Origin: Actinacidiphila bryophytorum
Lineage (GTDB): Bacteria; Actinomycetota; Actinomycetes; Streptomycetales; Streptomycetaceae
Length of the DNA: 64,000 nt
Direction of reading: 5' to 3'
Assembly: GCF_016916835.1 (NCBI RefSeq)
Contig: NZ_JAFFIX010000005.1
Location: 186,001-250,000 of the forward strand
Position numbers and translations under genes: made by a program. This document shows positions 1 to 64,000 of this stretch, piece after piece. How positions within the stretch are numbered: the first letter of the stretch is position 1; each line of letters opens with the position of its first letter. The notes below the pieces were generated by a model, which saw nothing but the letters and a program-made list of their open reading frames with translations, was not told the DNA's origin and made no database searches.

Positions 1-1834
1 GCTTGGCCTGCTCCCGGTGCCGCAGCATGATCACCGGGAGTTCGTGGTCGGTCTGCGCCGCCAGCCATGCCAGCGCGTCCGCGTCGGTGGTGTAACCCGT
101 CTTGGTCTTCTTCGTCTTGGGCAGCGCCAGCTCGCCGAACAGCACCTCCTGCAGCTGCTTGGGCGACCCGAGGTTGAACTCGTGCCCCACCGACGCGTGC
201 GCCTCGGCCACCGCGTGCTGCACCGCGGCGGCGAACTGCTGCTCAAGGCCCTCCAGATGGGCGCGGTCCGCGGCGATGCCCGCCCGCTCCATCCGCGCCA
301 GCAGCGCCGAGGTCGGCAGCTCCACGTCGTGCAGCAGCTCGGCTGCGCCCACCTCGGGCAGCCGCTCGGTGAAGGCCTCGCCCAGGTCGAGGACCGTACG
401 CGCCTGCACCATCAGCGCACCGGCCGCCGCCGCGCCCTCGTCCTCGCTCTCCTCGCCGAAGGCCAGCTGCCCGCTCCCGGAGTCCACCGGCGCCAGCTCC
501 CGGCCCAGGTACTCCACCGACAGCACGTCCAGCGCGAAGGAGCGGCGGCCCGGCTTGATCAGATACGCGGCCAGCGCGGTGTCCATCGACACGCCCGCCA
601 CCGACCAGCCGTGCTCGGCGAACACCCGCGCGACGTTCTTGGCATTGTGCAGCACCTTCGGGCGCTGCGGATCGGCCAGCCAGCCCGCGAAGGCCCGCTC
701 GTCGGCCTCGTCCAGCTGCGCCGGGTCGAACCAGGCGGCGTCCTCGGCCGAGGCCAGTGCCACCTGTGTGACGCTGCCCGCGCCCAGTGCCCAGGTGTCG
801 ACGCTGGCCAGCCCCAGCGGTGTCCCGCCGTGCGCGGCCAGCCAGTCGGGCAGGTCGCCGGCGGCCAGCACCGTGCCCTCGACGGCGACGCCCTCGGCGA
901 TCTCCGCCTCCTCCTGCTCCGCACCGGGGTCCGCCGCGAACAGCCGCTCCCGGAAGTTCGCGTTGCGGAACTCCAGCACGTCCAGCACCCCGACGAGCGT
1001 CTGCCGGTCGTAGGGCACCCGCTCCAGGCCCTCGGGGGTCAGCGGCAGCTTCACGTCCCGCACCATCTCGGTCAGCCGCCGGTTGAGCTTCACGGCCTCC
1101 AGGTGCGCCCGCAGGTTCTCCCCGGCCTTGCCCTTGACCTCGTCCACCCGGTCCACGAGCTCGGCGAAGGAACCGAACTGGGTGATCCACTTGGCCGCCG
1201 TCTTCTCCCCCACCCCGGGAATCCCGGGCAGGTTGTCCGACGGGTCGCCGCGCAGCGCGGCGAAGTCCGGGTACTGCTGCGGGGTCAGGCCGTACTTCTC
1301 CTCGACCTTCGCCGGCGTGTAACGCGTCAGCTCCGAGACGCCCTTGGTCGGGTACAGCACCGTGACATGGTCGCTGACCAGCTGGAAGGAGTCCCGGTCG
1401 CCGGTGACGATCAGCACCTCGTAGCCCAGCTCCTCGGCCTGTGTGGCAAGGGTGGCGATGATGTCGTCCGCCTCGTACCCGTCCACCGCGAAGCGGTTGA
1501 CGCCCATCGCGTCCAGCAGCTCCCCGATCAGCTCCACCTGGCTGCGGAACTCGTCGGGGGTCTTGGTCCTGGTCGCCTTGTACTCCGGGTACTCGTCGAA
1601 GCGCCACGTCTTGCGCGACACGTCGAAGGCGACCGCCAGATGCGTCGGCTGCTCGTCACGCAGGGTGTTCGACAGCATGGACGTGAAGCCGTAGATCGCG
1701 TTCGTCGGCTGGCCCGTGGCGGTGCTGAAGTTCTCCACGGGCAGCGCGTAGAACGCCCGGTACGCCAGCGAGTGCCCGTCGAGCAGCATCAGGCGGGGGC
1801 GGTCGGTCGTCGTCTTCGATGCGTTCTTTGCCAC
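1..1834 (-). CDS. polA: DNA polymerase I, N-terminal part (cut by window edge)
   Basis: Replication and repair polymerase that removes RNA primers and fills gaps. The window holds about 611 N-terminal residues of a protein that is usually about 900 long; the fingers/palm polymerase core lies beyond position 1. Visible are the 5' nuclease (FEN) domain in roughly residues 15-310, with the metal-binding stretches DGYEADDIIATLA and VTGDRDSFQLV, and the helix-hairpin-helix region GDPSDNLPGIPGVGEKTA. A degenerate 3'-5' exonuclease-like domain follows, then the start of the polymerase domain. I chose the GTG at 1832-1834 because GGAGG lies 8 nt upstream and the next residues run into the conserved LMLLDGHSLAYRAFYAL. 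The frame is open to the window edge, so the truncation is an artefact of the window. Confidence 0.95.
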   Translation of the reverse strand, partial: MAKNASKTTTDRPRLMLLDGHSLAYRAFYALPVENFSTATGQPTNAIYGFTSMLSNTLRDEQPTHLAVAFDVSRKTWRFDEYPEYKATRTKTPDEFRSQVELIGELLDAMGVNRFAVDGYEADDIIATLATQAEELGYEVLIVTGDRDSFQLVSDHVTVLYPTKGVSELTRYTPAKVEEKYGLTPQQYPDFAALRGDPSDNLPGIPGVGEKTAAKWITQFGSFAELVDRVDEVKGKAGENLRAHLEAVKLNRRLTEMVRDVKLPLTPEGLERVPYDRQTLVGVLDVLEFRNANFRERLFAADPGAEQEEAEIAEGVAVEGTVLAAGDLPDWLAAHGGTPLGLASVDTWALGAGSVTQVALASAEDAAWFDPAQLDEADERAFAGWLADPQRPKVLHNAKNVARVFAEHGWSVAGVSMDTALAAYLIKPGRRSFALDVLSVEYLGRELAPVDSGSGQLAFGEESEDEGAAAAGALMVQARTVLDLGEAFTERLPEVGAAELLHDVELPTSALLARMERAGIAADRAHLEGLEQQFAAAVQHAVAEAHASVGHEFNLGSPKQLQEVLFGELALPKTKKTKTGYTTDADALAWLAAQTDHELPVIMLRHREQAK

Positions 1835-1903
1835 GTACGGATCCTCCCACGCCCCTGTGACATTCCCGTCCCACACCGGGGGCGGGCCGCGGGCGGGCGC
1901 GGG

Positions 1904-2377
1904 TCAGGCCGTCGCCGCGGGAGCCGCCGGGCGCAGCATGCAGGTCAGCCGGGCGGTGCACACCCGCTTGCCCGAGGCGTCGTCGGTGATCACGACCTCG
2001 TAGGTGGCCGAGGAGCGGCCCCGGTGCACCGGGGTCGCGGTGCCGGTGACCAGGCCCGACCGCATACCGCGGTGGTGCGTCGCGTTGAGGTCCACGCCGA
2101 CCGCGATCTTGCTCGGGCCGCCGTGCAGCATCGCCCCCACCGAGCCCAGCGTCTCCGCGAGCACCGCGGAGGCACCGCCGTGCAGCAGGCCGTACGGCTG
2201 GGTGTTGCCCTCCACCGGCATCGTGCCGACCACCCGCTCGGGCGACGCCTCCAGGATCCGGATGCCCATCCGCTCGCCCAGGTGCCCCGCGGAGAACAGC
2301 GCCTCCAGGTCGATGCCGAGCCCGGCGTACTGCTCCAGGATCTCCTGCGGGAAACGGGGGACGGTCTGCTCGCCCAT
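1904..2377 (-). CDS. PaaI-like hotdog-fold thioesterase
   Basis: 157-residue single-domain protein of the hotdog thioesterase superfamily (PaaI/YbgC-like), which hydrolyses acyl-CoA or aryl-CoA thioesters in the cytoplasm. The family motif is seen as PYGLLHGGASAVLAETLGS near residues 61-79, where the HGG turn and the following acidic residue form the active site. The C-terminal strand region (TGTATPVHRGRSSATYEVVITD) is also typical. It sits 69 nt upstream of polA, in the same direction, so the two may be cotranscribed. The natural substrate cannot be deduced. The start ATG is preceded by a weak GGAG. Confidence 0.85.
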   Translation of the reverse strand: MGEQTVPRFPQEILEQYAGLGIDLEALFSAGHLGERMGIRILEASPERVVGTMPVEGNTQPYGLLHGGASAVLAETLGSVGAMLHGGPSKIAVGVDLNATHHRGMRSGLVTGTATPVHRGRSSATYEVVITDDASGKRVCTARLTCMLRPAAPAATA

Positions 2378-2460
2378 GCGGTCGGCTCCGATCGGCTCGG
2401 TCGCTGCGGTTTTCGGTGTACCGGACAGCTTTCTACCGGCTTTCTACCGCACGGAACCGG

Positions 2461-4755
2461 TCAGCGGCGCGTGGGGTCCGCCACTTCCAACCGGATGACG
2501 ACGGACTTCGCCGCGGGTGTGTTGCTGGTGTCCGCGGTGTGGTCCAGCGGGATCAGGACGTTGGTCTCCGGGTAGTACGCGGCCGCGCAGCCCCTCGGCG
2601 TCGGGTAGTGCACGACGCGGAAACCGTCCGCACGCCGCTCGCTGCCGTCGGTCCACTCGCTGACCAGGTCCGCGTAGTCCCCGTCGCGCAGCCCCGCTGC
2701 GGCGGCGTCCCCGGGGTGCACCAGCACCACCCGGCGGCCGCCCTTGATGCCCCGGTAGCGGTCGTCCAGGCCGTAGATGGTGGTGTTGTACTGGTCGTGC
2801 GAGCGCAGCGTCTGCAGCAGCAGCCGCCCTTCCGGCACCTGCGGGTATTCCAGCGGCGCCGCCGTGAAGTTGGCCTTGCCGGTGGCGGTGGGGAAGGTCC
2901 GCGAGTCCCGCGGGGCGTGCGGCAGGGTGAAGCCGCCGGGCCTGCGCACCTTGGCGTTGAAGTCGCCGAAGCCGGGCACGACCCGCGAGATGCGGTCCCT
3001 GATCAGGTCGTAGTCCTGCTCGAAGTCCGCCCAGGGCACCCGGCTGCGGTCCCCGAAGACCGCCCTGGCCAGCCGCGAGACGATCGCCGGCTCCGACAGC
3101 AGCTGCGGCGACGCGGGCGCCAGGCCCCCGCGGGAGGCGTGCACCATGCCCATCGAGTCCTCGACGCTGACGAACTGCTCACCGCCCGCCTGCCGGTCCT
3201 TCTCCGTACGCCCCAGCGTCGGCAGGATCAGCGCACGCGCCCCCGTCACCACGTGCGAGCGGTTCAGCTTCGTCGACACGTGCACCGTCAGCCGGGCCTG
3301 CCGCATCGCCGCCTCGGTCACCGCGGTGTCGGGCGAGGCGGCCACGAAGTTGCCGCCCATGGCGAAGAAGACCTTCGCCTCGCCGTCCCGCAGCGCCCGG
3401 ATCGCCCGCACCACGTCGAGGCCGTGCTGCCGGGGCGGCTCGAACCCGAACTCGTCCCGCAGCGCGTCGAGGAAGGCGGCGGGTGGCCGCTCGAAGATGC
3501 CCATGGTGCGGTCGCCCTGCACGTTGCTGTGCCCGCGCACCGGGCACACCCCGGCGCCCGGGCGCCCCACATTGCCGCGCAGCAGCAGGAAGTTGACGAC
3601 CTCGCGGATCGTCGGCACCGCGTGCTTGTGCTGGGTCAGGCCCATCGCCCAGCACACCACGACGCTCTTCGCCTTGCGTACCAGCGCGTCCAGCCGGTCG
3701 ATGTCGGCGCGGTCCAGGCCGGTGGCGCGCAGCACCTCGTCCCAGTCCGCGGCCAGGGCCGCCGCCTGGTACTCGGCGAAACCGTGGGTGTGCTCGGCGA
3801 TGAAGTCCCGGTCGACGGCGTCCGCCTCGATCAGCAGCCGCCCCAGCGCACGGAAGAGCGCCTGGTCGCCGCCGAGCCTGACCGGCAGGAACAGGTCGGT
3901 GAGCACCGTGCCGCCGCCCGCCAGGCCCGACGCCTTCTGCGGGTTGCGGAAGCGCTCCAGGCCCGCCTCGGGCAGCGGGTTGACCGTCACGATCGTCGCG
4001 CCGCCCTGCTTGGCCTTCTCCAGCGCCGACAGCATCCGCGGGTGGTTGGTGCCGGGGTTCTGGCCCGCCACGATGATCAGCTCGGCCTGGTAGAGGTCTT
4101 CCAGCAGCACGCTGCCCTTGCCGACCCCCAGCGTCTCGGTCAGCGCGGAACCCGACGACTCGTGGCACATGTTCGAGCAGTCGGGAAGGTTGTTGGTGCC
4201 GAACTCCCGGGCGAAGAGCTGGAAGAGGAAGGCCGCCTCGTTGCTCGTACGGCCCGAGGTGTAGAAGACCGCCTCGTCCGGCGAGTCCAGGGCGCCCAGC
4301 TCGTCCGCGACCAGCTCGAAGGCCCGCTCCCACGGCACCGCCTCGTAGCGCTCGGCCCCCTCGGCCAGATACATCGGCTGGGTGATCCGCCCCTGCTGCC
4401 CCAGCCAGTAGCCGCTGCGCCTGGCCAGGTCCGCGACCGGGTGCTCGGCGAAGAAGTCCGGCGTCACCCGGCGCAGCGTCGCCTCCTCGGCGACCGCCTT
4501 GGCACCGTTCTCGCAGAACTCGAAGGTGTGCCGGTGCTCCGGCTCGGGCCATGCGCATCCCGGGCAGTCGAAGCCGTCCTTCTGGTTGACCTTGAGCAGG
4601 GTCAGCGTCGCCCGCCTGGCGCCCATCTGCGCCCCGGCCGCCGCCACCGTATGGCCGACCGCCGGAAGCCCGGCTGCCGCCTTCTTCGGTGCGCTGACGC
4701 GCGGTGCGTCCTGGACGGGATCCCCAACGGGCGGCTTCTTTGCCATGCCCCCCAT
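2461..4755 (-). CDS. FdhF/YdeP family molybdopterin oxidoreductase
   Basis: About 764-residue cytoplasmic protein of the formate-dehydrogenase-like YdeP group. The N-terminal segment carries the subgroup motif DCPGCAWPEPEHRH, followed by molybdopterin-binding blocks such as SNMCHESSG, GQNPGTNHPRM and RGHSNVQGDRTMG, and a C-terminal molydopterin-dinucleotide-binding domain (TLRSHDQYNTTIYGLDDRYRGI). The in vivo substrate is not established for this subgroup; YdeP is linked to acid resistance in E. coli. The start is uncertain. In-frame GTG (4764), ATG (4755) and ATG (4746) all exist; GGAGGA lies 11 nt before ATG 4755 and only 2 nt before the GTG, so I prefer 4755. Convergence or operon partners are not obvious; the tRNA gene lies just upstream on the same strand. 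Confidence 0.88.
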   Translation of the reverse strand: MGGMAKKPPVGDPVQDAPRVSAPKKAAAGLPAVGHTVAAAGAQMGARRATLTLLKVNQKDGFDCPGCAWPEPEHRHTFEFCENGAKAVAEEATLRRVTPDFFAEHPVADLARRSGYWLGQQGRITQPMYLAEGAERYEAVPWERAFELVADELGALDSPDEAVFYTSGRTSNEAAFLFQLFAREFGTNNLPDCSNMCHESSGSALTETLGVGKGSVLLEDLYQAELIIVAGQNPGTNHPRMLSALEKAKQGGATIVTVNPLPEAGLERFRNPQKASGLAGGGTVLTDLFLPVRLGGDQALFRALGRLLIEADAVDRDFIAEHTHGFAEYQAAALAADWDEVLRATGLDRADIDRLDALVRKAKSVVVCWAMGLTQHKHAVPTIREVVNFLLLRGNVGRPGAGVCPVRGHSNVQGDRTMGIFERPPAAFLDALRDEFGFEPPRQHGLDVVRAIRALRDGEAKVFFAMGGNFVAASPDTAVTEAAMRQARLTVHVSTKLNRSHVVTGARALILPTLGRTEKDRQAGGEQFVSVEDSMGMVHASRGGLAPASPQLLSEPAIVSRLARAVFGDRSRVPWADFEQDYDLIRDRISRVVPGFGDFNAKVRRPGGFTLPHAPRDSRTFPTATGKANFTAAPLEYPQVPEGRLLLQTLRSHDQYNTTIYGLDDRYRGIKGGRRVVLVHPGDAAAAGLRDGDYADLVSEWTDGSERRADGFRVVHYPTPRGCAAAYYPETNVLIPLDHTADTSNTPAAKSVVIRLEVADPTRR

Positions 4756-4818
4756 TATTGCCACGCTCCTCCGGTACGACCCCCGACGAGGGGGGCCTAC
4801 CGGGATTCGAAGGCGGAG

Positions 4819-4891
4819 TACCCCGGGTGGGATTCGAACCCACGCTGGATGCTGTTTGAGAGCACTGCCTCTTCCGCTGGGCTACCGGGGC
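4819..4891 (-). tRNA. tRNA-Leu (anticodon CAA), short variable arm
   Basis: The minus strand folds into a complete 73-nt cloverleaf. It has a 7-bp acceptor (with a G1-U72 wobble), U8, a D arm with a GG in its loop, and a 5-bp anticodon stem closing the loop CTCAAAC, which gives anticodon CAA. A 5-nt variable region CCAGC, a perfect 5-bp T stem with loop TTCGAAT, and A73 complete it. CCA is not encoded. The anticodon reads UUG (Leu). Bacterial tRNA-Leu is normally class II with a long variable arm, so the 5-nt arm is unexpected. It may be a specialised or non-canonical tRNA. Confidence 0.85.
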
Positions 4892-4989
4892 CTCTTCGAA
4901 ACGAAGGCCGCATCGCGACCTCCGTCGTCCAACCTTAGCGGAGCTGGGTAGGCTCTAGGAGCAGCACCCCGCCTGAAACGAGGAGCACC

Positions 4990-5643
4990 GTGAGCGCCCC
5001 CGACGAGTCCGCCGCTCAGTCCGGCGACAGGTCCGACGAGCAGTCCGAGCAGTCGCATGTACCTCCGCTGACCACCCGGGTCGTCATCGCCGAGGACGAG
5101 GCGCTGATCCGGCTGGATCTGAAGGAGATGCTGGAGGAGGAGGGCTACTCGGTCGTCGGTGAGGCCGGCGACGGGGAGACGGCGGTCAAGCTCGCCGAGG
5201 AGCACCGGCCCGACCTGGTGATTCTCGATGTGAAGATGCCGGTGCTCGACGGGATCTCCGCGGCCGAGCGCATCGCGGGCGAGAAGCTGGCGCCGGTGCT
5301 GATGCTGACGGCCTTCTCGCAGCGGGAGCTGGTGGAGCGGGCCAGGGACGCCGGCGCGATGGCGTATCTGGTGAAGCCGTTCAGCAAGAGCGACCTGGTG
5401 CCCGCGATCGAGATGGCGGTGAGCCGCTTCCAGGAGCTGCGGGCGCTGGAGGCGGAGATCGCCGACCTGTCGCTGCGGCTGGAGACGCGCAAGCTGGTGG
5501 ACCGGGCCAAGAGCGTGCTGCAGACGAAGTACGGGCTGACCGAGCCGGCCGCCTTCCGCTGGATCCAGAAGACGTCGATGGACCGGCGGATGTCGATGCA
5601 GGCGGTCGCGCAGGCCGTGATCGAAGAGGTCACGGAGAAGTAG
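4990..5643 (+). CDS. ANTAR-domain response regulator
   Basis: 217-residue two-component response regulator. After a hydrophilic N-terminal extension (1-28) comes a receiver domain (about 29-147) with the acidic pocket at E35/D36, phospho-acceptor D80 (LVILDVKMP), T107 and K129. A coiled-coil linker (149-166) leads into an ANTAR domain (about 167-213). ANTAR domains bind paired hexaloop RNA hairpins and prevent transcription termination; phosphorylation usually drives dimerisation. It resembles mycobacterial PdtaR. No sensor kinase is adjacent. The GTG start has an AGGAG 5 nt upstream. A -10-like TAGGCT lies at 4949-4954, without a good -35. It is convergent with livF and separated from it by a strong terminator. 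Confidence 0.93.
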   Translation: MSAPDESAAQSGDRSDEQSEQSHVPPLTTRVVIAEDEALIRLDLKEMLEEEGYSVVGEAGDGETAVKLAEEHRPDLVILDVKMPVLDGISAAERIAGEKLAPVLMLTAFSQRELVERARDAGAMAYLVKPFSKSDLVPAIEMAVSRFQELRALEAEIADLSLRLETRKLVDRAKSVLQTKYGLTEPAAFRWIQKTSMDRRMSMQAVAQAVIEEVTEK

Positions 5644-5658
5644 CGGCAGGTCACGCAG

Positions 5659-5693
5659 GAGGGGCCGCACCCGGTTGCCGGGTGCGGCCCCTC
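5659..5693. terminator. Bidirectional rho-independent-type terminator
   Basis: A perfect 16-bp inverted repeat (5659-5674 with 5678-5693) closes a 3-nt loop TTG. It lies between the convergent ends of the ANTAR regulator (stop 5643) and livF (stop 5711), so it can end transcripts from both sides. There is no U-tract, as is common in Streptomyces terminators. Confidence 0.85.
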
Positions 5694-5710
5694 GCCTGCT
5701 GCCGGGGGTG

Positions 5711-6427
5711 TCAGTCCTCGCCGAGGTACGTCTTGCGCACGCCCTCGTCGTGCAGCAGGTCCTGGCCGGTGCCGGAGAGCTTGATGGCGCCGACCTCCAT
5801 GACGTGTGCCTGGTCGGCGAGCGACAGGGCGGCCTGGGCGTTCTGCTCGACGAGCAGGATCGTGGTGCCCTGCGCCTTGAGCTCGACGATGGTCGCCATG
5901 ATCTTCTGCATCATGATCGGCGACAGGCCCATGGAGGGCTCGTCGAGCATGAGCAGCTTGGGCTGGCACATCAGCGCCCGGCCCATGGCGAGCATCTGCT
6001 GCTCACCGCCGGACAGGGTGCCCGCGGCCTGCTTGCGGCGTTCGCCGAGGATCGGGAACAGCTCGTAGGCCCGGTCGATGTCCTTGCCGATCCCGCCGGA
6101 GTCCTTGCGCAGGTACGCCCCGAGCTGCAGGTTCTGCTCGATGGTGAGCCGGGGGAAGATGTGCCGGCCTTCGGGCGAGTGGGCGAGGCCCAGGGCGACG
6201 ACCTTGTGCGGCGGGACCCGGGTGAGGGGCTTGCCGTTGAAGACGATCTTGCCGCCGGTGGGCTTGAGCAGCCCGCTGAGGGTGCGCAGCGTGGTGGTCT
6301 TGCCGGCGCCGTTGGTGCCGATCAGGGTGACGACCTGGCCGGCTTCGACGGAGAAGGAGATGCCCTTGACCGCTTCGATCTTGCCGTAGGAGACCCGCAG
6401 GTTCTCCACTTCGAGCAGTGCGGTCAT
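5711..6427 (-). CDS. livF: Branched-chain amino acid ABC transporter, ATPase LivF
   Basis: 238-residue ATPase that powers uptake of Leu/Ile/Val-type substrates with LivG. It shows Walker A GTNGAGKT at 37-44, Q-loop region, signature LSGGEQQ at 138-144, and Walker B LLMLDEP at 158-164 followed by SMGLSP, which is typical of LivF. The start ATG at 6427 overlaps the livG stop codon by 4 nt (ATGA), indicating translational coupling. It is the last gene of the livKHMGF operon. Confidence 0.93.
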   Translation of the reverse strand: MTALLEVENLRVSYGKIEAVKGISFSVEAGQVVTLIGTNGAGKTTTLRTLSGLLKPTGGKIVFNGKPLTRVPPHKVVALGLAHSPEGRHIFPRLTIEQNLQLGAYLRKDSGGIGKDIDRAYELFPILGERRKQAAGTLSGGEQQMLAMGRALMCQPKLLMLDEPSMGLSPIMMQKIMATIVELKAQGTTILLVEQNAQAALSLADQAHVMEVGAIKLSGTGQDLLHDEGVRKTYLGED

Positions 6428-7287
6428 CGGTCGTTCTCCTGCTCGCCGGTCGTCTGCTGCCCCTCGGCGGGGGCGGCCTCGAAGGGTTCGCCGAGGTAGG
6501 CGGCGATGACCCGCTCGTCCTGCTGTACGACCTCGGAGCTGCCTTCGACGAGCTTCTCGCCCTGGACGAGGACGGCGACGCGGTCGCACAGGTTGAAGAT
6601 GAAGCGCATGTCGTGCTCGATGACCAGGACGGCGATGCCCTGGTCGCGTACGGCGAAGACGAGTTCCTCCGTCGCGCGGGTCTCCTGCGGGTTCATGCCC
6701 GCGGTGGGTTCGTCGAGCAGCAGCAGTCCCGGTTCGCTGGCCAGGGCGCGGGCGATCTCCAGTTTCCGCTGCTCGCCGTAGGGCAGGTTGCGGGCCAGGT
6801 GGTCGGCCTTGGCCGCCAGGCCGGTGAACTCCAGGAGTTCCATGGCCCTGGCCCGGGAGCGCGCCTCGGCCCGGTGGTAGCCGGGGCCGCGGATGAGGGC
6901 GGACATCAGGCCCTCGCGGGTGCGGGTGTGCCGTCCGACGAGGACGTTCTCCAGCACGGTCATGTTCGCGAAGAGCCGGATGTTCTGGAAGGTGCGGGCG
7001 ATGCCGGCCTTGGTCACCAGGTGCGGCTTGGGCGGCAGCACCGTGCCCCGGTAGCTGACGGTGCCCTCGGTGGGGACGTACAGCCCGGTGAGGCAGTTGA
7101 AGAAGGTCGTCTTGCCCGCGCCGTTGGGGCCGATGAGGCCGACGATCTCACCGGTGTTGACGGTGAGGTCGACGTCGCGGACCGCGGTGAGGCCGCCGAA
7201 GCGCATGATGACGCCGCTGGCCTGGAGCAGCGGGGCGCCGTCGGGCGCCTGCTCCGGGGTGGGCTGCTGGGGAATGGTGGTGGTCAT
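6424..7287 (-). CDS. livG: Branched-chain amino acid ABC transporter, ATPase LivG
   Basis: 287-residue cytoplasmic ATPase subunit. Walker A is GPNGAGKT at 53-60. The long helical insert between RTFQNIRLF and the signature, and the signature LPYGEQRKLEIARAL, are typical of LivG. Walker B LLLLDEPTAGMNP is followed by the switch histidine in VIEHDM. The ATG at 7287 has AAGGA 5 nt upstream. A GTG at 7299 in the same frame overlaps the livM stop (GTGA) and is an alternative start. The C-terminus is extended and acidic/polar. Confidence 0.93.
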   Translation of the reverse strand: MTTTIPQQPTPEQAPDGAPLLQASGVIMRFGGLTAVRDVDLTVNTGEIVGLIGPNGAGKTTFFNCLTGLYVPTEGTVSYRGTVLPPKPHLVTKAGIARTFQNIRLFANMTVLENVLVGRHTRTREGLMSALIRGPGYHRAEARSRARAMELLEFTGLAAKADHLARNLPYGEQRKLEIARALASEPGLLLLDEPTAGMNPQETRATEELVFAVRDQGIAVLVIEHDMRFIFNLCDRVAVLVQGEKLVEGSSEVVQQDERVIAAYLGEPFEAAPAEGQQTTGEQENDR

Positions 7288-7295
7288 GGTGTCCT

Positions 7296-9176
7296 TCACG
7301 CCCCTGCCGTGGCGGCCGGGACGGTGTCGTCGCCCAACGGCCGTTTGCCGGGTGCCGTGGTCTCGTCCTCGTGGAACTCCAGCTGGCGGCGCCGGTTGGG
7401 GATGATGCCCTCGGGCCGGAAGCGCATGATCAGGATGAGCGCGAGACCGAAGGCGAAGAGTTCGTACTTGGACAGGAAGTCCAGCTTCTCCGGGATGACG
7501 TACAGCAGTGCGGCGCCGACGATGGGGCCGCTGACGGTGCCCATGCCGCCGAGGACGACGGCGGCCAGCAGGAAGGCCGAGTTCGGCGGGACCGGTCCTG
7601 AGAACTGGTACGGGTCGGGCACGACGCTGTTGGTGACGTGGGCGAAGACCGTACCGGCCAGGCCCGCCAGCGACGCGCCGAGGGCGAAGGCGACGAGCTT
7701 GACGCGGAAGCCGTTGATGCCCATGGCGGTGGCGGCGGTCTCGTCCTCGCGGATGGCGATCCAGGAGCGGCCGATGCGGGAGTCCGCGGCGCGGGTGAAG
7801 ACCAGCACCACGATCATCGTGATGACCAGCATCAGCAGGTAGTAGTTGGCGAACCTGCCGAGGGTGAAGGACCCGATGTCGTGGTTGGCGCCGAGGTTGT
7901 ACCCGAAGATCGACAGGTCGGGGATCTGGGCGATGCCGTTCGGGCCGTTGGTGACCTTCGGGCCGCTGACGCCGTCGAGGTTCCGGACGACGATCCGGAA
8001 GATCTCTCCGAAGCCGAGGGTGACGATGGCCAGGTAGTCGCCGCGCAGCCGCAGGGTGGGGGCGCCGATGAGCACACCGAAGACGCAGGCTGCGGCCATG
8101 CCGGTGATCGCCGCGGCCCAGAAGGGGAACTGGACGCCGGACCAGATGGAGAACTGGGAGCCGGAGACCAGGGCCGCGGCGTAGGCGCCGACGCCGAGGA
8201 AGGCGACGTAGCCGAGGTCGAGCAGGCCGGTGAGGCCGACGACGATGTTCAGGCCGAGGGCGACGGTGCCGACGATCAGGACGCTGACGCCGAGGTTGGC
8301 CCAGTGCTCGTTGTTCTGCGCGAAGGGGTAGGCCGCGGCGGCGATGATGCCGACGGTGGCGGCGAACCGCTTGTTGCGGTGGGTGAGCTGCTGGAACTGC
8401 CGCAGCAGGCCGCCTGCGCCCAGTCCCCACAGGCCCACCGCGACGACGATGAGGTAGCCGAGGAAGATGTCGCTGTAGTCGGTGGCCAGGCCGAAGGTGA
8501 GGATCTTCAGGCCGAGCGCGTAGACGACCACGATGACCAGGCGCTGCAGCCACGGGTTGAGCTTGCGGGCGTCGGCGACGCGCATGTCGGCGTGGTGCAG
8601 CCGGGCCTCGCGCAGCCAGACGTAGGAGCGGACGACCAGCGCGGACTTCTCGAAGCGGCCCAGCTCGTAGTACTCGGCGTCGGCCGGTTCCTGCGGGCGC
8701 CGGTCGATCGGCAGGGCCAGGGCGCCGGCGAAGAGCAGCAGGCTGCCGACCGCGGCGACGAAGCCGCCGGGGTCGAGGTTGGCGATGCCGCCGAGCTTGG
8801 CGGCGATGTCGATGACCGTGTACCAGGTGGTGCCCAGCGTGGCCAGGGCCAGCAGCAGCACGGAGTTGTTGGACCTGCTGGGGTTGAGCCAGGCGGCGCC
8901 CTTGAGCCGGAAGGCGCCCAGCGCGACGACGCCGGTGATGATCGCGCCGATCAGCGTCATGACCTGCAGGCCGCCGGGGTACCCGCTGACGGTGAGGTCG
9001 CCGGGGAAGTCGGTGGTGTAGGTCCAGGACATGAAGGTCGAGGCGATGGTGACCACCGCGCCGGCGAGCGTGGCGGCCCGGGCGGCGTTGCGGGGCAGCG
9101 GGATGAAGGGCGCGGTCCGCCGGCCGGTGTCGGGGGCGAGGACCGCTTCCGCGGTCGCGAGGGGGATGTCGGTCAT
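7296..9176 (-). CDS. livM: Branched-chain amino acid ABC transporter permease LivM
   Basis: 626-residue integral membrane permease, longer than the usual 300-420 residues. The C-terminal half (from about residue 290) is the conserved LivM core, with GLNIVVGLTGLLDLGYVAFLG and the ATPase-coupling loop around IAIREDETAATAMGIN. The N-terminal half contains several extra hydrophobic segments and a hydrophilic stretch around residues 150-210; extended LivM forms of this sort are usual in actinomycetes. It starts 7 nt after the livH stop. A hydrophilic tail follows the last helix (FHEDETTAPGKRPLGDD). Confidence 0.92.
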   Translation of the reverse strand: MTDIPLATAEAVLAPDTGRRTAPFIPLPRNAARAATLAGAVVTIASTFMSWTYTTDFPGDLTVSGYPGGLQVMTLIGAIITGVVALGAFRLKGAAWLNPSRSNNSVLLLALATLGTTWYTVIDIAAKLGGIANLDPGGFVAAVGSLLLFAGALALPIDRRPQEPADAEYYELGRFEKSALVVRSYVWLREARLHHADMRVADARKLNPWLQRLVIVVVYALGLKILTFGLATDYSDIFLGYLIVVAVGLWGLGAGGLLRQFQQLTHRNKRFAATVGIIAAAAYPFAQNNEHWANLGVSVLIVGTVALGLNIVVGLTGLLDLGYVAFLGVGAYAAALVSGSQFSIWSGVQFPFWAAAITGMAAACVFGVLIGAPTLRLRGDYLAIVTLGFGEIFRIVVRNLDGVSGPKVTNGPNGIAQIPDLSIFGYNLGANHDIGSFTLGRFANYYLLMLVITMIVVLVFTRAADSRIGRSWIAIREDETAATAMGINGFRVKLVAFALGASLAGLAGTVFAHVTNSVVPDPYQFSGPVPPNSAFLLAAVVLGGMGTVSGPIVGAALLYVIPEKLDFLSKYELFAFGLALILIMRFRPEGIIPNRRRQLEFHEDETTAPGKRPLGDDTVPAATAGA

Positions 9177-9183
9177 GTCGTCG

Positions 9184-10113
9184 TCACGCCCTGTCCGCTA
9201 CTCGCTCGCCCAGCAGGCCCTGCGGCCGCGCCAGCAGCACCAGGATGAGCAGGACGAAGGCCCAGACGTTCTTCCAGCCCTCGCCGCCGAGCTGCTCCAT
9301 GCCGGGGATGTTGGAGATGTACGCCGACGCGCACGACTCGGCGACACCCAGGACGAGGCCGCCGAGCATGGCGCCGTAGATGTTGCCGATGCCGCCGAGC
9401 ACGGCCGCGGTGAAGGCCTTCAGACCGGCCTGGAAGCCCATGTCGTACTTGATCTGGCCGTATTTGAGGCCGGATGCGAGGCCGGCGACGGCGGCGAAGA
9501 AGCCGCCGATGGCGAAGGCGATCACGATGATGCGGTTGGTGTCGATGCCCATGAGCTGCGCGGTGTCCGGGTCCTGCGCGGTGGCCTGCATGGCGCGGCC
9601 GGTGCGTGAGGTGCGGACGAAGGCGGCCAGCGCCGCCATGCACACGACGGCTGCGACGACCAGGAAGATGTCACCGCTCTGGATGTCGACGTCCCCGACG
9701 TGGTAGGGGCCGCCGGGCAGCTGCGGGAAGTGCTTGCCCGCGGTGGCGTTGGGGTACCACAGGAAGACGACCTGCTGGAGTGCGAGTGAGAGGCCGATGG
9801 CGGTGATCAGCGGTGCCAGCCGTGGCGCGCCCCGCAGCGGGCGGTACGCGAGTCTCTCCGCGCCCACCGCGATCAGCACGGACACGATGGCGCCGCCGGC
9901 CAGCATGAGGGGCAGTGCCGCCCATATGGACATGCTGTCCGGAAGGTTCGTGTAGACCGCGAGCGCGCCGAAGGCGCCGGTCATGTAGATCTCGCCGTGG
10001 GCGAAGTTGATGAGCTGGACGATGCCGTACACCATCGTGTAGCCGATGGCGATGAGCCCGTACATCGAGCCGATGAACAGCCCGTTGGCCAGCTGTTGCG
10101 GCAGGGTGTGCAC
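9184..10113 (-). CDS. livH: Branched-chain amino acid ABC transporter permease LivH
   Basis: 309-residue membrane permease that pairs with LivM to form the channel. It begins with the family signature ANGLFIGSMYGLIAIGYTMVYGIVQLINFAHGE in pieces visible from residue 8, and carries the coupling segment SRTGRAMQATAQDPDTAQLMGID. The GTG start at 10111-10113 is supported by GGAGG 7 nt upstream. The 134-nt gap to livK contains a 16-bp hairpin that probably lowers expression of livHMGF relative to livK. Confidence 0.93.
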   Translation of the reverse strand: MHTLPQQLANGLFIGSMYGLIAIGYTMVYGIVQLINFAHGEIYMTGAFGALAVYTNLPDSMSIWAALPLMLAGGAIVSVLIAVGAERLAYRPLRGAPRLAPLITAIGLSLALQQVVFLWYPNATAGKHFPQLPGGPYHVGDVDIQSGDIFLVVAAVVCMAALAAFVRTSRTGRAMQATAQDPDTAQLMGIDTNRIIVIAFAIGGFFAAVAGLASGLKYGQIKYDMGFQAGLKAFTAAVLGGIGNIYGAMLGGLVLGVAESCASAYISNIPGMEQLGGEGWKNVWAFVLLILVLLARPQGLLGERVADRA

Positions 10114-10196
10114 CGCATGGCCTCCATGTCGCTGGGAGCAGGTGGGGAGCGGGGACGGTGGTGCGGCGCCCCTGAGGGGACACGCGGGGGGTGCGC

Positions 10197-10233
10197 GGGC
10201 CGCGCGGCCGGAGGTCGTCCGGCCGCGCGGCCC
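10197..10233 (-). terminator. Intercistronic hairpin between livK and livH
   Basis: A perfect 16-bp stem (10197-10212 with 10218-10233) has the 5-nt loop GGTCG. It begins 14 nt past the livK stop and ends about 80 nt before livH. The position suggests a partial terminator or an mRNA 3'-end stabiliser that gives excess of the binding protein over the membrane components, as is known for many ABC importers. Confidence 0.75.
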
Positions 10234-10247
10234 GGGTGCTGCTGGGG

Positions 10248-11516
10248 TCAGCCGGTGTAGGTGCCGGACTTGACGGCGACCCACTTGCCGGACTTGACCT
10301 GGTAGACGGTCAGCTGCTTGTTGGTGGTGTCACCGAACTCGTCGAAGGACAGGTGGCCGGCGACGCCGTCGAAGTCGGTCTTCTGGACCGCGTCGATGAG
10401 CGCCTTGCGGGCGTCGGGCATCGCGGGCAGCTTGCCGCCGTTGGCGTCCATGACGACCTTGACGGCCTTGATGATCGCGGTGGTGGCGTCGTAGGTGTAG
10501 CCGCCGTAGGTGCCGTAGTCGCCGGGGTAGCCCTTGGACTTGTAGGTGTTGATGAAGTCGGTGGCCGTCTGCAGGGTGCTGACGGGGACGCCGACGGAGG
10601 TGACCAGGTCGCCCTCGGCCGCGGCACCGGCGGTCTTGATGTAGGTGTCGGAGTACATGCCGTCGCCGCCCATCAGCGGGATCTTGACGCCGGCCGCCTT
10701 GAGCTGCTTCGTGATCAGCTCGGACTCGTCGTACTGGCCGCCGTAGTAGACCATGTCGGCGTGCGAGTTCTTGATCTTGGTGACCAGGGTCGAGTAGTCG
10801 GTGTCACCGGTGTTGACGTGGTCGGTGCCGGCGATCTTGCCGCCGAGGCCGCTGAACTTCCCCTTGAAGATGCCCGCGAGGCCGGCGCCGTAGGTCTGCT
10901 TGTCGTCGACGACGAAGGCGTTCTTGGCCTTGAGCGTGTTGTATGCGTAGTCGCCGGCGAAGCCGCCCTGGTTGGCGTCCGTGGTGGCGGTGCGGAAGTA
11001 GGTCGGGAACGGCCGGGTCTTCTTGCCGGTCGCCCAGTCCTTGCCCTGGGTGAGCGCCGGGTTGGTGTTGGCCGGCGAGATCTCCACCATGTTGGCGCTG
11101 GCGAACACCTGCTGCATCGACTGGGCGACGCCGGAGTTCAGCGGGCCGACGGCGGCGATGATGGTGTTGTCCGAGGTGAAGGCGGTGGCGTTCTGCTGGC
11201 CGGTGGCCGGCTGCGCCTTGTCGTCCTTCGGGGAGATCTTGAAGGTGACGCCCGGGACGAGGTTCTTGGCGTTGGCGTCGTCGACGGCGATCTGGGCGCC
11301 GTACTGGAGCCCGAGGCCGGTGGCCGAGTTCGGACCGGTCAGGGGGGCGTCGACGCCGATCACCACGGTGATGTTCTTCGCGGCGCTGCTGGAGCCGCCG
11401 CCAGATCCGCCGGTGCTGCCGCCCTTGTCATCGTCGCTGCGCGAGCCGCAAGCAGTGAGAGTAAGCGCTCCAGTGGTGAGTACGGAGGTCAGAATCAGCA
11501 AGGAACGGTGTCGCAC
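10248..11516 (-). CDS. livK: Branched-chain amino acid ABC transporter substrate-binding lipoprotein
   Basis: 422-residue extracellular solute-binding protein. The N-terminus is a lipoprotein signal: basic VRHRS, a hydrophobic stretch, and lipobox LTAC with Cys23 as lipidation site. A Ser/Gly/Asp-rich linker (about 24-47) leads to a periplasmic-binding-protein type I fold (ITVVIGVDAPLTGPNSATGLGLQYGAQIAVDDAN, visible in parts). It delivers substrate to LivHMGF. I chose the GTG at 11514-11516 because AAAGGA lies upstream and the signal peptide begins exactly there; a longer start at 11588 would bury the signal. The lgt gene in this window would lipidate it. Confidence 0.93.
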   Translation of the reverse strand: MRHRSLLILTSVLTTGALTLTACGSRSDDDKGGSTGGSGGGSSSAAKNITVVIGVDAPLTGPNSATGLGLQYGAQIAVDDANAKNLVPGVTFKISPKDDKAQPATGQQNATAFTSDNTIIAAVGPLNSGVAQSMQQVFASANMVEISPANTNPALTQGKDWATGKKTRPFPTYFRTATTDANQGGFAGDYAYNTLKAKNAFVVDDKQTYGAGLAGIFKGKFSGLGGKIAGTDHVNTGDTDYSTLVTKIKNSHADMVYYGGQYDESELITKQLKAAGVKIPLMGGDGMYSDTYIKTAGAAAEGDLVTSVGVPVSTLQTATDFINTYKSKGYPGDYGTYGGYTYDATTAIIKAVKVVMDANGGKLPAMPDARKALIDAVQKTDFDGVAGHLSFDEFGDTTNKQLTVYQVKSGKWVAVKSGTYTG

Positions 11517-11614
11517 GGTCAGTCCTTTCCCCTGGCGCGGCCGTCTCTGATGAGAGGCCGAGTCGCGCGCTGGAACCCGAACTGACAAATCCGGAGGCGC
11601 GGTGACTGGCCGTG

Positions 11615-11707
11615 ACTCTAAGCCTGGTTCGGGGAGTGAGGCAGAGGTGCGGGGAAGAGTGTGACTGTCTTGTTATGCCAATCGGAAACTCTTGAGCTTC
11701 TCTTGAG
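11615..11707 (-). promoter_or_regulatory. Candidate livK promoter and upstream direct repeats
   Basis: On the minus strand, TAGAGT (11615-11620) matches the Streptomyces -10 consensus and lies 98 nt upstream of the livK GTG; no good -35 is seen. Further upstream the octamer CTCAAGAG (minus strand) occurs twice, at 11700-11707 and 11689-11696, with an 11-bp period, placing both copies on the same helix face. This looks like a regulator-binding site. Both assignments rest on pattern only. Confidence 0.35.
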
Positions 11708-11851
11708 ATTGAGCACGGCTTTTGGGTACATTGCTCCCCCGTCCGGATGCTGAGAACGCGCACTTCCGGTGGCGCGTAGCCGACTTGTCGCCGGTCACGG
11801 GGCCGATCCGGCGCGAACCCGGCGGATCGGGCCTGGCCGGATTATCCGCGG

Positions 11852-11879
11852 AGGCCCCGGGTAGGTACCCGCGGGGCCT
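11852..11879. other. Hairpin in the pyk-livK intergenic region
   Basis: An 8-bp G/C-rich stem plus a 4-bp inner stem, separated by a 2-nt bulge and closed by a 2-nt loop, spans 11852-11879. It lies in the 506-bp gene-free stretch 11517-12022, downstream of the main pyk terminator. It may be a second terminator or part of a leader upstream of livK. No gene is seen in this stretch. Confidence 0.4.
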
Positions 11880-11960
11880 GCCTCGGGGTTTCCTATTGCG
11901 TCCGTGTTACGCAGCGTTAATTGCCGTCGAAAGACTTTTCCCGCATGGCCGAAAGACGGC

Positions 11961-11988
11961 GCCCCCGGCGGGCGTTGCCGTCGGGGGC
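11961..11988 (-). terminator. Probable pyk terminator
   Basis: An 11-bp stem with one G-U pair (11961-11971 with 11978-11988) closes the 6-nt loop 11972-11977. It begins about 35 nt beyond the pyk stop. There is no long U-tract. Confidence 0.7.
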
Positions 11989-12022
11989 TGGGTGCGGTCA
12001 GGACCAATAAGGCGATGACACA

Positions 12023-13459
12023 TTACGCCTTCGGTGCGTCGTCCTCGCCGATGCGGTGGACCCGGACCATATTGGTGGTGCCCGGCATTCCGGGCGGCGA
12101 GCCCGCGGTGATGATGACGACGTCGCCCTTCTTGCAGCGGCCGATCCGCAGCAGCTCCTCGTCCACCTGCTGCACCATCTCGTCGGTGGTCTGCACCATC
12201 GGGCCGAGGAAGGTCTCCACGCCCCAGGTCAGGTTCAGCTGCGAGCGGGTCGCCGGCTCAGGGGTGAAGGCCAGCACCGGGATCGGCGAGCGGTAGCGGG
12301 ACAGCCGGCGCACGGTGTCGCCGGACTGCGTGAAGGCGACCAGGAAGCGGGCGCCGAGGAAGTCGCCCATCTCGGCGGCGGCCCTGGCGACCGCGCCGCC
12401 CTGGGTGCGCGGCTTGTTCCGGTCGGTGAGCGGCGGCAGACCCGCGGTGAGCATGTCCTCCTCGGCGGCGGCCACGATCCGCGACATCGTCTTGACCGTC
12501 TCGATCGGGTACTTGCCGACGCTGGTCTCGCCGGACAGCATCACCGCGTCGGTGCCGTCCATCACCGCGTTGGCCACGTCGCTGGCCTCGGCGCGGGTGG
12601 GCCGGGAGTTGTCGATCATCGAGTCCAGCATCTGGGTGGCGACGATGACCGGCTTGGCATTGCGCTTGGCGAGCGTGACGGCCCGCTTCTGCACCAGCGG
12701 CACCGCCTCCAGCGGCATCTCGACGCCGAGGTCGCCGCGGGCGACCATGATGCCGTCGAAGGCGTCCACGATCTCTTCGAGGTTGTCGACCGCCTGCGGC
12801 TTCTCGATCTTGGCGATCACCGGGACCCTGCGGTCCTCCTCGGCCATGATCCGCAGCACGTCCTCGACGTCCCGCCCCGAGCGGACGAAGGACAGCGCGA
12901 TCACGTCGGCGCCGGTGCGCAGGCCCCAGCGCAGGTCGCGGATGTCCTTCTCGGACAGCGCGGGCACCGACACCGCGACGCCGGGCAGGTTCAGGCCCTT
13001 GTTGTCGGAGATCATGCCGCCCTCGATGCACATGGTGTGCACCCGCGGCCCCTCGACGTCGGTCACCTCCAGGGTGACCCGGCCGTCGTCCACCAGGATC
13101 CGCTCGCCGCGCGCCACGTCGGCCGGCAGCCCCTTGTAGGTGGTGCCGCAGATCTGCTGGTCACCCTCGATGTCGTCGGCGGTGATGGTGAACTCGTCGC
13201 CGCGTTCAAGGAGTACCGGACCCTCGGCAAAACGGCCCAGCCTGATCTTCGGACCCTGAAGGTCCACCAGGATGCCCACGCTGCGGCCGGTCTCGTCGGA
13301 CGCCTTGCGCACCCGTCGGTAGCGGTCCTCGTGCTCGGCGTAACTTCCATGGCTCAGGTTCAGGCGTGCCACGTCCATCCCGGCCTCGACCAGTGCCTTG
13401 ATCTGGTCGTAGGAATCGGTCGCGGGACCCAGGGTGCAGACAATTTTCGCTCGGCGCAT
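12023..13459 (-). CDS. pyk: Pyruvate kinase
   Basis: 478-residue glycolytic enzyme that converts phosphoenolpyruvate and ADP to pyruvate and ATP. It starts with the conserved RRAKIVCTLGPAT. The catalytic lysine motif VPVIAKIEKPQAVDN, the metal-binding MVARGDLGVEMP, and the signature IVATQMLDSMIDNSRPTRAEASDVANAV are all visible. The C-terminal domain begins around DFLGARFLVAFTQSG. Length is normal for actinobacteria. The ATG at 13459 is chosen because conservation begins at the next residue; no convincing Shine-Dalgarno sequence is present. It is divergent from the 5'-nucleotidase gene. Confidence 0.95.
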   Translation of the reverse strand: MRRAKIVCTLGPATDSYDQIKALVEAGMDVARLNLSHGSYAEHEDRYRRVRKASDETGRSVGILVDLQGPKIRLGRFAEGPVLLERGDEFTITADDIEGDQQICGTTYKGLPADVARGERILVDDGRVTLEVTDVEGPRVHTMCIEGGMISDNKGLNLPGVAVSVPALSEKDIRDLRWGLRTGADVIALSFVRSGRDVEDVLRIMAEEDRRVPVIAKIEKPQAVDNLEEIVDAFDGIMVARGDLGVEMPLEAVPLVQKRAVTLAKRNAKPVIVATQMLDSMIDNSRPTRAEASDVANAVMDGTDAVMLSGETSVGKYPIETVKTMSRIVAAAEEDMLTAGLPPLTDRNKPRTQGGAVARAAAEMGDFLGARFLVAFTQSGDTVRRLSRYRSPIPVLAFTPEPATRSQLNLTWGVETFLGPMVQTTDEMVQQVDEELLRIGRCKKGDVVIITAGSPPGMPGTTNMVRVHRIGEDDAPKA

Positions 13460-13530
13460 GTATCGAGCGTATGACTTACTCGTTGGTAGCCAGGACCACT
13501 GGGGGCAACTGCCCAACGACGGCTGGATTA

Positions 13531-13594
13531 ACGGTTGTTGACAACTCTCGAATGATATGGCGGCTCGCTCGGATGAGCGGTCGTCAACAGCCGT
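13531..13594. promoter_or_regulatory. 15-bp inverted motif between divergent pyk and nucleotidase
   Basis: ACGGTTGTTGACAAC at 13531-13545 recurs as ACGGCTGTTGACGAC on the opposite strand at 13580-13594 (13 of 15 bases match). Both copies contain a -35-like TTGAC(A/G). The 34-bp spacer includes an A/T-rich patch AATGATAT. Properly spaced -10 boxes are not evident, so this may be an operator as much as promoters. Confidence 0.35.
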
Positions 13595-13688
13595 TCACCT
13601 GCGGGGGCTGTTGCCGGAGCACCTCTCTGCGCCAGAATCTACGCGCGTTGTGCCCTCAGCACGCGCCCGTGAACGCCAAGGAGACGAG

Positions 13689-15521
13689 ATGCCGCTCAAC
13701 CGCAGGGACTTCATCAACCGCTCGGCCGCCACCGGCGCCGGCGTGGCGCTCGCGGGCACCGCGGGCGCGGTCGCCGCGGCCGGCCCCGCCCAGGCCGCAG
13801 AGCAGGGGCACGGCCAGGGCCACGGCCACGCGCCCAAGACGTTCAGCCTGCGCGTACTCGGCACCACCGACCTGCACGGGCACGCGCTGAACTGGGACTA
13901 CTTCACCAACGCCGAGTACGACGACGCGGCGCACAACGACGTCGGCCTCGCCAAGGTCGCCACCCTCGTCGAGCAGGCCCGCGCCGAGAAGGGCCACGAC
14001 CGCACCCTGCTGATCGACGCGGGCGACATCATCCAGGGCACCCAGCTGTCCTACTACTACGCCCGGGTGGAGCCGATCACCGGCGACCGGCGCGGCCCGC
14101 AGCACCCGATGGCGCTGGCGATGAACCACATGAAGTACGACGCCGCGGCGCTCGGCAACCACGAGTTCAACTACGGCATCCCGCTGCTGCGCGCCTTCCA
14201 GGAGCAGTGCGACTTCCCGCTGCTGGCCGCCAACGCCGTCGACGCCAAGACCCTCAAGCCCGCCTTCCCGCCCTACCTGGTCAAGGAGATCAAGGTGCAC
14301 GGCGGGCGGCCGGTCAAGGTCGGCATCCTCGGCCTGACCAACCCCGGCATCGCCGTGTGGGACAAGGCCAACGTGCAGGGCAAGATGTCCTTCCCCGGCC
14401 TGGTCGAGCAGGCCGAGGTGTACGTCCCCAAGCTGCGCGCGCTGGGCTGCGACGTGGTGATCTGCACCGACCACTCCGGGCTCGACGGCAGCACCTCCTA
14501 CGGCGACGCGGTGCCCTACCCCGAGAACGCCTCCTCGATGGTCGCCGCCCAGGTGCCCGGCATCGACGCGATCCTGGTCGGCCACACCCACGTGGAGCGC
14601 CCGCAGACCCTGGTCGTCAACGAGCAGACCGGCAGGACCGTCGTGCTCTCCGAGCCGCTGTACTGGGGCATGCGGCTGTCGGTGTTCGACATCGACCTGG
14701 CCTTCGAGCACGGCCGCTGGCAGGTCACCTCGGTCACCGCCGAGGTCCGCAACGCCAACACCGTCGCCGAGGACCCGCAGGTCGCCAAGCTGGTGCGGGA
14801 CGAGCACCAGAAGGTCGTCGACTACGTCAACCAGGTCGTCGGCACCTGCACGGTCGCGATGTCCGCGGCGGAGTCCACGTACAAGGACACCCCGATCATC
14901 GACTTCCTGAACCTGGTGCAGTCCGACACGGTCAAGGCGGCGCTGGCCGGCACCTCGTACGCGTCGCTGCCGGTGCTGTCCGAGGCGTCGCCCTTCTCGC
15001 GGACCGCGGCGATCCCGGCCGGCCAGGTGTCGCTGCGCGACGTCGCGGGCCTGTACGTCTACGAGAACACCCTGGACGCCAAGATCCTCACCGGCGCCCA
15101 GGTCAAGGACTACCTGGAGTGGTCGGCGCGGTACTACGTGCAGACGGCGCCGGACGCGCCGCTCGACGTCACGAAGATCACCAACGCCAACAACACCCCC
15201 GACTACAGCTACGACGTGCTCAGCGGTGTCAGCTACGACATCGACATCGCCCAGCCGGCCGGCTCCCGGATCAGCAACCTCACGCACGACGGCGCCCCGG
15301 TCGACCCGGCCGCGCAGTTCGTGCTCGCGGTCAACAACTACCGCTCCAGCGGCGGCAGCAACTACCCGCACGTGGCCACCGCCCAGTCGGTGTGGTCCAA
15401 CTCCGACGAGATCCGCAACACGATCATCGCCTGGGTGCAGGCGCACGGCACGATCGACCCGTCGACCTTCGGCGGCGACCAGTGGCGGCTCACCCGCGGC
15501 GGAGTGCCGCTGTTCTCGTAG
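13689..15521 (+). CDS. Secreted bifunctional metallophosphatase/5'-nucleotidase
   Basis: 610-residue extracytoplasmic phosphoesterase that releases phosphate from nucleotides and related esters. A twin-arginine signal (NRRDFIN, hydrophobic AATGAGVALAGTAGAVAAA, cleavage near AQA-A at residue 36) directs folded export. The calcineurin-like domain has metal-binding motifs GTTDLHGH, DAGDIIQG, ALGNHEFNYG and GHTHVE. The C-terminal 5'-nucleotidase domain carries the substrate-binding LAVNNYRSSGGSNYP. ATG at 13689 is supported by AAGGAG 5 nt upstream. Its last 32 nt overlap the end of the convergent N-hydroxylase gene. Confidence 0.93.
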   Translation: MPLNRRDFINRSAATGAGVALAGTAGAVAAAGPAQAAEQGHGQGHGHAPKTFSLRVLGTTDLHGHALNWDYFTNAEYDDAAHNDVGLAKVATLVEQARAEKGHDRTLLIDAGDIIQGTQLSYYYARVEPITGDRRGPQHPMALAMNHMKYDAAALGNHEFNYGIPLLRAFQEQCDFPLLAANAVDAKTLKPAFPPYLVKEIKVHGGRPVKVGILGLTNPGIAVWDKANVQGKMSFPGLVEQAEVYVPKLRALGCDVVICTDHSGLDGSTSYGDAVPYPENASSMVAAQVPGIDAILVGHTHVERPQTLVVNEQTGRTVVLSEPLYWGMRLSVFDIDLAFEHGRWQVTSVTAEVRNANTVAEDPQVAKLVRDEHQKVVDYVNQVVGTCTVAMSAAESTYKDTPIIDFLNLVQSDTVKAALAGTSYASLPVLSEASPFSRTAAIPAGQVSLRDVAGLYVYENTLDAKILTGAQVKDYLEWSARYYVQTAPDAPLDVTKITNANNTPDYSYDVLSGVSYDIDIAQPAGSRISNLTHDGAPVDPAAQFVLAVNNYRSSGGSNYPHVATAQSVWSNSDEIRNTIIAWVQAHGTIDPSTFGGDQWRLTRGGVPLFS

Positions 15522-16947
15522 GCACGTCGCAGGCGGCGGCACCGTCGAGGCCGAAGGTGGTGAAGGCGGTCCTGGCCGGCAGCGGGTAGTGCTCCGCGCC
15601 GGTCAGCAGCCCCGTCAGGTCATTGAGGATCACCGCCGACCGCCAGGCGGCAAGGCCCAGGTCCGGGGCGCCGACGCCGTGCGTGTGGCGTTCGGCGTTC
15701 TGGACGTAGACCCGGCCGGTGATCCGCCGGTCCAGCTCCAGGCGGTGCCGCGCGTCGATCCGCGGCCGGCCCGCGGCATCCCGCAGCACATAGGGGTGCA
15801 GCGGGCCGAGCAGCTGGTCCAGCGGGCGCTCCCGGTAGCCGGTGGCCAGCACCACCGCACTGGTCACCATGCGGGTGCGGGTGCCCTGGTCGGCGTGCTC
15901 CAGGTGCAGTTCGATGCCGGTGGTGCCGATACGGCCCGCGGTGCGCACCGTGACCCCCGGGGTGAGCACCGCGTCCGGCCAGCCGCCGTCCAGGGTGCGG
16001 CGGTACAGCTCGTCGTGGATCGCGGTGATCGTCTCGGTGTCGATGCCCTTGTGCAGCTGCCACTGCTGCGGCACCAGCCGGTCCCGCACCGGCTCGGGCA
16101 GGCCGTGGAAGTAGCGGGTGTAGTCGGGGGTGAAGTGCTCAAGGCCGAGCCGGCTGTACTCCATGGGCGCGAAGGCCGGGGTACGCGCCAGCCAGGTGAT
16201 CGCCTCCCGGCCCGGCGTCCTGGACCGCAGCAGGTCGAGGAAGACCTCGGCGCCCGACTGCCCCGAGCCGATCACCGTGATGTGCTCGGCGGCCAGCAGC
16301 CGCTCGCGCTGCGGCACGTAGTCCGCCGAGTGCACCACCGGCAGCGTCGGCGCGTCGGCCAGCGGGCGCAGCGGCTCCGGAACGTAAGGCGCGGTCCCGA
16401 TGCCCAGTACCAGGTGCCTGGCGTACGTGCGGCCCAGCGCCTCCGCCTCGCCGTGCACGTCCAGCTGCGTGTGGTCGACCTCGAAGCGGCCGCGCTCCTC
16501 GTCCCAGCGGACCGTGTCGACCTGCCGGCCGAAGTGCGTGGACGGCAGCGCGTCCGCGACCCACCGGCAGTACGCGTCGTACTCGGCCCGGTGCACATGG
16601 AAGCGCTCGGCGAAGTAGAACGGGAAGAGCCGCTCGCGGGACTTGAGGAAGTTCAGGAACGACCAGCGGCTCGCCGGGTCGGCCAGCGTCACCAGGTCGG
16701 CGAGGAAGGGCACCTGCAAGGTGGCGCCGTCGACCAGCAGCCCCGGGTGCCAGTGGAAGTCCTGCCGCTGGTCGTAGAAAGCCGCGGTCAGGCCGGGTAC
16801 GGCGTCGGCGAGTGCGGCCAGCGACAGGTTGAAGGGGCCGATGCCCACCCCCAGCAGGTCGAACGGCTCCTGCTCGCGGTCCTGCTGCGGTGCGGCGGCC
16901 GACTCCTGCGGTGCGGTCGGGTCCTCCGGTGCGGTCGGGGCGTTCAT
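15490..16947 (-). CDS. Lysine/ornithine (or diamine) N-monooxygenase, SidA/IucD/PvdA family
   Basis: 485-residue flavin monooxygenase that hydroxylates the terminal amine of Lys, Orn or a derived diamine, a first step in hydroxamate siderophore synthesis. The FAD site is LLGVGIGPFNLSLAAL near residue 30. The QRQDFHWHPGLL and LQVPFLADLVTLADP blocks are highly conserved in the family. The NADPH site is VIGSGQSGAEVFLDLL, and ATGY closes the FAD domain. It follows the PLP decarboxylase by 41 nt, the same order as desA-desB in desferrioxamine clusters, so the substrate may be a decarboxylated diamine. No acyltransferase or NIS synthetase lies nearby. The AGGAAGG upstream supports the ATG. Confidence 0.9.
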   Translation of the reverse strand: MNAPTAPEDPTAPQESAAAPQQDREQEPFDLLGVGIGPFNLSLAALADAVPGLTAAFYDQRQDFHWHPGLLVDGATLQVPFLADLVTLADPASRWSFLNFLKSRERLFPFYFAERFHVHRAEYDAYCRWVADALPSTHFGRQVDTVRWDEERGRFEVDHTQLDVHGEAEALGRTYARHLVLGIGTAPYVPEPLRPLADAPTLPVVHSADYVPQRERLLAAEHITVIGSGQSGAEVFLDLLRSRTPGREAITWLARTPAFAPMEYSRLGLEHFTPDYTRYFHGLPEPVRDRLVPQQWQLHKGIDTETITAIHDELYRRTLDGGWPDAVLTPGVTVRTAGRIGTTGIELHLEHADQGTRTRMVTSAVVLATGYRERPLDQLLGPLHPYVLRDAAGRPRIDARHRLELDRRITGRVYVQNAERHTHGVGAPDLGLAAWRSAVILNDLTGLLTGAEHYPLPARTAFTTFGLDGAAACDVPTRTAALRRG

Positions 16948-16988
16948 CGGTGCTGGACCTTCCTTCTGTGGTACGTCCCCGGGGCGGC

Positions 16989-18392
16989 TCACCGCGCCTC
17001 CTGGGTCTGCCTGGCCTGCGCGTCGGTCACCAGCCGCAGCAGCGCGTCGAGGTCCTGCGGGCGGATGTGCGGATTGAGCAGCGTCGCCTTCAGCCACAGC
17101 CGGCCGCCGGCCGCCGCCCGGCCCAGCACCGCCCGCCCCTCGTACATCAGCTCCCGGCGCAGCGCCGCCACCTGCTCGTCGTCGGCGCCCGCCGGGCGGA
17201 ACAGCACGGTGCTGATCGCCGGCCGGCCGTGCAGGTCCAGGCCCGGGTGCCGGTCGACGGCCGCGGCCAGCTGGTGCGCGTGCCCGCACACCGCGTCCAC
17301 CAGCGCGCCCAGGCCCTCGCGGCCCAGCGCCCGCATGGTGACGGCGATCTTCAGCACGTCGGGGCGGCGGGTGGTGCGCAGCGAGCGGCCCAGCAGGTCC
17401 GGCAGCCCGGCCTCGGTGTCGTCGGTGGCGTTCAGGTAGTCCGCCTGGTGCCCCAGCGGGCGCAGCGCCGCCCCGTCCGGTACGGCCAGCAGGCCCGCCG
17501 CGACCGGCTGCCACCCCAGCTTGTGCAGGTCCACGGTCACCGACACCGCCGACTGCAGCCCGTCGAGCTTGCCCGCCTCGTGCCGGCTGAACAGCAGCGG
17601 GCCGCCGTACGCCGCGTCCACGTGCAACTCCGCGCCGTGCTTCGCGGCGACCTGCGCCAGCTGCGGCAGCGGGTCGATCGCGCCCGTGTCCGTGGTGCCC
17701 GCGGTCGCCACGAGCAGGGCGCGCCCCGGCAGTTCGTCGAGGGCCGCGTCGGCGTCCGCCGGGTCCAGCACACCACTGGGGGTGTCCACGACGACCGGGC
17801 GCGGCAGGCCCAGCAGCCACGCGGCGCGCTGCACGCTGTGGTGGGCGTTCGCACCGCACACCACCTGCACGCGCGGGCCGCCCGCCGCGCGCTCCCTGGC
17901 CAGCAGCAGCGCCAGCTGGTTGGACTCCGTCCCGCCCGTCGTCATCAGCGCGTCCGGCGCCGGCAGGTCCGGGTAGACCACCGCGGCCAGGGCTGCCGAG
18001 GCCCTGGCCTCGATCTCCGTCGCCGCGGGTGCCTGGTCCCAGGAGTCCAGGGACGGGTTCAGCGATGCCGCGGCCAACTCCGCTGCCGCGGACAGGGCCA
18101 GCGGGGGGCAGTGCAGGTGGGCTGCGCAATACGGGTCCGCCGGGTCCGCTGCGCCTCGCGCCAGCTCCCGCACGAGGGTGTGCAGCGCCTCCTGGGCGCC
18201 CGTCCCGTGCCCCGGCAGGGGCCGGCCCAGGGCTCCGGCCACCCGCCGGGCGGTCTCCTTCGGGCCGCCGGCCGGCACCGGGCCGCCGCGGGCGGCTGCG
18301 CCCTCCTCCAGGGCGGTCAGCACCGTCTCGACCAGGGGGCGCAGTTGAGCCGGCCCCTGCCGGCCGCCCGCCAGCCCGGCGATCTCCTTCAA
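16989..18392 (-). CDS. PLP-dependent group II decarboxylase (DesA-like)
   Basis: About 467-residue pyridoxal-phosphate decarboxylase of the Glu/aromatic/diaminobutyrate group. Visible are TTGGTESNQLALLLAR (151-166), the PLP-stacking histidines in NAHHSVQ (182-188), D259 in HVDAAYGGPLL, and the Schiff-base lysine K291 in TVDLHKLGWQP. It probably decarboxylates lysine or a similar amino acid to a diamine for the downstream N-hydroxylase. The start is uncertain: I use the TTG at 18390-18392, which has GGGGAGG 4 nt upstream; the frame is open further upstream, but that part looks like intergenic repeat. An internal GTG is possible. Confidence 0.85.
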   Translation of the reverse strand: MKEIAGLAGGRQGPAQLRPLVETVLTALEEGAAARGGPVPAGGPKETARRVAGALGRPLPGHGTGAQEALHTLVRELARGAADPADPYCAAHLHCPPLALSAAAELAAASLNPSLDSWDQAPAATEIEARASAALAAVVYPDLPAPDALMTTGGTESNQLALLLARERAAGGPRVQVVCGANAHHSVQRAAWLLGLPRPVVVDTPSGVLDPADADAALDELPGRALLVATAGTTDTGAIDPLPQLAQVAAKHGAELHVDAAYGGPLLFSRHEAGKLDGLQSAVSVTVDLHKLGWQPVAAGLLAVPDGAALRPLGHQADYLNATDDTEAGLPDLLGRSLRTTRRPDVLKIAVTMRALGREGLGALVDAVCGHAHQLAAAVDRHPGLDLHGRPAISTVLFRPAGADDEQVAALRRELMYEGRAVLGRAAAGGRLWLKATLLNPHIRPQDLDALLRLVTDAQARQTQEAR

Positions 18393-18498
18393 CGGTCCTC
18401 CCCGTCTCGCTCCTCCCCCAGCACAACGACCACCCCCCACCCCCGGGCACGCCCCTCCTCCCCCCGACGTCCCCCTTACGGTGAACCTGCGCCGTTCC

Positions 18499-18551
18499 GC
18501 CCCCAGAGCTCCGCCTGGGGGTACCCCCAGCGCCTCCTGGGTGATTGCCAC
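18499..18551. repeat. Small palindromic repeat with the GTGATTGCCAC motif
   Basis: Alternating C5/G5 tracts (CCCCAG, CTGGGG, CCCCCAG) can form mutually exclusive short hairpins. They are followed by GTGATTGCCAC at 18541-18551, which recurs in the repeat clusters near 42.3, 42.6 and 52.97 kb. It lies between pepN and the decarboxylase gene. Confidence 0.45.
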
Positions 18552-18581
18552 GAACCGCCCGGACGGTGCCCGGGGGCAGGG

Positions 18582-21083
18582 CTAGGTGGTGCGGAGGCGG
18601 AGGGTGCGGGAGAGGTCGTCGAGGCGGTCGGCGAGGGCGCGGGACAGCGCGGGGGTGACGGCGGGGTCGGACAGGCAGGCGCGGCCCAGCCGCAGGGTCT
18701 CCGCGGACACCGCGGTGTGCGGGAAGGCGGTGCGCCCGGCGAGTTCCGCGATGGCGGTACCGCGCCTGGCGGCAAGCGGCACGACATCGGCGAAGTACCT
18801 CGCCACGTACCCGGCGGTGAGCCCCTCGTGCTCAGGGTTCCAGAAACCCTGCGCGTTGGCCGAGACGAGGTAGTTCGACTGCCCGTCGTCGTGGAACATC
18901 GCCTCCCAGGCCACCGCCTTGGCCGCGGCGTCCGGGAGCGCCGCCCGGCACCTGGCGGCGCCTTCGCGCCCGACCGCACTGGGGTCGCCGGCCAGCTCCG
19001 CGTCGATGTCCGCGGGGCCGGCCGCGCCGAGCACGGCGAGCCGCAGCAGCATCCGCCAGCGCAGTTCGGGGTCGAGGGGCGAGCCCCCGGGGATCTCCCC
19101 CTGGTCGTACCAGCCGCGCAGCGCCACCGTGTCGTCGGCGTCGTACACCGCGTCGACCAGCGCCCTGGTGGCGCTGAGGCGGGTGCCGCCGTGGCCGGCG
19201 GCGAGCAGCCCGCGTGCGGTGTCGCGCAGGGTGCGCAGCGCCTGGGGGCGCAGGGCGGGGTCGAGGTACTGGTCGGCGACCGGCCCTCGGCAGAACGTGA
19301 GGACGGCGTCCACGATGCCGGGGTCCGACTCGCCCGGCAGGTGCGCGGCCATGAGCGCGACGTATTCGGCGGGCGCGATCCCCCCGTCGCGTACCAGGTC
19401 GCGTGCCGCGTTCCAGACGACGGCGCGGGCGAGCGGGTCGGGCAGCCCGCCGAGGGCGTCGCGGACGGTGTCCCAGGACTGGGGGTCGAAGTGGACCTTG
19501 GCGAAGGTCAGGTCGCCGTCGTTGAGCAGGACGAGGTCGGGCCGCGGCCCGTCGAGTGCGTGGCTGTCGGCGACGGTGCCGGGCGCGAGGTCGACGGTGA
19601 GCCGGTCGCGCAGCACGAGGGTTGCGGGGTCGGCGGCGGCCCTGTCGTACAGGCCGACGTCGATGCGGTGCGGGCGGTGCCCGCGGTGCCTGATCTCCAG
19701 CCGCCATCCGCCGTCGGGGCCGCCGGGGAGCACCTCGGGGGTCAGCGTGTCGTGGCCCGAGGTGCGCAGCCAGGCGGCGGCCCAGGCGGGCACGTCGCGT
19801 TCGGTGGCGGAGCCGAGGGAGTCGAGGAAGTCGGCGAGTGCCGCGTTGCCGAAGCGGTGCCGGGCGAAGTGGGTGTTGAGCCCGGCGGTGAAGGCCTTGG
19901 GGCCGAGCCAGGCGACGAGCTGGCGCAGTGCGGAGGCGCCCTTGGCGTAGGAGATGCCGTCGAAGTTGTTCATCGCGGACGCGGTGTCGGGGACGTCGGC
20001 GGGGTCGGGGGCGACGGGGTGGGTGGAGGGCCGCTGGTCGGCGTCGTAGCCCCAGGCCTTGCGGGCGACGGCGAAGTCGGTCCAGGTGCCGGTGAAGGCG
20101 GTGGCCTCGCTGAGCACCTGGAAGCCCATGTACTCGGCGAAGGACTCGTTCAGCCAGATGTCGTCCCACCAGCGCAGGGTGACGAGGTTGCCGAACCACA
20201 TGTGCGCCATCTCGTGGGCGATGACGACCGCGCGGAACTGCGCTTCCGCGGGTGTGACGGCGGAGCGGTGCACGAAGTTGTCGCGGAAGGTGACCAGTCC
20301 GGGGTTCTCCATCGCGCCGGCGTTGAACTCGGGCACGAAGCACTGGTCGTAGGAGTCGTACGGGTAGGGCTCGCCGAACAGCTCGTGGTAGCGGTCGAAG
20401 CAGCGCCGGGTGATGTCCAGGAGCGCGTCGGCGTCGCGGTCGAGGTGTTCGGCCAGCGAGCGGCGGCAGTGCAGCCCGAAGGGCAGTCCCGCGTGCTCGG
20501 TGCGCACCGAGTGCCAGGGGCCTGCGGCGACGGCGACGAAGTAGGTGGCCAGCGGCGGGGTGGTGGCGAGCTGCCACCGGCCGGGGGCGGTCCTGGTGGC
20601 GACGCCGTTGCCGAGCACGGTCCACTCGTCGGGCGCCTGGACGCTGACGTCGAAGACGGCTTTGAGGTCCGGCTGGTCGAAGGACGCGGCGACGCGCTGC
20701 ATGTCGTTCATGAACAGCTGCGTGTAGAGGTAGGTCTCACCGTCCTCGGGGTCGGTGAAGCGGTGCATGCCCTCGCCGGTGTGCGAGTACGGCATGTCCG
20801 CCTCGACGCGCAGCTCGTGGTCGCCGGCGGTCAGTCCGTGCAGCGGGAGCCGGTTGTCGTCGAGCAGGCCGGGGTCGAGGTCCCGGCCGTCGAGGACGGC
20901 CCGGCGCAGCGCGGCGGGGCGGATCTCGGCGAAGGTGTCGCAGTCGCGTGCGGCCCGGAACCGGATCACGGTCGACGAGCCGAACACCTCCGCTCCCCCG
21001 GTGAGGTCGAGGTCGATCGCGTAGTGGTGGACGGTCAGGTCGCGGGCACGGGTCTCGGCCTCTGCGTGGGTCAGAACAGGCAT
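18582..21083 (-). CDS. pepN: Aminopeptidase N, M1 family
   Basis: 833-residue cytoplasmic zinc aminopeptidase that removes N-terminal residues from peptides. The exopeptidase motif GAMEN is at 256-260 and the zinc site HEMAH at 290-294 with the third ligand E313 (LNESFAEY). The C-terminal ERAP1-like alpha-helical domain covers roughly 480-830. Length fits actinobacterial PepN (about 830-860). An ATG at 21092 is 3 codons upstream; I use 21083 because the sequence PVLTHAEAETRARDLTV matches the usual family start. No clear Shine-Dalgarno sequence. It is divergent from the HEXXH gene at 21167. Confidence 0.93.
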   Translation of the reverse strand: MPVLTHAEAETRARDLTVHHYAIDLDLTGGAEVFGSSTVIRFRAARDCDTFAEIRPAALRRAVLDGRDLDPGLLDDNRLPLHGLTAGDHELRVEADMPYSHTGEGMHRFTDPEDGETYLYTQLFMNDMQRVAASFDQPDLKAVFDVSVQAPDEWTVLGNGVATRTAPGRWQLATTPPLATYFVAVAAGPWHSVRTEHAGLPFGLHCRRSLAEHLDRDADALLDITRRCFDRYHELFGEPYPYDSYDQCFVPEFNAGAMENPGLVTFRDNFVHRSAVTPAEAQFRAVVIAHEMAHMWFGNLVTLRWWDDIWLNESFAEYMGFQVLSEATAFTGTWTDFAVARKAWGYDADQRPSTHPVAPDPADVPDTASAMNNFDGISYAKGASALRQLVAWLGPKAFTAGLNTHFARHRFGNAALADFLDSLGSATERDVPAWAAAWLRTSGHDTLTPEVLPGGPDGGWRLEIRHRGHRPHRIDVGLYDRAAADPATLVLRDRLTVDLAPGTVADSHALDGPRPDLVLLNDGDLTFAKVHFDPQSWDTVRDALGGLPDPLARAVVWNAARDLVRDGGIAPAEYVALMAAHLPGESDPGIVDAVLTFCRGPVADQYLDPALRPQALRTLRDTARGLLAAGHGGTRLSATRALVDAVYDADDTVALRGWYDQGEIPGGSPLDPELRWRMLLRLAVLGAAGPADIDAELAGDPSAVGREGAARCRAALPDAAAKAVAWEAMFHDDGQSNYLVSANAQGFWNPEHEGLTAGYVARYFADVVPLAARRGTAIAELAGRTAFPHTAVSAETLRLGRACLSDPAVTPALSRALADRLDDLSRTLRLRTT

Positions 21084-21166
21084 GCGGCACATGCTGCCGT
21101 AAGCCGTGCCGCCGGGGACAGGCGCGGACGCCGACGCGTAGGCTCGTCGGGTACGGGGAGGTGGTC

Positions 21167-22090
21167 ATGGCCGGGTACGCGGAGCCGGGGGCACAGGCCG
21201 CGGGGGGCGGGGCCATCGTGCACGGCTTTCCGCACCTGGACACCGTACGGGCGGCGCTGACCGCGCTGTACCGGCGGATCTCCGCCGACGGTGTGCAGCG
21301 CTTCGCGGCGAGCGTGCACCCCGAGCTGGTGGACTTCCCCGCCGACGAGGACCTGTACCTGGGTGCCCAGCGGGTGGCGCGGGTGATGGTGCAGCACTTC
21401 CGGCTGCCGGACGCGCGGATGGTGGTGGGCTTCCGCGACATGGTCCACGCGGGAAACGTCGAACTGGCCGCGGGTCCCGAGTACTTCATCGAGCTGCACT
21501 CGCGGTTCCGCTCCGACCGGCGCGACGTGGGGGCGGCGCTGGCGCACGAGGTGATGCATGTGTATCTGCACCGCCTCGGCCTGGAGTTCCCCGGCACCCG
21601 GGACAACGAGATCCTCACGGACACCGCGACGACGTATCTGGGTGCGGGCTGGCTGCTGCTGGACGCCTACCGGGAGGAGGCGGCGATCAGGGGTGAGCGG
21701 CTGATGATGTCGGCGTACAAGCTGGGCTATCTCACTCCGGAGGAGTTCGGGTACGTGCTGGCCAAGCGGGCGGCGGCCTTCGGCGAGGACATCGAGCCGT
21801 GGTTCCACTCGGCGCAGGCCCGCGACGCCTACCGTGCGGGTCTGGCCCGCGCCGGCCAGGACCTGCGGCAGGCGCCGCTGGCCGCGGCGGGCTGGGGCGC
21901 CAGGCGCCGCTACGCGAAGGACCGCAGGGCGCTGGCGGACGGTCCCGGCTACTCCTTCGAGTCCGGCGCCTCGGGGGTGCGGGTCTCCTTCGCGTGCCCC
22001 ACGTGCTTCCAGCGCATCCGGCTGCCCTGCCGGGGGCGGCTGCGCGCCCGCTGCGCCCTGTGCCACACCGAGCTGGACGCCGACACCTGA
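21167..22090 (+). CDS. Uncharacterised HEXXH protein with C-terminal zinc ribbon
   Basis: 307-residue cytoplasmic protein with no recognised family name. HEVMH at 127-131 gives a zincin metal site, and E148 or D152 in NEILTDTATTYLGAG is a plausible third ligand. The C-terminus has CPTC (277-280) and CALC (296-299), which would form a zinc ribbon for nucleic acid or protein contact. There is no signal peptide or membrane segment. The N-terminal part (20-115) resembles nothing I recognise. The ATG has GGGAGG 5 nt upstream and TAGGCT as a possible -10 about 25 nt upstream. It is divergent from pepN, and a role in protein turnover is only an inference. Confidence 0.8.
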   Translation: MAGYAEPGAQAAGGGAIVHGFPHLDTVRAALTALYRRISADGVQRFAASVHPELVDFPADEDLYLGAQRVARVMVQHFRLPDARMVVGFRDMVHAGNVELAAGPEYFIELHSRFRSDRRDVGAALAHEVMHVYLHRLGLEFPGTRDNEILTDTATTYLGAGWLLLDAYREEAAIRGERLMMSAYKLGYLTPEEFGYVLAKRAAAFGEDIEPWFHSAQARDAYRAGLARAGQDLRQAPLAAAGWGARRRYAKDRRALADGPGYSFESGASGVRVSFACPTCFQRIRLPCRGRLRARCALCHTELDADT

Positions 22091-22149
22091 GCCGGCGGCG
22101 TGAGGCGGCACGTGAGCCGGCATCTGCAAGAGGCGCCAGGACAGGCAAC

Positions 22150-22183
22150 AGCGCCCGCCTTCTTGGTCGGGGAGGCGGGCGCT
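22150..22183. terminator. Bidirectional terminator
   Basis: A perfect 11-bp stem (22150-22160 with 22173-22183) with a 12-nt loop lies between the convergent HEXXH gene (stop 22090) and gltD (stop 22234). Confidence 0.8.
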
Positions 22184-22233
22184 GCTGGTGTTACCGCGTT
22201 CCGCACGCCTTTGTGCGGGACATCGGGGGGCCG

Positions 22234-23689
22234 TCAGACGGTGAGCGGCCGGTCGGTGGGGCGGATCGGGGCGTGCAGCGCCGACGGGAGGCCCGTCAGG
22301 TACGCGTCGACGGCCTTGGCCGCTGAGCGGCCCTCGGCGATGGCCCACACGATGAGCGACTGGCCGCGGCCCGCGTCGCCCGCGACGAAGACGCCGTCGA
22401 CGTTGGTGGCGTAGGAGCCGTCGCGGGCGATGTTGCCGCGCGCGTCCAGCTGCAGGCCGAGCTGCTCGACCAGGCCGTTGGACTGGTCGGTGCCGGTGAA
22501 GCCCATCGCGAGGGTGACCAGGTCGGCCGGGAGGACCTTCTCCGTGCCCTCCTGCGGGACGAAGCGGCCGTCTTCGAAGACGACCTCGACCAGGTGCAGT
22601 TCGCGGACGTTGCCGTCGGCGTCGCCGGTGAACTTCACGGTGTTGACGGCGTAGACCCGCTCGCCGCCCTCCTCGTGCGCGGAGGTGACCTTGTAGACGG
22701 CCGGCATCGTCGGCCAGGGCTGGCCCGCCGGGCGCTCGTCGGCGGGGCGCGGCATGATCTCCAGCTGCGTCACCGACAGCGCGCCCTGGCGGTGGGCGGT
22801 GCCCACGCAGTCCGCGCCGGTGTCGCCGCCGCCGATGACGACGACGTGCTTGCCCTCCGCGGTGATGGGGGGCGCCACGAAGTCGCCCTCCTGCACCTTG
22901 TTGGCCAGCGGCAGGTACTCCATGGCGAAGTGCACCCCGTTCAGCTCGCGGCCGGGTACCGGCAGGTCGCGGGAGACGGTCGCGCCGGCCGCGATGACGA
23001 CGGCGTCGTAGCGCTTGGCGAGCTTGCCCGCGTCCAGGTCGGTGCCGATCTGCACACCGGTGCGGAACTTGGTGCCCTCCGCGCGCATCTGCTCGATGCG
23101 CCGGTTGATGTGCCGCTTCTCCATCTTGAACTCGGGGATGCCGTAGCGCAGCAGCCCGCCGATACGGTCGGCGCGCTCGTAGACCGCGACGGTGTGCCCG
23201 GCCCGGGTGAGCTGCTGGGCGGCGGCCAGGCCCGCGGGTCCCGAACCGATCACGGCGACGGTCTTGCCGGACAGCCGCTCGGGCGGCTGCGGGGTCACGT
23301 CACCGGAGTCCCACGCCTTGTCGATGATGGTGACCTCGACGTTCTTGATGGTCACCGCCGGCTGGTTGATGCCGAGCACGCACGCCGACTCGCAGGGGGC
23401 CGGGCACAGCCGCCCGGTGAACTCCGGGAAGTTGTTGGTCGCGTGCAGCCGCTCGGAGGCGGCCTGCCAGTCCTCGCGGTAGGCGTAGTCGTTCCACTCG
23501 GGGATCAGGTTCCCCAGCGGACAGCCGTTGTGGCAGAACGGGATGCCGCAGTCCATGCAGCGGCCGGCCTGCTTGGTGATGATGGGCAGCAGCCCGCCGG
23601 GGACGTAGACCTCGTTCCAGTCCTGCTTGCGCTCCTCGACCGGGCGCGTCGGAGCGGTCTCGCGGCCGGTGGTGAGGAAGCCCTTGGGG

Positions 23690-23697
<8 letters not shown>
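22234..23697 (-). CDS. gltD: Glutamate synthase small (beta) subunit
   Basis: 487-residue subunit that passes electrons from NADPH through FAD and two iron-sulfur clusters to GltB. N-terminal cysteine clusters are visible: [17 protein letters not shown] and [12 protein letters not shown]. The FAD dinucleotide motif [17 protein letters not shown] and NADPH motif [15 protein letters not shown] follow, and [14 protein letters not shown] near the end binds FAD. Its ATG overlaps the gltB stop by 8 nt (ATGGCTGA), so synthesis of the two subunits is coupled. Confidence 0.95.
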
Positions 23698-28234
<4,537 letters not shown>

Positions 28235-28560
28235 GGCTCTCCCGTCGTCGTCATTGGCTTGTATGCATTGCCTGTTTCCCAGGCATGCGCAACAGGGACG
28301 ACGTTGGCCCTCTGCGATTTCGTGCAGGTTACATGATGGCCGAGTGTTCGAGAAGCGGATACTCAATTCCAGCATGTGGACGTTCTGCGGGGTTGGAGCG
28401 GCCACTTCGGGCCAGCGTCTGACCGGGGGTTGACCGACGATTCCGGCGCGTGGCCTGGTGGCTGCGCCGGTGCGTTACCGAGTGATGCCCCGTGCGGTGG
28501 CGGCTGAAACGGCAGGGAAACACGGGGCTTGTGGCCGACTGCTTCCCGGTGGGCGCGGGC
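28235..28560 (-). promoter_or_regulatory. gltB upstream region with a leader hairpin
   Basis: This 326-bp stretch has no gene. A 9-bp hairpin with one bulged T (28265-28274 with 28280-28288, loop 28275-28279) starts about 31 nt upstream of the gltB ATG and could lie in the 5' leader. I see no confident -10/-35 pair and no complete GlnR box. The left part, just past the VIT gene stop, holds a weak 7-bp inverted pair CCCCGTG/CACGGGG. Confidence 0.35.
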
Positions 28561-29295
28561 TCAGCCGACGGCGGTGCCGATGAGCGCTCCCAGTACGAAG
28601 GTAACCCCGCCGGCCGCCGCGCCCAAGAGCAGCTGCCGCAGTCCGCTGTACCACCAGGACCTCGCGGTGACCCGCGCCACGGCGGCCCCGCAGCCGAACA
28701 GCCCGAACAGCGCCAGCAGCACCGCGGGCCACAGCACGTCGGCGCCCAGCAGATACGGCAGCACCGGCAGCAGCGCGCCCAGCGCGAAGGACACGAAGGA
28801 CGAGCCGGCCGCCACCAGCGGCGAGGGCAGGTCGGTGGGGTCGACGCCCAGCTCCTCGCGGGCGTGGATCTCCAGCGCCTGCTCGGGGTCGGCGGACAGC
28901 TGCCTGGCCACCTCGTGCGCCAGCTTCGGCTCGACCCCGCGGGAGACGTACAGCGCGGCCAGCTCGCGCAGCTCGTCCTCGGGGTGCCGGTCCAGCTCGA
29001 TCCGTTCGATGTCCAGCTCGGCCTGCACCAGCTCGCGCTGCGAGGCCACCGAGGTGTACTCGCCGGCCGCCATCGAGAAGGCGCCGGCGGCCAGGCCCGC
29101 GAGCCCGGTGACCACGATGGTGCGGGAACTCACATCGCCGCCGGCCACCCCGGTCATCAGCGCCAGGTTGGACACCAGGCCGTCCATCGCCCCGAACACG
29201 GCAGGCCGCAGCCATCCGCCGCTCACGTCCCGGTGCACGTGGTGGGGGACGTGGTACGGCGCTGCTGCGGCCTTCTCGACTGCGGCGCTCGTCAT
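28561..29295 (-). CDS. VIT1/CCC1-family metal transporter
   Basis: 244-residue membrane protein of the vacuolar iron transporter family (Fe2+/Mn2+ proton antiport). The first helix region has GAMDGLVSNLALMTGVAGG, and the second has the conserved GLAAGAFSMAAGEYTSVASQ with metal-binding M, E and Y residues. A cytoplasmic helical metal-binding domain rich in Glu (about 70-150) is followed by three hydrophobic segments. The ATG at 29295 is chosen over the GTG at 29304, because GGAGGGG sits 8 nt before the ATG. The direction of transport is not shown by the sequence. Confidence 0.88.
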   Translation of the reverse strand: MTSAAVEKAAAAPYHVPHHVHRDVSGGWLRPAVFGAMDGLVSNLALMTGVAGGDVSSRTIVVTGLAGLAAGAFSMAAGEYTSVASQRELVQAELDIERIELDRHPEDELRELAALYVSRGVEPKLAHEVARQLSADPEQALEIHAREELGVDPTDLPSPLVAAGSSFVSFALGALLPVLPYLLGADVLWPAVLLALFGLFGCGAAVARVTARSWWYSGLRQLLLGAAAGGVTFVLGALIGTAVG

Positions 29296-29412
29296 ACGGT
29301 CCACCCCTCCCCCGCGCGGCCGTGCGGCCGCACCATCCCGGAAACGAGTTCGACCGTACCCGGGGACGCGGGGCGCCCGCCAGCAAGGAAAGGCTGACCT
29401 GACCTGCGAAAA

Positions 29413-30390
29413 CTAGCTCTGGACCGACTTCTGAGCGACGTCCTCGGCCGCGTCGGCTTCCGGCTTCTTCTCGAAGTCGACGGCAGGCTCGGCGTCGGTT
29501 TCCGCCTGGTCCGCGGCCTGCTCAGGCTCCTCGGCGGCCCCGTCGGCGGGTCCTTCCGCGGTCGCGGCGACCGGCTCGACGGTCTCCTCGCGCCCGGGCC
29601 GCAGCTTCGCGGAGAGCACCAGGTAGGCGACGGCTGCGACGAAGACCACGATCGCCGTCCAGTCGTTGAGACGCATGCCCAGGATGCGGTGCGCGTAGTC
29701 GACCCGCATGTGCTCGATCCAGGCCCTGCCCACCGTGTAGGCGGCCACGTACAGCGCGAAGGCCCGCCCGTGCCCGAGCTTGAAGCGCCGGTCGGCCCAG
29801 ATCACCAGCAGCGCCACACCGATGCACCACAGCGACTCGTACAGGAAGGTCGGGTGGTAGGTGACCAGGTCGGGGGTGTTGTCCGGGCGGTGCGCCGCGT
29901 CGATCTTCAGACCCCACGGCAGGGTGGTCGGCCCGCCGTACAGCTCCTGGTTGAACCAGTTCCCCCAGCGCCCGATGGCCTGCGCGAAGGCGATGCCCGG
30001 CGCGATGGCGTCGGCGTAGGCCGGCAGCGCGATACCGCGGCGGCGGCAGCCGATCCAGGCGCCCAGCGCGCCGAAGGCGATGGCACCCCAGATGCCGAGC
30101 CCGCCCTGCCACACCTTGAAGGCGTCGACCCAGTCCTTGCCATCGGTGAAGTACAGCTCGTAGTCGGTGATGACGTGGTAGAGCCGACCGCCGATCAGGC
30201 CGAACGGAACCGCCCACACGCCGATGTCGGCGACCGTGCCGGCCTTGCCGCCGCGGGCGATCCAGCGCTTGTTGCCGTACCAGACGGCAACGAAGACGCC
30301 GATGATGATGCAGAACGCGTAGCCGCGCAGCGGGATCGGTCCGAGGTGGACGACGCCGTGCGCGGGGCTGGGGATGAATGCGAGTTCCAT
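29413..30390 (-). CDS. lgt: Prolipoprotein diacylglyceryl transferase
   Basis: 325-residue membrane enzyme that transfers diacylglycerol from phosphatidylglycerol to the lipobox cysteine of prolipoproteins. It carries LRGYAFCIIIGV, GGRLYHVITD and the signature QAIGRWGNWFNQELYGGPT with the essential Arg and Asn. Seven hydrophobic segments fit the family. A hydrophilic, acidic Ala/Glu-rich tail of about 60 residues follows the last helix, which is usual in actinomycetes. The ATG at 30390 lacks a clear Shine-Dalgarno sequence. LivK in this window is a likely client. Confidence 0.93.
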   Translation of the reverse strand: MELAFIPSPAHGVVHLGPIPLRGYAFCIIIGVFVAVWYGNKRWIARGGKAGTVADIGVWAVPFGLIGGRLYHVITDYELYFTDGKDWVDAFKVWQGGLGIWGAIAFGALGAWIGCRRRGIALPAYADAIAPGIAFAQAIGRWGNWFNQELYGGPTTLPWGLKIDAAHRPDNTPDLVTYHPTFLYESLWCIGVALLVIWADRRFKLGHGRAFALYVAAYTVGRAWIEHMRVDYAHRILGMRLNDWTAIVVFVAAVAYLVLSAKLRPGREETVEPVAATAEGPADGAAEEPEQAADQAETDAEPAVDFEKKPEADAAEDVAQKSVQS

Positions 30391-30499
30391 GGCAATGTCC
30401 GACGCTACCGTGCCGGACGGGTACACGGCAGCCCGCCCGGCTACGTCTGGATAACGGCCGGGTTCCCGGTGCCGTACCCTGGCGGGCTCCCGGGCACGG

Positions 30500-31315
30500 T
30501 CACGACGGGGTCGCGGTGACCTTCGCGGGCTGCTTGCCCTTGTTCGCGGCGCTGACCATCTGCTTCAGGCTGTCCGGGGTGAGCGCGGGATTCTGCCCGT
30601 AGATGCTCTTGCCGTTCAGCAGGATCGTGGGCGTGGCGTCGAAGCCGGAATTGCCGAAGGCGGTGTTGGACTTCTTCACCCACGTGTTGTGCGTGCCGTT
30701 GTTCACACATGCGGTGAAAGTCGGCGTCTTCAGGCCCGGGACCTTCTCGGCGAGGGTGAGCAGGGTGTTCTTGTCGGCGAATTTGTCGTCCTGCTCGTCG
30801 GGCTGGTTGTCGTAGAGGACGTCGTGGTAGGCGCGGAATTTCCCGGCGTCCTGGGCGCACGCGGCGGCGTTCGCCGCGTTCAGCGAGCCGCTGCCGCCGA
30901 GATTGCCGTCGATCAGCGTGACCAGGTGGTACTCGGTCCTGATCTGCCCGCTGTCCTCCAGCGAGTGGATGGTGGGCGTGAACTGCTTCTCGAAGGCGTC
31001 GCAGGCCGGGCAGCGGAAGTCCTCGTAGATGGTGAGCGTCGAGGGCGCGTCGGGCGCGCCCACCGGGATCACCAGACTGTCCTTGCCGACGGCGCCGCTG
31101 GGGGCCGCCGCCGGCAGGCCGGTGGCGCTGTCGGTGCTGTTGTCGTTCTGGTCGGAGACCACCACGCCGATCACCGCGGCGATGCCGAGCACGGCCACCA
31201 CACCGCCCGCCACCACCAGCGTCCGCTTGCGCCTGGCCCGGGCCGCTTCCCTGGCGCGCTGTTCCTGCAGGGCCTCGCGGGCGCTGCGCTTTCCGTCACG
31301 GTTGCGTTCACTCAC
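30500..31315 (-). CDS. Membrane-anchored DsbA-like thiol oxidoreductase
   Basis: 271-residue protein with a basic cytoplasmic N-terminus (1-31), one membrane helix (about 32-53), a linker, and an extracytoplasmic thioredoxin-fold domain of the DsbA/DSBA-like (Thioredoxin_4) type. The active site is CPAC at 102-105 in IYEDFRCPACDAFE; the cis-Pro loop is FDATPTILLNG. It probably introduces or isomerises disulfides in secreted proteins. The GTG start at 31313-31315 has no strong Shine-Dalgarno sequence. It is separated from trpA by a terminator-like hairpin and from lgt by 109 nt. Confidence 0.88.
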   Translation of the reverse strand: MSERNRDGKRSAREALQEQRAREAARARRKRTLVVAGGVVAVLGIAAVIGVVVSDQNDNSTDSATGLPAAAPSGAVGKDSLVIPVGAPDAPSTLTIYEDFRCPACDAFEKQFTPTIHSLEDSGQIRTEYHLVTLIDGNLGGSGSLNAANAAACAQDAGKFRAYHDVLYDNQPDEQDDKFADKNTLLTLAEKVPGLKTPTFTACVNNGTHNTWVKKSNTAFGNSGFDATPTILLNGKSIYGQNPALTPDSLKQMVSAANKGKQPAKVTATPS

Positions 31316-31330
31316 GCACAGCGCAACGGC

Positions 31331-31357
31331 GGGGGGCGGCGCTGAGCGCCACCCCCC
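31331..31357 (-). terminator. Probable trpA terminator
   Basis: In the minus-strand RNA a 12-bp stem with one G-U pair (31331-31342 with 31346-31357) closes a 3-nt loop. It lies about 50 nt past the trpA stop. On the plus strand it is followed by a T5 run (31362-31366). Confidence 0.65.
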
Positions 31358-31406
31358 ACCGTTTTTCGCCCGGGGGAGTGACAAAACCCGCTCCCACGGG
31401 TGATCG

Positions 31407-32221
31407 TCAGACCCGCTTGCGTACGCCCTCGGCCAGTTCGGCGGCCAGCGCGCGGACCGCCGCGAGACCTGCGGCCTCGTCGCCGCCGGCGTCCAGGATG
31501 CGCTGGACGAAGGCCGAGCCGACGATGACGCCGTCGGCGAAGGCGGCGACCTCGGCGGCCTGCTCGGCGTTGGAGACGCCGAGCCCCACGCACACCGGCA
31601 GGTCCGTGGTGGCCCGGGTGCGGCGCACCAGCTCGCCCGCCTGCTCGCCGACGCTGGCCCGGGTGCCGGTGACGCCCATCAGCGAGGCCGCGTAGACGAA
31701 GCCGGAGCCGGCCGCGGTGATCTTGGCCAGCCGCTCGTCCCTGCTGGACGGGGCGACGACGAAGACGGTGGCCAGGCCGTGCTGCTCGGCCGCCTTCCGC
31801 CACCCTTCGGACTCCTCGACCGGCAGGTCGGGCAGGATGCAGCCGGCGCCGCCCGCCGCGGCCAGCTCGGCGGCGAAGCGCTCGGCGCCGTAGCGGTCGA
31901 CCGGGTTCCAGTACGTCATGACCAGCGTCGGCTTGCCGGTCGCCGCGTGCGCCTCGCGGACGGTGCGCAGCACGTCGGCGATCTTGACACCGTTCTTGAG
32001 GGCGATGTCGTCGGCGGTCTGGATGACCGGGCCGTCCAGGACCGGGTCGCTGTGCGGCAGCCCGACCTCGACGACGTCGGCGCCGCCGTCGAAGGCGGCC
32101 TTGACCGCCTCGATGCCGCCGTCGACGGTCGGGAAGCCGGCCGGGAGGTAGGCGATCAGCGCGGCGCGGTTCTCGGCCTTCGCGCCTGCGAGAGCCTCTT
32201 GCAGAAGTTCGATGGTCCCGC

Positions 32222-32225
<4 letters not shown>
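31407..32225 (-). CDS. trpA: Tryptophan synthase alpha chain
   Basis: 272-residue lyase that cleaves indole-3-glycerol phosphate to indole and glyceraldehyde-3-phosphate; indole is channelled to TrpB. The catalytic Glu and Asp are in [19 protein letters not shown]. The phosphate-binding glycines are in [26 protein letters not shown] (seen in parts). The GTG start overlaps the trpB stop by 4 nt (GTGA), so the two subunits are translationally coupled. Confidence 0.95.
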
Positions 32226-33469
<1,244 letters not shown>

Positions 33470-33555
33470 GGGTGTCCCCTGGTCATGGTGTGGACGGCCG
33501 ACCGATCCCGCTCCCGCGGGGGGGGTACGGCCGTACGCGGACTCTGGCTCGCGGC

Positions 33556-33708
33556 TCAGCCGCGGCGCCATCGCCTGCCGTTCACCTGGCCGGGCTCGCA
33601 GCCGATCACGTACCGCACGCGGCGTCCCAGCACTCGGCGTGCAGGGGCGCGGCAGCCGCGGGGGCGGCACCCGGGTGCGAGTCGCGCTTCCAATGACACG
33701 CCCCGCAC
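33556..33708 (-). CDS. trpM: TrpM-like small basic protein
   Basis: 50-residue Arg-rich protein encoded between trpC and trpB. The core [14 protein letters not shown], then GRRVRYVIG and [11 protein letters not shown], resembles the TrpM-type proteins I know from Streptomyces trp loci, where the protein modulates tryptophan synthesis and differentiation. About 82% of third codon positions are G/C, which supports coding. The GTG at 33706-33708 has GGGGAGG 4 nt upstream; a second in-frame GTG lies at 33699. The family assignment is from memory and needs an alignment. Confidence 0.65.
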
Positions 33709-33819
33709 TCTACCTCCCCGGGTGCCCCAGTCTTGCCTCCCCGGGCGCCCCGCAACCGCCTTCCCCTTGCGCAAGGGGGTCAACCACCAGGGGCGCCTCT
33801 TCGGCGGGGCCGAGCACAC

Positions 33820-33987
33820 AGGGGCGCGGGGAACTGCGCGCCCAGCCCCCACCGGGCGCGCGGGTCGTCACCGTCCGAAAGGGGCTGCTCGGTCCGTGCC
33901 GGACCACCGGCCGCGAGCGAAGCGAGATGGGGGCACCCCCAGGCAAAGCCCTGGGGGAGGGCCGGGCGCGCAGTTCCCCGCGCCCCT
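33820..33987. repeat. Perfect 24-bp inverted repeat enclosing a conserved module
   Basis: The 24 bases at 33820-33843 recur exactly on the opposite strand at 33964-33987, so the 168-bp unit can form a long stem. Between the arms lies a 47-bp module (33862-33908, starting GGGTCGTCACC and containing GGTCCGTGCCGGACC). That module occurs again at 34078-34124 and 54689-54735. The core GCGCGGGGAACTGCGCGC is the same as in the clusters near 42.5, 52.9 and 54.6 kb. The element is in the 696-bp gap between trpC and trpM. Confidence 0.85.
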
Positions 33988-34020
33988 GAAAACGCTCACC
34001 GCCCTGCGCAAGGGCGCCCC

Positions 34021-34283
34021 AGCCACCGCAGCCGGCGGAAGCTCGCCGCCAGGCGAAGAGGCCCCCCACCGGGGCGCGGGTCGTCACCGACCCGAAGGGG
34101 CTGTTCGGTCCGTGCCGGACCACCCGCCGGTGGACGGCTGAGCGCGCAGTTCCCCGCGCCCCTGAGAAGCACCGCCCGACGCAGGGGCACCGCCAGCCAC
34201 CACAGGCCGCGGAAGCTCGCGCCAGGCGAAGGGGCACCCCCAGCCACCGCAGCCGACGGAAGCTCGCCGCCAGGCGAATAGGG
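34021..34283. repeat. Three ~40-bp direct repeats in the trpC-trpM gap
   Basis: Copies begin at 34021, 34195 and 34242, each starting AGCCACC and containing GGAAGCTCGC and CCAGGCGAA; copies two and three follow with a 47-bp period. The second 47-bp module (34078-34124) and another GCGCGCAGTTCCCCGCGCCC copy (34142 onward) lie between copies one and two. No gene is seen from 33709 to 34404. Confidence 0.75.
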
Positions 34284-34404
34284 ACCCCCAGCGCAGCCGG
34301 GGGACGGGCGCCGTCGGGCGGAGGGGGGCGGTCGGCGCGTCGGGGCGCGAAAAAGGGCGCCCTACCCCGGAGGGGGACGTTTGAACGTGCCCGCCCCGGA
34401 GGGG

Positions 34405-35214
34405 CTATTCCCGGCCCGGGCGGAGGGCCGGGTGGGCTCCGGCGGCGACCAGGTCGGCGACGGCAGTGCGGGGGTCGCGGCCCGTGACGAGGGACTCACC
34501 GACGAGCACGGCGTCGGCGCCGTCGTTGGCGTAGGCGATGAGGTCGTGGGGTCCGCGGACCCCGGATTCGGCGATCTTCACGATGTGGTCCGGGATCTCG
34601 GGCGCGATGCGCCCGAAGTTCCCCCGGTCGACCTCCAGGGTCTTCAGGTCGCGCGCGTTCACGCCGATGATGCGCGCGCCGGCGTCCACCGCCCTGCCGA
34701 CCTCCTCCTCGTCGTGGACCTCGACGATCGGGGTGAGCCCGATCGACTCGGCCCGCTCGATGAGCGAGACCAGTGCGGGCTGGTCGAGGGCGGAGACGAT
34801 CAGCAGCGCGAGGTCGGCGCCATAGGCGCGGGCCTCCCACAGCTGGTAGGCGGTGACGATGAAGTCCTTGCGGAGCACCGGGATGTCGACCTTGGCGCGT
34901 ACCGCTTCGAGGTCGGCGAGCGAGCCGCCGAAGCGCCGCTGCTCGGTGAGGACGCTGATGACGGCGGCCCCGCCGGCCTCGTAGTCGGCGGCCAGGCCCG
35001 CGGGGTCGGCGATCGCGGCGAGCGCGCCCTTGGAGGGGCTGGACCGCTTGACCTCGCAGATGACCTTGACCGCTTCGCCGCGCAGCGCGGCGACGCCGTC
35101 CTTGGCTTCCCGCGCCTTGGCGGCGCGCTCCTTGAGGTCGTCGAGGGAGACCCGTGCCTGCCGTTCGGCGAGGTCTGCGCGGACTCCGTCGATGATCTCG
35201 TCGAGCACACTCAC
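34405..35214 (-). CDS. trpC: Indole-3-glycerol phosphate synthase
   Basis: 269-residue TIM-barrel enzyme that cyclises CdRP to indole-3-glycerol phosphate, the substrate of TrpA. The signature [14 protein letters not shown] with the catalytic Glu and Lys is near residues 50-65; [35 protein letters not shown] and [11 protein letters not shown] follow. The GTG start has GGGGAG 7 nt upstream. It is unfused, as in other Streptomyces. Confidence 0.95.
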
Positions 35215-35371
35215 GCGAGAGCTCCCCTTCCGGCCGGCCGTGCAGCGTCATGATCGGGCCGGTGGCGGAAACCGCCGGCACTGCGATGGTATCGGGCGGC
35301 GACCCGGCAGCCCGCATCCGGTGATCGACGGTCCCACCACCTGGACAAACTTGCCCCGCCCAGTGGATGCG

Positions 35372-35797
35372 TCAGGGTGCGAGCGCGGCCCCGAAAGGCA
35401 GGTTCCTGATCACGGTGAAGGCCAGCAATAGCCCGCACAGGGCGTAGAGGGCGCGCGGCGGCAGGGCGGGGTCGAAGCGCCGGCCGCGCAGGGCGCGGGT
35501 GAACCACAGCGTCCACACGACGGCGAAGACGGCGTATCCGGCGACGGCGGCGGCGTTGCAGCCGATCGCGGTGCCGAGGTGGCCGTGGGCGAGGGCGTGG
35601 GCGCCGCGCAGGCCACCGCAGCCGGGGCAGTAGAGGCCGGTGTAGTAGAGCAGCGGGCAGGCGGGGTAGTGGCCGGGCTGCCCGGGGTCGACGGCCGCCA
35701 CGTAGCAGAACCCGGCGGCGACGGCGCCGAGCACGCCGAGCGGTACGGCCGCGGCGCGCAGCCCTGCGGGTGCCGCGGCGGCCCGGTAGGTGGTCAC
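35372..35797 (-). CDS. DUF2752 family membrane protein
   Basis: 141-residue small membrane protein. The DUF2752 pattern is seen as YPACPLLYYTGLYCPGCGGLRGAHALAHG, with paired cysteines, followed by hydrophobic helices. About three transmembrane segments are expected. Function is unknown. In Streptomyces it is a regular member of the trp region between trpC and trpE. Confidence 0.85.
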   Translation of the reverse strand: MTTYRAAAAPAGLRAAAVPLGVLGAVAAGFCYVAAVDPGQPGHYPACPLLYYTGLYCPGCGGLRGAHALAHGHLGTAIGCNAAAVAGYAVFAVVWTLWFTRALRGRRFDPALPPRALYALCGLLLAFTVIRNLPFGAALAP

Positions 35798-35866
35798 GGC
35801 GACGATTCTGCCCCCGGACGCACGAAGGCGCAGCGGGACGCTGCGCCAAGTGGTGGTGCGGGCGGG

Positions 35867-36130
35867 TCAGGCGTGCGCGGCGGCTTCCTGCTGCGGCTCC
35901 TCGGCGCGGACGGCCGGGGTGCTCACGTGGGTCTGCTCCTTGCGGCCCATGCCCATCATCTTCATGATCCCGCCGACCAGCGGGCCGAGCAGGACCACGG
36001 CCATGCTGCCCCAGAACGGGACGGGCTGCGCGGCGACCATGAAGACGCCGCCGGCGCAGAAGCCGACGAAGGAGATGATCACACCGGTCCACGCGGCCGG
36101 GGTGTGTCCGTGGTCGTAGTGGGCCGCCAT
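35867..36130 (-). CDS. HGxxPAAW-type small membrane protein
   Basis: 87-residue protein with the short signature HGHTPAAWTG near the N-terminus and two hydrophobic segments (about 16-38 and 43-62), then a hydrophilic Glu/Ala-rich tail. Conserved in streptomycete trp regions; function unknown. The ATG at 36130 has GGGAG 5 nt upstream. Confidence 0.82.
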   Translation of the reverse strand: MAAHYDHGHTPAAWTGVIISFVGFCAGGVFMVAAQPVPFWGSMAVVLLGPLVGGIMKMMGMGRKEQTHVSTPAVRAEEPQQEAAAHA

Positions 36131-36264
36131 GAATACTCCCTGATGCTCCCGGTGGGAGGCGACTGCCGCCTTCCACGTCGTCCCCCATTGTTGCGCGTAT
36201 CGGCGGCCGACCACGCATGGGGGTGGGCGTGCCGGGGCGTCTGCTCCGTCACAGCGGACGGGCG

Positions 36265-36966
36265 CTACGCCTGTGTGGGGTCCTCGCCCCGGTCGAGGGC
36301 CTTCCACAGGTCCTCGGCGCGGTCCGGGTCGACGGGGGCGGGGCGGCCGGCGGCGGCCGCTGAGGCCGCGGCCCTTGCGCGGACCGGGCGGCGGGCGCCG
36401 GGCCGGTCGTAGCGGCTGGACATCGCGGGCCAGGTCTGCCCGTAGCGCAGCGCGAGCAACCCGGCGAGCAGCAGCAGTGCGCCGCCCGCGGCGGAGACCA
36501 GCGGCCAGCCGGTGCTGGTGGTGTGCTCCGCGGTGGCGTGGGCGAGGCCGACGGCGGTGCCGGCCGCGGTGTCGATCGCCGCGTGGTCGCCGCGCCTGAG
36601 CAGCGCCATGACGACGACGCCGAGCCCGCTGAGCGCGAGGAGTGCGGCCACCGTGTAGCGGCCGGCCCTGCGGACGGCGAAGACCGCGACGAGCGAGGCG
36701 AGTCCGACCAGGGCGAGTGCGCCGGGCAGCGCGGTGGTGTCGGTGCCTGAGGCGTGCACCGGCAGCCGGGTGCCGCCGAAGGCGGCGAATCCGCGGGACC
36801 AGGTCTTGCCCGCGGCGACCAGCACCAGGCTCGCTCCCGCCGCCCCTGCGGGCAGTGCCGCGGCCAGCGTCCTGACGCCGCGGCGGCGGGGCGCGGCGGA
36901 GGGGGCGGCGTCCTGCTCGGGGGCGGGGGCCGGTGCGGGGTGGGGCTGCTGCGGCACGGAGGTCAC
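36265..36966 (-). CDS. TIGR02234-type Trp-biosynthesis-associated membrane protein
   Basis: 233-residue membrane protein with a proline/alanine-rich cytoplasmic N-terminus (1-30), four hydrophobic segments, and a charged C-terminal tail. It matches the Trp region conserved membrane protein described in actinobacteria. Its role is unknown, though linkage to trp genes is very stable. GTG start at 36966. Normally trpE lies directly upstream; here a reversed protease gene intervenes. Confidence 0.82.
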   Translation of the reverse strand: MTSVPQQPHPAPAPAPEQDAAPSAAPRRRGVRTLAAALPAGAAGASLVLVAAGKTWSRGFAAFGGTRLPVHASGTDTTALPGALALVGLASLVAVFAVRRAGRYTVAALLALSGLGVVVMALLRRGDHAAIDTAAGTAVGLAHATAEHTTSTGWPLVSAAGGALLLLAGLLALRYGQTWPAMSSRYDRPGARRPVRARAAASAAAAGRPAPVDPDRAEDLWKALDRGEDPTQA

Positions 36967-37277
36967 CTGTCCACTATCCCCTGCCGCTGCCGCAGGGCCT
37001 CGACCGGGGGGCCGGAGCCGGTGCGTACCCGCCGGTAGTCAGGCGGAGCGGACGGAACGGGGCATGCCGATTCCACACCTCCCGGCCGGTCATGAGCAGG
37101 TCAAAAAGACCCCAACTCCCGCCAATGGCAGGGCAAAGCAGCGGTACAGCTTCCGGCCCGCAGCGCAACCCGCCTTGTTGACGTGCGCCGGTCACCATAC
37201 GTTCGCCGCCATCCCACTGCTCACCAACGGCCGCAGTGGCACCACGCACCACACACTCCCCCCACAGGAGGCAGCAC
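36967..37277. other. Divergent intergenic region before the S53 protease
   Basis: 311 bp without a gene between two divergent starts. It must hold the promoters for the TIGR02234 gene and the protease. A TTGACG at 37178-37183 could be a -35 for the protease, but no well-placed -10 is visible. A small GGTC-A5-GACC hairpin lies at 37099-37111. Confidence 0.35.
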
Positions 37278-38525
37278 TTGCACACCCCCCACCGCACCCG
37301 GCGTGCGGTCAGCCATATGTGGCCGGCCCTCGTCGCGGCAGCTGGACTCGCCGCGACCGGGCTGGTCGCCCTCTCCCCCACCGCCGGCGCGCAGCCGCAG
37401 CAGGCACCCGCGCACCGGCTGACCACCGCACGCTCCTGCGCGGTCAGCACCGCGCCCGACATGATGGCCTGCAAGGCGCTCAAGGTCACCAGCGGCACCG
37501 ACTCCCTCGCACCCTCGGCGCGTTCCGCGCACCCGGCGGCCATCCCGTCGGGTTACGGACCGTCCGAGCTGGGCAGCGCCTACGCCGTACCGCAGACCGG
37601 CGGCTCGGACGCCACCGTGGCGATCGTCGACGCCTACGACAACCCCGACGCGGAGGCGGACCTGGCCGTCTACCGCGAGCAGTACGGACTGCCCGCGTGC
37701 ACCACCGGCAACGGCTGCTTCCGCAAGGTCGGCCAGACCGGCGGCTCCGCGCTGCCCGCGCCCGACCCCGGCTGGGCCGAGGAGATATCCCTCGACCTCG
37801 ACATGGTCAGCGCGGTCTGCCCGGCATGCCACATCCTGCTGGTCGAGGCGGACACCTCCGCGATGACCGACCTCGGCGAGTCCGTCAACACCGCCGTCTC
37901 GCTGGGCGCCAGGTACGTGTCCAACAGCTACGGCGGCGGCGAGTCCGGCGCCGACACCTCGTACGACAGCCAGTACTTCGACCACCCCGGCGTCGCCATC
38001 ACCGTCAGCTCGGGCGACGCGGGCTACGGCGTGGAGTACCCGGCGGGCTCGCGGTACGTCACCGCGGTCGGCGGCACCTCGCTGCACCAGGACGGCAGCG
38101 CACGCGGCTGGACGGACACGGTGTGGGGCGGTGCGGGCTCCGGCTGCTCGGCCTACGACCCCAAGCCCGCCTGGCAGCAGGACACCGAGTGCGCGGGACG
38201 TACCGTCGCCGACGTGTCCGCGGTCGCCGACCCGGCCACCGGTGTCGCGGTCTACGACACCTACGGCAACGACCGCGGCTGGGAGGTCTTCGGCGGCACC
38301 AGCGCCTCGGCGCCGATCATCGCCTCGCTGTACGCGCTCGCCGGGACACCCTCGGAGGGCTCCTACCCGGCGTCCTTCCCCTACGCGCACACCGACGCGC
38401 TCGACGACGTGGTGAGCGGCACCAACGGGGAGTGCGCGGGCTCGTACCTGTGCACCGGCGCCACCGGTTACGACGGCCCGACGGGCCTGGGCACCCCTGA
38501 CGGCGTGGCGGCCTTCACCGGCTGA
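37278..38525 (+). CDS. Secreted S53 (sedolisin-type) serine protease
   Basis: 415-residue protein with a secretion signal (basic start, hydrophobic WPALVAAAGLAATGLVALSP, likely cleavage after AGA near residue 38). The catalytic Glu and Asp are E169 and D173 in EEISLDLDM; the oxyanion Asp is D247 in SSGDAG; the nucleophile is S342 in GGTSASAP. This is the S53 triad. Typical members have a pro-domain of about 170-200 residues, but only about 60 residues lie between the signal and the catalytic core here. The TTG start at 37278 has AGGAGG 6 nt upstream. The gene is oriented against the trp genes around it, suggesting later insertion. Confidence 0.87.
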   Translation: MHTPHRTRRAVSHMWPALVAAAGLAATGLVALSPTAGAQPQQAPAHRLTTARSCAVSTAPDMMACKALKVTSGTDSLAPSARSAHPAAIPSGYGPSELGSAYAVPQTGGSDATVAIVDAYDNPDAEADLAVYREQYGLPACTTGNGCFRKVGQTGGSALPAPDPGWAEEISLDLDMVSAVCPACHILLVEADTSAMTDLGESVNTAVSLGARYVSNSYGGGESGADTSYDSQYFDHPGVAITVSSGDAGYGVEYPAGSRYVTAVGGTSLHQDGSARGWTDTVWGGAGSGCSAYDPKPAWQQDTECAGRTVADVSAVADPATGVAVYDTYGNDRGWEVFGGTSASAPIIASLYALAGTPSEGSYPASFPYAHTDALDDVVSGTNGECAGSYLCTGATGYDGPTGLGTPDGVAAFTG

Positions 38526-38533
38526 CACGCGGG

Positions 38534-38572
38534 GCGGGGGCGGGGCGGGCGTGGCGGCCGCCCCGCCCCCGC
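38534..38572. terminator. Bidirectional terminator
   Basis: A perfect 15-bp all-G/C stem (38534-38548 with 38558-38572) with a 9-nt loop lies between the convergent protease (stop 38525) and trpE (stop 38589). Confidence 0.85.
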
Positions 38573-38588
38573 ATGCCGGGTGGGAGGC

Positions 38589-40106
38589 TCAGCCGTTCAT
38601 GACGTTGGCGGTCGCGACCGCCCGCAGCACCGCCGCCGCCTTGTTGCGGCACTCCTGGTCCTCCGCCGCCGGGTCGGAGTCCGCGACGACGCCCGCACCG
38701 GCCTGGACGTAGGCGACGCCGTCGCGCAGCACCGCGGTGCGGATGGCGATGGCCGTGTCGGAGTCGCCGGCGAAGTCCAGGTAGCCGATGCAACCGCCGT
38801 AGACACCGCGCCTGGTCGGCTCCAGCTCCTCGATGATCTGCATGGCACGCGGCTTGGGCGCACCCGACAGGGTGCCGGCCGGGAAGCACGCGGTGAGCAC
38901 GTCGAAGGCGGTCCGCCCCGCGGCGACCTGCCCCGTGACGGTCGAGACGATGTGCATCACGTGCGAGTAGCGCTCCACCGACATGAAGTCGACGACCTCG
39001 ACGCTGCCCGGCTCGCACACCCGGCCCAGGTCGTTGCGCCCCAGGTCGACCAGCATCAGGTGCTCGGCGCGCTCCTTGGGGTCGGCGAGCAGCTCCTCGG
39101 CGAGCGCGGCGTCGGCCTGCGGGGTCGCCCCGCGCGGCCTGGTGCCCGCGATCGGGTGCAGCATCGCCCGGCCGTCCGCGACCTTGACCAGCGCCTCGGG
39201 GCTCGACCCGACGACGTCGAAGCCGTCGAAGCGCAGCAGGTACATGTACGGCGACGGGTTCGTCGTGCGCAGCACCCGGTAGACGTCCAGCGCGCTGGCG
39301 GTGCACTCGGTCTCCAGCCGCTGCGAGGCCACCACCTGGAAGGCCTCGCCGGCGTGGATGCGCTCCTTGATGTCCTCGACCGCGGCCATGAACTCCTCGC
39401 CGCCCCAGCCCCACGTGACGCCGAAGTCGATCGACTCCGGCAGCGCGACCGGCCGCTGCGGCACCGCCCTGCCCAGGTCCGCCTCCATCGCGTCCAGCCG
39501 GGCGACCGCGTCGGCGTAGGCCTCGTCGACGCCGGTGTCCTCGTCGTTGTGGTTGATCGCGTTGGCGATCAGCAGCACGGTGCCGTCCCAGTGGTCGAGC
39601 ACCGCCAGGTCGGAGGTCAGCAGCATCGTCAGTTCCGGCAGCCGCAGCGAGTCGTACGTGCTGTCGCCGATGCGCTCCAGGCGCCGCACGATGTCGTAGC
39701 CGAGGTAGCCGACCATGCCGCCGGTGAAGGGCGGCATGCCCGCGGTCAGGTCGCGCGGGGTGTGCAGCGCCTCGACGGTGGCGCGCAGCGCGGCCAGCGG
39801 GTCGCCGTCCACCGGCACGCCGACCGGCGGGGTGCCCAGCCAGTGCGCCTGCCCGTCGACCGCGGTCAGCGCGGCGGAGGAGCGGACGCCGACGAAGGAG
39901 TAGCGCGACCAGGAGCCGCCGCCCGCACCGCTGTTGGAGCTGGTGTCGGCCGATTCCAGCAGGAAGGTGCCGACCCGCTCAGCGGCGAGCTTGCGGTAGA
40001 GCCCGACCGGCGTGTCGCCGTCCGCGAGGAGCCTGCGGCTGACCGGGATGACGCGGCGGTCGACCGCCAGCTTGCGGAAGGTATCGAGGTCCATGGCCGC
40101 AGACAT
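38589..40106 (-). CDS. trpE: Anthranilate synthase component I
   Basis: 505-residue enzyme that converts chorismate (with ammonia from the TrpG glutaminase) to anthranilate. The N-terminal regulatory region includes LLESADTSS, the usual tryptophan-binding segment. The chorismate-binding core has AGTRPRGATPQADA, LVDLGRNDLGRV and GCIGYLDFAGDSDTAIAIRT. The ATG at 40106 overlaps the hisI stop by one base (TAATG), implying coupling; an ATG four codons later (40094) is the alternative. No leader-peptide attenuator fits in front of it, since hisI abuts. Confidence 0.94.
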   Translation of the reverse strand: MSAAMDLDTFRKLAVDRRVIPVSRRLLADGDTPVGLYRKLAAERVGTFLLESADTSSNSGAGGGSWSRYSFVGVRSSAALTAVDGQAHWLGTPPVGVPVDGDPLAALRATVEALHTPRDLTAGMPPFTGGMVGYLGYDIVRRLERIGDSTYDSLRLPELTMLLTSDLAVLDHWDGTVLLIANAINHNDEDTGVDEAYADAVARLDAMEADLGRAVPQRPVALPESIDFGVTWGWGGEEFMAAVEDIKERIHAGEAFQVVASQRLETECTASALDVYRVLRTTNPSPYMYLLRFDGFDVVGSSPEALVKVADGRAMLHPIAGTRPRGATPQADAALAEELLADPKERAEHLMLVDLGRNDLGRVCEPGSVEVVDFMSVERYSHVMHIVSTVTGQVAAGRTAFDVLTACFPAGTLSGAPKPRAMQIIEELEPTRRGVYGGCIGYLDFAGDSDTAIAIRTAVLRDGVAYVQAGAGVVADSDPAAEDQECRNKAAAVLRAVATANVMNG

Positions 40107-40465
40107 TACTGGCCCGGCGCGGGCAGCAGGAGGCCGGAATCGAAGCACGTGCGGTCACCGGTGTGGCAGGCCGGGCCGACCTGGTCGACCTTCACCAGCA
40201 CGGTGTCGCCGTCGCAGTCCAGCGCGACCGACTTCACGTGCTGCACGTGCCCCGAGGTGTCGCCCTTGACCCAGTACTCGCCGCGGCTGCGGCTCCAGTA
40301 CGTGCAGCGGCCCGTGGTCAGGGTGCGGTGCAGCGCCTCGTCGTCCATCCACCCCAGCATCAGCACCTCACCGGTGTCGTACTGCTGGGCGACGGCGGGC
40401 ACGAGGCCGTCGGGGGTGCGCTTGAGCCGGGCGGCGATGGCGGGGTCGAGCGAGGTCGCGGACAT
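40106..40465 (-). CDS. hisI: Phosphoribosyl-AMP cyclohydrolase
   Basis: 119-residue zinc enzyme for the third step of histidine synthesis. The core is [34 protein letters not shown] and [27 protein letters not shown], with the metal-binding Asp and Cys residues. The HisE domain is absent, as in other actinobacteria. It is coupled to trpE. ATG at 40465 begins [15 protein letters not shown]; two upstream in-frame ATGs exist at 40477 and 40474. Confidence 0.93.
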
Positions 40466-40683
40466 GCGTCCCATCATGCCGCCGGACGCCCCACCGGCGG
40501 AAACGCGGTGTCCACGTACTGGGCACCGGCCGCCGCGGAAGGGACCGGGACGGGCTCGGCGATGCGCCGTCCGGCTGAGGAAATTCGTCAATAACCGGCA
40601 AAGGGGTAAGCACATTGAGCCGTCACCCACCTGTCGCAGGGTTGTTACCCGCCGACGTCACCCGTATGGGGCATCCTTCCACC

Positions 40684-41565
40684 ATGGGTTTTCCTCCGCC
40701 TCCGCACAACGGTCCGCCGCCACCCGAACAGGGCGGTGGTTTCGGGCCGCCGCAGGGCTTCGGGCCGCCGCCTCCGCCCAATGACGGATTCGGTCCGCCG
40801 CCACCGCCCGCCGACGGATACGGATATCCGCAAGGAGGCGGCTACGGCCCGTCAGGTCCCCCCGGACCGCCCGTGCCGCCCGGCGGCGGCTACGGCTACC
40901 CCGGCGGCGGCTACCCCGGCGGTTTCCCGCCGCCGCCCCCGCCGCCCAACCACACCAAGCGCAACGTGTGGATCGCGGTCGGCGCGGTCGCCGTCGTCGG
41001 CGCGATCGTCGGCGTCATCGCCGCGTCCAGCGGCGGCGGCAGCGACAAGCCCAGCGCCAAGGACACCCCCGGCTCCACGGTGAGCGCACCGCCCACCATG
41101 CCGACCATGCCGACGCCCACCTTCACGCTGCCCACCGACTTCCCCAGCCTCGACCTGCCCACCGACCTCCCGTCGAGCAGCGACGAGCCGGAGCCGACCG
41201 CCTCGGACAGCGAGGAGATGCCGTACGTCGTCGTGGAACCCGGCAAGTGCTTCAACGCGCCCTCCATGACGCACACCATCACCACGGTCCAGACCGTGTC
41301 ATGCACCTCGGCCCACGACGCCCAGTCGATCGCCAACAAGACGCTGTCGGGCACCTTCACCACCGAGGACCAGATCGAGAAGAAGGCGTTCTCGCTGTGC
41401 GAGGCCGACGCGAACAAGCACGCGCCGGCCGGCGGGGACTACTACTCCTACGTGCTGTTCCCGCAGCTGATCACCTACCAGCTGCAGGGCCGCAACACCG
41501 TCACGTGCGCGCTGACCCTCAACGACGGCACCAACGACAAGAAGCTGCACAGCAAGCTCAGCTGA
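40684..41565 (+). CDS. Proline-rich membrane protein with septum-formation-like domain
   Basis: About 293 residues. The N-terminal 90 residues are a Pro/Gly/Tyr/Gln-rich low-complexity tail (repeats such as GFGPPPPPNDGFGPPPPP) in the cytoplasm. One membrane helix follows (VWIAVGAVAVVGAIVGVIAAS), then a Thr/Pro/Ser linker and an extracytoplasmic domain with YVVVEPGKCFNAP and VQTVSCTSAHDAQSI, which resembles the septum formation domain. Cysteines in that domain may form disulfides. Start ATG 40684 has no clear Shine-Dalgarno sequence. Function is unknown. Confidence 0.75.
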   Translation: MGFPPPPHNGPPPPEQGGGFGPPQGFGPPPPPNDGFGPPPPPADGYGYPQGGGYGPSGPPGPPVPPGGGYGYPGGGYPGGFPPPPPPPNHTKRNVWIAVGAVAVVGAIVGVIAASSGGGSDKPSAKDTPGSTVSAPPTMPTMPTPTFTLPTDFPSLDLPTDLPSSSDEPEPTASDSEEMPYVVVEPGKCFNAPSMTHTITTVQTVSCTSAHDAQSIANKTLSGTFTTEDQIEKKAFSLCEADANKHAPAGGDYYSYVLFPQLITYQLQGRNTVTCALTLNDGTNDKKLHSKLS

Positions 41566-41595
41566 AACCGGGCGCCGTGAAGCTAACCTGGCGTC

Positions 41596-42228
41596 ATGAC
41601 GACCCATGCGCAGCGTGAACGTCTGCTCCTCGCCGACCTCCTCGAAAGCGTCGGCCCCGACGCGCCGACCCTGTGCGAGGGCTGGACCGCCCGGGACCTG
41701 GCCGCGCACGTCGTGGTACGCGAGCGCCGCGGTGACGCGGCCGCGGGGCTGGTCGTCCCGCAGCTCGCGGACCGCCTGGAACGGGTACGCGGCGAGTACG
41801 CGCGGCGGCCGTACGAGGAACTGATCCGGCTGATCAGGACCGGGCCGCCGCGCCTGTCGCCCTTCGCGCTCAAGCAGTTCGACGAGGCGTCGAACACGGT
41901 GGAGTTCTACGTGCACACCGAGGATGTGCGGCGGGCGCAGCCGGAGTGGACGCCGCGGGAGATCGACCCGGTCTTCGCCGACGCGCTCTGGTCGCGCCTC
42001 GAGCGGGCCGCGCGCCTGCTCGGGCGGCGCTCGCCCGTCGGCCTCGTCCTGCGCCGGCCCGACGGCCAGACCGTCGTCGCCCACCGGGGCTCGCCGGTCG
42101 TCACGGTCACCGGCGAGCCGGCGGAACTCGCGCTCTACGCATTCGGGCGGCAGTCGTCCGCCGACGTCGTCACCGAAGGTGACAAGGCCGCTGTGGCCTC
42201 GGCCCAAGCGGCCCGGCTCGGTATGTGA
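41596..42228 (+). CDS. TIGR03085-family protein (DinB/mycothiol-isomerase-like fold)
   Basis: 210-residue protein of the TIGR03085 group, related to the mycothiol-dependent maleylpyruvate isomerase N-terminal domain. Metal-binding features include CEGWTARDLAAHVVVRERR (His) and FYVHTEDVRRAQ. The substrate is unknown; a mycothiol-linked role is only an inference. The ATG has no Shine-Dalgarno sequence; TAACCT at 41584-41589 lies 6 nt upstream, which suggests a leaderless mRNA. Confidence 0.85.
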   Translation: MTTHAQRERLLLADLLESVGPDAPTLCEGWTARDLAAHVVVRERRGDAAAGLVVPQLADRLERVRGEYARRPYEELIRLIRTGPPRLSPFALKQFDEASNTVEFYVHTEDVRRAQPEWTPREIDPVFADALWSRLERAARLLGRRSPVGLVLRRPDGQTVVAHRGSPVVTVTGEPAELALYAFGRQSSADVVTEGDKAAVASAQAARLGM

Positions 42229-42284
42229 CTCCCCGGGCTGCCCGGACCCCTTTCCCCGAGACCTCCCCCCGTCATGCGGTTGCC

Positions 42285-42625
42285 CGCGCCGTTCCCCGCG
42301 CCCCTGGGTGATTGCCACCTACGGTGAGCTTGCACCTCCCGGTGCGTGGGTGATGGGGCGCGCCGTTCCCCGCGCCCCTGGGGGGCTGCCCCTTGCGGTG
42401 GGCCGGTCGCCTTTCCCCCGGTGGGGGGCGTGCACAGGTCACTGCCACCTGCGGTGGGCTTGCACCTTTCGGCGCGTCGTGGCTGGGCGCGCAGTTCCCC
42501 GCGCCCCTGAAAAACGCTCACCCTCCTGCGCAGAGGGCAAGCCATCAGGGGCGCGGGGAACTGCGCGCCCAGCCCGGACGGGCGGAAAGAAAGCAACGCC
42601 ACAGCAAGTGGCAATCACCTTCGCC
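42285..42625. repeat. Cluster of GC-rich repeats with a perfect 30-bp inverted repeat
   Basis: The 404-bp gap between two convergent genes is almost all repeat. GTTCCCCGCGCCCCTG occurs near 42291, 42365 and 42494. The 30 bases at 42481-42510 recur exactly inverted at 42545-42574, with a 34-nt loop. GTGATTGCCAC and its complement occur at 42308-42318 and 42608-42618. The arms share the core found in the trpC-trpM gap and near 54.6 kb. It could act as a bidirectional terminator. Confidence 0.85.
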
Positions 42626-42632
42626 CCCCGGG

Positions 42633-43862
42633 TCAGGGGAGTTCGGCGTGGCGGATGGATGGGCGGAAGGCGGTGAGGGCACCGCCCAGGGCGGAGAAGG
42701 CGGCGCTCACCAGGAAAACAGGGGAAGCGCCGTACGCACCGACGCAGGAGGCGACGAGGGGGTAGGCCAGCGGGGCGAGGCCGAAGCCCGTGAGGCTCAT
42801 GACGGAGGTGACCCGGCCGAGGTAGGCCGGATCGGTGGCGCTCTGGATGAGTGACGTCGCGAGCCCGCCGCAGATGCCGCAGATGAGCCCGGCCAGGAAG
42901 GCCACCGCGACGGCGGCGCCCAGCACGGGCGCGACCCCGATGAAGCCGACCGCGGCGGAGCCGAGGAGCAGCGTGGTGATCTGCACCGCCCCGGCCCGCG
43001 GTATGCCGCCGCGTACGGCGAGCAGTACGGCGCTGGCTCCCGAGCCGGCACCGAACGCGGCGATGACCCACCCGTATCCGGCGGCGCCCCACCCGCGCTG
43101 GTCGCAGAGCAGGACCATGCCGACGTTGAGCGGCCCGACGAGGCCGAGTTCGCACATGGCGCCGGACAGGACCAGCGGTCCGACGATCCGGTGCCGCCGG
43201 ATGTAGCGCAGCCCGTCGCGCAGTTCCTGTGCGGCGGGGGCGCGTTCGGCGGGGGGCTGCGGGGTGATCCGGGTGCCGACCAGCAGCGGCACGGAGGTCG
43301 CGAAGAGCAGCCCGGCCACGGCGAAGGCGGCTGCGGCCCCGCCGATGCCCATGGCCAGGCCGCCGGCGGGCGGCCCCACCACCGTGCCGACGCGGATCGC
43401 CATGGCGCGCAGGCCCTGCAGACGTACGAGCTGGTCGGGGGTGGTGATACGGGGCGGCAGCGCGCCGACCGCGGGCATGAACAGCGCGTCCACGACGCCG
43501 AACACCAGGGCGAGGGCGACGAGCAGCCACAGCCCGGGCGACGCGAGGGCGAGCGCGGCCGCGGCGGCGAGGATCAGCCCGCAGCGCACGGTGTCGCTGC
43601 CGATGACGACCAGCCGCGGGCCGAAGCGGTCGGCGACCACTCCCCCGCCGAGCATGAGGACGGCGCGCGGCACCGCGCCCGCCGCCATGACCAGGCCGAC
43701 CTGCGCGGGCGGCGCGACCTTGGCGGCGGCGAACCCGAGGGCGACGAAGTAGACGGAGTCGCCGAGCATCGAGGCGATGTAGGCGGTGAGCCAGCGCAGG
43801 ACGTTGCTGTCGCGGTAGGCGGGCCGGCCTGCGGCGGCCCCGGTGGCAGCGGTCGCCGACAT
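42633..43862 (-). CDS. MFS transporter (drug-exporter-like)
   Basis: 409-residue membrane protein with about 12 hydrophobic segments. The MFS motif A-like segment GGGVVADRFGPRLVV follows helix 2, and LQGLRAMAIRVGTVVGPPAGG fits motif C-like helix packing. It is related to MFS_3/enterobactin-exporter-type permeases; the substrate is unknown. The ATG has GAGGAGG 7 nt upstream. It starts 17 nt after the winged-helix regulator gene, so the two probably form one operon. Confidence 0.88.
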   Translation of the reverse strand: MSATAATGAAAGRPAYRDSNVLRWLTAYIASMLGDSVYFVALGFAAAKVAPPAQVGLVMAAGAVPRAVLMLGGGVVADRFGPRLVVIGSDTVRCGLILAAAAALALASPGLWLLVALALVFGVVDALFMPAVGALPPRITTPDQLVRLQGLRAMAIRVGTVVGPPAGGLAMGIGGAAAAFAVAGLLFATSVPLLVGTRITPQPPAERAPAAQELRDGLRYIRRHRIVGPLVLSGAMCELGLVGPLNVGMVLLCDQRGWGAAGYGWVIAAFGAGSGASAVLLAVRGGIPRAGAVQITTLLLGSAAVGFIGVAPVLGAAVAVAFLAGLICGICGGLATSLIQSATDPAYLGRVTSVMSLTGFGLAPLAYPLVASCVGAYGASPVFLVSAAFSALGGALTAFRPSIRHAELP

Positions 43863-43879
43863 GGGCCGGCCTCCTCGGG

Positions 43880-44473
43880 TCAGGGGCGGAAGGGGAATCC
43901 GTACATCTGCACGGCCACGTGCTCGCGGCCCGCGGTGTCGCCGGCGTCCTCCGCGGCCCGGCCGCGGTCGGTCCAGCGCTGCATCAGCTCGCCGATCTCC
44001 TCGGCCATCTGCTGCAGTTCCGCCGCGTTGAGCAGCGGCATGTACTCGGAGGAGAAGGCGGCGTTGGTCCACTCGCGGGGCCAGGCGGACTGCTCGTCCA
44101 GATACTGCTGGTAGCGCTCGGCCCGGGTGGCGAGCAGCTGCCGGGTGACGCGGGCGATGACGGCGGCGCCCTCGGGCTCCTCGTCGAAGTCGGCGTTGCG
44201 GAAGGTGAACCCGCGCTCGGCGGAGATCTTCCACCAGCGCTCCCTGCCGTCGGTGCTGTGCTCGGGCGCCTCGACGATGAAGCCGTGCGCGGCCATCTTC
44301 CGCAGGTGGTAGCTGACCAGCGAGACCGCTTCGTCCACCTGGTCGGCCAGGTGGGAGGCGGTGGCGGTGCGTGCGGTGAACAGGGCGCGGTAGAGGCGGA
44401 TGCGCAAGGGGTGGGTGAAGACCTTCAGGGCGTCGAGGTCGGTGATGCGCTGGGAGCGGTCGTGGTCGGTCAC
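43880..44473 (-). CDS. ArsR/HTH_20-type winged-helix transcriptional regulator
   Basis: 197-residue DNA-binding protein. The winged helix is in roughly residues 15-85 (KVFTHPLRIRLYRALFTARTATA, then LVSYHLRKMAAHGFIVEAP). The C-terminal half is helical with many charged residues and probably mediates dimerisation or ligand sensing. It probably represses itself and the downstream MFS gene. I chose GTG at 44473: TAGCCT lies 7 nt upstream with a -35 at 17-bp spacing, indicating a leaderless transcript. An upstream start (44521) would run through the promoter. Confidence 0.85.
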   Translation of the reverse strand: MTDHDRSQRITDLDALKVFTHPLRIRLYRALFTARTATASHLADQVDEAVSLVSYHLRKMAAHGFIVEAPEHSTDGRERWWKISAERGFTFRNADFDEEPEGAAVIARVTRQLLATRAERYQQYLDEQSAWPREWTNAAFSSEYMPLLNAAELQQMAEEIGELMQRWTDRGRAAEDAGDTAGREHVAVQMYGFPFRP

Positions 44474-44480
44474 AGCACCC

Positions 44481-44532
44481 AGGCTAGGTACACAAAGAAA
44501 TTTGCACAACATCTGTTGCACAAATTTTCTTT
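44481..44532 (-). promoter_or_regulatory. Leaderless promoter with overlapping operator of the wHTH-MFS operon
   Basis: Reading the minus strand, -35 TTGTGC (44504-44509) and -10 TAGCCT (44481-44486) are 17 bp apart, and the GTG start codon begins 7 nt after the -10. The octamer TTGCACAA (plus strand) occurs directly repeated at 44502-44509 and 44516-44523, and A/T-rich arms AAAGAAATTT (44494-44503) and AAATTTTCTTT (44522-44532) flank it as an imperfect inverted repeat. The patch is unusually A/T-rich for this genome. The operator overlaps the -35, consistent with autorepression. Confidence 0.6.
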
Positions 44533-44582
44533 CTCACCTGATCGCCCCCGTCCACCCCTGCCGTCCCGGCAGGATGGCCGGC

Positions 44583-45185
44583 ATGTCTGTCGACGGCACC
44601 CGTGCACATCTGAGCGGCCCCGGTGACCTGCCGCCCCTGGTGGAGCTCGCCGCCCGCACCGCGACCCTGCTGGACTTCCCCTACTCCTGCCGCCCGGAGC
44701 AGGGCCGCCTGCTGCACGCGCTGGCCGCGGGCGCCGAGCGCATCGGCGAGACCGGCACCGGCTGCGGGGTGGGCCTGGCCTGGCTGGTGTCCGGCATGCG
44801 GGACGGTGCGACTGCGGTGAGCGTCGAGCGGGACGCCGCCAGGGCCGAGGCGGCGGCCGGCCTCTTCACCGGGCTGTCCCGCTGGGTGACCGTGCGGCAC
44901 GCGGACTGGACGGCGATAGCCGACGACGGCCCCTTCGACCTGCTGGTCCTCGACGGCGGCGGCCAGGGCAAGGGGGACGGCCCGGCCGCGGACCCGGTCG
45001 CCCTGCTGCGCCCCGGCGGCGTCCTGGTCATCGACGACTTCACCCCGGCCAGGGGTGCGCCGCCCGTCCACGCGGGCGCCCCCGACACGGCCCGGCTGCA
45101 CTGGCTCGACCACCCGGCGCTGCGCACGGTCGAGGTCCCGCTGGCCCCCGACCTGGCGGTGCTGCTCTGTACGCGGGTGGTCTAG
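44583..45185 (+). CDS. O-methyltransferase-like SAM-dependent methyltransferase
   Basis: 200-residue cytoplasmic protein with a class I methyltransferase fold. The SAM-binding motif is IGETGTGCGVGLAWLV, with the acidic residue in AVSVERDAARAEAA. Motif IV is FDLLVLDGGGQ, then LLRPGGVLVIDDF. It resembles the O-methyltransferase/class I SAM families; the substrate is unknown. ATG at 44583 is used; an in-frame ATG at 44574 is the alternative. It is divergent from the winged-helix gene and convergent with hisF. Confidence 0.82.
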   Translation: MSVDGTRAHLSGPGDLPPLVELAARTATLLDFPYSCRPEQGRLLHALAAGAERIGETGTGCGVGLAWLVSGMRDGATAVSVERDAARAEAAAGLFTGLSRWVTVRHADWTAIADDGPFDLLVLDGGGQGKGDGPAADPVALLRPGGVLVIDDFTPARGAPPVHAGAPDTARLHWLDHPALRTVEVPLAPDLAVLLCTRVV

Positions 45186-45207
45186 GGCCTGTCCGCCCTC
45201 AGGCCCT
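45184..45207. terminator. Short bidirectional terminator overlapping two stops
   Basis: An 8-bp stem AGGGCCTG/CAGGCCCT (45184-45191 with 45200-45207) with an 8-nt loop fills the 21-nt gap between the methyltransferase and hisF stops and overlaps both stop codons by one or two bases. Confidence 0.6.
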
Positions 45208-45965
45208 CAGCGGACCGGGTGCCCCGCCGAGCGCAGCGCTGACTTGACCTCGGGGATGCGCAGGTCGCCGAAGTGGAAGACGGACGCCGCGAGCACCGCG
45301 TCCGCGCCCGCGGCGACGGCCGGGGCGAAGTCGGCGAGCCGCCCGGCGCCGCCGGAGGCGATCACCGGCACCGACACCCGGGCGCGCACCGCGGCGATCA
45401 TCTCGGTGTCGTAGCCGTCCTTGGTGCCGTCCGCGTCCATCGAGTTGAGCAGGATCTCGCCGGCGCCCAGCTCCGCGGCCCGCTCGGCCCACTCGACGGC
45501 GTCCATGCCGGTGCCGCGCCGGCCGCCGTGCGTGGTGACCTCGAAGCCCTCGCCCGAGGCGGCCCGCCGCGCGTCCACCGACAGCACGAGCACCTGCCGC
45601 CCGAAGCGCTCGGCGATCTCCCGGATCAGCTCGGGGCGGGCGATGGCCGCGGTGTTGACGCCGACCTTGTCGGCGCCGGCCCGCAGCAGCTTGTCGACGT
45701 CGTCGGCGCTGCGCACCCCGCCGCCGACGGTGAGCGGGATGAAGACCTGCTCGGCGGTGCGGCGCACCACGTCGTAGGTGGTCTCGCGGTCGCCGGAGGA
45801 GGCGGTGATGTCCAGGAAGGTCAACTCGTCGGCGCCCTCGGCGTCGTAGAGCCTGGCCATCTCGACCGGGTCGCCCGCGTCGCGCAGGTTCTGGAAGTTG
45901 ACGCCCTTGACGACCCGCCCGCCGTCCACGTCCAGGCAGGGGATGACGCGCACCGCCAGGGTCAT
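45207..45965 (-). CDS. hisF: Imidazole glycerol phosphate synthase, cyclase subunit
   Basis: 252-residue TIM-barrel enzyme that uses ammonia from HisH to form imidazole glycerol phosphate and AICAR. The catalytic Asp11 is in [16 protein letters not shown], and the second Asp is in [13 protein letters not shown]. The internal half-barrel repeat is clear. It is the last gene of the his operon and overlaps ridA by 4 nt (ATGA). Confidence 0.95.
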
Positions 45966-46375
45966 TCGGTAACTCCTCCATCAGCGCGGAAAGCTTCGAT
46001 CTCGACTTCGACCAGCACCCGGGAGTCGGTGAAGCCGGCCACCACGACCATCGTCGCGGCGGGCCTGACCGCGTCGAACAGCTCGCGGTGGGCGCGGCCC
46101 ACGTCGTCGGCGTCGCGTGCATGGCTCAGGTACATCCGGGTGCGGATGACGCTGTCAGGCCCCAGCCCGAACGGTTCGAGCGCGGCCAGCGCGTTGCCGA
46201 AGGCCAGCAGCGTCTGCTCGTACGGGCTGCCCTCGCCCCGCACCGCGCCGTCGACCAGCGGCATGGTGCCGGACACCAGCACCCTGTCCCCCGCGGCGAC
46301 GGCCCGGGCGAAGCCGATGGTCTCCTCCAGCGGACTGTCGGACTGCTCACGCCGTACTGCGGGGTCTGCGGTCAT
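45962..46375 (-). CDS. RidA-family protein
   Basis: 137-residue small trimeric-type enzyme of the RidA/YjgF family, which deaminates reactive enamine/imine intermediates. The conserved blocks [19 protein letters not shown] and [21 protein letters not shown] and VEVEIEAF are visible. It lies between priA and hisF with 4-nt overlaps at both ends, so it is firmly part of the his operon. The key Arg of archetypal RidA seems present in IRTRMYL. Whether it removes a His- or Trp-pathway by-product is not known. Confidence 0.88.
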
Positions 46376-47097
46376 CGTGACACTGCCTCCAAGGCCTCTT
46401 CGAGCGTGAACGCCTTCGCGTAGAGGGCCTTGCCCACGATCGCGCCCTCCACGCCCTGCGGAACAAGAGACGCGATGGCACGCAGGTCGTCAAGGCTGGA
46501 CACACCGCCGGACGCGACGACCGGGCGGTCGGTCGCGGCGCACACGTTCGCCAGCAGCTCCAGGTTGGGCCCCTGCAGGGTGCCGTCCTTGGCGATGTCG
46601 GTGACGACGTAGCGCGCGCAGCCCTCGGAGTCCAGGCGGGCCAGCGTCTCGTAGAGGTCGCCGCCGTCGCGGGTCCAGCCGCGGCCGCGCAGCGTGGTGC
46701 CGCGCACGTCCAGGCCGACCGCGATCCGGTCGCCGTGCTCGGCGATGACCTTGGCGACCCACTCGGGGGTCTCCAGCGCGGCCGTGCCCAGGTTGACGCG
46801 GGTGCAGCCGGTGGCCAGGGCCGCGGCGAGCGTGTCGTCGTCGCGGATGCCGCCGGACAGCTCGACCTTGATGTCCATGGTGCGGGCCACCTCGGCGATA
46901 CGCGCCCGGTTGTCGCCGGTGCCGAAGGCCGCGTCGAGGTCCACCAGGTGCAGCCACTCGGCGCCCGCGCCCTGCCAGGCGAGGGCCGCGGCGAGCGGGT
47001 CGCCGTACGACGTCTCGGAGCCGGACTCGCCGTGCACGAGGCGTACGGCCTGGCCGTCGCGGACGTCGACGGCGGGGAGCAGTTCGAGCTTGGTCAT
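46372..47097 (-). CDS. priA: Phosphoribosyl isomerase A (HisA/TrpF dual)
   Basis: 241-residue TIM-barrel isomerase. It catalyses the Amadori rearrangement of ProFAR (His) and, in actinobacteria, also of PRA (Trp). Catalytic Asp residues are in [16 protein letters not shown] and AVGLDVRG; phosphate-binding [11 protein letters not shown] and GAIVGKALY close the barrel. No trpF is present in the window, which is consistent with dual function. AGGA lies about 10 nt before the ATG at 47097. Confidence 0.93.
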
Positions 47098-47143
47098 CGG
47101 GGTGCGTCCTCGCGGGTGGTGTGGGTCGTCGGTGGCCGGCAGG

Positions 47144-47779
47144 TCACAGGGTGCCGAGCCAGTTGGCGAGCAGCAGGGCGCCGGCCTCGCCCGACTTCTC
47201 GGGGTGGAACTGGGTGGCCCACAGCGGGCCGTTCTCCACCGCGGCCACGAAGGGCTCGCCGTGGGTGGTCCAGCTGACCTTGGGACCGGCGATGCGGTCG
47301 CTCTGCGTCTCCAGGTCCCAGCTGCGGACGGCGTAGGAGTGCACGAAGTAGAAGCGGGCGTCCTCGGCGGTGCCGGCGAAGAGCGCGGAGCCCTCGGCCG
47401 CCTTGACCGTGTTCCAGCCCATGTGCGGGACGACGGGCGCCTGGAGCGGCTCCACCGTGCCGGGCCACTCGTCCAGGCCGTCGGTCTGCACACCGTGTTC
47501 GATGCCGCGCGCGAAGAGGATCTGCATGCCGACGCAGATCCCCATGACCGGCCGCCCGCCGGCCAGCCGGCGCCCGACGATCCAGTCGCCGCGCACCGCC
47601 GTGAGCCCGGCCATGCACGCGGCGAAGGCGCCGACGCCGGGCACGAGCAGGCCGTCGGCCTGCATCGCCCGGTCGAAGTCGGCGGTGATCTCGACGTCGG
47701 CGCCGACGTGCGCGAGGGCGCGCTCGGCCGACCTGACGTTGCCGAATCCGTAGTCGAGGACGACGACGCTCTTGCCCAT
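47144..47779 (-). CDS. hisH: Imidazole glycerol phosphate synthase, glutaminase subunit
   Basis: 211-residue class I amidotransferase subunit that supplies ammonia to HisF. The nucleophile Cys is in [11 protein letters not shown]; the catalytic His-Glu pair is in [13 protein letters not shown]. Starts [17 protein letters not shown]. It begins 9 nt after the 50-residue membrane protein gene. Confidence 0.95.
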
Positions 47780-47788
47780 CCCGGCCCC

Positions 47789-47941
47789 CTACAGGTTGAG
47801 CAGGCCGGCGACCAGCGACATCGCCGATCCGATGGCCAGCAGTGCGATCAGCGACCTGGACTGCTTCTGCTGCCAGAACGAGTACACCCCACCCGCCAGG
47901 AACAGCCCCAGCAGGATGAAGAGGGTCGATCCCTTGTTCAC
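47789..47941 (-). CDS. Small membrane protein in the his operon
   Basis: 50-residue protein with two hydrophobic segments, [19 protein letters not shown] (5-23) and [20 protein letters not shown] (31-50), separated by a basic QQKQSRS loop. About 92% of third codon positions are G/C, so coding is well supported. The GTG start has GGAAAG 7 nt upstream. It sits between hisB and hisH, and its start overlaps the preceding 40-codon ORF by 4 nt. Function is unknown; it is too short for most automatic callers. Confidence 0.8.
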
Positions 47942-48060
47942 AGCATCTTTCCGTTCTCCCCCAGAGCTACCGCATGGGCGGTGCCCCGTTCTCCGCCCGC
48001 GCGGCGACAGCTGGCGCCGCGTTCTGTCTGCGGCCGAGTGGCCTTGCGTGCGTCGCTCAC
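47938..48060 (-). CDS. Possible 40-residue linker ORF between hisB and the small membrane protein
   Basis: 40-codon frame, GTG at 48058-48060, stop at 47938-47940. Its start overlaps the hisB stop by GTGA, and its stop overlaps the next gene's start by GTGA, filling the gap exactly. The product would be basic and hydrophilic ([11 protein letters not shown] to GENGKML). Third-position G/C is only about 72%, near the genome average, so it may be a translated spacer that keeps ribosomes coupled, or chance. Confidence 0.35.
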
Positions 48061-48650
48061 AATGCGCCCTTCGTCGACGGCAAGATCCCGGCGGCGCGCG
48101 GGTCGCGCTCGCTGGCGTAGCGCAGTGCCCTGGCCAGCGCCTTGAACTGGCACTCCACGATGTGGTGCGCGTTGCGGCCGTACGGCACGTGCACGTGCAG
48201 GGCGATCTGGGCCTGGGCCACGAAGGACTCCAGGATGTGCCGGGTCATCGTGGTGTCGTAGCTGCCGATCATCGGCGCCATGTGCTCGGGCTCGGTGTGC
48301 ACCAGGTAGGGGCGGCCCGAGAGGTCCACGGTGACCTGGGCCAGCGACTCGTCCAGCGGGACCGTGCAGTTGCCGAAGCGGTAGATGCCGACCTTGTCGC
48401 CGAGCGCCTGCTTGAACGCCGCGCCCAGGGCGAGCGCGGTGTCCTCGATGGTGTGGTGGGTGTCGATGTGCAGGTCGCCCTCGGTCTTCACCGACAGGTC
48501 GAAGAGCCCGTGCCTGCCGAGCTGGTCGAGCATGTGGTCGTAGAAGCCGACGCCGGTGGACACCGACACCTGCCCGGTGCCGTCGAGGTCGATCTCGACC
48601 ACGACGGACGTCTCCTTGGTGGTGCGCTCGACGCGGCCCACGCGGGTCAT
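48057..48650 (-). CDS. hisB: Imidazoleglycerol-phosphate dehydratase
   Basis: 197-residue manganese-dependent dehydratase (monofunctional, without the phosphatase domain of E. coli HisB). Metal-binding histidines are in [46 protein letters not shown] and [19 protein letters not shown]. The ATG overlaps the hisC stop by 4 nt (ATGA). Confidence 0.95.
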
Positions 48651-49768
48651 ACCTGCTCCTCGGTTGTGCTGTGGTCCTTGAAGACGGCTCGCGCCGCGTC
48701 CAGGAACGCGTCGTTCTCCGCGGGGGTGCCGACCGAGACCCGCAGCCAGCCGGGCACACCGTTGTCCCGTACCAGCACGCCGTGGGCGAGCACCGCCTCC
48801 CAGGCGGCGTGGCTGTCGGCGAACCGGCCGAACTGCACGAAGTTGCCGTCGGAGTCGACCACGTCGTAGCCGGTGGCGCGCAGCCCGTCGACCACCCGGT
48901 CCCGCTCGGCCTTGAGCTGGTCGACGTAGCCGAGCAGCGTGTCGGTGTACTCCAGCGCGGCCAGCGCGGTCGCCTGGGTGACCGCCGACAGGTGGTAGGG
49001 CAGCCGGACCAGCTGCACCGCGTCGACCACGGCGGGGTCGGCGGCCAGGTAGCCCAGCCGCAGCCCGGCCGCGCCGAAGGCCTTGGACATGGTGCGGGTC
49101 AGCACCAGGTGGGGGCGGCCCTCGACGAGCGGCAGCAGCGACGGCTGGTGGGAGAACTCGCCGTAGGCCTCGTCCACCACGACCAGCGAGGGGCGCGCGG
49201 CCTGCGCGGCCTCGTACAGCGCGAGGACCGTCTCGGCGGCGACCGCGGTGCCGGTCGGGTTGTTGGGCGAGCAGACGAAGACCACCTCGGGGCGCCGCTC
49301 GGCGATCTCCCGTACGGCCGCCGACACGTCGATGGTGAAGTCGGGATTGCGCGGCCCGGAGATCCAGCCGGTGCCGGTGCCGCGGGAGATCAGCGCGTGC
49401 ATCGAGTACGACGGCTCGAAGCCGATCGCGCTGCGGCCGGGGCCGCCGAAGGTCTGCAGCAGCTGCTGGATGATCTCGTTGGAGCCGTTCGCCGCCCACA
49501 CCTGCGCCAGGCCCACCGGGTGGCCCGCGGTCCTGGTCAGGTACGCCGCGAGCGCGGTGCGCAGCTCGACCGCGTCCCGGTCGGGGTAGCGGTTCAGGCC
49601 GCGGGCGGCCTCGGCGACCCGCTCGGCGATCCTGGCGACCAGGGCCTCCGGCAGCGGGTAGGGGTTCTCGTTGGTGTTCAGCCGCACCGGCACGTCCAGC
49701 TGCGGGGCGCCGTAAGGCGAGTGGCCGCGCAGCTCGTCCCGGATGGGCAGGTCGTCGATGCGGGTCAC
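48647..49768 (-). CDS. hisC: Histidinol-phosphate aminotransferase
   Basis: 373-residue class II PLP aminotransferase that converts imidazole acetol phosphate to histidinol phosphate. It shows [50 protein letters not shown] and the PLP lysine in [17 protein letters not shown]. The GTG start overlaps the hisD stop by 4 nt (GTGA). Confidence 0.95.
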
Positions 49769-51075
49769 CGGGCGCCACCGAACCTTACGCGTACCGCCTC
49801 GCCGTGCGCGGGCAGGTCCTCGGCGTTCGCCAGCGTCACCACGTGCGGGGCGACCTCCGCGAGCGCGTCGCGGGAGTAGTCCACGACGTGGATGCCGCGC
49901 AGGAAGGACTGCACGGAAAGGCCCGAGGAGTGGCAGGCGCAGCCGCCGGTGGGCAGCACGTGGTTGGAGCCGGCGCAGTAGTCGCCGAGCGAGACCGGGG
50001 CGTGCGGGCCGACGAAGACGGCGCCGGCATTGCGCACCCGGGCGGCGACCGCGGCGGCGTCCTCGGTCTGGATCTCCAGGTGCTCGGCCGCGTAGGCGTC
50101 GACCACGGCCAGGCCCTGGTCGAGGGTGTCGACCAGCACGGTCGCGGACTGGCGGCCGGACAGGGCCGCGGTGATGCGCTCGCGGTGCTTGGCGGCGGCG
50201 ACCTGGACGTCCAGCTCCTTGTCGACCGCGTCGGCCAGCTCCGGCGAGGTGGTGACCAGGACCGCCGCGGCGAGCGTGTCGTGCTCGGCCTGGCTGATCA
50301 GGTCGGCGGCGACGAAGGCGGGGTCCGCGCTGTCGTCGGCGAGGATCGCGATCTCGGTCGGCCCGGCCTCGGCGTCGATGCCGACCCGGCCCTTGAGCAG
50401 CCGCTTGGCGGCGGCGACGTAGATGTTGCCGGGGCCTGTGACCAGGTTCACCGGGCGGCAGTCCTCGGTGCCGTAGGCGAACATCGCGACCGCCTGGGCG
50501 CCGCCGGCCGCGTACACCTCGGTCACGCCCAGCAGGGCACACGCGGCGAGGATCGCCGGGGCGGGCAGGCCGCCGGTCTCCTTCTGCGCGGGCGAGGCCA
50601 CCGCGATGCCCTCGACGCCCGCCTCCTGCGCGGGCACCACGTTCATCACAACGGAGGACGCGTAGGCGGCGAGCCCGCCGGGCACGTACAGCCCGACCCG
50701 CTCGACCGGCACCCAGCGCTCGGTGACCGTGCCGCCCGGCACCACCTGCGTGGTGACGTCCGTACGCCGCTGCTCGCGGTGCACGATCCTGGCCCGGCGC
50801 ACCGACTCCTCCAGCGCCGCCCTGACCGCGGGGTCCAGCTCGGCCAGCGCCGTGGTCAGCGCCTCCTGCGGCACCCGCAACGAGGCCGGGCGCACCCCGT
50901 CGAAGCGCTCCCCGTGGTCGAGCACCGCCACCGAGCCCCGATGGCGCACGTCCTCGCAGATCGGCCGCACCGCCTCCAGGGCGGCCTCCACGTCGAAGTC
51001 GGCACGGGGCAGCAGGTCGCGGTCGATACCGCCCTCGGGGAAGGCGGCGCCACGCAGATCGATTCGGGAGATCAC
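49765..51075 (-). CDS. hisD: Histidinol dehydrogenase
   Basis: 436-residue zinc enzyme that oxidises histidinol to histidine with two NAD. Landmarks are [64 protein letters not shown] (catalytic Glu/His region) and [11 protein letters not shown]. It is the first gene of the his operon. The GTG at 51073-51075 lies 7 nt after a -10-like TACACT; no proper Shine-Dalgarno spacing exists, so the operon mRNA may be leaderless. Confidence 0.95.
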
Positions 51076-51082
51076 CCTGCCA

Positions 51083-51088
51083 AGTGTA
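51083..51088 (-). promoter_or_regulatory. Candidate -10 of a leaderless his operon promoter
   Basis: TACACT on the minus strand ends 7 nt before the hisD GTG, so transcription would start at or next to the start codon. No good -35 lies 16-19 bp upstream; the nearest TTGGAA is 21 bp away. Confidence 0.45.
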
Positions 51089-51213
51089 GAGACCCGGGTT
51101 TGTCCGGCGTTCCAAGGTTCCAGTCCGTGATACGCGGCCCGGAGCCGCACCGATACGCCGCTGTCGCCGCGACCCGCTACGGTGTGCCGCGCGACGACGG
51201 GGAGGGGAATCAC

Positions 51214-52821
51214 GTGGCCGAGGCGCCGGACGGGGCACCGCCGCAGGACTGGACGCCGGTGGAACAGCGCATGTGGCGGGCCTTCAGGGAGGGCCGCACC
51301 TGCGATCTGCGCACCGGGCACGCCGACCGGGACGACCCTCCCCCGTGGCTGCGCACGGGGGCACCCCCGACAGGTCCCGAGTGGGGCGCCGAGCGCACGG
51401 TACGCGCCCAGGCCGTCGCGGAACTGCTGCTCGACGGGCCGCCCCCGGTGCCCGGCCGGGTCACCGCGCTCAAACTCGCCGGGGTGCGCATCACCGGGCG
51501 CCTGATGCTCTCCGGCGGCACCGTGGCCCCCTACGTGCAGCTCGACGACTGCTGCTTCGACGAGCCGCTGATGCTGCAGGAGTGCCGGGTCGGCAGCATG
51601 CGCATGGTGCGCTGCCGCATGCCCAGGATCGACGCGGCCAGGCTCCAGGTCGGCGGCGACCTGCACCTGCCGCAGTGCCTGGTCACCGGCGGGATACGGA
51701 TGGCCGACGCGCAGATAGGCACCGACCTCCTGCTCAACCAGATCACCGTGCGGCGCGGTCGCGCCGCCCAGGCCTTCGCCGCCGACGGGCTCACCGTCGG
51801 ACAGGACGTGGACGCCGAGCTCATCGACGTCACCGGGGAGTTCAGCCTGCGCAGCGCACGGGTCGGCGGGCGGCTCAGCCTCCGCGGCGCCACCCTGCGC
51901 AACCCCGGCGGACGGCAGGCGCTCAATGCGGCCCGCATCACCGTCGAGCACACCCTGTACCTGTCCGGCGGGTGGAACGCGATGGCCGCGGGCAGCAGCT
52001 CAGCGCCGCCCCCCGAGGGCGTCACCGTACGGGACTTCACCTGCCACGGCGGGCTGCGGCTCGACGACGGGCGGTTCGGCAACGCGGTCATCATCAGCAG
52101 GGCGCGCTTCCTGCTCCAGGACGAGCAGCAGGTCTCACTGCGGCGCGTCCAGGCGCCGGAACTGTGCTTCACCGTGCCGCGGGCGCCCGAGGGCATGGTC
52201 GTGCTGTCCGGGGCGCGCATCGGCAAACTCACCGACGCGGCCGGGGCGTGGCCGTCGGCCGGGCGGCTGCGGATGACCGGTTTCAGCTACGACACCCTCA
52301 CACCGCTCGCCGAGTTCCCGCTGCGTGACCGGCTGGCCTGGCTCCAGGCGGCCACCCCCGAGTTCCGCCCGGAGCCGTACGAGCGGCTCGCGGCGGCGCT
52401 GCGGGCCGCGGGCGAGGACGCCGCCGCCCGCGAGGTGCTGCTCGCCCGGCAGCGGCGGCGCCGCGAGTCGCTCACCGCCGCGGGGCGGGTGTGGGGCTGG
52501 CTCCAGGACATCACCGTCGGCTACGGCTACCGGCCCGGGCGGGCCGCGGTCTGGATGGCGGTGCTCTGGGCGCTCGGCGCGGTCTACTTCGCCCTGCACC
52601 ACACGCCTCCCGCGGCGGACGCGGGCGGTTACCGGCCGCACTGGAGCCCGGCCCTCTACGCCCTCGACCTGCTGCTCCCGGTCATCGACCTGGGCCAGGA
52701 CAACGCGTGGCGCGAGACGGGCCTGGCCCAGTGGGTCGCCTCGCTCCTCACCCTCCTCGGCTGGATGCTCGCCACCACGGCCGCGGCCGGCGCCACACGC
52801 CTGCTGCGCAGGGGCTCCTGA
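51214..52821 (+). CDS. Uncharacterised membrane protein with beta-helix-like repeat domain
   Basis: 535-residue protein. The region from about 85 to 370 consists of short alternating strands with repeated L-x-L-S/x-G-A and V-x-G-x-L patterns ([30 protein letters not shown]), like pentapeptide-repeat or bactofilin-type beta-solenoids. A helical Arg-rich segment (about 400-440) follows, and two or three hydrophobic segments end the protein. Similar Streptomyces proteins are labelled membrane-associated oxidoreductase without a redox motif that I can see. GTG at 51214 has GGGAGGGG 6 nt upstream. Divergent from hisD. Confidence 0.78.
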
Positions 52822-52884
52822 CCTCCCCGAGCTGCCCCGTCCGCCCGTCCCGGTACCTTCCCCCTGGGGGTGTCCTCCCGGCAG

Positions 52885-52985
52885 AGGGTGAGCTTCTTCA
52901 GGGACGCGGGGAACTGCCCGCCCGGCCCGGACGGCGGGAAAGCCGCGACGCCACTGCACGTGGCAATCACGCAGGGGCGGGGGAA
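52885..52985. repeat. Partial copy of the GC-rich repeat family
   Basis: GACGCGGGGAACTGC near 52903 and GTGGCAATCAC at 52960-52970 match cores of the repeat clusters at 33.8, 42.5 and 54.6 kb, with more divergence. It lies between two co-directional genes. Confidence 0.6.
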
Positions 52986-53026
52986 GTCGGAGACCCCCGA
53001 GGCGGGAGGCCTTACGCTGGCTGACT

Positions 53027-53746
53027 GTGACCGATCGGATTCCGCTCTTCCCCCTGGGTGCCACCCTCTTCCCCGGCCTCGTGCTCCCGCTGAACGTCTT
53101 CGAAGAGCGCTACCGCGCCCTGGTCGCGGATCTGCTCGCCCTCCCGGAAGACGCCCCGCGGCGGTTCGGCGTGGTCGCGATCAAGAACGGCCAGGAGGTC
53201 GCACCGACCGGCCAGGAAGGCCGGGCGGAAGGAGCCGCCGCGGGCCTGGGCGACGACCCGCTCGGCGCCCTGTACGGCGTCGGCTGCATCGCCGACGCCA
53301 CGGGCATCGCCGCCCGCGACGACGGCAGCTACGAACTCGTCGCCACCGGGCTGCTCCGCTTCAAGCTGCTCTCGATCGACACGGAAGGGCCGTATCTGAC
53401 CGCGGAGGTCGAGGAGGTCCAGGAGGACCCCGGCGGCGGCGCCGGCGCGCTGGCCTCCGAGGTGACGCGGGTCTTCGGCACCTATCAGAAGCGGCTGGCG
53501 GGCGCGCGGGAGCGCACACTGGCGCCCGGCCAGGAGTTCCCCGACGACCCCACCGTGCTGTCCTACCTGGTCGCCGCCGCGCTCATCGCCGAGACCCCGG
53601 TCAAGCAGGCGCTGCTCGAAGAGCCCGACAGCGCGGCCCGGCTCACCGCGGAACTGCGGCTGCTGCGCCGCGAGACGGCGGTCATCGAGAAGCTGCCGTC
53701 GCTGCCGGCGGTCGACCTGACCAGCCAGCCGATCAGTGCGAACTGA
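53027..53746 (+). CDS. LON peptidase substrate-binding domain protein
   Basis: 239-residue cytoplasmic protein consisting of the Lon N-terminal (substrate-binding, PUA-like) domain, without ATPase or protease parts. It starts TDRIPLFPLGATLFPGLVLPLNVFEERYRALV, as is typical. A helical C-terminus (about 140-239) follows. Function of stand-alone forms is unknown. GTG at 53027 has no close Shine-Dalgarno sequence, but TACGCT at 53013-53018 lies 8 nt upstream, suggesting leaderless initiation. The YbaK gene starts 5 nt after its stop. Confidence 0.9.
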   Translation: MTDRIPLFPLGATLFPGLVLPLNVFEERYRALVADLLALPEDAPRRFGVVAIKNGQEVAPTGQEGRAEGAAAGLGDDPLGALYGVGCIADATGIAARDDGSYELVATGLLRFKLLSIDTEGPYLTAEVEEVQEDPGGGAGALASEVTRVFGTYQKRLAGARERTLAPGQEFPDDPTVLSYLVAAALIAETPVKQALLEEPDSAARLTAELRLLRRETAVIEKLPSLPAVDLTSQPISAN

Positions 53747-53751
53747 CTGAC

Positions 53752-54252
53752 GTGGCGAAGAAGAAGAACGGCTCCGCCGGGGGGACTCCGGCGACCGTCG
53801 CCCTGGAGAAGGCGGGCGTCCCCTTCACCGTGCACGCGTACGTGCACGACCCCGCGTCGGGGCTGTCGTACGGCGACGAGGCCGCGGCCGCGCTCGGGAC
53901 GGGTCCCGAGCGCGTCTTCAAGACCTTGGTCGCCGAGGTCGACGGCGCCCTCACCGTCGCGGTCGTCCCCGTCGCCGGGTCGCTCGACCTCAAGGCGCTG
54001 GCCGCGGCGGTCGGCGGCAAGCGGGCGGTCATGGCCGACCCGGCCGACGCGGAACGGGCCACCGGGTACGTACGCGGCGGCATCTCGCCGCTGGGCCAGC
54101 GGCGCGCCCTCCCCACCGTCCTCGACGCCTCGGCGGCGGCCTTCCCGACGGTCTTCGTCTCCGCCGGCAAACGCGGCCTGGAGGTCGAGCTGCCCCCGCT
54201 CGCCCTCCAATCCCTGACCTCCGCCACCGTGGCGGGCATTGCCCGCCCTTAG
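53752..54252 (+). CDS. ybaK: YbaK-type Cys-tRNA(Pro)/aminoacyl-tRNA deacylase
   Basis: 166-residue editing enzyme that hydrolyses mischarged Cys-tRNA(Pro). Family features include the N-terminal TPATVALEKAGVPFTVHAY, the core KTLVAEVDGALTVAVVPVAGSLDLKALAAAVGGKRAVMA, and GGISPLGQRRALPTVLD. Length is normal. Its stop codon TAG is made of the TA target dinucleotide plus the first G of a MITE, so the last codons may have been slightly altered by insertion. It probably shares a transcript with the LON-domain gene. Confidence 0.92.
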   Translation: MAKKKNGSAGGTPATVALEKAGVPFTVHAYVHDPASGLSYGDEAAAALGTGPERVFKTLVAEVDGALTVAVVPVAGSLDLKALAAAVGGKRAVMADPADAERATGYVRGGISPLGQRRALPTVLDASAAAFPTVFVSAGKRGLEVELPPLALQSLTSATVAGIARP

Positions 54253-54426
54253 GCCGTGTTGTGGAAGTCCCGCCTGCCCCGCGACGCCTGGCACGCACGC
54301 TCGCTGCGTTGTCGGAGTCGTCCGAGCAGGCCCACTACGAGGACGACCCTCCGCCTTGCGATCGCACGCACCGGACGCCGCGGGGCCCGCCCTGTGGGCG
54401 GACGGCGCTACTTCCAAAACACGGCC
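54252..54426. mobile_element. 175-bp MITE with 17-bp terminal inverted repeats and TA duplication
   Basis: The left end (54252-54268, GGCCGTGTTGTGGAAGT) and the right end (54410-54426) are inverted repeats matching at 16 of 17 bases. The element is flanked by TA on both sides (54250-54251 and 54427-54428), the target-site duplication typical of IS630/mariner-type elements. The 141-bp interior has no open frame of note and contains short palindromes. No transposase gene is in the window, so it would need help in trans. Confidence 0.8.
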
Positions 54427-54469
54427 TAGCCCCCTCGCCGCCCGGTGAGCAGCTGCTCCCACAGTTCCC

Positions 54470-54800
54470 CGCGCCCCTCTTCGCTTGCCCTCTGCGACAG
54501 GGCCGGGACACCCGGGGCGCGGGTCGCCGCCGCCCCAAGGGGACTCCCCGCCCCGGCCCCCCGGCCCCCCGGCCGGTGGAGGGCTGAGCGCGCAGTTCCC
54601 CGCGCCCCTGAAAAACGCTCGCCCTCCGTCACAGAGGGCACCCCTCAGGGGCGCGGGGAACGGCGCGACAAGCCCCCACCGGGCGCGCGGGTCGTCACCG
54701 GCCCGAAGGGGCTCTTCGGTCCGTGCCGGACCACCGGCCGGCGGTGGGTTGCGCGCCCGCGCGGCGGCAGCCGCAGACCGGATGCAGGCCCGCGCCCCTG
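54470..54800. repeat. GC-rich repeat cluster beside the MITE
   Basis: GCGCGCAGTTCCCCGCGCCC at 54588 onward and its inverse near 54645-54665 form an inverted pair around a short loop. The 47-bp module GGGTCGTCACC to GGACCACC at 54689-54735 is almost the same as two copies in the trpC-trpM gap. CGCGCCCCTGAAAACGCT recurs at 54791. No gene is seen from 54253 to 54862. Confidence 0.8.
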
Positions 54801-54862
54801 AAAACGCTTGCCGCCCGGCGGAAGGCCGGCCCAGGGCGGGAGCGAACCCGCCCCCGGAGGGG

Positions 54863-55546
54863 CTATTCGTCGTGGGGTGGCGGCGGGGGCGCCGACGGGG
54901 TGGGCGGGGGCGCGGCGGGAGGGGTCCATGCCGGGTAGGCGGACTTGGCACCCGGGGCATCAGGTTCCCGGGGGCCGAAGGCCGAGGTCAGCACGAGGTG
55001 GACGACCATGGCCGCGATCGGCCACGCGACAAGCGCGGACTTGGCCCGGAGTTCGAGCGGGGCGTCGAAGACGACCTTCGGGCCGACCGCGGTGGCGTGG
55101 GCCACGATGTCGGTGTCGGGGCCGAGCCAGACGCCGAGGCGCCAGCCGACGAGGGAGGCGAGGACACCGCCGGCCGCGAGGCCGAGGACGACGCCGATCC
55201 CGCCGCGCCGGTAGCGCCAGAAGACCGTGGCGGCGGTCAGGATGCCGAGCCCCGCGGCGATGAGCGCGAACGTGCCGTCGCCGCCGATCGCCTCCTCCCC
55301 CTCGGTGTCCTTGAGGTAGACCGCCCGGCCGTCGGAGACCAGCGGCACCCGGGGGGACAGCCACAGCCAGAGCAGGCCGAGGCCGACACCGCAGACGGTG
55401 ACCAGGAGTGCGACGAGCGCGCCGCGGCGGACCTCGGAGAGCACCGCCTTGGTGCGGTCCTCGCCCTGGTCCGGTCCCGACGCCCCTGAGCCCGGGTAGG
55501 GGGGCAGGTGGGACGAGTGGTCGTGGGGAGTCAGGGGAGCGGTCAC
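54863..55546 (-). CDS. DUF2567-like membrane protein
   Basis: 227-residue membrane protein with a hydrophilic N-terminus (1-38), four hydrophobic segments (about 42-64, 90-110, 117-142 and 170-188) and a proline-rich C-terminal tail ending PPPPPHDE. It resembles DUF2567 proteins of actinomycetes; function unknown. GTG at 55546. It lies directly downstream of the ABC exporter genes and may be cotranscribed. Confidence 0.75.
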   Translation of the reverse strand: MTAPLTPHDHSSHLPPYPGSGASGPDQGEDRTKAVLSEVRRGALVALLVTVCGVGLGLLWLWLSPRVPLVSDGRAVYLKDTEGEEAIGGDGTFALIAAGLGILTAATVFWRYRRGGIGVVLGLAAGGVLASLVGWRLGVWLGPDTDIVAHATAVGPKVVFDAPLELRAKSALVAWPIAAMVVHLVLTSAFGPREPDAPGAKSAYPAWTPPAAPPPTPSAPPPPPHDE

Positions 55547-55580
55547 CTGCCCATCGTGCCAGGTGCGGGCGCGGGATGCC

Positions 55581-56408
55581 TCACCGGCAGGCTGCCCTGC
55601 GGTAGGCCCAGGTGGCGACGGCCAGCGAGGCGACGCCGACGGCGGCGCACACGGACAGGTCGCCGGCGACGGCGGCCCAGTCGGTTCCCGCGCTGCCGCC
55701 CAGCGTGCGGGCGAAGGCCTCGACGCCGTAGGTGGAGGGCAGCAGGTCGCGTACCCAGCCGACGGGCGCGGGCAGGTGCGAGGCGGGCAGCACGCCGAGG
55801 AGCAGGGCCGCGGACATGCCGAGCTGCCCGAAGAGCGTGGCGATCTCCTGCCGGGGTGCGAGCAGCCCGAGTGCGGCGCCGAGCCCGGACAGGGCGGCGC
55901 CGGCGAGCGGGATGACCACGGCGAGCACCCACAGCGTGGTGAGCGTGAGGTGGAAGAGCACGCACCCGACGAGCGCGGTGAGCAGTGTGCCGGGCACGGT
56001 GAAGGACGCGTAGGCGCCGGCCGCGCCGAGTACGACGGCGGCGGGCGGCACGGGCAGGGTGGCGTAGTGGTCGAGGCCGCCGGAGGCCCGTAGCTGCCCG
56101 AAGTACTGGGCGAGCAGGTTGAGGGCGACGAAGGCGACCACGAGGACGCTGGAGCCGGCGACGACGGCCCGTGCGGCCTCTCCGTCGCCCGCTTCGACGA
56201 CCCCGCGCATCATGACCATGATCCCGACGGACTGGAAGGTCGCGACGAACAGCAGCGGGATGCGGGCGACCCGGGCGCGGGAGAGCTGCGCCCGGTAGAC
56301 GGCGGCGAAGGCGGAGCCCATCCGGGCGCGGGGCGCGAGCGGTGCGGGCGCGGGAGGGGGCGCGGCGGGGCGGGACTCGCGGCCGGGCACCCGGATCTGC
56401 GTGGTCAT
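55581..56408 (-). CDS. ABC-2 type exporter permease
   Basis: 275-residue membrane protein with six hydrophobic segments after a Pro/Ala-rich cytoplasmic N-terminus (1-30). The conserved ABC-2 region is near the end (LPASHLPAPVGWVRDLLPSTYGVEAFARTL). It forms the exporter channel with the ATPase encoded just upstream, whose stop it overlaps by 4 nt. The substrate (drug, lipid or other) cannot be told. Confidence 0.88.
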   Translation of the reverse strand: MTTQIRVPGRESRPAAPPPAPAPLAPRARMGSAFAAVYRAQLSRARVARIPLLFVATFQSVGIMVMMRGVVEAGDGEAARAVVAGSSVLVVAFVALNLLAQYFGQLRASGGLDHYATLPVPPAAVVLGAAGAYASFTVPGTLLTALVGCVLFHLTLTTLWVLAVVIPLAGAALSGLGAALGLLAPRQEIATLFGQLGMSAALLLGVLPASHLPAPVGWVRDLLPSTYGVEAFARTLGGSAGTDWAAVAGDLSVCAAVGVASLAVATWAYRRAACR

Positions 56409-57469
56409 GCCTTCACCAGGCCCTTCGCACGGCCGCCGAGGGCCAGGTAGACGTCTTCGAGGCTGGGGGTGGCGAGGGTGAAGTCGTCCAGGGCCGCGTA
56501 GCCGGGTCCCGAGGTGAGGGCCGCGACGGTGCTGCGGGCGCGGTCGTGCGGCAGGCGCAGGGTCCAGCGGCGCCCCGAGATGTCGGCGAGCGGCTTGAGC
56601 GCGGCGATCTCCGGCAGGTCGAGCGGCGGATCCGCGCGCCACACGAGGTCCAGGCGCACCTCGTCGGCGACCAGGGCGCGCAGCCCTGCGGGGGTGTCGC
56701 AGGCGATGACCCGGCCCTGGTCGAGGACGGCGACCCGGTCGAGCACGGTCTCGGCCTCGATGACGTTGTGGGTGACCAGCAGCACGGTGGTGCCGTTCTC
56801 GGCCCTGCGGCGGCCGAGTGCGGCCCATACGGCCCTGCGGGCGACGGGGTCCATACCGGTGGTGGGCTCGTCGAGGACCAGGACGGGCCGCTCGCCCACG
56901 AGGGTGGCGGCGAAGCAGGCCAGGCGGCGCTGGCCGCCGGAGAGCCGCTTGATGGGGCGGGAGGCGATCGGGGCGAGTTCGAGTTCGTCCAGGACGGCGT
57001 CCCTGGCGGCGCGGGCGGCCGCGGCGTCCAGGCCGCGCAGCCGGCCGGTGGTCTCGGCGGCGAGCGAGACGGTCAGCTCGTCCAGCGCGGTGGACTCCTG
57101 GCCGAGGTAGCCGATGAGCCGGGCGGCCCGGTCGGGGTGGCGCACGAGGTCGTGGCCGAGCACGTCGATGCTGCCCGCGTCGGGCCGCAGCAGGCCGGTG
57201 AGCTGGCGTACGAGCGTGGTCTTGCCCGCACCGTTGGGGCCGAGGATGCCGAACAGCTCGCCGCGCGCGACGTCGAGGTCGATGCCGTCGCTGGCCCTGA
57301 CGGCGGCGGGACCGGCCGCGGGCACTGCGGCGGGGCCGCGGCGGCGCAGCCCGGGGCGGCGCGTGCCTGAGCCGGCCGGGTACGTCCTGATCAGTCCGCG
57401 GACGGTGCACACCGTGTCGCGGACCGCGGCGCCCGCCGGGGGCGCCTGGTCCTCCGTGCCCGTGTTCAC
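56405..57469 (-). CDS. ABC-2 type exporter ATP-binding protein
   Basis: 354-residue ATPase. Walker A is GPNGAGKTT, the signature is LSGGQRRLACFAATLV, Walker B is VLVLDEPTTGMDP, and the switch His is in LLVTHNVIEAE. An additional linker (about residues 35-60) and a C-terminal extension of about 90 residues (LDLVWRADPPLDLPEI onward) resemble DrrA-type exporters. GTG at 57469 has no Shine-Dalgarno sequence; TAGTCT lies 8 nt upstream, suggesting a leaderless transcript. Confidence 0.9.
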   Translation of the reverse strand: MNTGTEDQAPPAGAAVRDTVCTVRGLIRTYPAGSGTRRPGLRRRGPAAVPAAGPAAVRASDGIDLDVARGELFGILGPNGAGKTTLVRQLTGLLRPDAGSIDVLGHDLVRHPDRAARLIGYLGQESTALDELTVSLAAETTGRLRGLDAAAARAARDAVLDELELAPIASRPIKRLSGGQRRLACFAATLVGERPVLVLDEPTTGMDPVARRAVWAALGRRRAENGTTVLLVTHNVIEAETVLDRVAVLDQGRVIACDTPAGLRALVADEVRLDLVWRADPPLDLPEIAALKPLADISGRRWTLRLPHDRARSTVAALTSGPGYAALDDFTLATPSLEDVYLALGGRAKGLVKA

Positions 57470-57522
57470 GAGGATCGAGACTACGCGGCGCGGGCGGCTC
57501 GTGCCGCAACGGGGGGTTGTGA

Positions 57523-58779
57523 TCAGTCGCCGTTCTGCGTGTGGTCCATGCCGGTGCGGGCGTCGACCTCGCGCCAGAACCCGGCCCTGATCGCGTACCG
57601 GTCGTGTTCGTCGATCTGGTCGTCCTTGTGGGCGAGCAGGCCGAAGCGGGCGGCGTACCGCAGCAGCTCGCCGTCGATGCGGTGCGGGACCCGCGGGTAG
57701 TGCGTGGAGAGCACCTGGAGCTGGCCGGGGTCGGTGAGGCGGGCGGTCCAGCGGCGGGCGAAGACCTGGCCGACCTCGTAGGGGTCGCCGCTGACCGCGG
57801 TGATGTCGGCCTCGCGGTCGGCCCAGCGCTGCTCGGCGGTGGTCAGCTGGGCCAGTGTGGGCAGGCCGCTGGTGTCGGGCACGTCGGGGCCGCCTGCGCT
57901 GCCCTTGTCGGCCCAGCTCTTGTCGGAGGACCAGCGCAGGGTGGCGTTGCCCGCGGGGTGCCCGGCGGCGGGCGCGGACGGGTGCGGCTTGCCGAGGCCC
58001 GCCAGGTCCTTGGGGGTGGGTACGCCCTTGCCGCCGTTGCCGGCCGGCTCCTCCGGCTCGGTGTCGGGCGCGGTGCCGTTCTGCTCGGGGTGCGAGGGGT
58101 GGGCGGTGTGGGCGGTGTGCGGCTCCTGGGTGGGCGCCCCCGCGGAGGACTCGGGCAGCGGCGCGGCGAGGATCGCGACGATCTCCGGGCCGATCTCGGG
58201 CCGTGCGGTGTTCGCGGGCGGGCAGACGCCGTCCCTGGAGATGATCGCGGTGGTGATCCACTCGCGGTCCAGCACGCGGCGCTCGTCGGCCTCGGCGACG
58301 AGGTCCTCGGACTGGTTGTAGTCGCCGTCGGCGGCCTGTACGGCCCACAGGTGGACGGCGACGCCGTGCTCCTTGGCGGACATCATGCCGGGCAGCAGGT
58401 CGCCGTCGCCGGTGACCAGGACGATGTCGGAGCAGGCCCGGTTGCGGGCGAGTTCCGACAGTTCCGCGTGCATGGCGGCGTCGACGCCCTTCTGCGCCCA
58501 GCGCCCGTCCGTGCGGGTGAGCGCGCCGAGCCGTACGGTCACCCGGGGCATCACCCGCAGCCTGCGGTGCTCGGGTTGCGGAACCCGGTCGGGTGCGCCG
58601 TCGAACCAGTAGATCCGCAGCAGCGGCTGGCCCGTCTCGCGTTCCGCCCTTTCCCGCAGGCCAGCCACGATACGGGCATGATCGACGACGATCCGGGAAC
58701 GCGACGGTTCACCGGCCAGAAGGCTTGCTGCTGCGCCCAGTAGGTATCCGGCGTCCACCAGGACGACGCAGCGGTCCAT
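57523..58779 (-). CDS. NYN-domain (PIN-like) putative ribonuclease
   Basis: 418-residue cytoplasmic protein. The N-terminal NYN domain (1-170) has the PIN-type acidic residues in CVVLVDAGYLLGAAA, KGVDAAMHAELSELA and DIVLVTGDGDLLPGM, consistent with metal-dependent RNA cleavage. A low-complexity Pro/Ala/Gly linker (about 210-290) joins a helical C-terminal region (about 305-415). The RNA target is unknown. The ATG has AGAGGT 5 nt upstream. Confidence 0.88.
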   Translation of the reverse strand: MDRCVVLVDAGYLLGAAASLLAGEPSRSRIVVDHARIVAGLRERAERETGQPLLRIYWFDGAPDRVPQPEHRRLRVMPRVTVRLGALTRTDGRWAQKGVDAAMHAELSELARNRACSDIVLVTGDGDLLPGMMSAKEHGVAVHLWAVQAADGDYNQSEDLVAEADERRVLDREWITTAIISRDGVCPPANTARPEIGPEIVAILAAPLPESSAGAPTQEPHTAHTAHPSHPEQNGTAPDTEPEEPAGNGGKGVPTPKDLAGLGKPHPSAPAAGHPAGNATLRWSSDKSWADKGSAGGPDVPDTSGLPTLAQLTTAEQRWADREADITAVSGDPYEVGQVFARRWTARLTDPGQLQVLSTHYPRVPHRIDGELLRYAARFGLLAHKDDQIDEHDRYAIRAGFWREVDARTGMDHTQNGD

Positions 58780-59052
58780 ATCGCACCTCTTCCGGTCGCC
58801 CCCTCGGTCCTGAATACCCTCAGGTTCCCCCGAGTCTGCCCGAATGCCGGGGCGTTATGAGCTGGAACACGATCTTCGGCGTGGCGGTCGTGCCATTTCA
58901 GTCACGCCCATCCCGTCAACTGCCCGAAATGCGCGCTTCGTACTCCCGTGCAAATCTGATGGCGGCCGCTCGGCCACGAGGCCCGCGGGGGCGCCAAGCC
59001 CGCCGCGTGGCAGGCCCTTCGGCCGACATCCCCTCATCAGGAAGGCACGACA

Positions 59053-59229
59053 GTGGCTAAGAACCGTAACCAGAACCAGAACCGCCGGCCCGAGCAGCAC
59101 CAGGACCAGCAGCGCAACTCCGCCATGGAGGCGCAGGAGCACGAGCGCAGCCAGCAGGCGGAAGAGCGCGTGATGCCGACGGCCACCCAGGTCTCGCGCA
59201 AGCAGCAGAAGCGGTTCGGCCACAACTGA
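59053..59229 (+). CDS. Small Gln/Asn/Arg-rich protein
   Basis: 58-residue hydrophilic protein (VAKNRNQNQNRRPEQHQDQQ at the start, QVSRKQQKRFGHN at the end), probably mostly disordered or helical. The GTG at 59053 has AGGAAGG 7 nt upstream and a strong terminator follows the stop, so it looks like a real stand-alone gene. Function unknown. Similar small proteins occur near dnaE in streptomycetes as far as I recall. Confidence 0.75.
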   Translation: MAKNRNQNQNRRPEQHQDQQRNSAMEAQEHERSQQAEERVMPTATQVSRKQQKRFGHN

Positions 59230-59263
59230 CCGTACCTGACCTGCCCTTGGGCAGCCGGTACGA

Positions 59264-59293
59264 GCGGGGGTGCCCCTTCGGGGGCGCCCCCGC
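59264..59293. terminator. Strong terminator with UUCG tetraloop
   Basis: A 13-bp stem with one G-T pair (59264-59276 with 59281-59293) is closed by the loop TTCG with C-G closing pair, and TTTT follows at 59298-59301 on the plus strand. It lies between the convergent small Gln-rich gene (stop 59229) and dnaE (stop 59314). Confidence 0.88.
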
Positions 59294-59313
59294 GCCATTT
59301 TGTCCGGGAACCG

Positions 59314-62300
59314 TCAGCCCGCCTGCTGGCCCGCGCCCAGACACGCGGGTCCCAGCAGCGCCTTGAGGTCGCCGAAGAGCGAGGGATCGGCGGTCACCCG
59401 GTGCCGGTCGAGCCGCAGCACGGTGGTGGACCGCACGCCCTGCAGCCGCACCCGCACCTCGGTGTTGCCCTTGTGGCTGTCCAGCACCTCGCCGAGCCTG
59501 GCCACCAGCGGCGGGGTGACCTTGACCGTCGGGATGGAGATGCTCACCGGCGCGTTGGTGCCGACGTCGGTCAGGTCGGGCACCATCAGCTCCATGGCGA
59601 CCAGCCGCGGGATGTCCTCGCGCTTGTCGAGCCGCCCCTTGACGAAGACGACCGCGTCCTCCATCAGTTGGGTGGACACCAGCTGGTAGGTGGCGGGGAA
59701 GAACATGCAGTCCACCGAGCCCGCCAGGTCCTCGACGGTGGCGATGGCCCAGGCGTTGCCCTGCTTGGTCATCTTGCGCTGCAGACCGGAGATGATGCCG
59801 CCGATGGTGACGATCGCACCGTCCTGGTAGTCGCCGGCAAGGGCGGCGATGGCCGCGTCGGTCTTGTCGCCGAGGATGTGCTCGATGCCGAACAGCGGGT
59901 GGTCGGACACGTACAGGCCGAGCATCTCCCGCTCCTGCGCGAGCAGATACGTCTTGTCCCACTCGATGTCGGAGAAGACCACGTCCATGCCGAAGGCCGG
60001 GCCGTCGTCCGCGTCGTCGTCGCCCATGCCGCCGAAGAGGTCGAACTGCCCCTCGGCCTCCTTGCGCTTGACCTGCACCACGTTGTCGATCATCGACTCG
60101 AAGTGCTCGGTCAGGCCGCGCCTGGTGTGCTTCATGGTGTCGAAGGCGCCGGCCTTGATCAGCGACTCGACCGTCCGCTTGTTGCAGACCACGACCTCGA
60201 CCTTGTCCAGGAAGTCGGGGAAGCTGGCGTAGCGGCCCTTGGCCTTGCGGCACCTGACGACGGACTCCACCACGTTCTGCCCGACGTTGCGGACGGCGGT
60301 GAGTCCGAAGACGATCGTGTCGTCGCCGCGCGGGGTGAAGTTGGCGTTGGACTCGTTCACGTCCGGCGGCAGCACCTTGATGCCCATCCGGCGGCACTCG
60401 TTGAGGTAGAGCGCCATCTTGTCCTTGTCGTCCTTCACGGACGTCAGCAGGCCCGCCATGTACTCGGCCGGGTAGTTCGCCTTGAGGTAGGCGGTCCAGT
60501 ACGACACCAGGCCGTAGGCGGCCGAGTGCGCCTTGTTGAAGGCGTATCCGGCGAAGGGCACCAGCACGTCCCAGACCGCCTGGATGGCCTGGTCGGAGTA
60601 GCCGCGCTCGCGCATGCCGGCCTGGAAGGGGATGAACTCCTTGTCCAGGACCTCCTTCTTCTTCTTGCCCATCGCCCGGCGCAGCAGGTCGGCCTGGCCC
60701 AGCGAGTAGCCGGCCAGCACCTGGGCGGCCTTCTGCACCTGCTCCTGGTAGACGATCAGGCCGTAGGTGACCTCCAGGACCTCGCGGAGCGGCTCCTCCA
60801 GCTCCTTGTGGATCGGGGTGATCTCCTGCTGCTTGTTCTTGCGCAGCGCGTAGTTGATGTGCGAGTTCATGCCCATGGGGCCGGGCCGGTAGAGGGCCGA
60901 GACGGCGGAGATGTCCTCGAAGTTGTCCGGTTTCATCATCCGCAGCAGGGCGCGCATGGGGCCGCCGTCGAACTGGAAGACGCCCAGGGTGTCGCCGCGG
61001 CCCAGCAGGGCGTAGGTGTTGGGGTCGTCCAGCGGCAGCGCGAGCAGGTCGATGTCGATGCCCTTGTTGGCCTTGATCGACTTGACCGCGTCATCCATGA
61101 TCGTCAGGTTGCGCAGGCCCAGGAAGTCCATCTTGAGCAGGCCGAGCGACTCGCAGCTGGGGTAGTCCCACTGGGTCACGACGGCGCCGTCGTTCTTCGG
61201 CGAGAAGATCGGCACGTGGTCGATCAGCGGCTCGGCGGACATGATCACACCGGCCGCGTGCACGCCCATCTGCCGGACCAGGCCCTCGATGCCCTTGGCC
61301 GAGTTGATCACCTTGGTGACGTCCGGCTCGTTCTCGTACATGGCCCGGACCTCGCCCGCCTCGCTGTAGCGGGGGTGGTCCTTGTCGGTGATGCCGGACA
61401 GCGGGATGCCCTTGCCGAGGACGTCGGCGGGCATCGCCTTGGTGATCCGGTCGCCCATCGAGAACGGGTAGCCCAGCACCCGGGCCGAGTCCTTGATCGC
61501 GGCCTTGGCCTTGATGGTGCCGTAGGTGGCGATCTGGGCGACCTTGTCGGAGCCGTACTTCTCCGTCACGTAGCGGATGACCTCGCCGCGCCTGCGCTCG
61601 TCGAAGTCGATGTCGACGTCGGGCATGGAGATGCGCTCGGGGTTGAGGAACCGCTCGAAGATCAGCCCGTGCGGGACCGGGTCGAGGTCGGTGATGCCCA
61701 TCGCGTACGCGACGATCGAGCCGGCCGCGGAGCCGCGGCCCGGGCCGACCGCGATGCCGTTGTTCTTCGCCCACATGATGAAGTCGGCGACCACCAGGAA
61801 GTACCCGGGGAAGCCCATCTGGACGATGGTGTCCATCTCGTAGTCGGCGAGCTTCTGCCGGTCCTCGGGGATGCCGCCGGGGAAGCGCCTGGCCATGCCG
61901 CGGGCGACCTCCTCGCGGAACCAGGTGACCTCGGTGTAGCCGTCGGGCACGTCGAACTTGGGCATCAGGTTCCTGAACTGGAACATGCCCTCGGTGTCGA
62001 CCCGGTCGGCGATCAGCAGCTGGCTGTTGCGGCAGCCCTCCTGCCAGGCGTCGGAGGAGTCGATCGCGTACATCTCGGCGGCGGACTTCAGGTAGTAGCC
62101 GGAGCCGTCGAACTTGAAGCGGTCGGGGTCCGACATGTTGGACCCGGTCTGGATGCACAGCAGGGTGTCGTGCGCGGACGACTCCTCGGCATAGGTGTAG
62201 TGCGAGTCGTTGGTGACCACGAACGGCGCGTTGAGCTTCTTCGAGATCTCCATCAGGCCGTCCCTGGCCCTGCGGTCGATGTCGATGCCGTGGTCCATGA

Positions 62301-62868
62301 TCTCGACGAAGAAGTTCTCCTTGCCGAAGATGTCCTGGTACTCGGAGGCGGCCTTGAGCGCCTCGTCCATCTGCCCGAGCCTGATCCGGGTGGAGACCTC
62401 GCCCGAGGGGCAGCCGGTGGTGCCCATCAGGCCCTCGGCGTACTCGCTGAGCAGCTCGCGGTCCATCCGGGGCTTGCGGAAGTAGCCCTCGAAGGACGCG
62501 CGGGACTGGGCGCGGAAGAGGTTGTGCAGCCCGACCCGGTTGCGCGCCCAGATCGTCATGTGCGTGTACGCGCCCGCACCGGAGACGTCGTCGCCCTTCT
62601 GGTGCGGAGCGCCCCACTTGACCGGCTTGTTGTACCGCCGCGACTCGGGCGCCAGATACGCCTCGATGCCCATCACCGGGGTCACCCCGGCCGCCTGGGC
62701 CTGGTGGAAGAAGTCGTAGGCGCCGTGCAGGTTGCCGTGATCGGTGATGGCCACATGGCTCATCCCCATCTCGTTGCACGCCTTGAACATGTCCTTCAGT
62801 CTCGCCGCCCCGTCCAGCAGCGAATACTGGGTGTGGACGTGCAGGTGAGTGAAGGGCTGATCGGTCAA
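59314..62868 (-). CDS. dnaE: DNA polymerase III alpha subunit
   Basis: 1184-residue replicative polymerase. The PHP domain begins FTHLHVHTQYSLLDGAARL; the palm has PGRGSAAGSIVAYAMGITDLDP and the catalytic aspartates in MPDVDIDFDERRRGEVIRY; the NKAHSAAYG block, helix-hairpin-helix region and a C-terminal OB domain (VTIGGIISGLQRKMTKQGNAWA in parts) follow. The start codon is TTG (62866-62868), with GGAGG 10 nt upstream; no in-frame ATG or GTG precedes the conserved N-terminus closely. Divergent from the DUF2252 gene. Confidence 0.96.
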   Translation of the reverse strand: MTDQPFTHLHVHTQYSLLDGAARLKDMFKACNEMGMSHVAITDHGNLHGAYDFFHQAQAAGVTPVMGIEAYLAPESRRYNKPVKWGAPHQKGDDVSGAGAYTHMTIWARNRVGLHNLFRAQSRASFEGYFRKPRMDRELLSEYAEGLMGTTGCPSGEVSTRIRLGQMDEALKAASEYQDIFGKENFFVEIMDHGIDIDRRARDGLMEISKKLNAPFVVTNDSHYTYAEESSAHDTLLCIQTGSNMSDPDRFKFDGSGYYLKSAAEMYAIDSSDAWQEGCRNSQLLIADRVDTEGMFQFRNLMPKFDVPDGYTEVTWFREEVARGMARRFPGGIPEDRQKLADYEMDTIVQMGFPGYFLVVADFIMWAKNNGIAVGPGRGSAAGSIVAYAMGITDLDPVPHGLIFERFLNPERISMPDVDIDFDERRRGEVIRYVTEKYGSDKVAQIATYGTIKAKAAIKDSARVLGYPFSMGDRITKAMPADVLGKGIPLSGITDKDHPRYSEAGEVRAMYENEPDVTKVINSAKGIEGLVRQMGVHAAGVIMSAEPLIDHVPIFSPKNDGAVVTQWDYPSCESLGLLKMDFLGLRNLTIMDDAVKSIKANKGIDIDLLALPLDDPNTYALLGRGDTLGVFQFDGGPMRALLRMMKPDNFEDISAVSALYRPGPMGMNSHINYALRKNKQQEITPIHKELEEPLREVLEVTYGLIVYQEQVQKAAQVLAGYSLGQADLLRRAMGKKKKEVLDKEFIPFQAGMRERGYSDQAIQAVWDVLVPFAGYAFNKAHSAAYGLVSYWTAYLKANYPAEYMAGLLTSVKDDKDKMALYLNECRRMGIKVLPPDVNESNANFTPRGDDTIVFGLTAVRNVGQNVVESVVRCRKAKGRYASFPDFLDKVEVVVCNKRTVESLIKAGAFDTMKHTRRGLTEHFESMIDNVVQVKRKEAEGQFDLFGGMGDDDADDGPAFGMDVVFSDIEWDKTYLLAQEREMLGLYVSDHPLFGIEHILGDKTDAAIAALAGDYQDGAIVTIGGIISGLQRKMTKQGNAWAIATVEDLAGSVDCMFFPATYQLVSTQLMEDAVVFVKGRLDKREDIPRLVAMELMVPDLTDVGTNAPVSISIPTVKVTPPLVARLGEVLDSHKGNTEVRVRLQGVRSTTVLRLDRHRVTADPSLFGDLKALLGPACLGAGQQAG

Positions 62869-63008
62869 GGCGGCGACACCTCCGGCGAGAACGGGCCATC
62901 GGAACGGGTTGTCTGGCGGCGTCGGGAAGTCTACGACCCGGGTACGACAGCGCGGGTGCCAACCCGGCGGCAGGCAACCATCCGCAGGCCCGTGTCGTCC
63001 CCCCTGTC

Positions 63009-64000
63009 GTGGCAGACATCACGGCGGGCGACAGCCCGCGCGGGGAGCACATCCTCTCCGTCTTCGACAGCGCCTTCGGCGAGCTGCTGGCCGCCGACCC
63101 GGCAGCGTTCCGGGTGAAGTTCCGCAAGATGGCCGCGTCGGCCTTCGCCTTCTACCGGGGCACCGCGTGCCTGTTCTACGCCGACCTGGACGGCGAGCAG
63201 CACGACGGCGCCTATGTGACCCCCCGCACCGGCCGGGTGTGGATCCACGGCGACCTGCACGCCGAGAACTTCGGCACCTACCTGGCGTCCAACGGCCGGC
63301 TGGTCTTCAACGTCAACGACTTCGACGAGGCCTTCGTCGGCCCCTTCACCTGGGACCTCAAGCGCTTCGCCGCCTCCGTGGCCCTGCTGGGCTATGTCAA
63401 GGCGCTCGGCGACGACATGATCAGCCGCCTGGTGACGGTCTACGCGGCCGCCTACCGCGAGCGCATCCGGCTGCTGGCCAAGGGCGAGGCGGTGCCGCAG
63501 CTGACCCTGGACACCGCCCAGGGGCCGCTGCTCGACGCCCTGCGCAGCGCCCGCACCCGCACCCGGGTGGGGCTGCTCGACTCGATGACGGCCGTGCGCG
63601 ACCACGACCGGCGCTTCACCGAGGGCGGCGGCGCGATACCGCTGGACGCGGCCACCCGCGGGGCGGTGCTCACGGCCTTCGGGGCGTACCTGGAGACGCT
63701 GCCCGCGGCCAGCCGGGTCCGGCCCGACAGCCTGCGGGTCAAGGACGTGGTGGGGCGCCGCGGGATCGGCATCGGCAGCGCGGGCCTGCCCTCGTACAAC
63801 CTGCTGCTCGAAGGCACGACCGACGCGCTGGAGAACGACGTCGTCATCTACATGAAGCAGGGGCAGACCCCGGCGGTCTCCCGGCACATCACCGACCCCG
63901 CGGTGCGCGGCTACTTCCTGCACGAGGGGCAGCGCACCGTCGTCTCCCAGCGGGCGCTGCAGGCGCACGCCGACCCGTGGCTGGGCTGGACGGAACTGGC
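63009..64000 (+). CDS. DUF2252 family protein (cut by window edge)
   Basis: At least 330 residues; the C-terminus lies beyond the window. The kinase-like (APH-type) features are VWIHGDLHAENFG and VFNVNDFDEAFVGPFTWDLKRFAASV, similar to the HGDLH catalytic loop and DFD metal site of aminoglycoside phosphotransferases. Later, SLRVKDVVGRRGIGIGSAG and VVIYMKQGQTPAV are DUF2252 blocks. Function is unknown. The GTG at 63009 is chosen as the first start followed by coding-like sequence; no clear Shine-Dalgarno sequence is seen. Confidence 0.85.
   Translation, partial: MADITAGDSPRGEHILSVFDSAFGELLAADPAAFRVKFRKMAASAFAFYRGTACLFYADLDGEQHDGAYVTPRTGRVWIHGDLHAENFGTYLASNGRLVFNVNDFDEAFVGPFTWDLKRFAASVALLGYVKALGDDMISRLVTVYAAAYRERIRLLAKGEAVPQLTLDTAQGPLLDALRSARTRTRVGLLDSMTAVRDHDRRFTEGGGAIPLDAATRGAVLTAFGAYLETLPAASRVRPDSLRVKDVVGRRGIGIGSAGLPSYNLLLEGTTDALENDVVIYMKQGQTPAVSRHITDPAVRGYFLHEGQRTVVSQRALQAHADPWLGWTEL

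Follow-up and report, generated by a model that had tools for sequence, protein, structure and literature searches.

A class I tRNA-Leu(CAA) in Actinomycetota and its probable exchange with class II bodies at one chromosomal locus

The only tRNA gene with the anticodon CAA in the window genome has a class I body, with a variable region of 5 nt. A long variable arm is taken by textbooks and annotation tools as a constant of bacterial leucine tRNAs. We consider it highly probable that the gene encodes an ordinary leucine tRNA, charged by LeuRS and serving as the only dedicated decoder of UUG, and that it occupies a locus that can hold either tRNA body and at which one body is replaced by the other as part of a whole DNA segment. 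This joint claim leaves homing aside, and within it we infer charging by LeuRS from published E. coli identity data. Many Actinomycetota have a sole UUG-cognate tRNA that lacks the long arm, among them Mycobacterium, Bifidobacterium, and most of the members sampled from the window's genus. An armless UUG tRNA is a natural test of what LeuRS requires, and close relatives that differ in one segment provide near-isogenic natural experiments on tRNA architecture.

The class I tRNA gene and its conservation

The window is the whole stretch of DNA that was analysed, 64,000 nucleotides long (G000:C45:186001-250000), and comes from an assembly of 8.05 Mb in 96 contigs that is 100% complete and, judged from its relatives and the genes around the locus, of Streptomyces type. 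ARAGORN calls a tRNA-Leu(CAA) on the minus strand at 4818-4891 of the window, and the Rfam model RF00005 matches at full length on the same strand (4891-4819) with a score of 53.7 bits, compared with a cut-off of 29, and an E-value of 9.5e-9. These calls uphold the original prediction of a complete cloverleaf with a CAA (Leu) anticodon and a 5-nt variable region, and supply the strand, which had not been given. The gene comprises 73 nt plus the first C, and CCA is not encoded. The anticodon (4856-4858, minus strand) lies in the loop CUCAAAC, where A37 is found in 136 of 137 relatives, and the variable region CCAGC occupies 4844-4848 on the same strand. The D-loop (4871-4878, minus strand) has a leucine-type core consisting of A14, G15, G18G19, A20, A20a, and G21, followed by A22, which faces C13. 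The last base of the variable region, C48, pairs with G15, a position pair that is A15-U48 in most relatives. The acceptor stem consists of a G1-U72 pair and six Watson-Crick pairs, with A73 as the discriminator base.

Among the 63 tRNA matches of the window genome the anticodon CAA occurs once, in the class I gene. The other leucine tRNAs have the anticodons CAG, GAG (two genes), UAA, and UAG, and each is class II. No class II tRNA-Leu(CAA) was found among the 63 matches in this draft assembly of 96 contigs, and the listing of leucine tRNAs that had been proposed as a check for a normal CAA isoacceptor therefore returned none. It is possible that a class II CAA gene lies in an assembly gap, but this would run against the pattern of complete relatives. 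The suggestion that the tRNA is specialised finds no support, because it is the only CAA isoacceptor of the genome and has no normal copy to supplement, and a use outside translation is unsupported for the same reason. Because wobble could also let tRNA-Leu(UAA) read UUG, "sole decoder" is to be understood as sole cognate.

A DNA search found class I tRNA-Leu(CAA) in most of 61 relatives, and the class I pattern occurs in at least 119 stretches of GTDB contigs, with Streptomyces, Kitasatospora, Mycobacterium, Bifidobacterium, Nocardioides, Cellulomonas, Salinispora, and Planktophila among the matches listed. The tRNA is conserved in many families of the phylum. Across 137 distinct class I sequences, 98.1% of stem cells follow the cloverleaf pairing, 18 of 20 stem pairs show compensatory change, and every sequence has a 5-nt variable region. 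The first pair is G1-C72 in 112 of these sequences and G1-U72 in 24, so that the G1-U72 pair of the window copy, although correctly identified at the outset, is a minor variant rather than an unusual feature. Conservation of the cloverleaf is far beyond chance, and a complete cloverleaf above the RF00005 cut-off, conserved and with compensatory changes, is what marks a functional tRNA.

It is very unlikely that the gene is a pseudogene or that its product is used outside translation, whether in regulation, as an aminoacyl donor, or in priming. The unusual body would fit such a role, as would the outcome of a scan for a sigma-70 promoter and a terminator at the tRNA locus, which found neither. 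Against this, the gene is the sole CAA gene, every arm is maintained by compensatory changes, it occurs in many families, and it is replaced by a class II CAA tRNA instead of plainly being lost. A decayed copy absent from relatives, the outcome that the original prediction had said to look for, is excluded by the conservation and compensatory changes. Recent plasmid-borne spread of the class I tRNA was also rejected, since the single match was to a record of chromosome size.

Immediately 3′ of the gene, at 4797-4811 of the window and on the same strand, TTCGAATCCCGG duplicates part of the tRNA's own T-arm, and a similar TTCGAAT stretch also follows the tRNA in locus L010. A past recombination event may have left this repeat behind, or it may be a site for an endonuclease.

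Leucine identity and decoding of UUG

Leucine identity in E. coli depends on A73, A15-U48, G18G19, and A20a, with the anticodon and the variable arm of little weight (PMC9976931). In the 137 distinct class I sequences, A14 and A73 are invariant, A20a is present in 129, G21 in 121, and A22 in 136, while the Levitt pair 15-48 covaries between A-U (117 sequences) and G-C (20 sequences, including the window copy with G15-C48). This core is the same as that of class II tRNA-Leu and is rare among the 52 other class I tRNAs of the window genome, where A20a occurs in 3, G21 in 1, and A22 in 4. The family accordingly has what is expected of a tRNA-Leu in its leucine anticodon (A35) with A73 and in the core positions A14, 15-48, G18G19, and A20a, and departs from it in the long variable arm of class II, in place of which all 137 sequences have 5 nt. 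The variable arm is reported to be dispensable for leucylation in E. coli (PMC9976931), and is therefore a habitual rather than a required feature.

The features shared with bacterial class II tRNA-Leu are A73, A14, A15-U48 or G15-C48, G18G19, A20a, a mismatch at 13-22, and a leucine anticodon. In contrast, class II tRNAs have the long arm together with G9, G12-C23, and G13*A22, whereas the class I body has no arm and a core set of its own, consisting of A9, C12-G23, and C13*A22. Scored against the class I consensus, class II tRNA-Leu(CAA) has a similarity of 0.72, class I tRNA-Leu from phages a mean of 0.77, and other class I tRNAs 0.53. The window genome has one LeuRS gene above the family cut-off, and by analogy with E. 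coli this single enzyme presumably leucylates the class I tRNA. Bacterial LeuRS reads A73 and the core formed by the D-loop and T-loop, not the variable arm or the anticodon, so a standard LeuRS would be able to charge an armless tRNA. In this scheme the class I tRNA would be transcribed, receive its CCA, be charged by LeuRS through the core and A73, and read UUG.

The dissimilarity of the class I body to the other leucine tRNAs of the window genome could also be taken to mean that it carries a different amino acid and that class I species have reassigned UUG or read it ambiguously, a proposal that we regard as exceedingly improbable. Orthologs from the contig that holds the window were compared with those of G024, a class II genome (212 pairs). 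TTG codons of the window genome align with leucine at 88.8% of G024 sites, close to the values for CTG (93.3%) and CTC (91.5%), and the reverse comparison gives 91.6% for TTG. UUG is rare, with 107 sites in these pairs compared with 4608 for CTG. These codon-residue statistics indicate that UUG specifies leucine in the window genome and lead us to reject its reassignment, and they lend no support to the non-canonical decoding of UUG that had been put forward for this tRNA. The leucine-type core and A73 also speak against reassignment, which is hardly compatible with a class I body that alternates with an ordinary leucine tRNA among close relatives. The leucine core and the alignment of UUG with leucine thus point to an ordinary UUG decoder in an unusual body.

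Several known tRNAs share part of this architecture. Mitochondrial tRNA-Leu(UUR) is likewise a leucine tRNA without a long variable arm and has A14 and A73 as identity elements (PMC9976931), but it is organellar, is served by a dedicated mitochondrial LeuRS, and has a weak anticodon arm, whereas class I tRNA-Leu(CAA) is stable, is encoded on bacterial chromosomes, and shares one LeuRS with class II isoacceptors. The nearest published report comes from the Mycobacterium mucogenicum clade, where a tRNA cluster includes a short-loop tRNA-Leu(UAG) (PMC6582537). This tRNA is also a short-armed leucine tRNA in an actinobacterium, but it is an extra cluster copy beside a normal isoacceptor and has another anticodon. 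A mutated, barely expressed copy of tRNA-Met similarly places a CAA anticodon on a class I body; however, the tRNA described here is conserved, has a leucine core, and is found where there is no other CAA gene. Routine annotation uses the name tRNA-Leu(CAA), as for SCOt09 of S. coelicolor (PMC4932002). The accessible sections of a review of non-canonical tRNAs include no case of class I tRNA-Leu(CAA) (PMC7609411), and among open-licence papers we found no description of a chromosomal bacterial class I tRNA-Leu(CAA) or of a tRNA-linked endonuclease.

Two tRNA bodies at one locus

The tRNA-Leu(CAA) locus is marked by a conserved neighbour, the gene for an ANTAR response regulator (4990-5643 of the window, plus strand; PF00072 and PF03861), which at most loci adjoins tRNA-Leu(CAA) of one class or the other. 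Across the phylum, the position beside the regulator gene holds either the class I tRNA or a normal class II tRNA-Leu(CAA), and the class II tRNA of relatives therefore has the same chromosomal location as the class I gene. In a survey of 299 genomes from the phylum, the true class I signature was present in 29, one of which also had a class II match, while a class II match was present in 183 of the 270 genomes without the class I signature. The mutual avoidance of the two classes gives a Fisher p of 5e-12 when relatedness is ignored. The one genome in the survey with both bodies, G253, has the class I tRNA at the regulator locus and a divergent class II CAA tRNA elsewhere; the latter (L294:1057-1142) has G37 and lies within a separate mixed tRNA cluster. 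Nearly all of the genomes that match neither pattern, the patterns being too strict, carry one class beside the regulator gene. For G048 the class was assigned through its endonuclease locus, and in G060, another genome matching neither tRNA pattern, the regulator gene was not found.

Within the window's genus, class I is present in 24 of 35 genomes and class II in 10, with the class assigned in 34 by our own count. Mapped onto the regulator protein's tree, tRNA class has to change 20 times, and well supported branches force at least 9 of these changes. The sequence comparisons thus indicate that one constant chromosomal position has seen many exchanges of tRNA-Leu(CAA) bodies.

The form of the exchange is apparent from the sister genome G012, where the flanks on the two sides are 91% and 90% identical to those in the window and the regulator protein is 99% identical. 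The segment that differs is roughly 190 bp on the window side (4747-4939) and consists of the tRNA with its own 5′ and 3′ flanks. It is unrelated to its G012 counterpart, which consists of a class II tRNA and about 0.9 kb of DNA with an endonuclease-like gene. An unrelated segment between flanks that are 90-91% identical implies that the bodies were exchanged as DNA segments, and rules out loss of the variable arm in situ in the window lineage. In six sister pairs the regulator gene is 89-97.5% identical and the tRNA gene 48-57% identical, with the break inside the intergenic region. Downstream of the tRNA, a molybdopterin oxidoreductase gene (2461-4764, minus strand; PF00384 and PF01568) is inverted relative to six relatives (G009, G031, G018, G025, G026, and G015) and shares its orientation with G012. 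This inversion is a rearrangement beside the exchanged segment.

The linked LAGLIDADG gene and the route of exchange

The extra DNA in G012 encodes a 260-aa protein that matches HTH_23 and LAGLIDADG_3. In 53 such proteins the motifs LLGxYLGDG and GLxxSDG, with their acidic residues, are invariant, and 44 of the 53 match PF14528. An AlphaFold2 model of the protein has a pLDDT of 93.6, and its top Foldseek matches in the PDB are I-Tsp061I and I-DmoI, both with a probability of 1.00, whereas a PDB search with the sequence gave only noise. Two motifs with an acidic residue, together with the fold, are the marks of a LAGLIDADG homing endonuclease. The protein resembles free-standing enzymes of the I-DmoI and I-Tsp061I fold in its two invariant motifs, its predicted fold, and its occurrence mostly as one copy per genome. 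It differs in having an N-terminal HTH and a gene that lies beside, not inside, the tRNA gene, and is known here from sequence and predicted fold.

A copy of the endonuclease-like gene (L264:437-1216, minus strand, and loci L358-L387) is present in 35 of 61 relatives, mostly as a single copy at one locus, with tandem or broken copies in G036 and G020. All 30 retrieved loci abut tRNA-Leu(CAA), and in 59 of 61 measured cases the gene follows the tRNA on its 3′ side and shares its strand, usually at a distance of 85-111 bases. The gene also follows the tRNA class, requiring 5 class changes on its own tree compared with 11 on the regulator tree for the same rows. One endonuclease clade is linked to class I in 35 of 35 cases and the other to class II in 11 cases and class I in 4, an association with a Fisher p of 4e-8 that ignores relatedness. 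A mycobacterial homologue with 46% identity (G054:C1:4529783-4530484) is found away from the regulator locus.

Among driven models for the switching we favour homing. In this process, a cassette with the endonuclease would cut the allele that has the other tRNA body, and would then be copied in together with its own tRNA. We propose only tentatively that the linked endonuclease drives replacement in this way, with its companion body being the allele that it cannot cut. It is possible, at a similar level of doubt, that a selfish homing cassette has taken over a housekeeping tRNA gene as its immunity component, so that the architecture of the tRNA switches repeatedly while decoding stays constant. 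If the endonuclease does drive exchange, a selfish element would be altering a central component of translation. The G012 locus fits the replacement of an empty class I allele through gain of an endonuclease and a class II tRNA, and the presence or absence of the endonuclease-like gene, combined with segment exchange, is compatible with homing without being proof of it. However, the window's own locus has no endonuclease-like gene, and nor does the rest of its genome; four class I tRNAs are linked to the clade typical of class II; and independent pairs for endonuclease clade and tRNA class, although 5 to 0 in the expected direction, give p = 0.06. No cleavage site was found for the protein.

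An equally serious rival, to which we give somewhat less than an even chance, is that switching results from sporadic horizontal transfer, whether through ordinary homologous recombination or through phages, with the LAGLIDADG gene as a passenger or as a WhiA-like regulator of the tRNA gene. The gene is absent from many loci, including that of the window, and WhiA provides a precedent for LAGLIDADG-fold proteins that are transcription factors. This rival is harder to reconcile with the invariance of both acidic motifs, with the abutment of all 30 retrieved loci on tRNA-Leu(CAA), and with endonuclease clades whose match to tRNA class is closer than that of the neighbouring gene.

Transfer by phages would be consistent with the class I leucine tRNAs that phages carry. 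Such phages infect Mycobacterium, Streptomyces, Rhodococcus, Bacillus, Lactobacillus, Pseudomonas, and Synechococcus, and in viral contigs the anticodons of class I leucine tRNAs are UAA (73), CAA (26), UAG (17), GAG (5), CAG (2), and AAG (1). Examples are found in Mycobacterium phage Bonray (GAG), Bacillus phage P59 (UAG and UAA), and Pseudomonas phage ZC03 (UAA). These tRNAs have the same core as the bacterial family, but they cover all leucine anticodons and are auxiliary members of tRNA clusters, whereas the bacterial tRNA is restricted to CAA and is the sole copy. Phages of unrelated hosts commonly carry class I leucine tRNAs, with every leucine anticodon represented (L310-L317, and viral contigs from L391 onward), and phages may be a reservoir of the class I body. 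This distribution also bears on the proposal that body switching is selected, with one class escaping tRNA-cutting toxins, or phage or defence nucleases, that recognise the other. Phages face such nucleases and carry class I tRNAs for every leucine anticodon, but in the window genome the CAA tRNA alone is class I and the remaining leucine tRNAs are class II, and we consider selection of this kind unlikely.

The window genome has other odd tRNAs. Two low-scoring orphan tRNAs on one contig, with the anticodons CCA (G000:C34:226645-226719) and CAU (G000:C34:322478-322550), have nearly the same T-arm and D-arm and are additional to the normal tRNA-Trp and tRNA-Met genes. They are possibly a separate family of odd tRNAs. 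A second, divergent tRNA-Cys(GCA) is encoded at G000:C1:39534-39605, the normal one being in a Gly-Cys-Val cluster.
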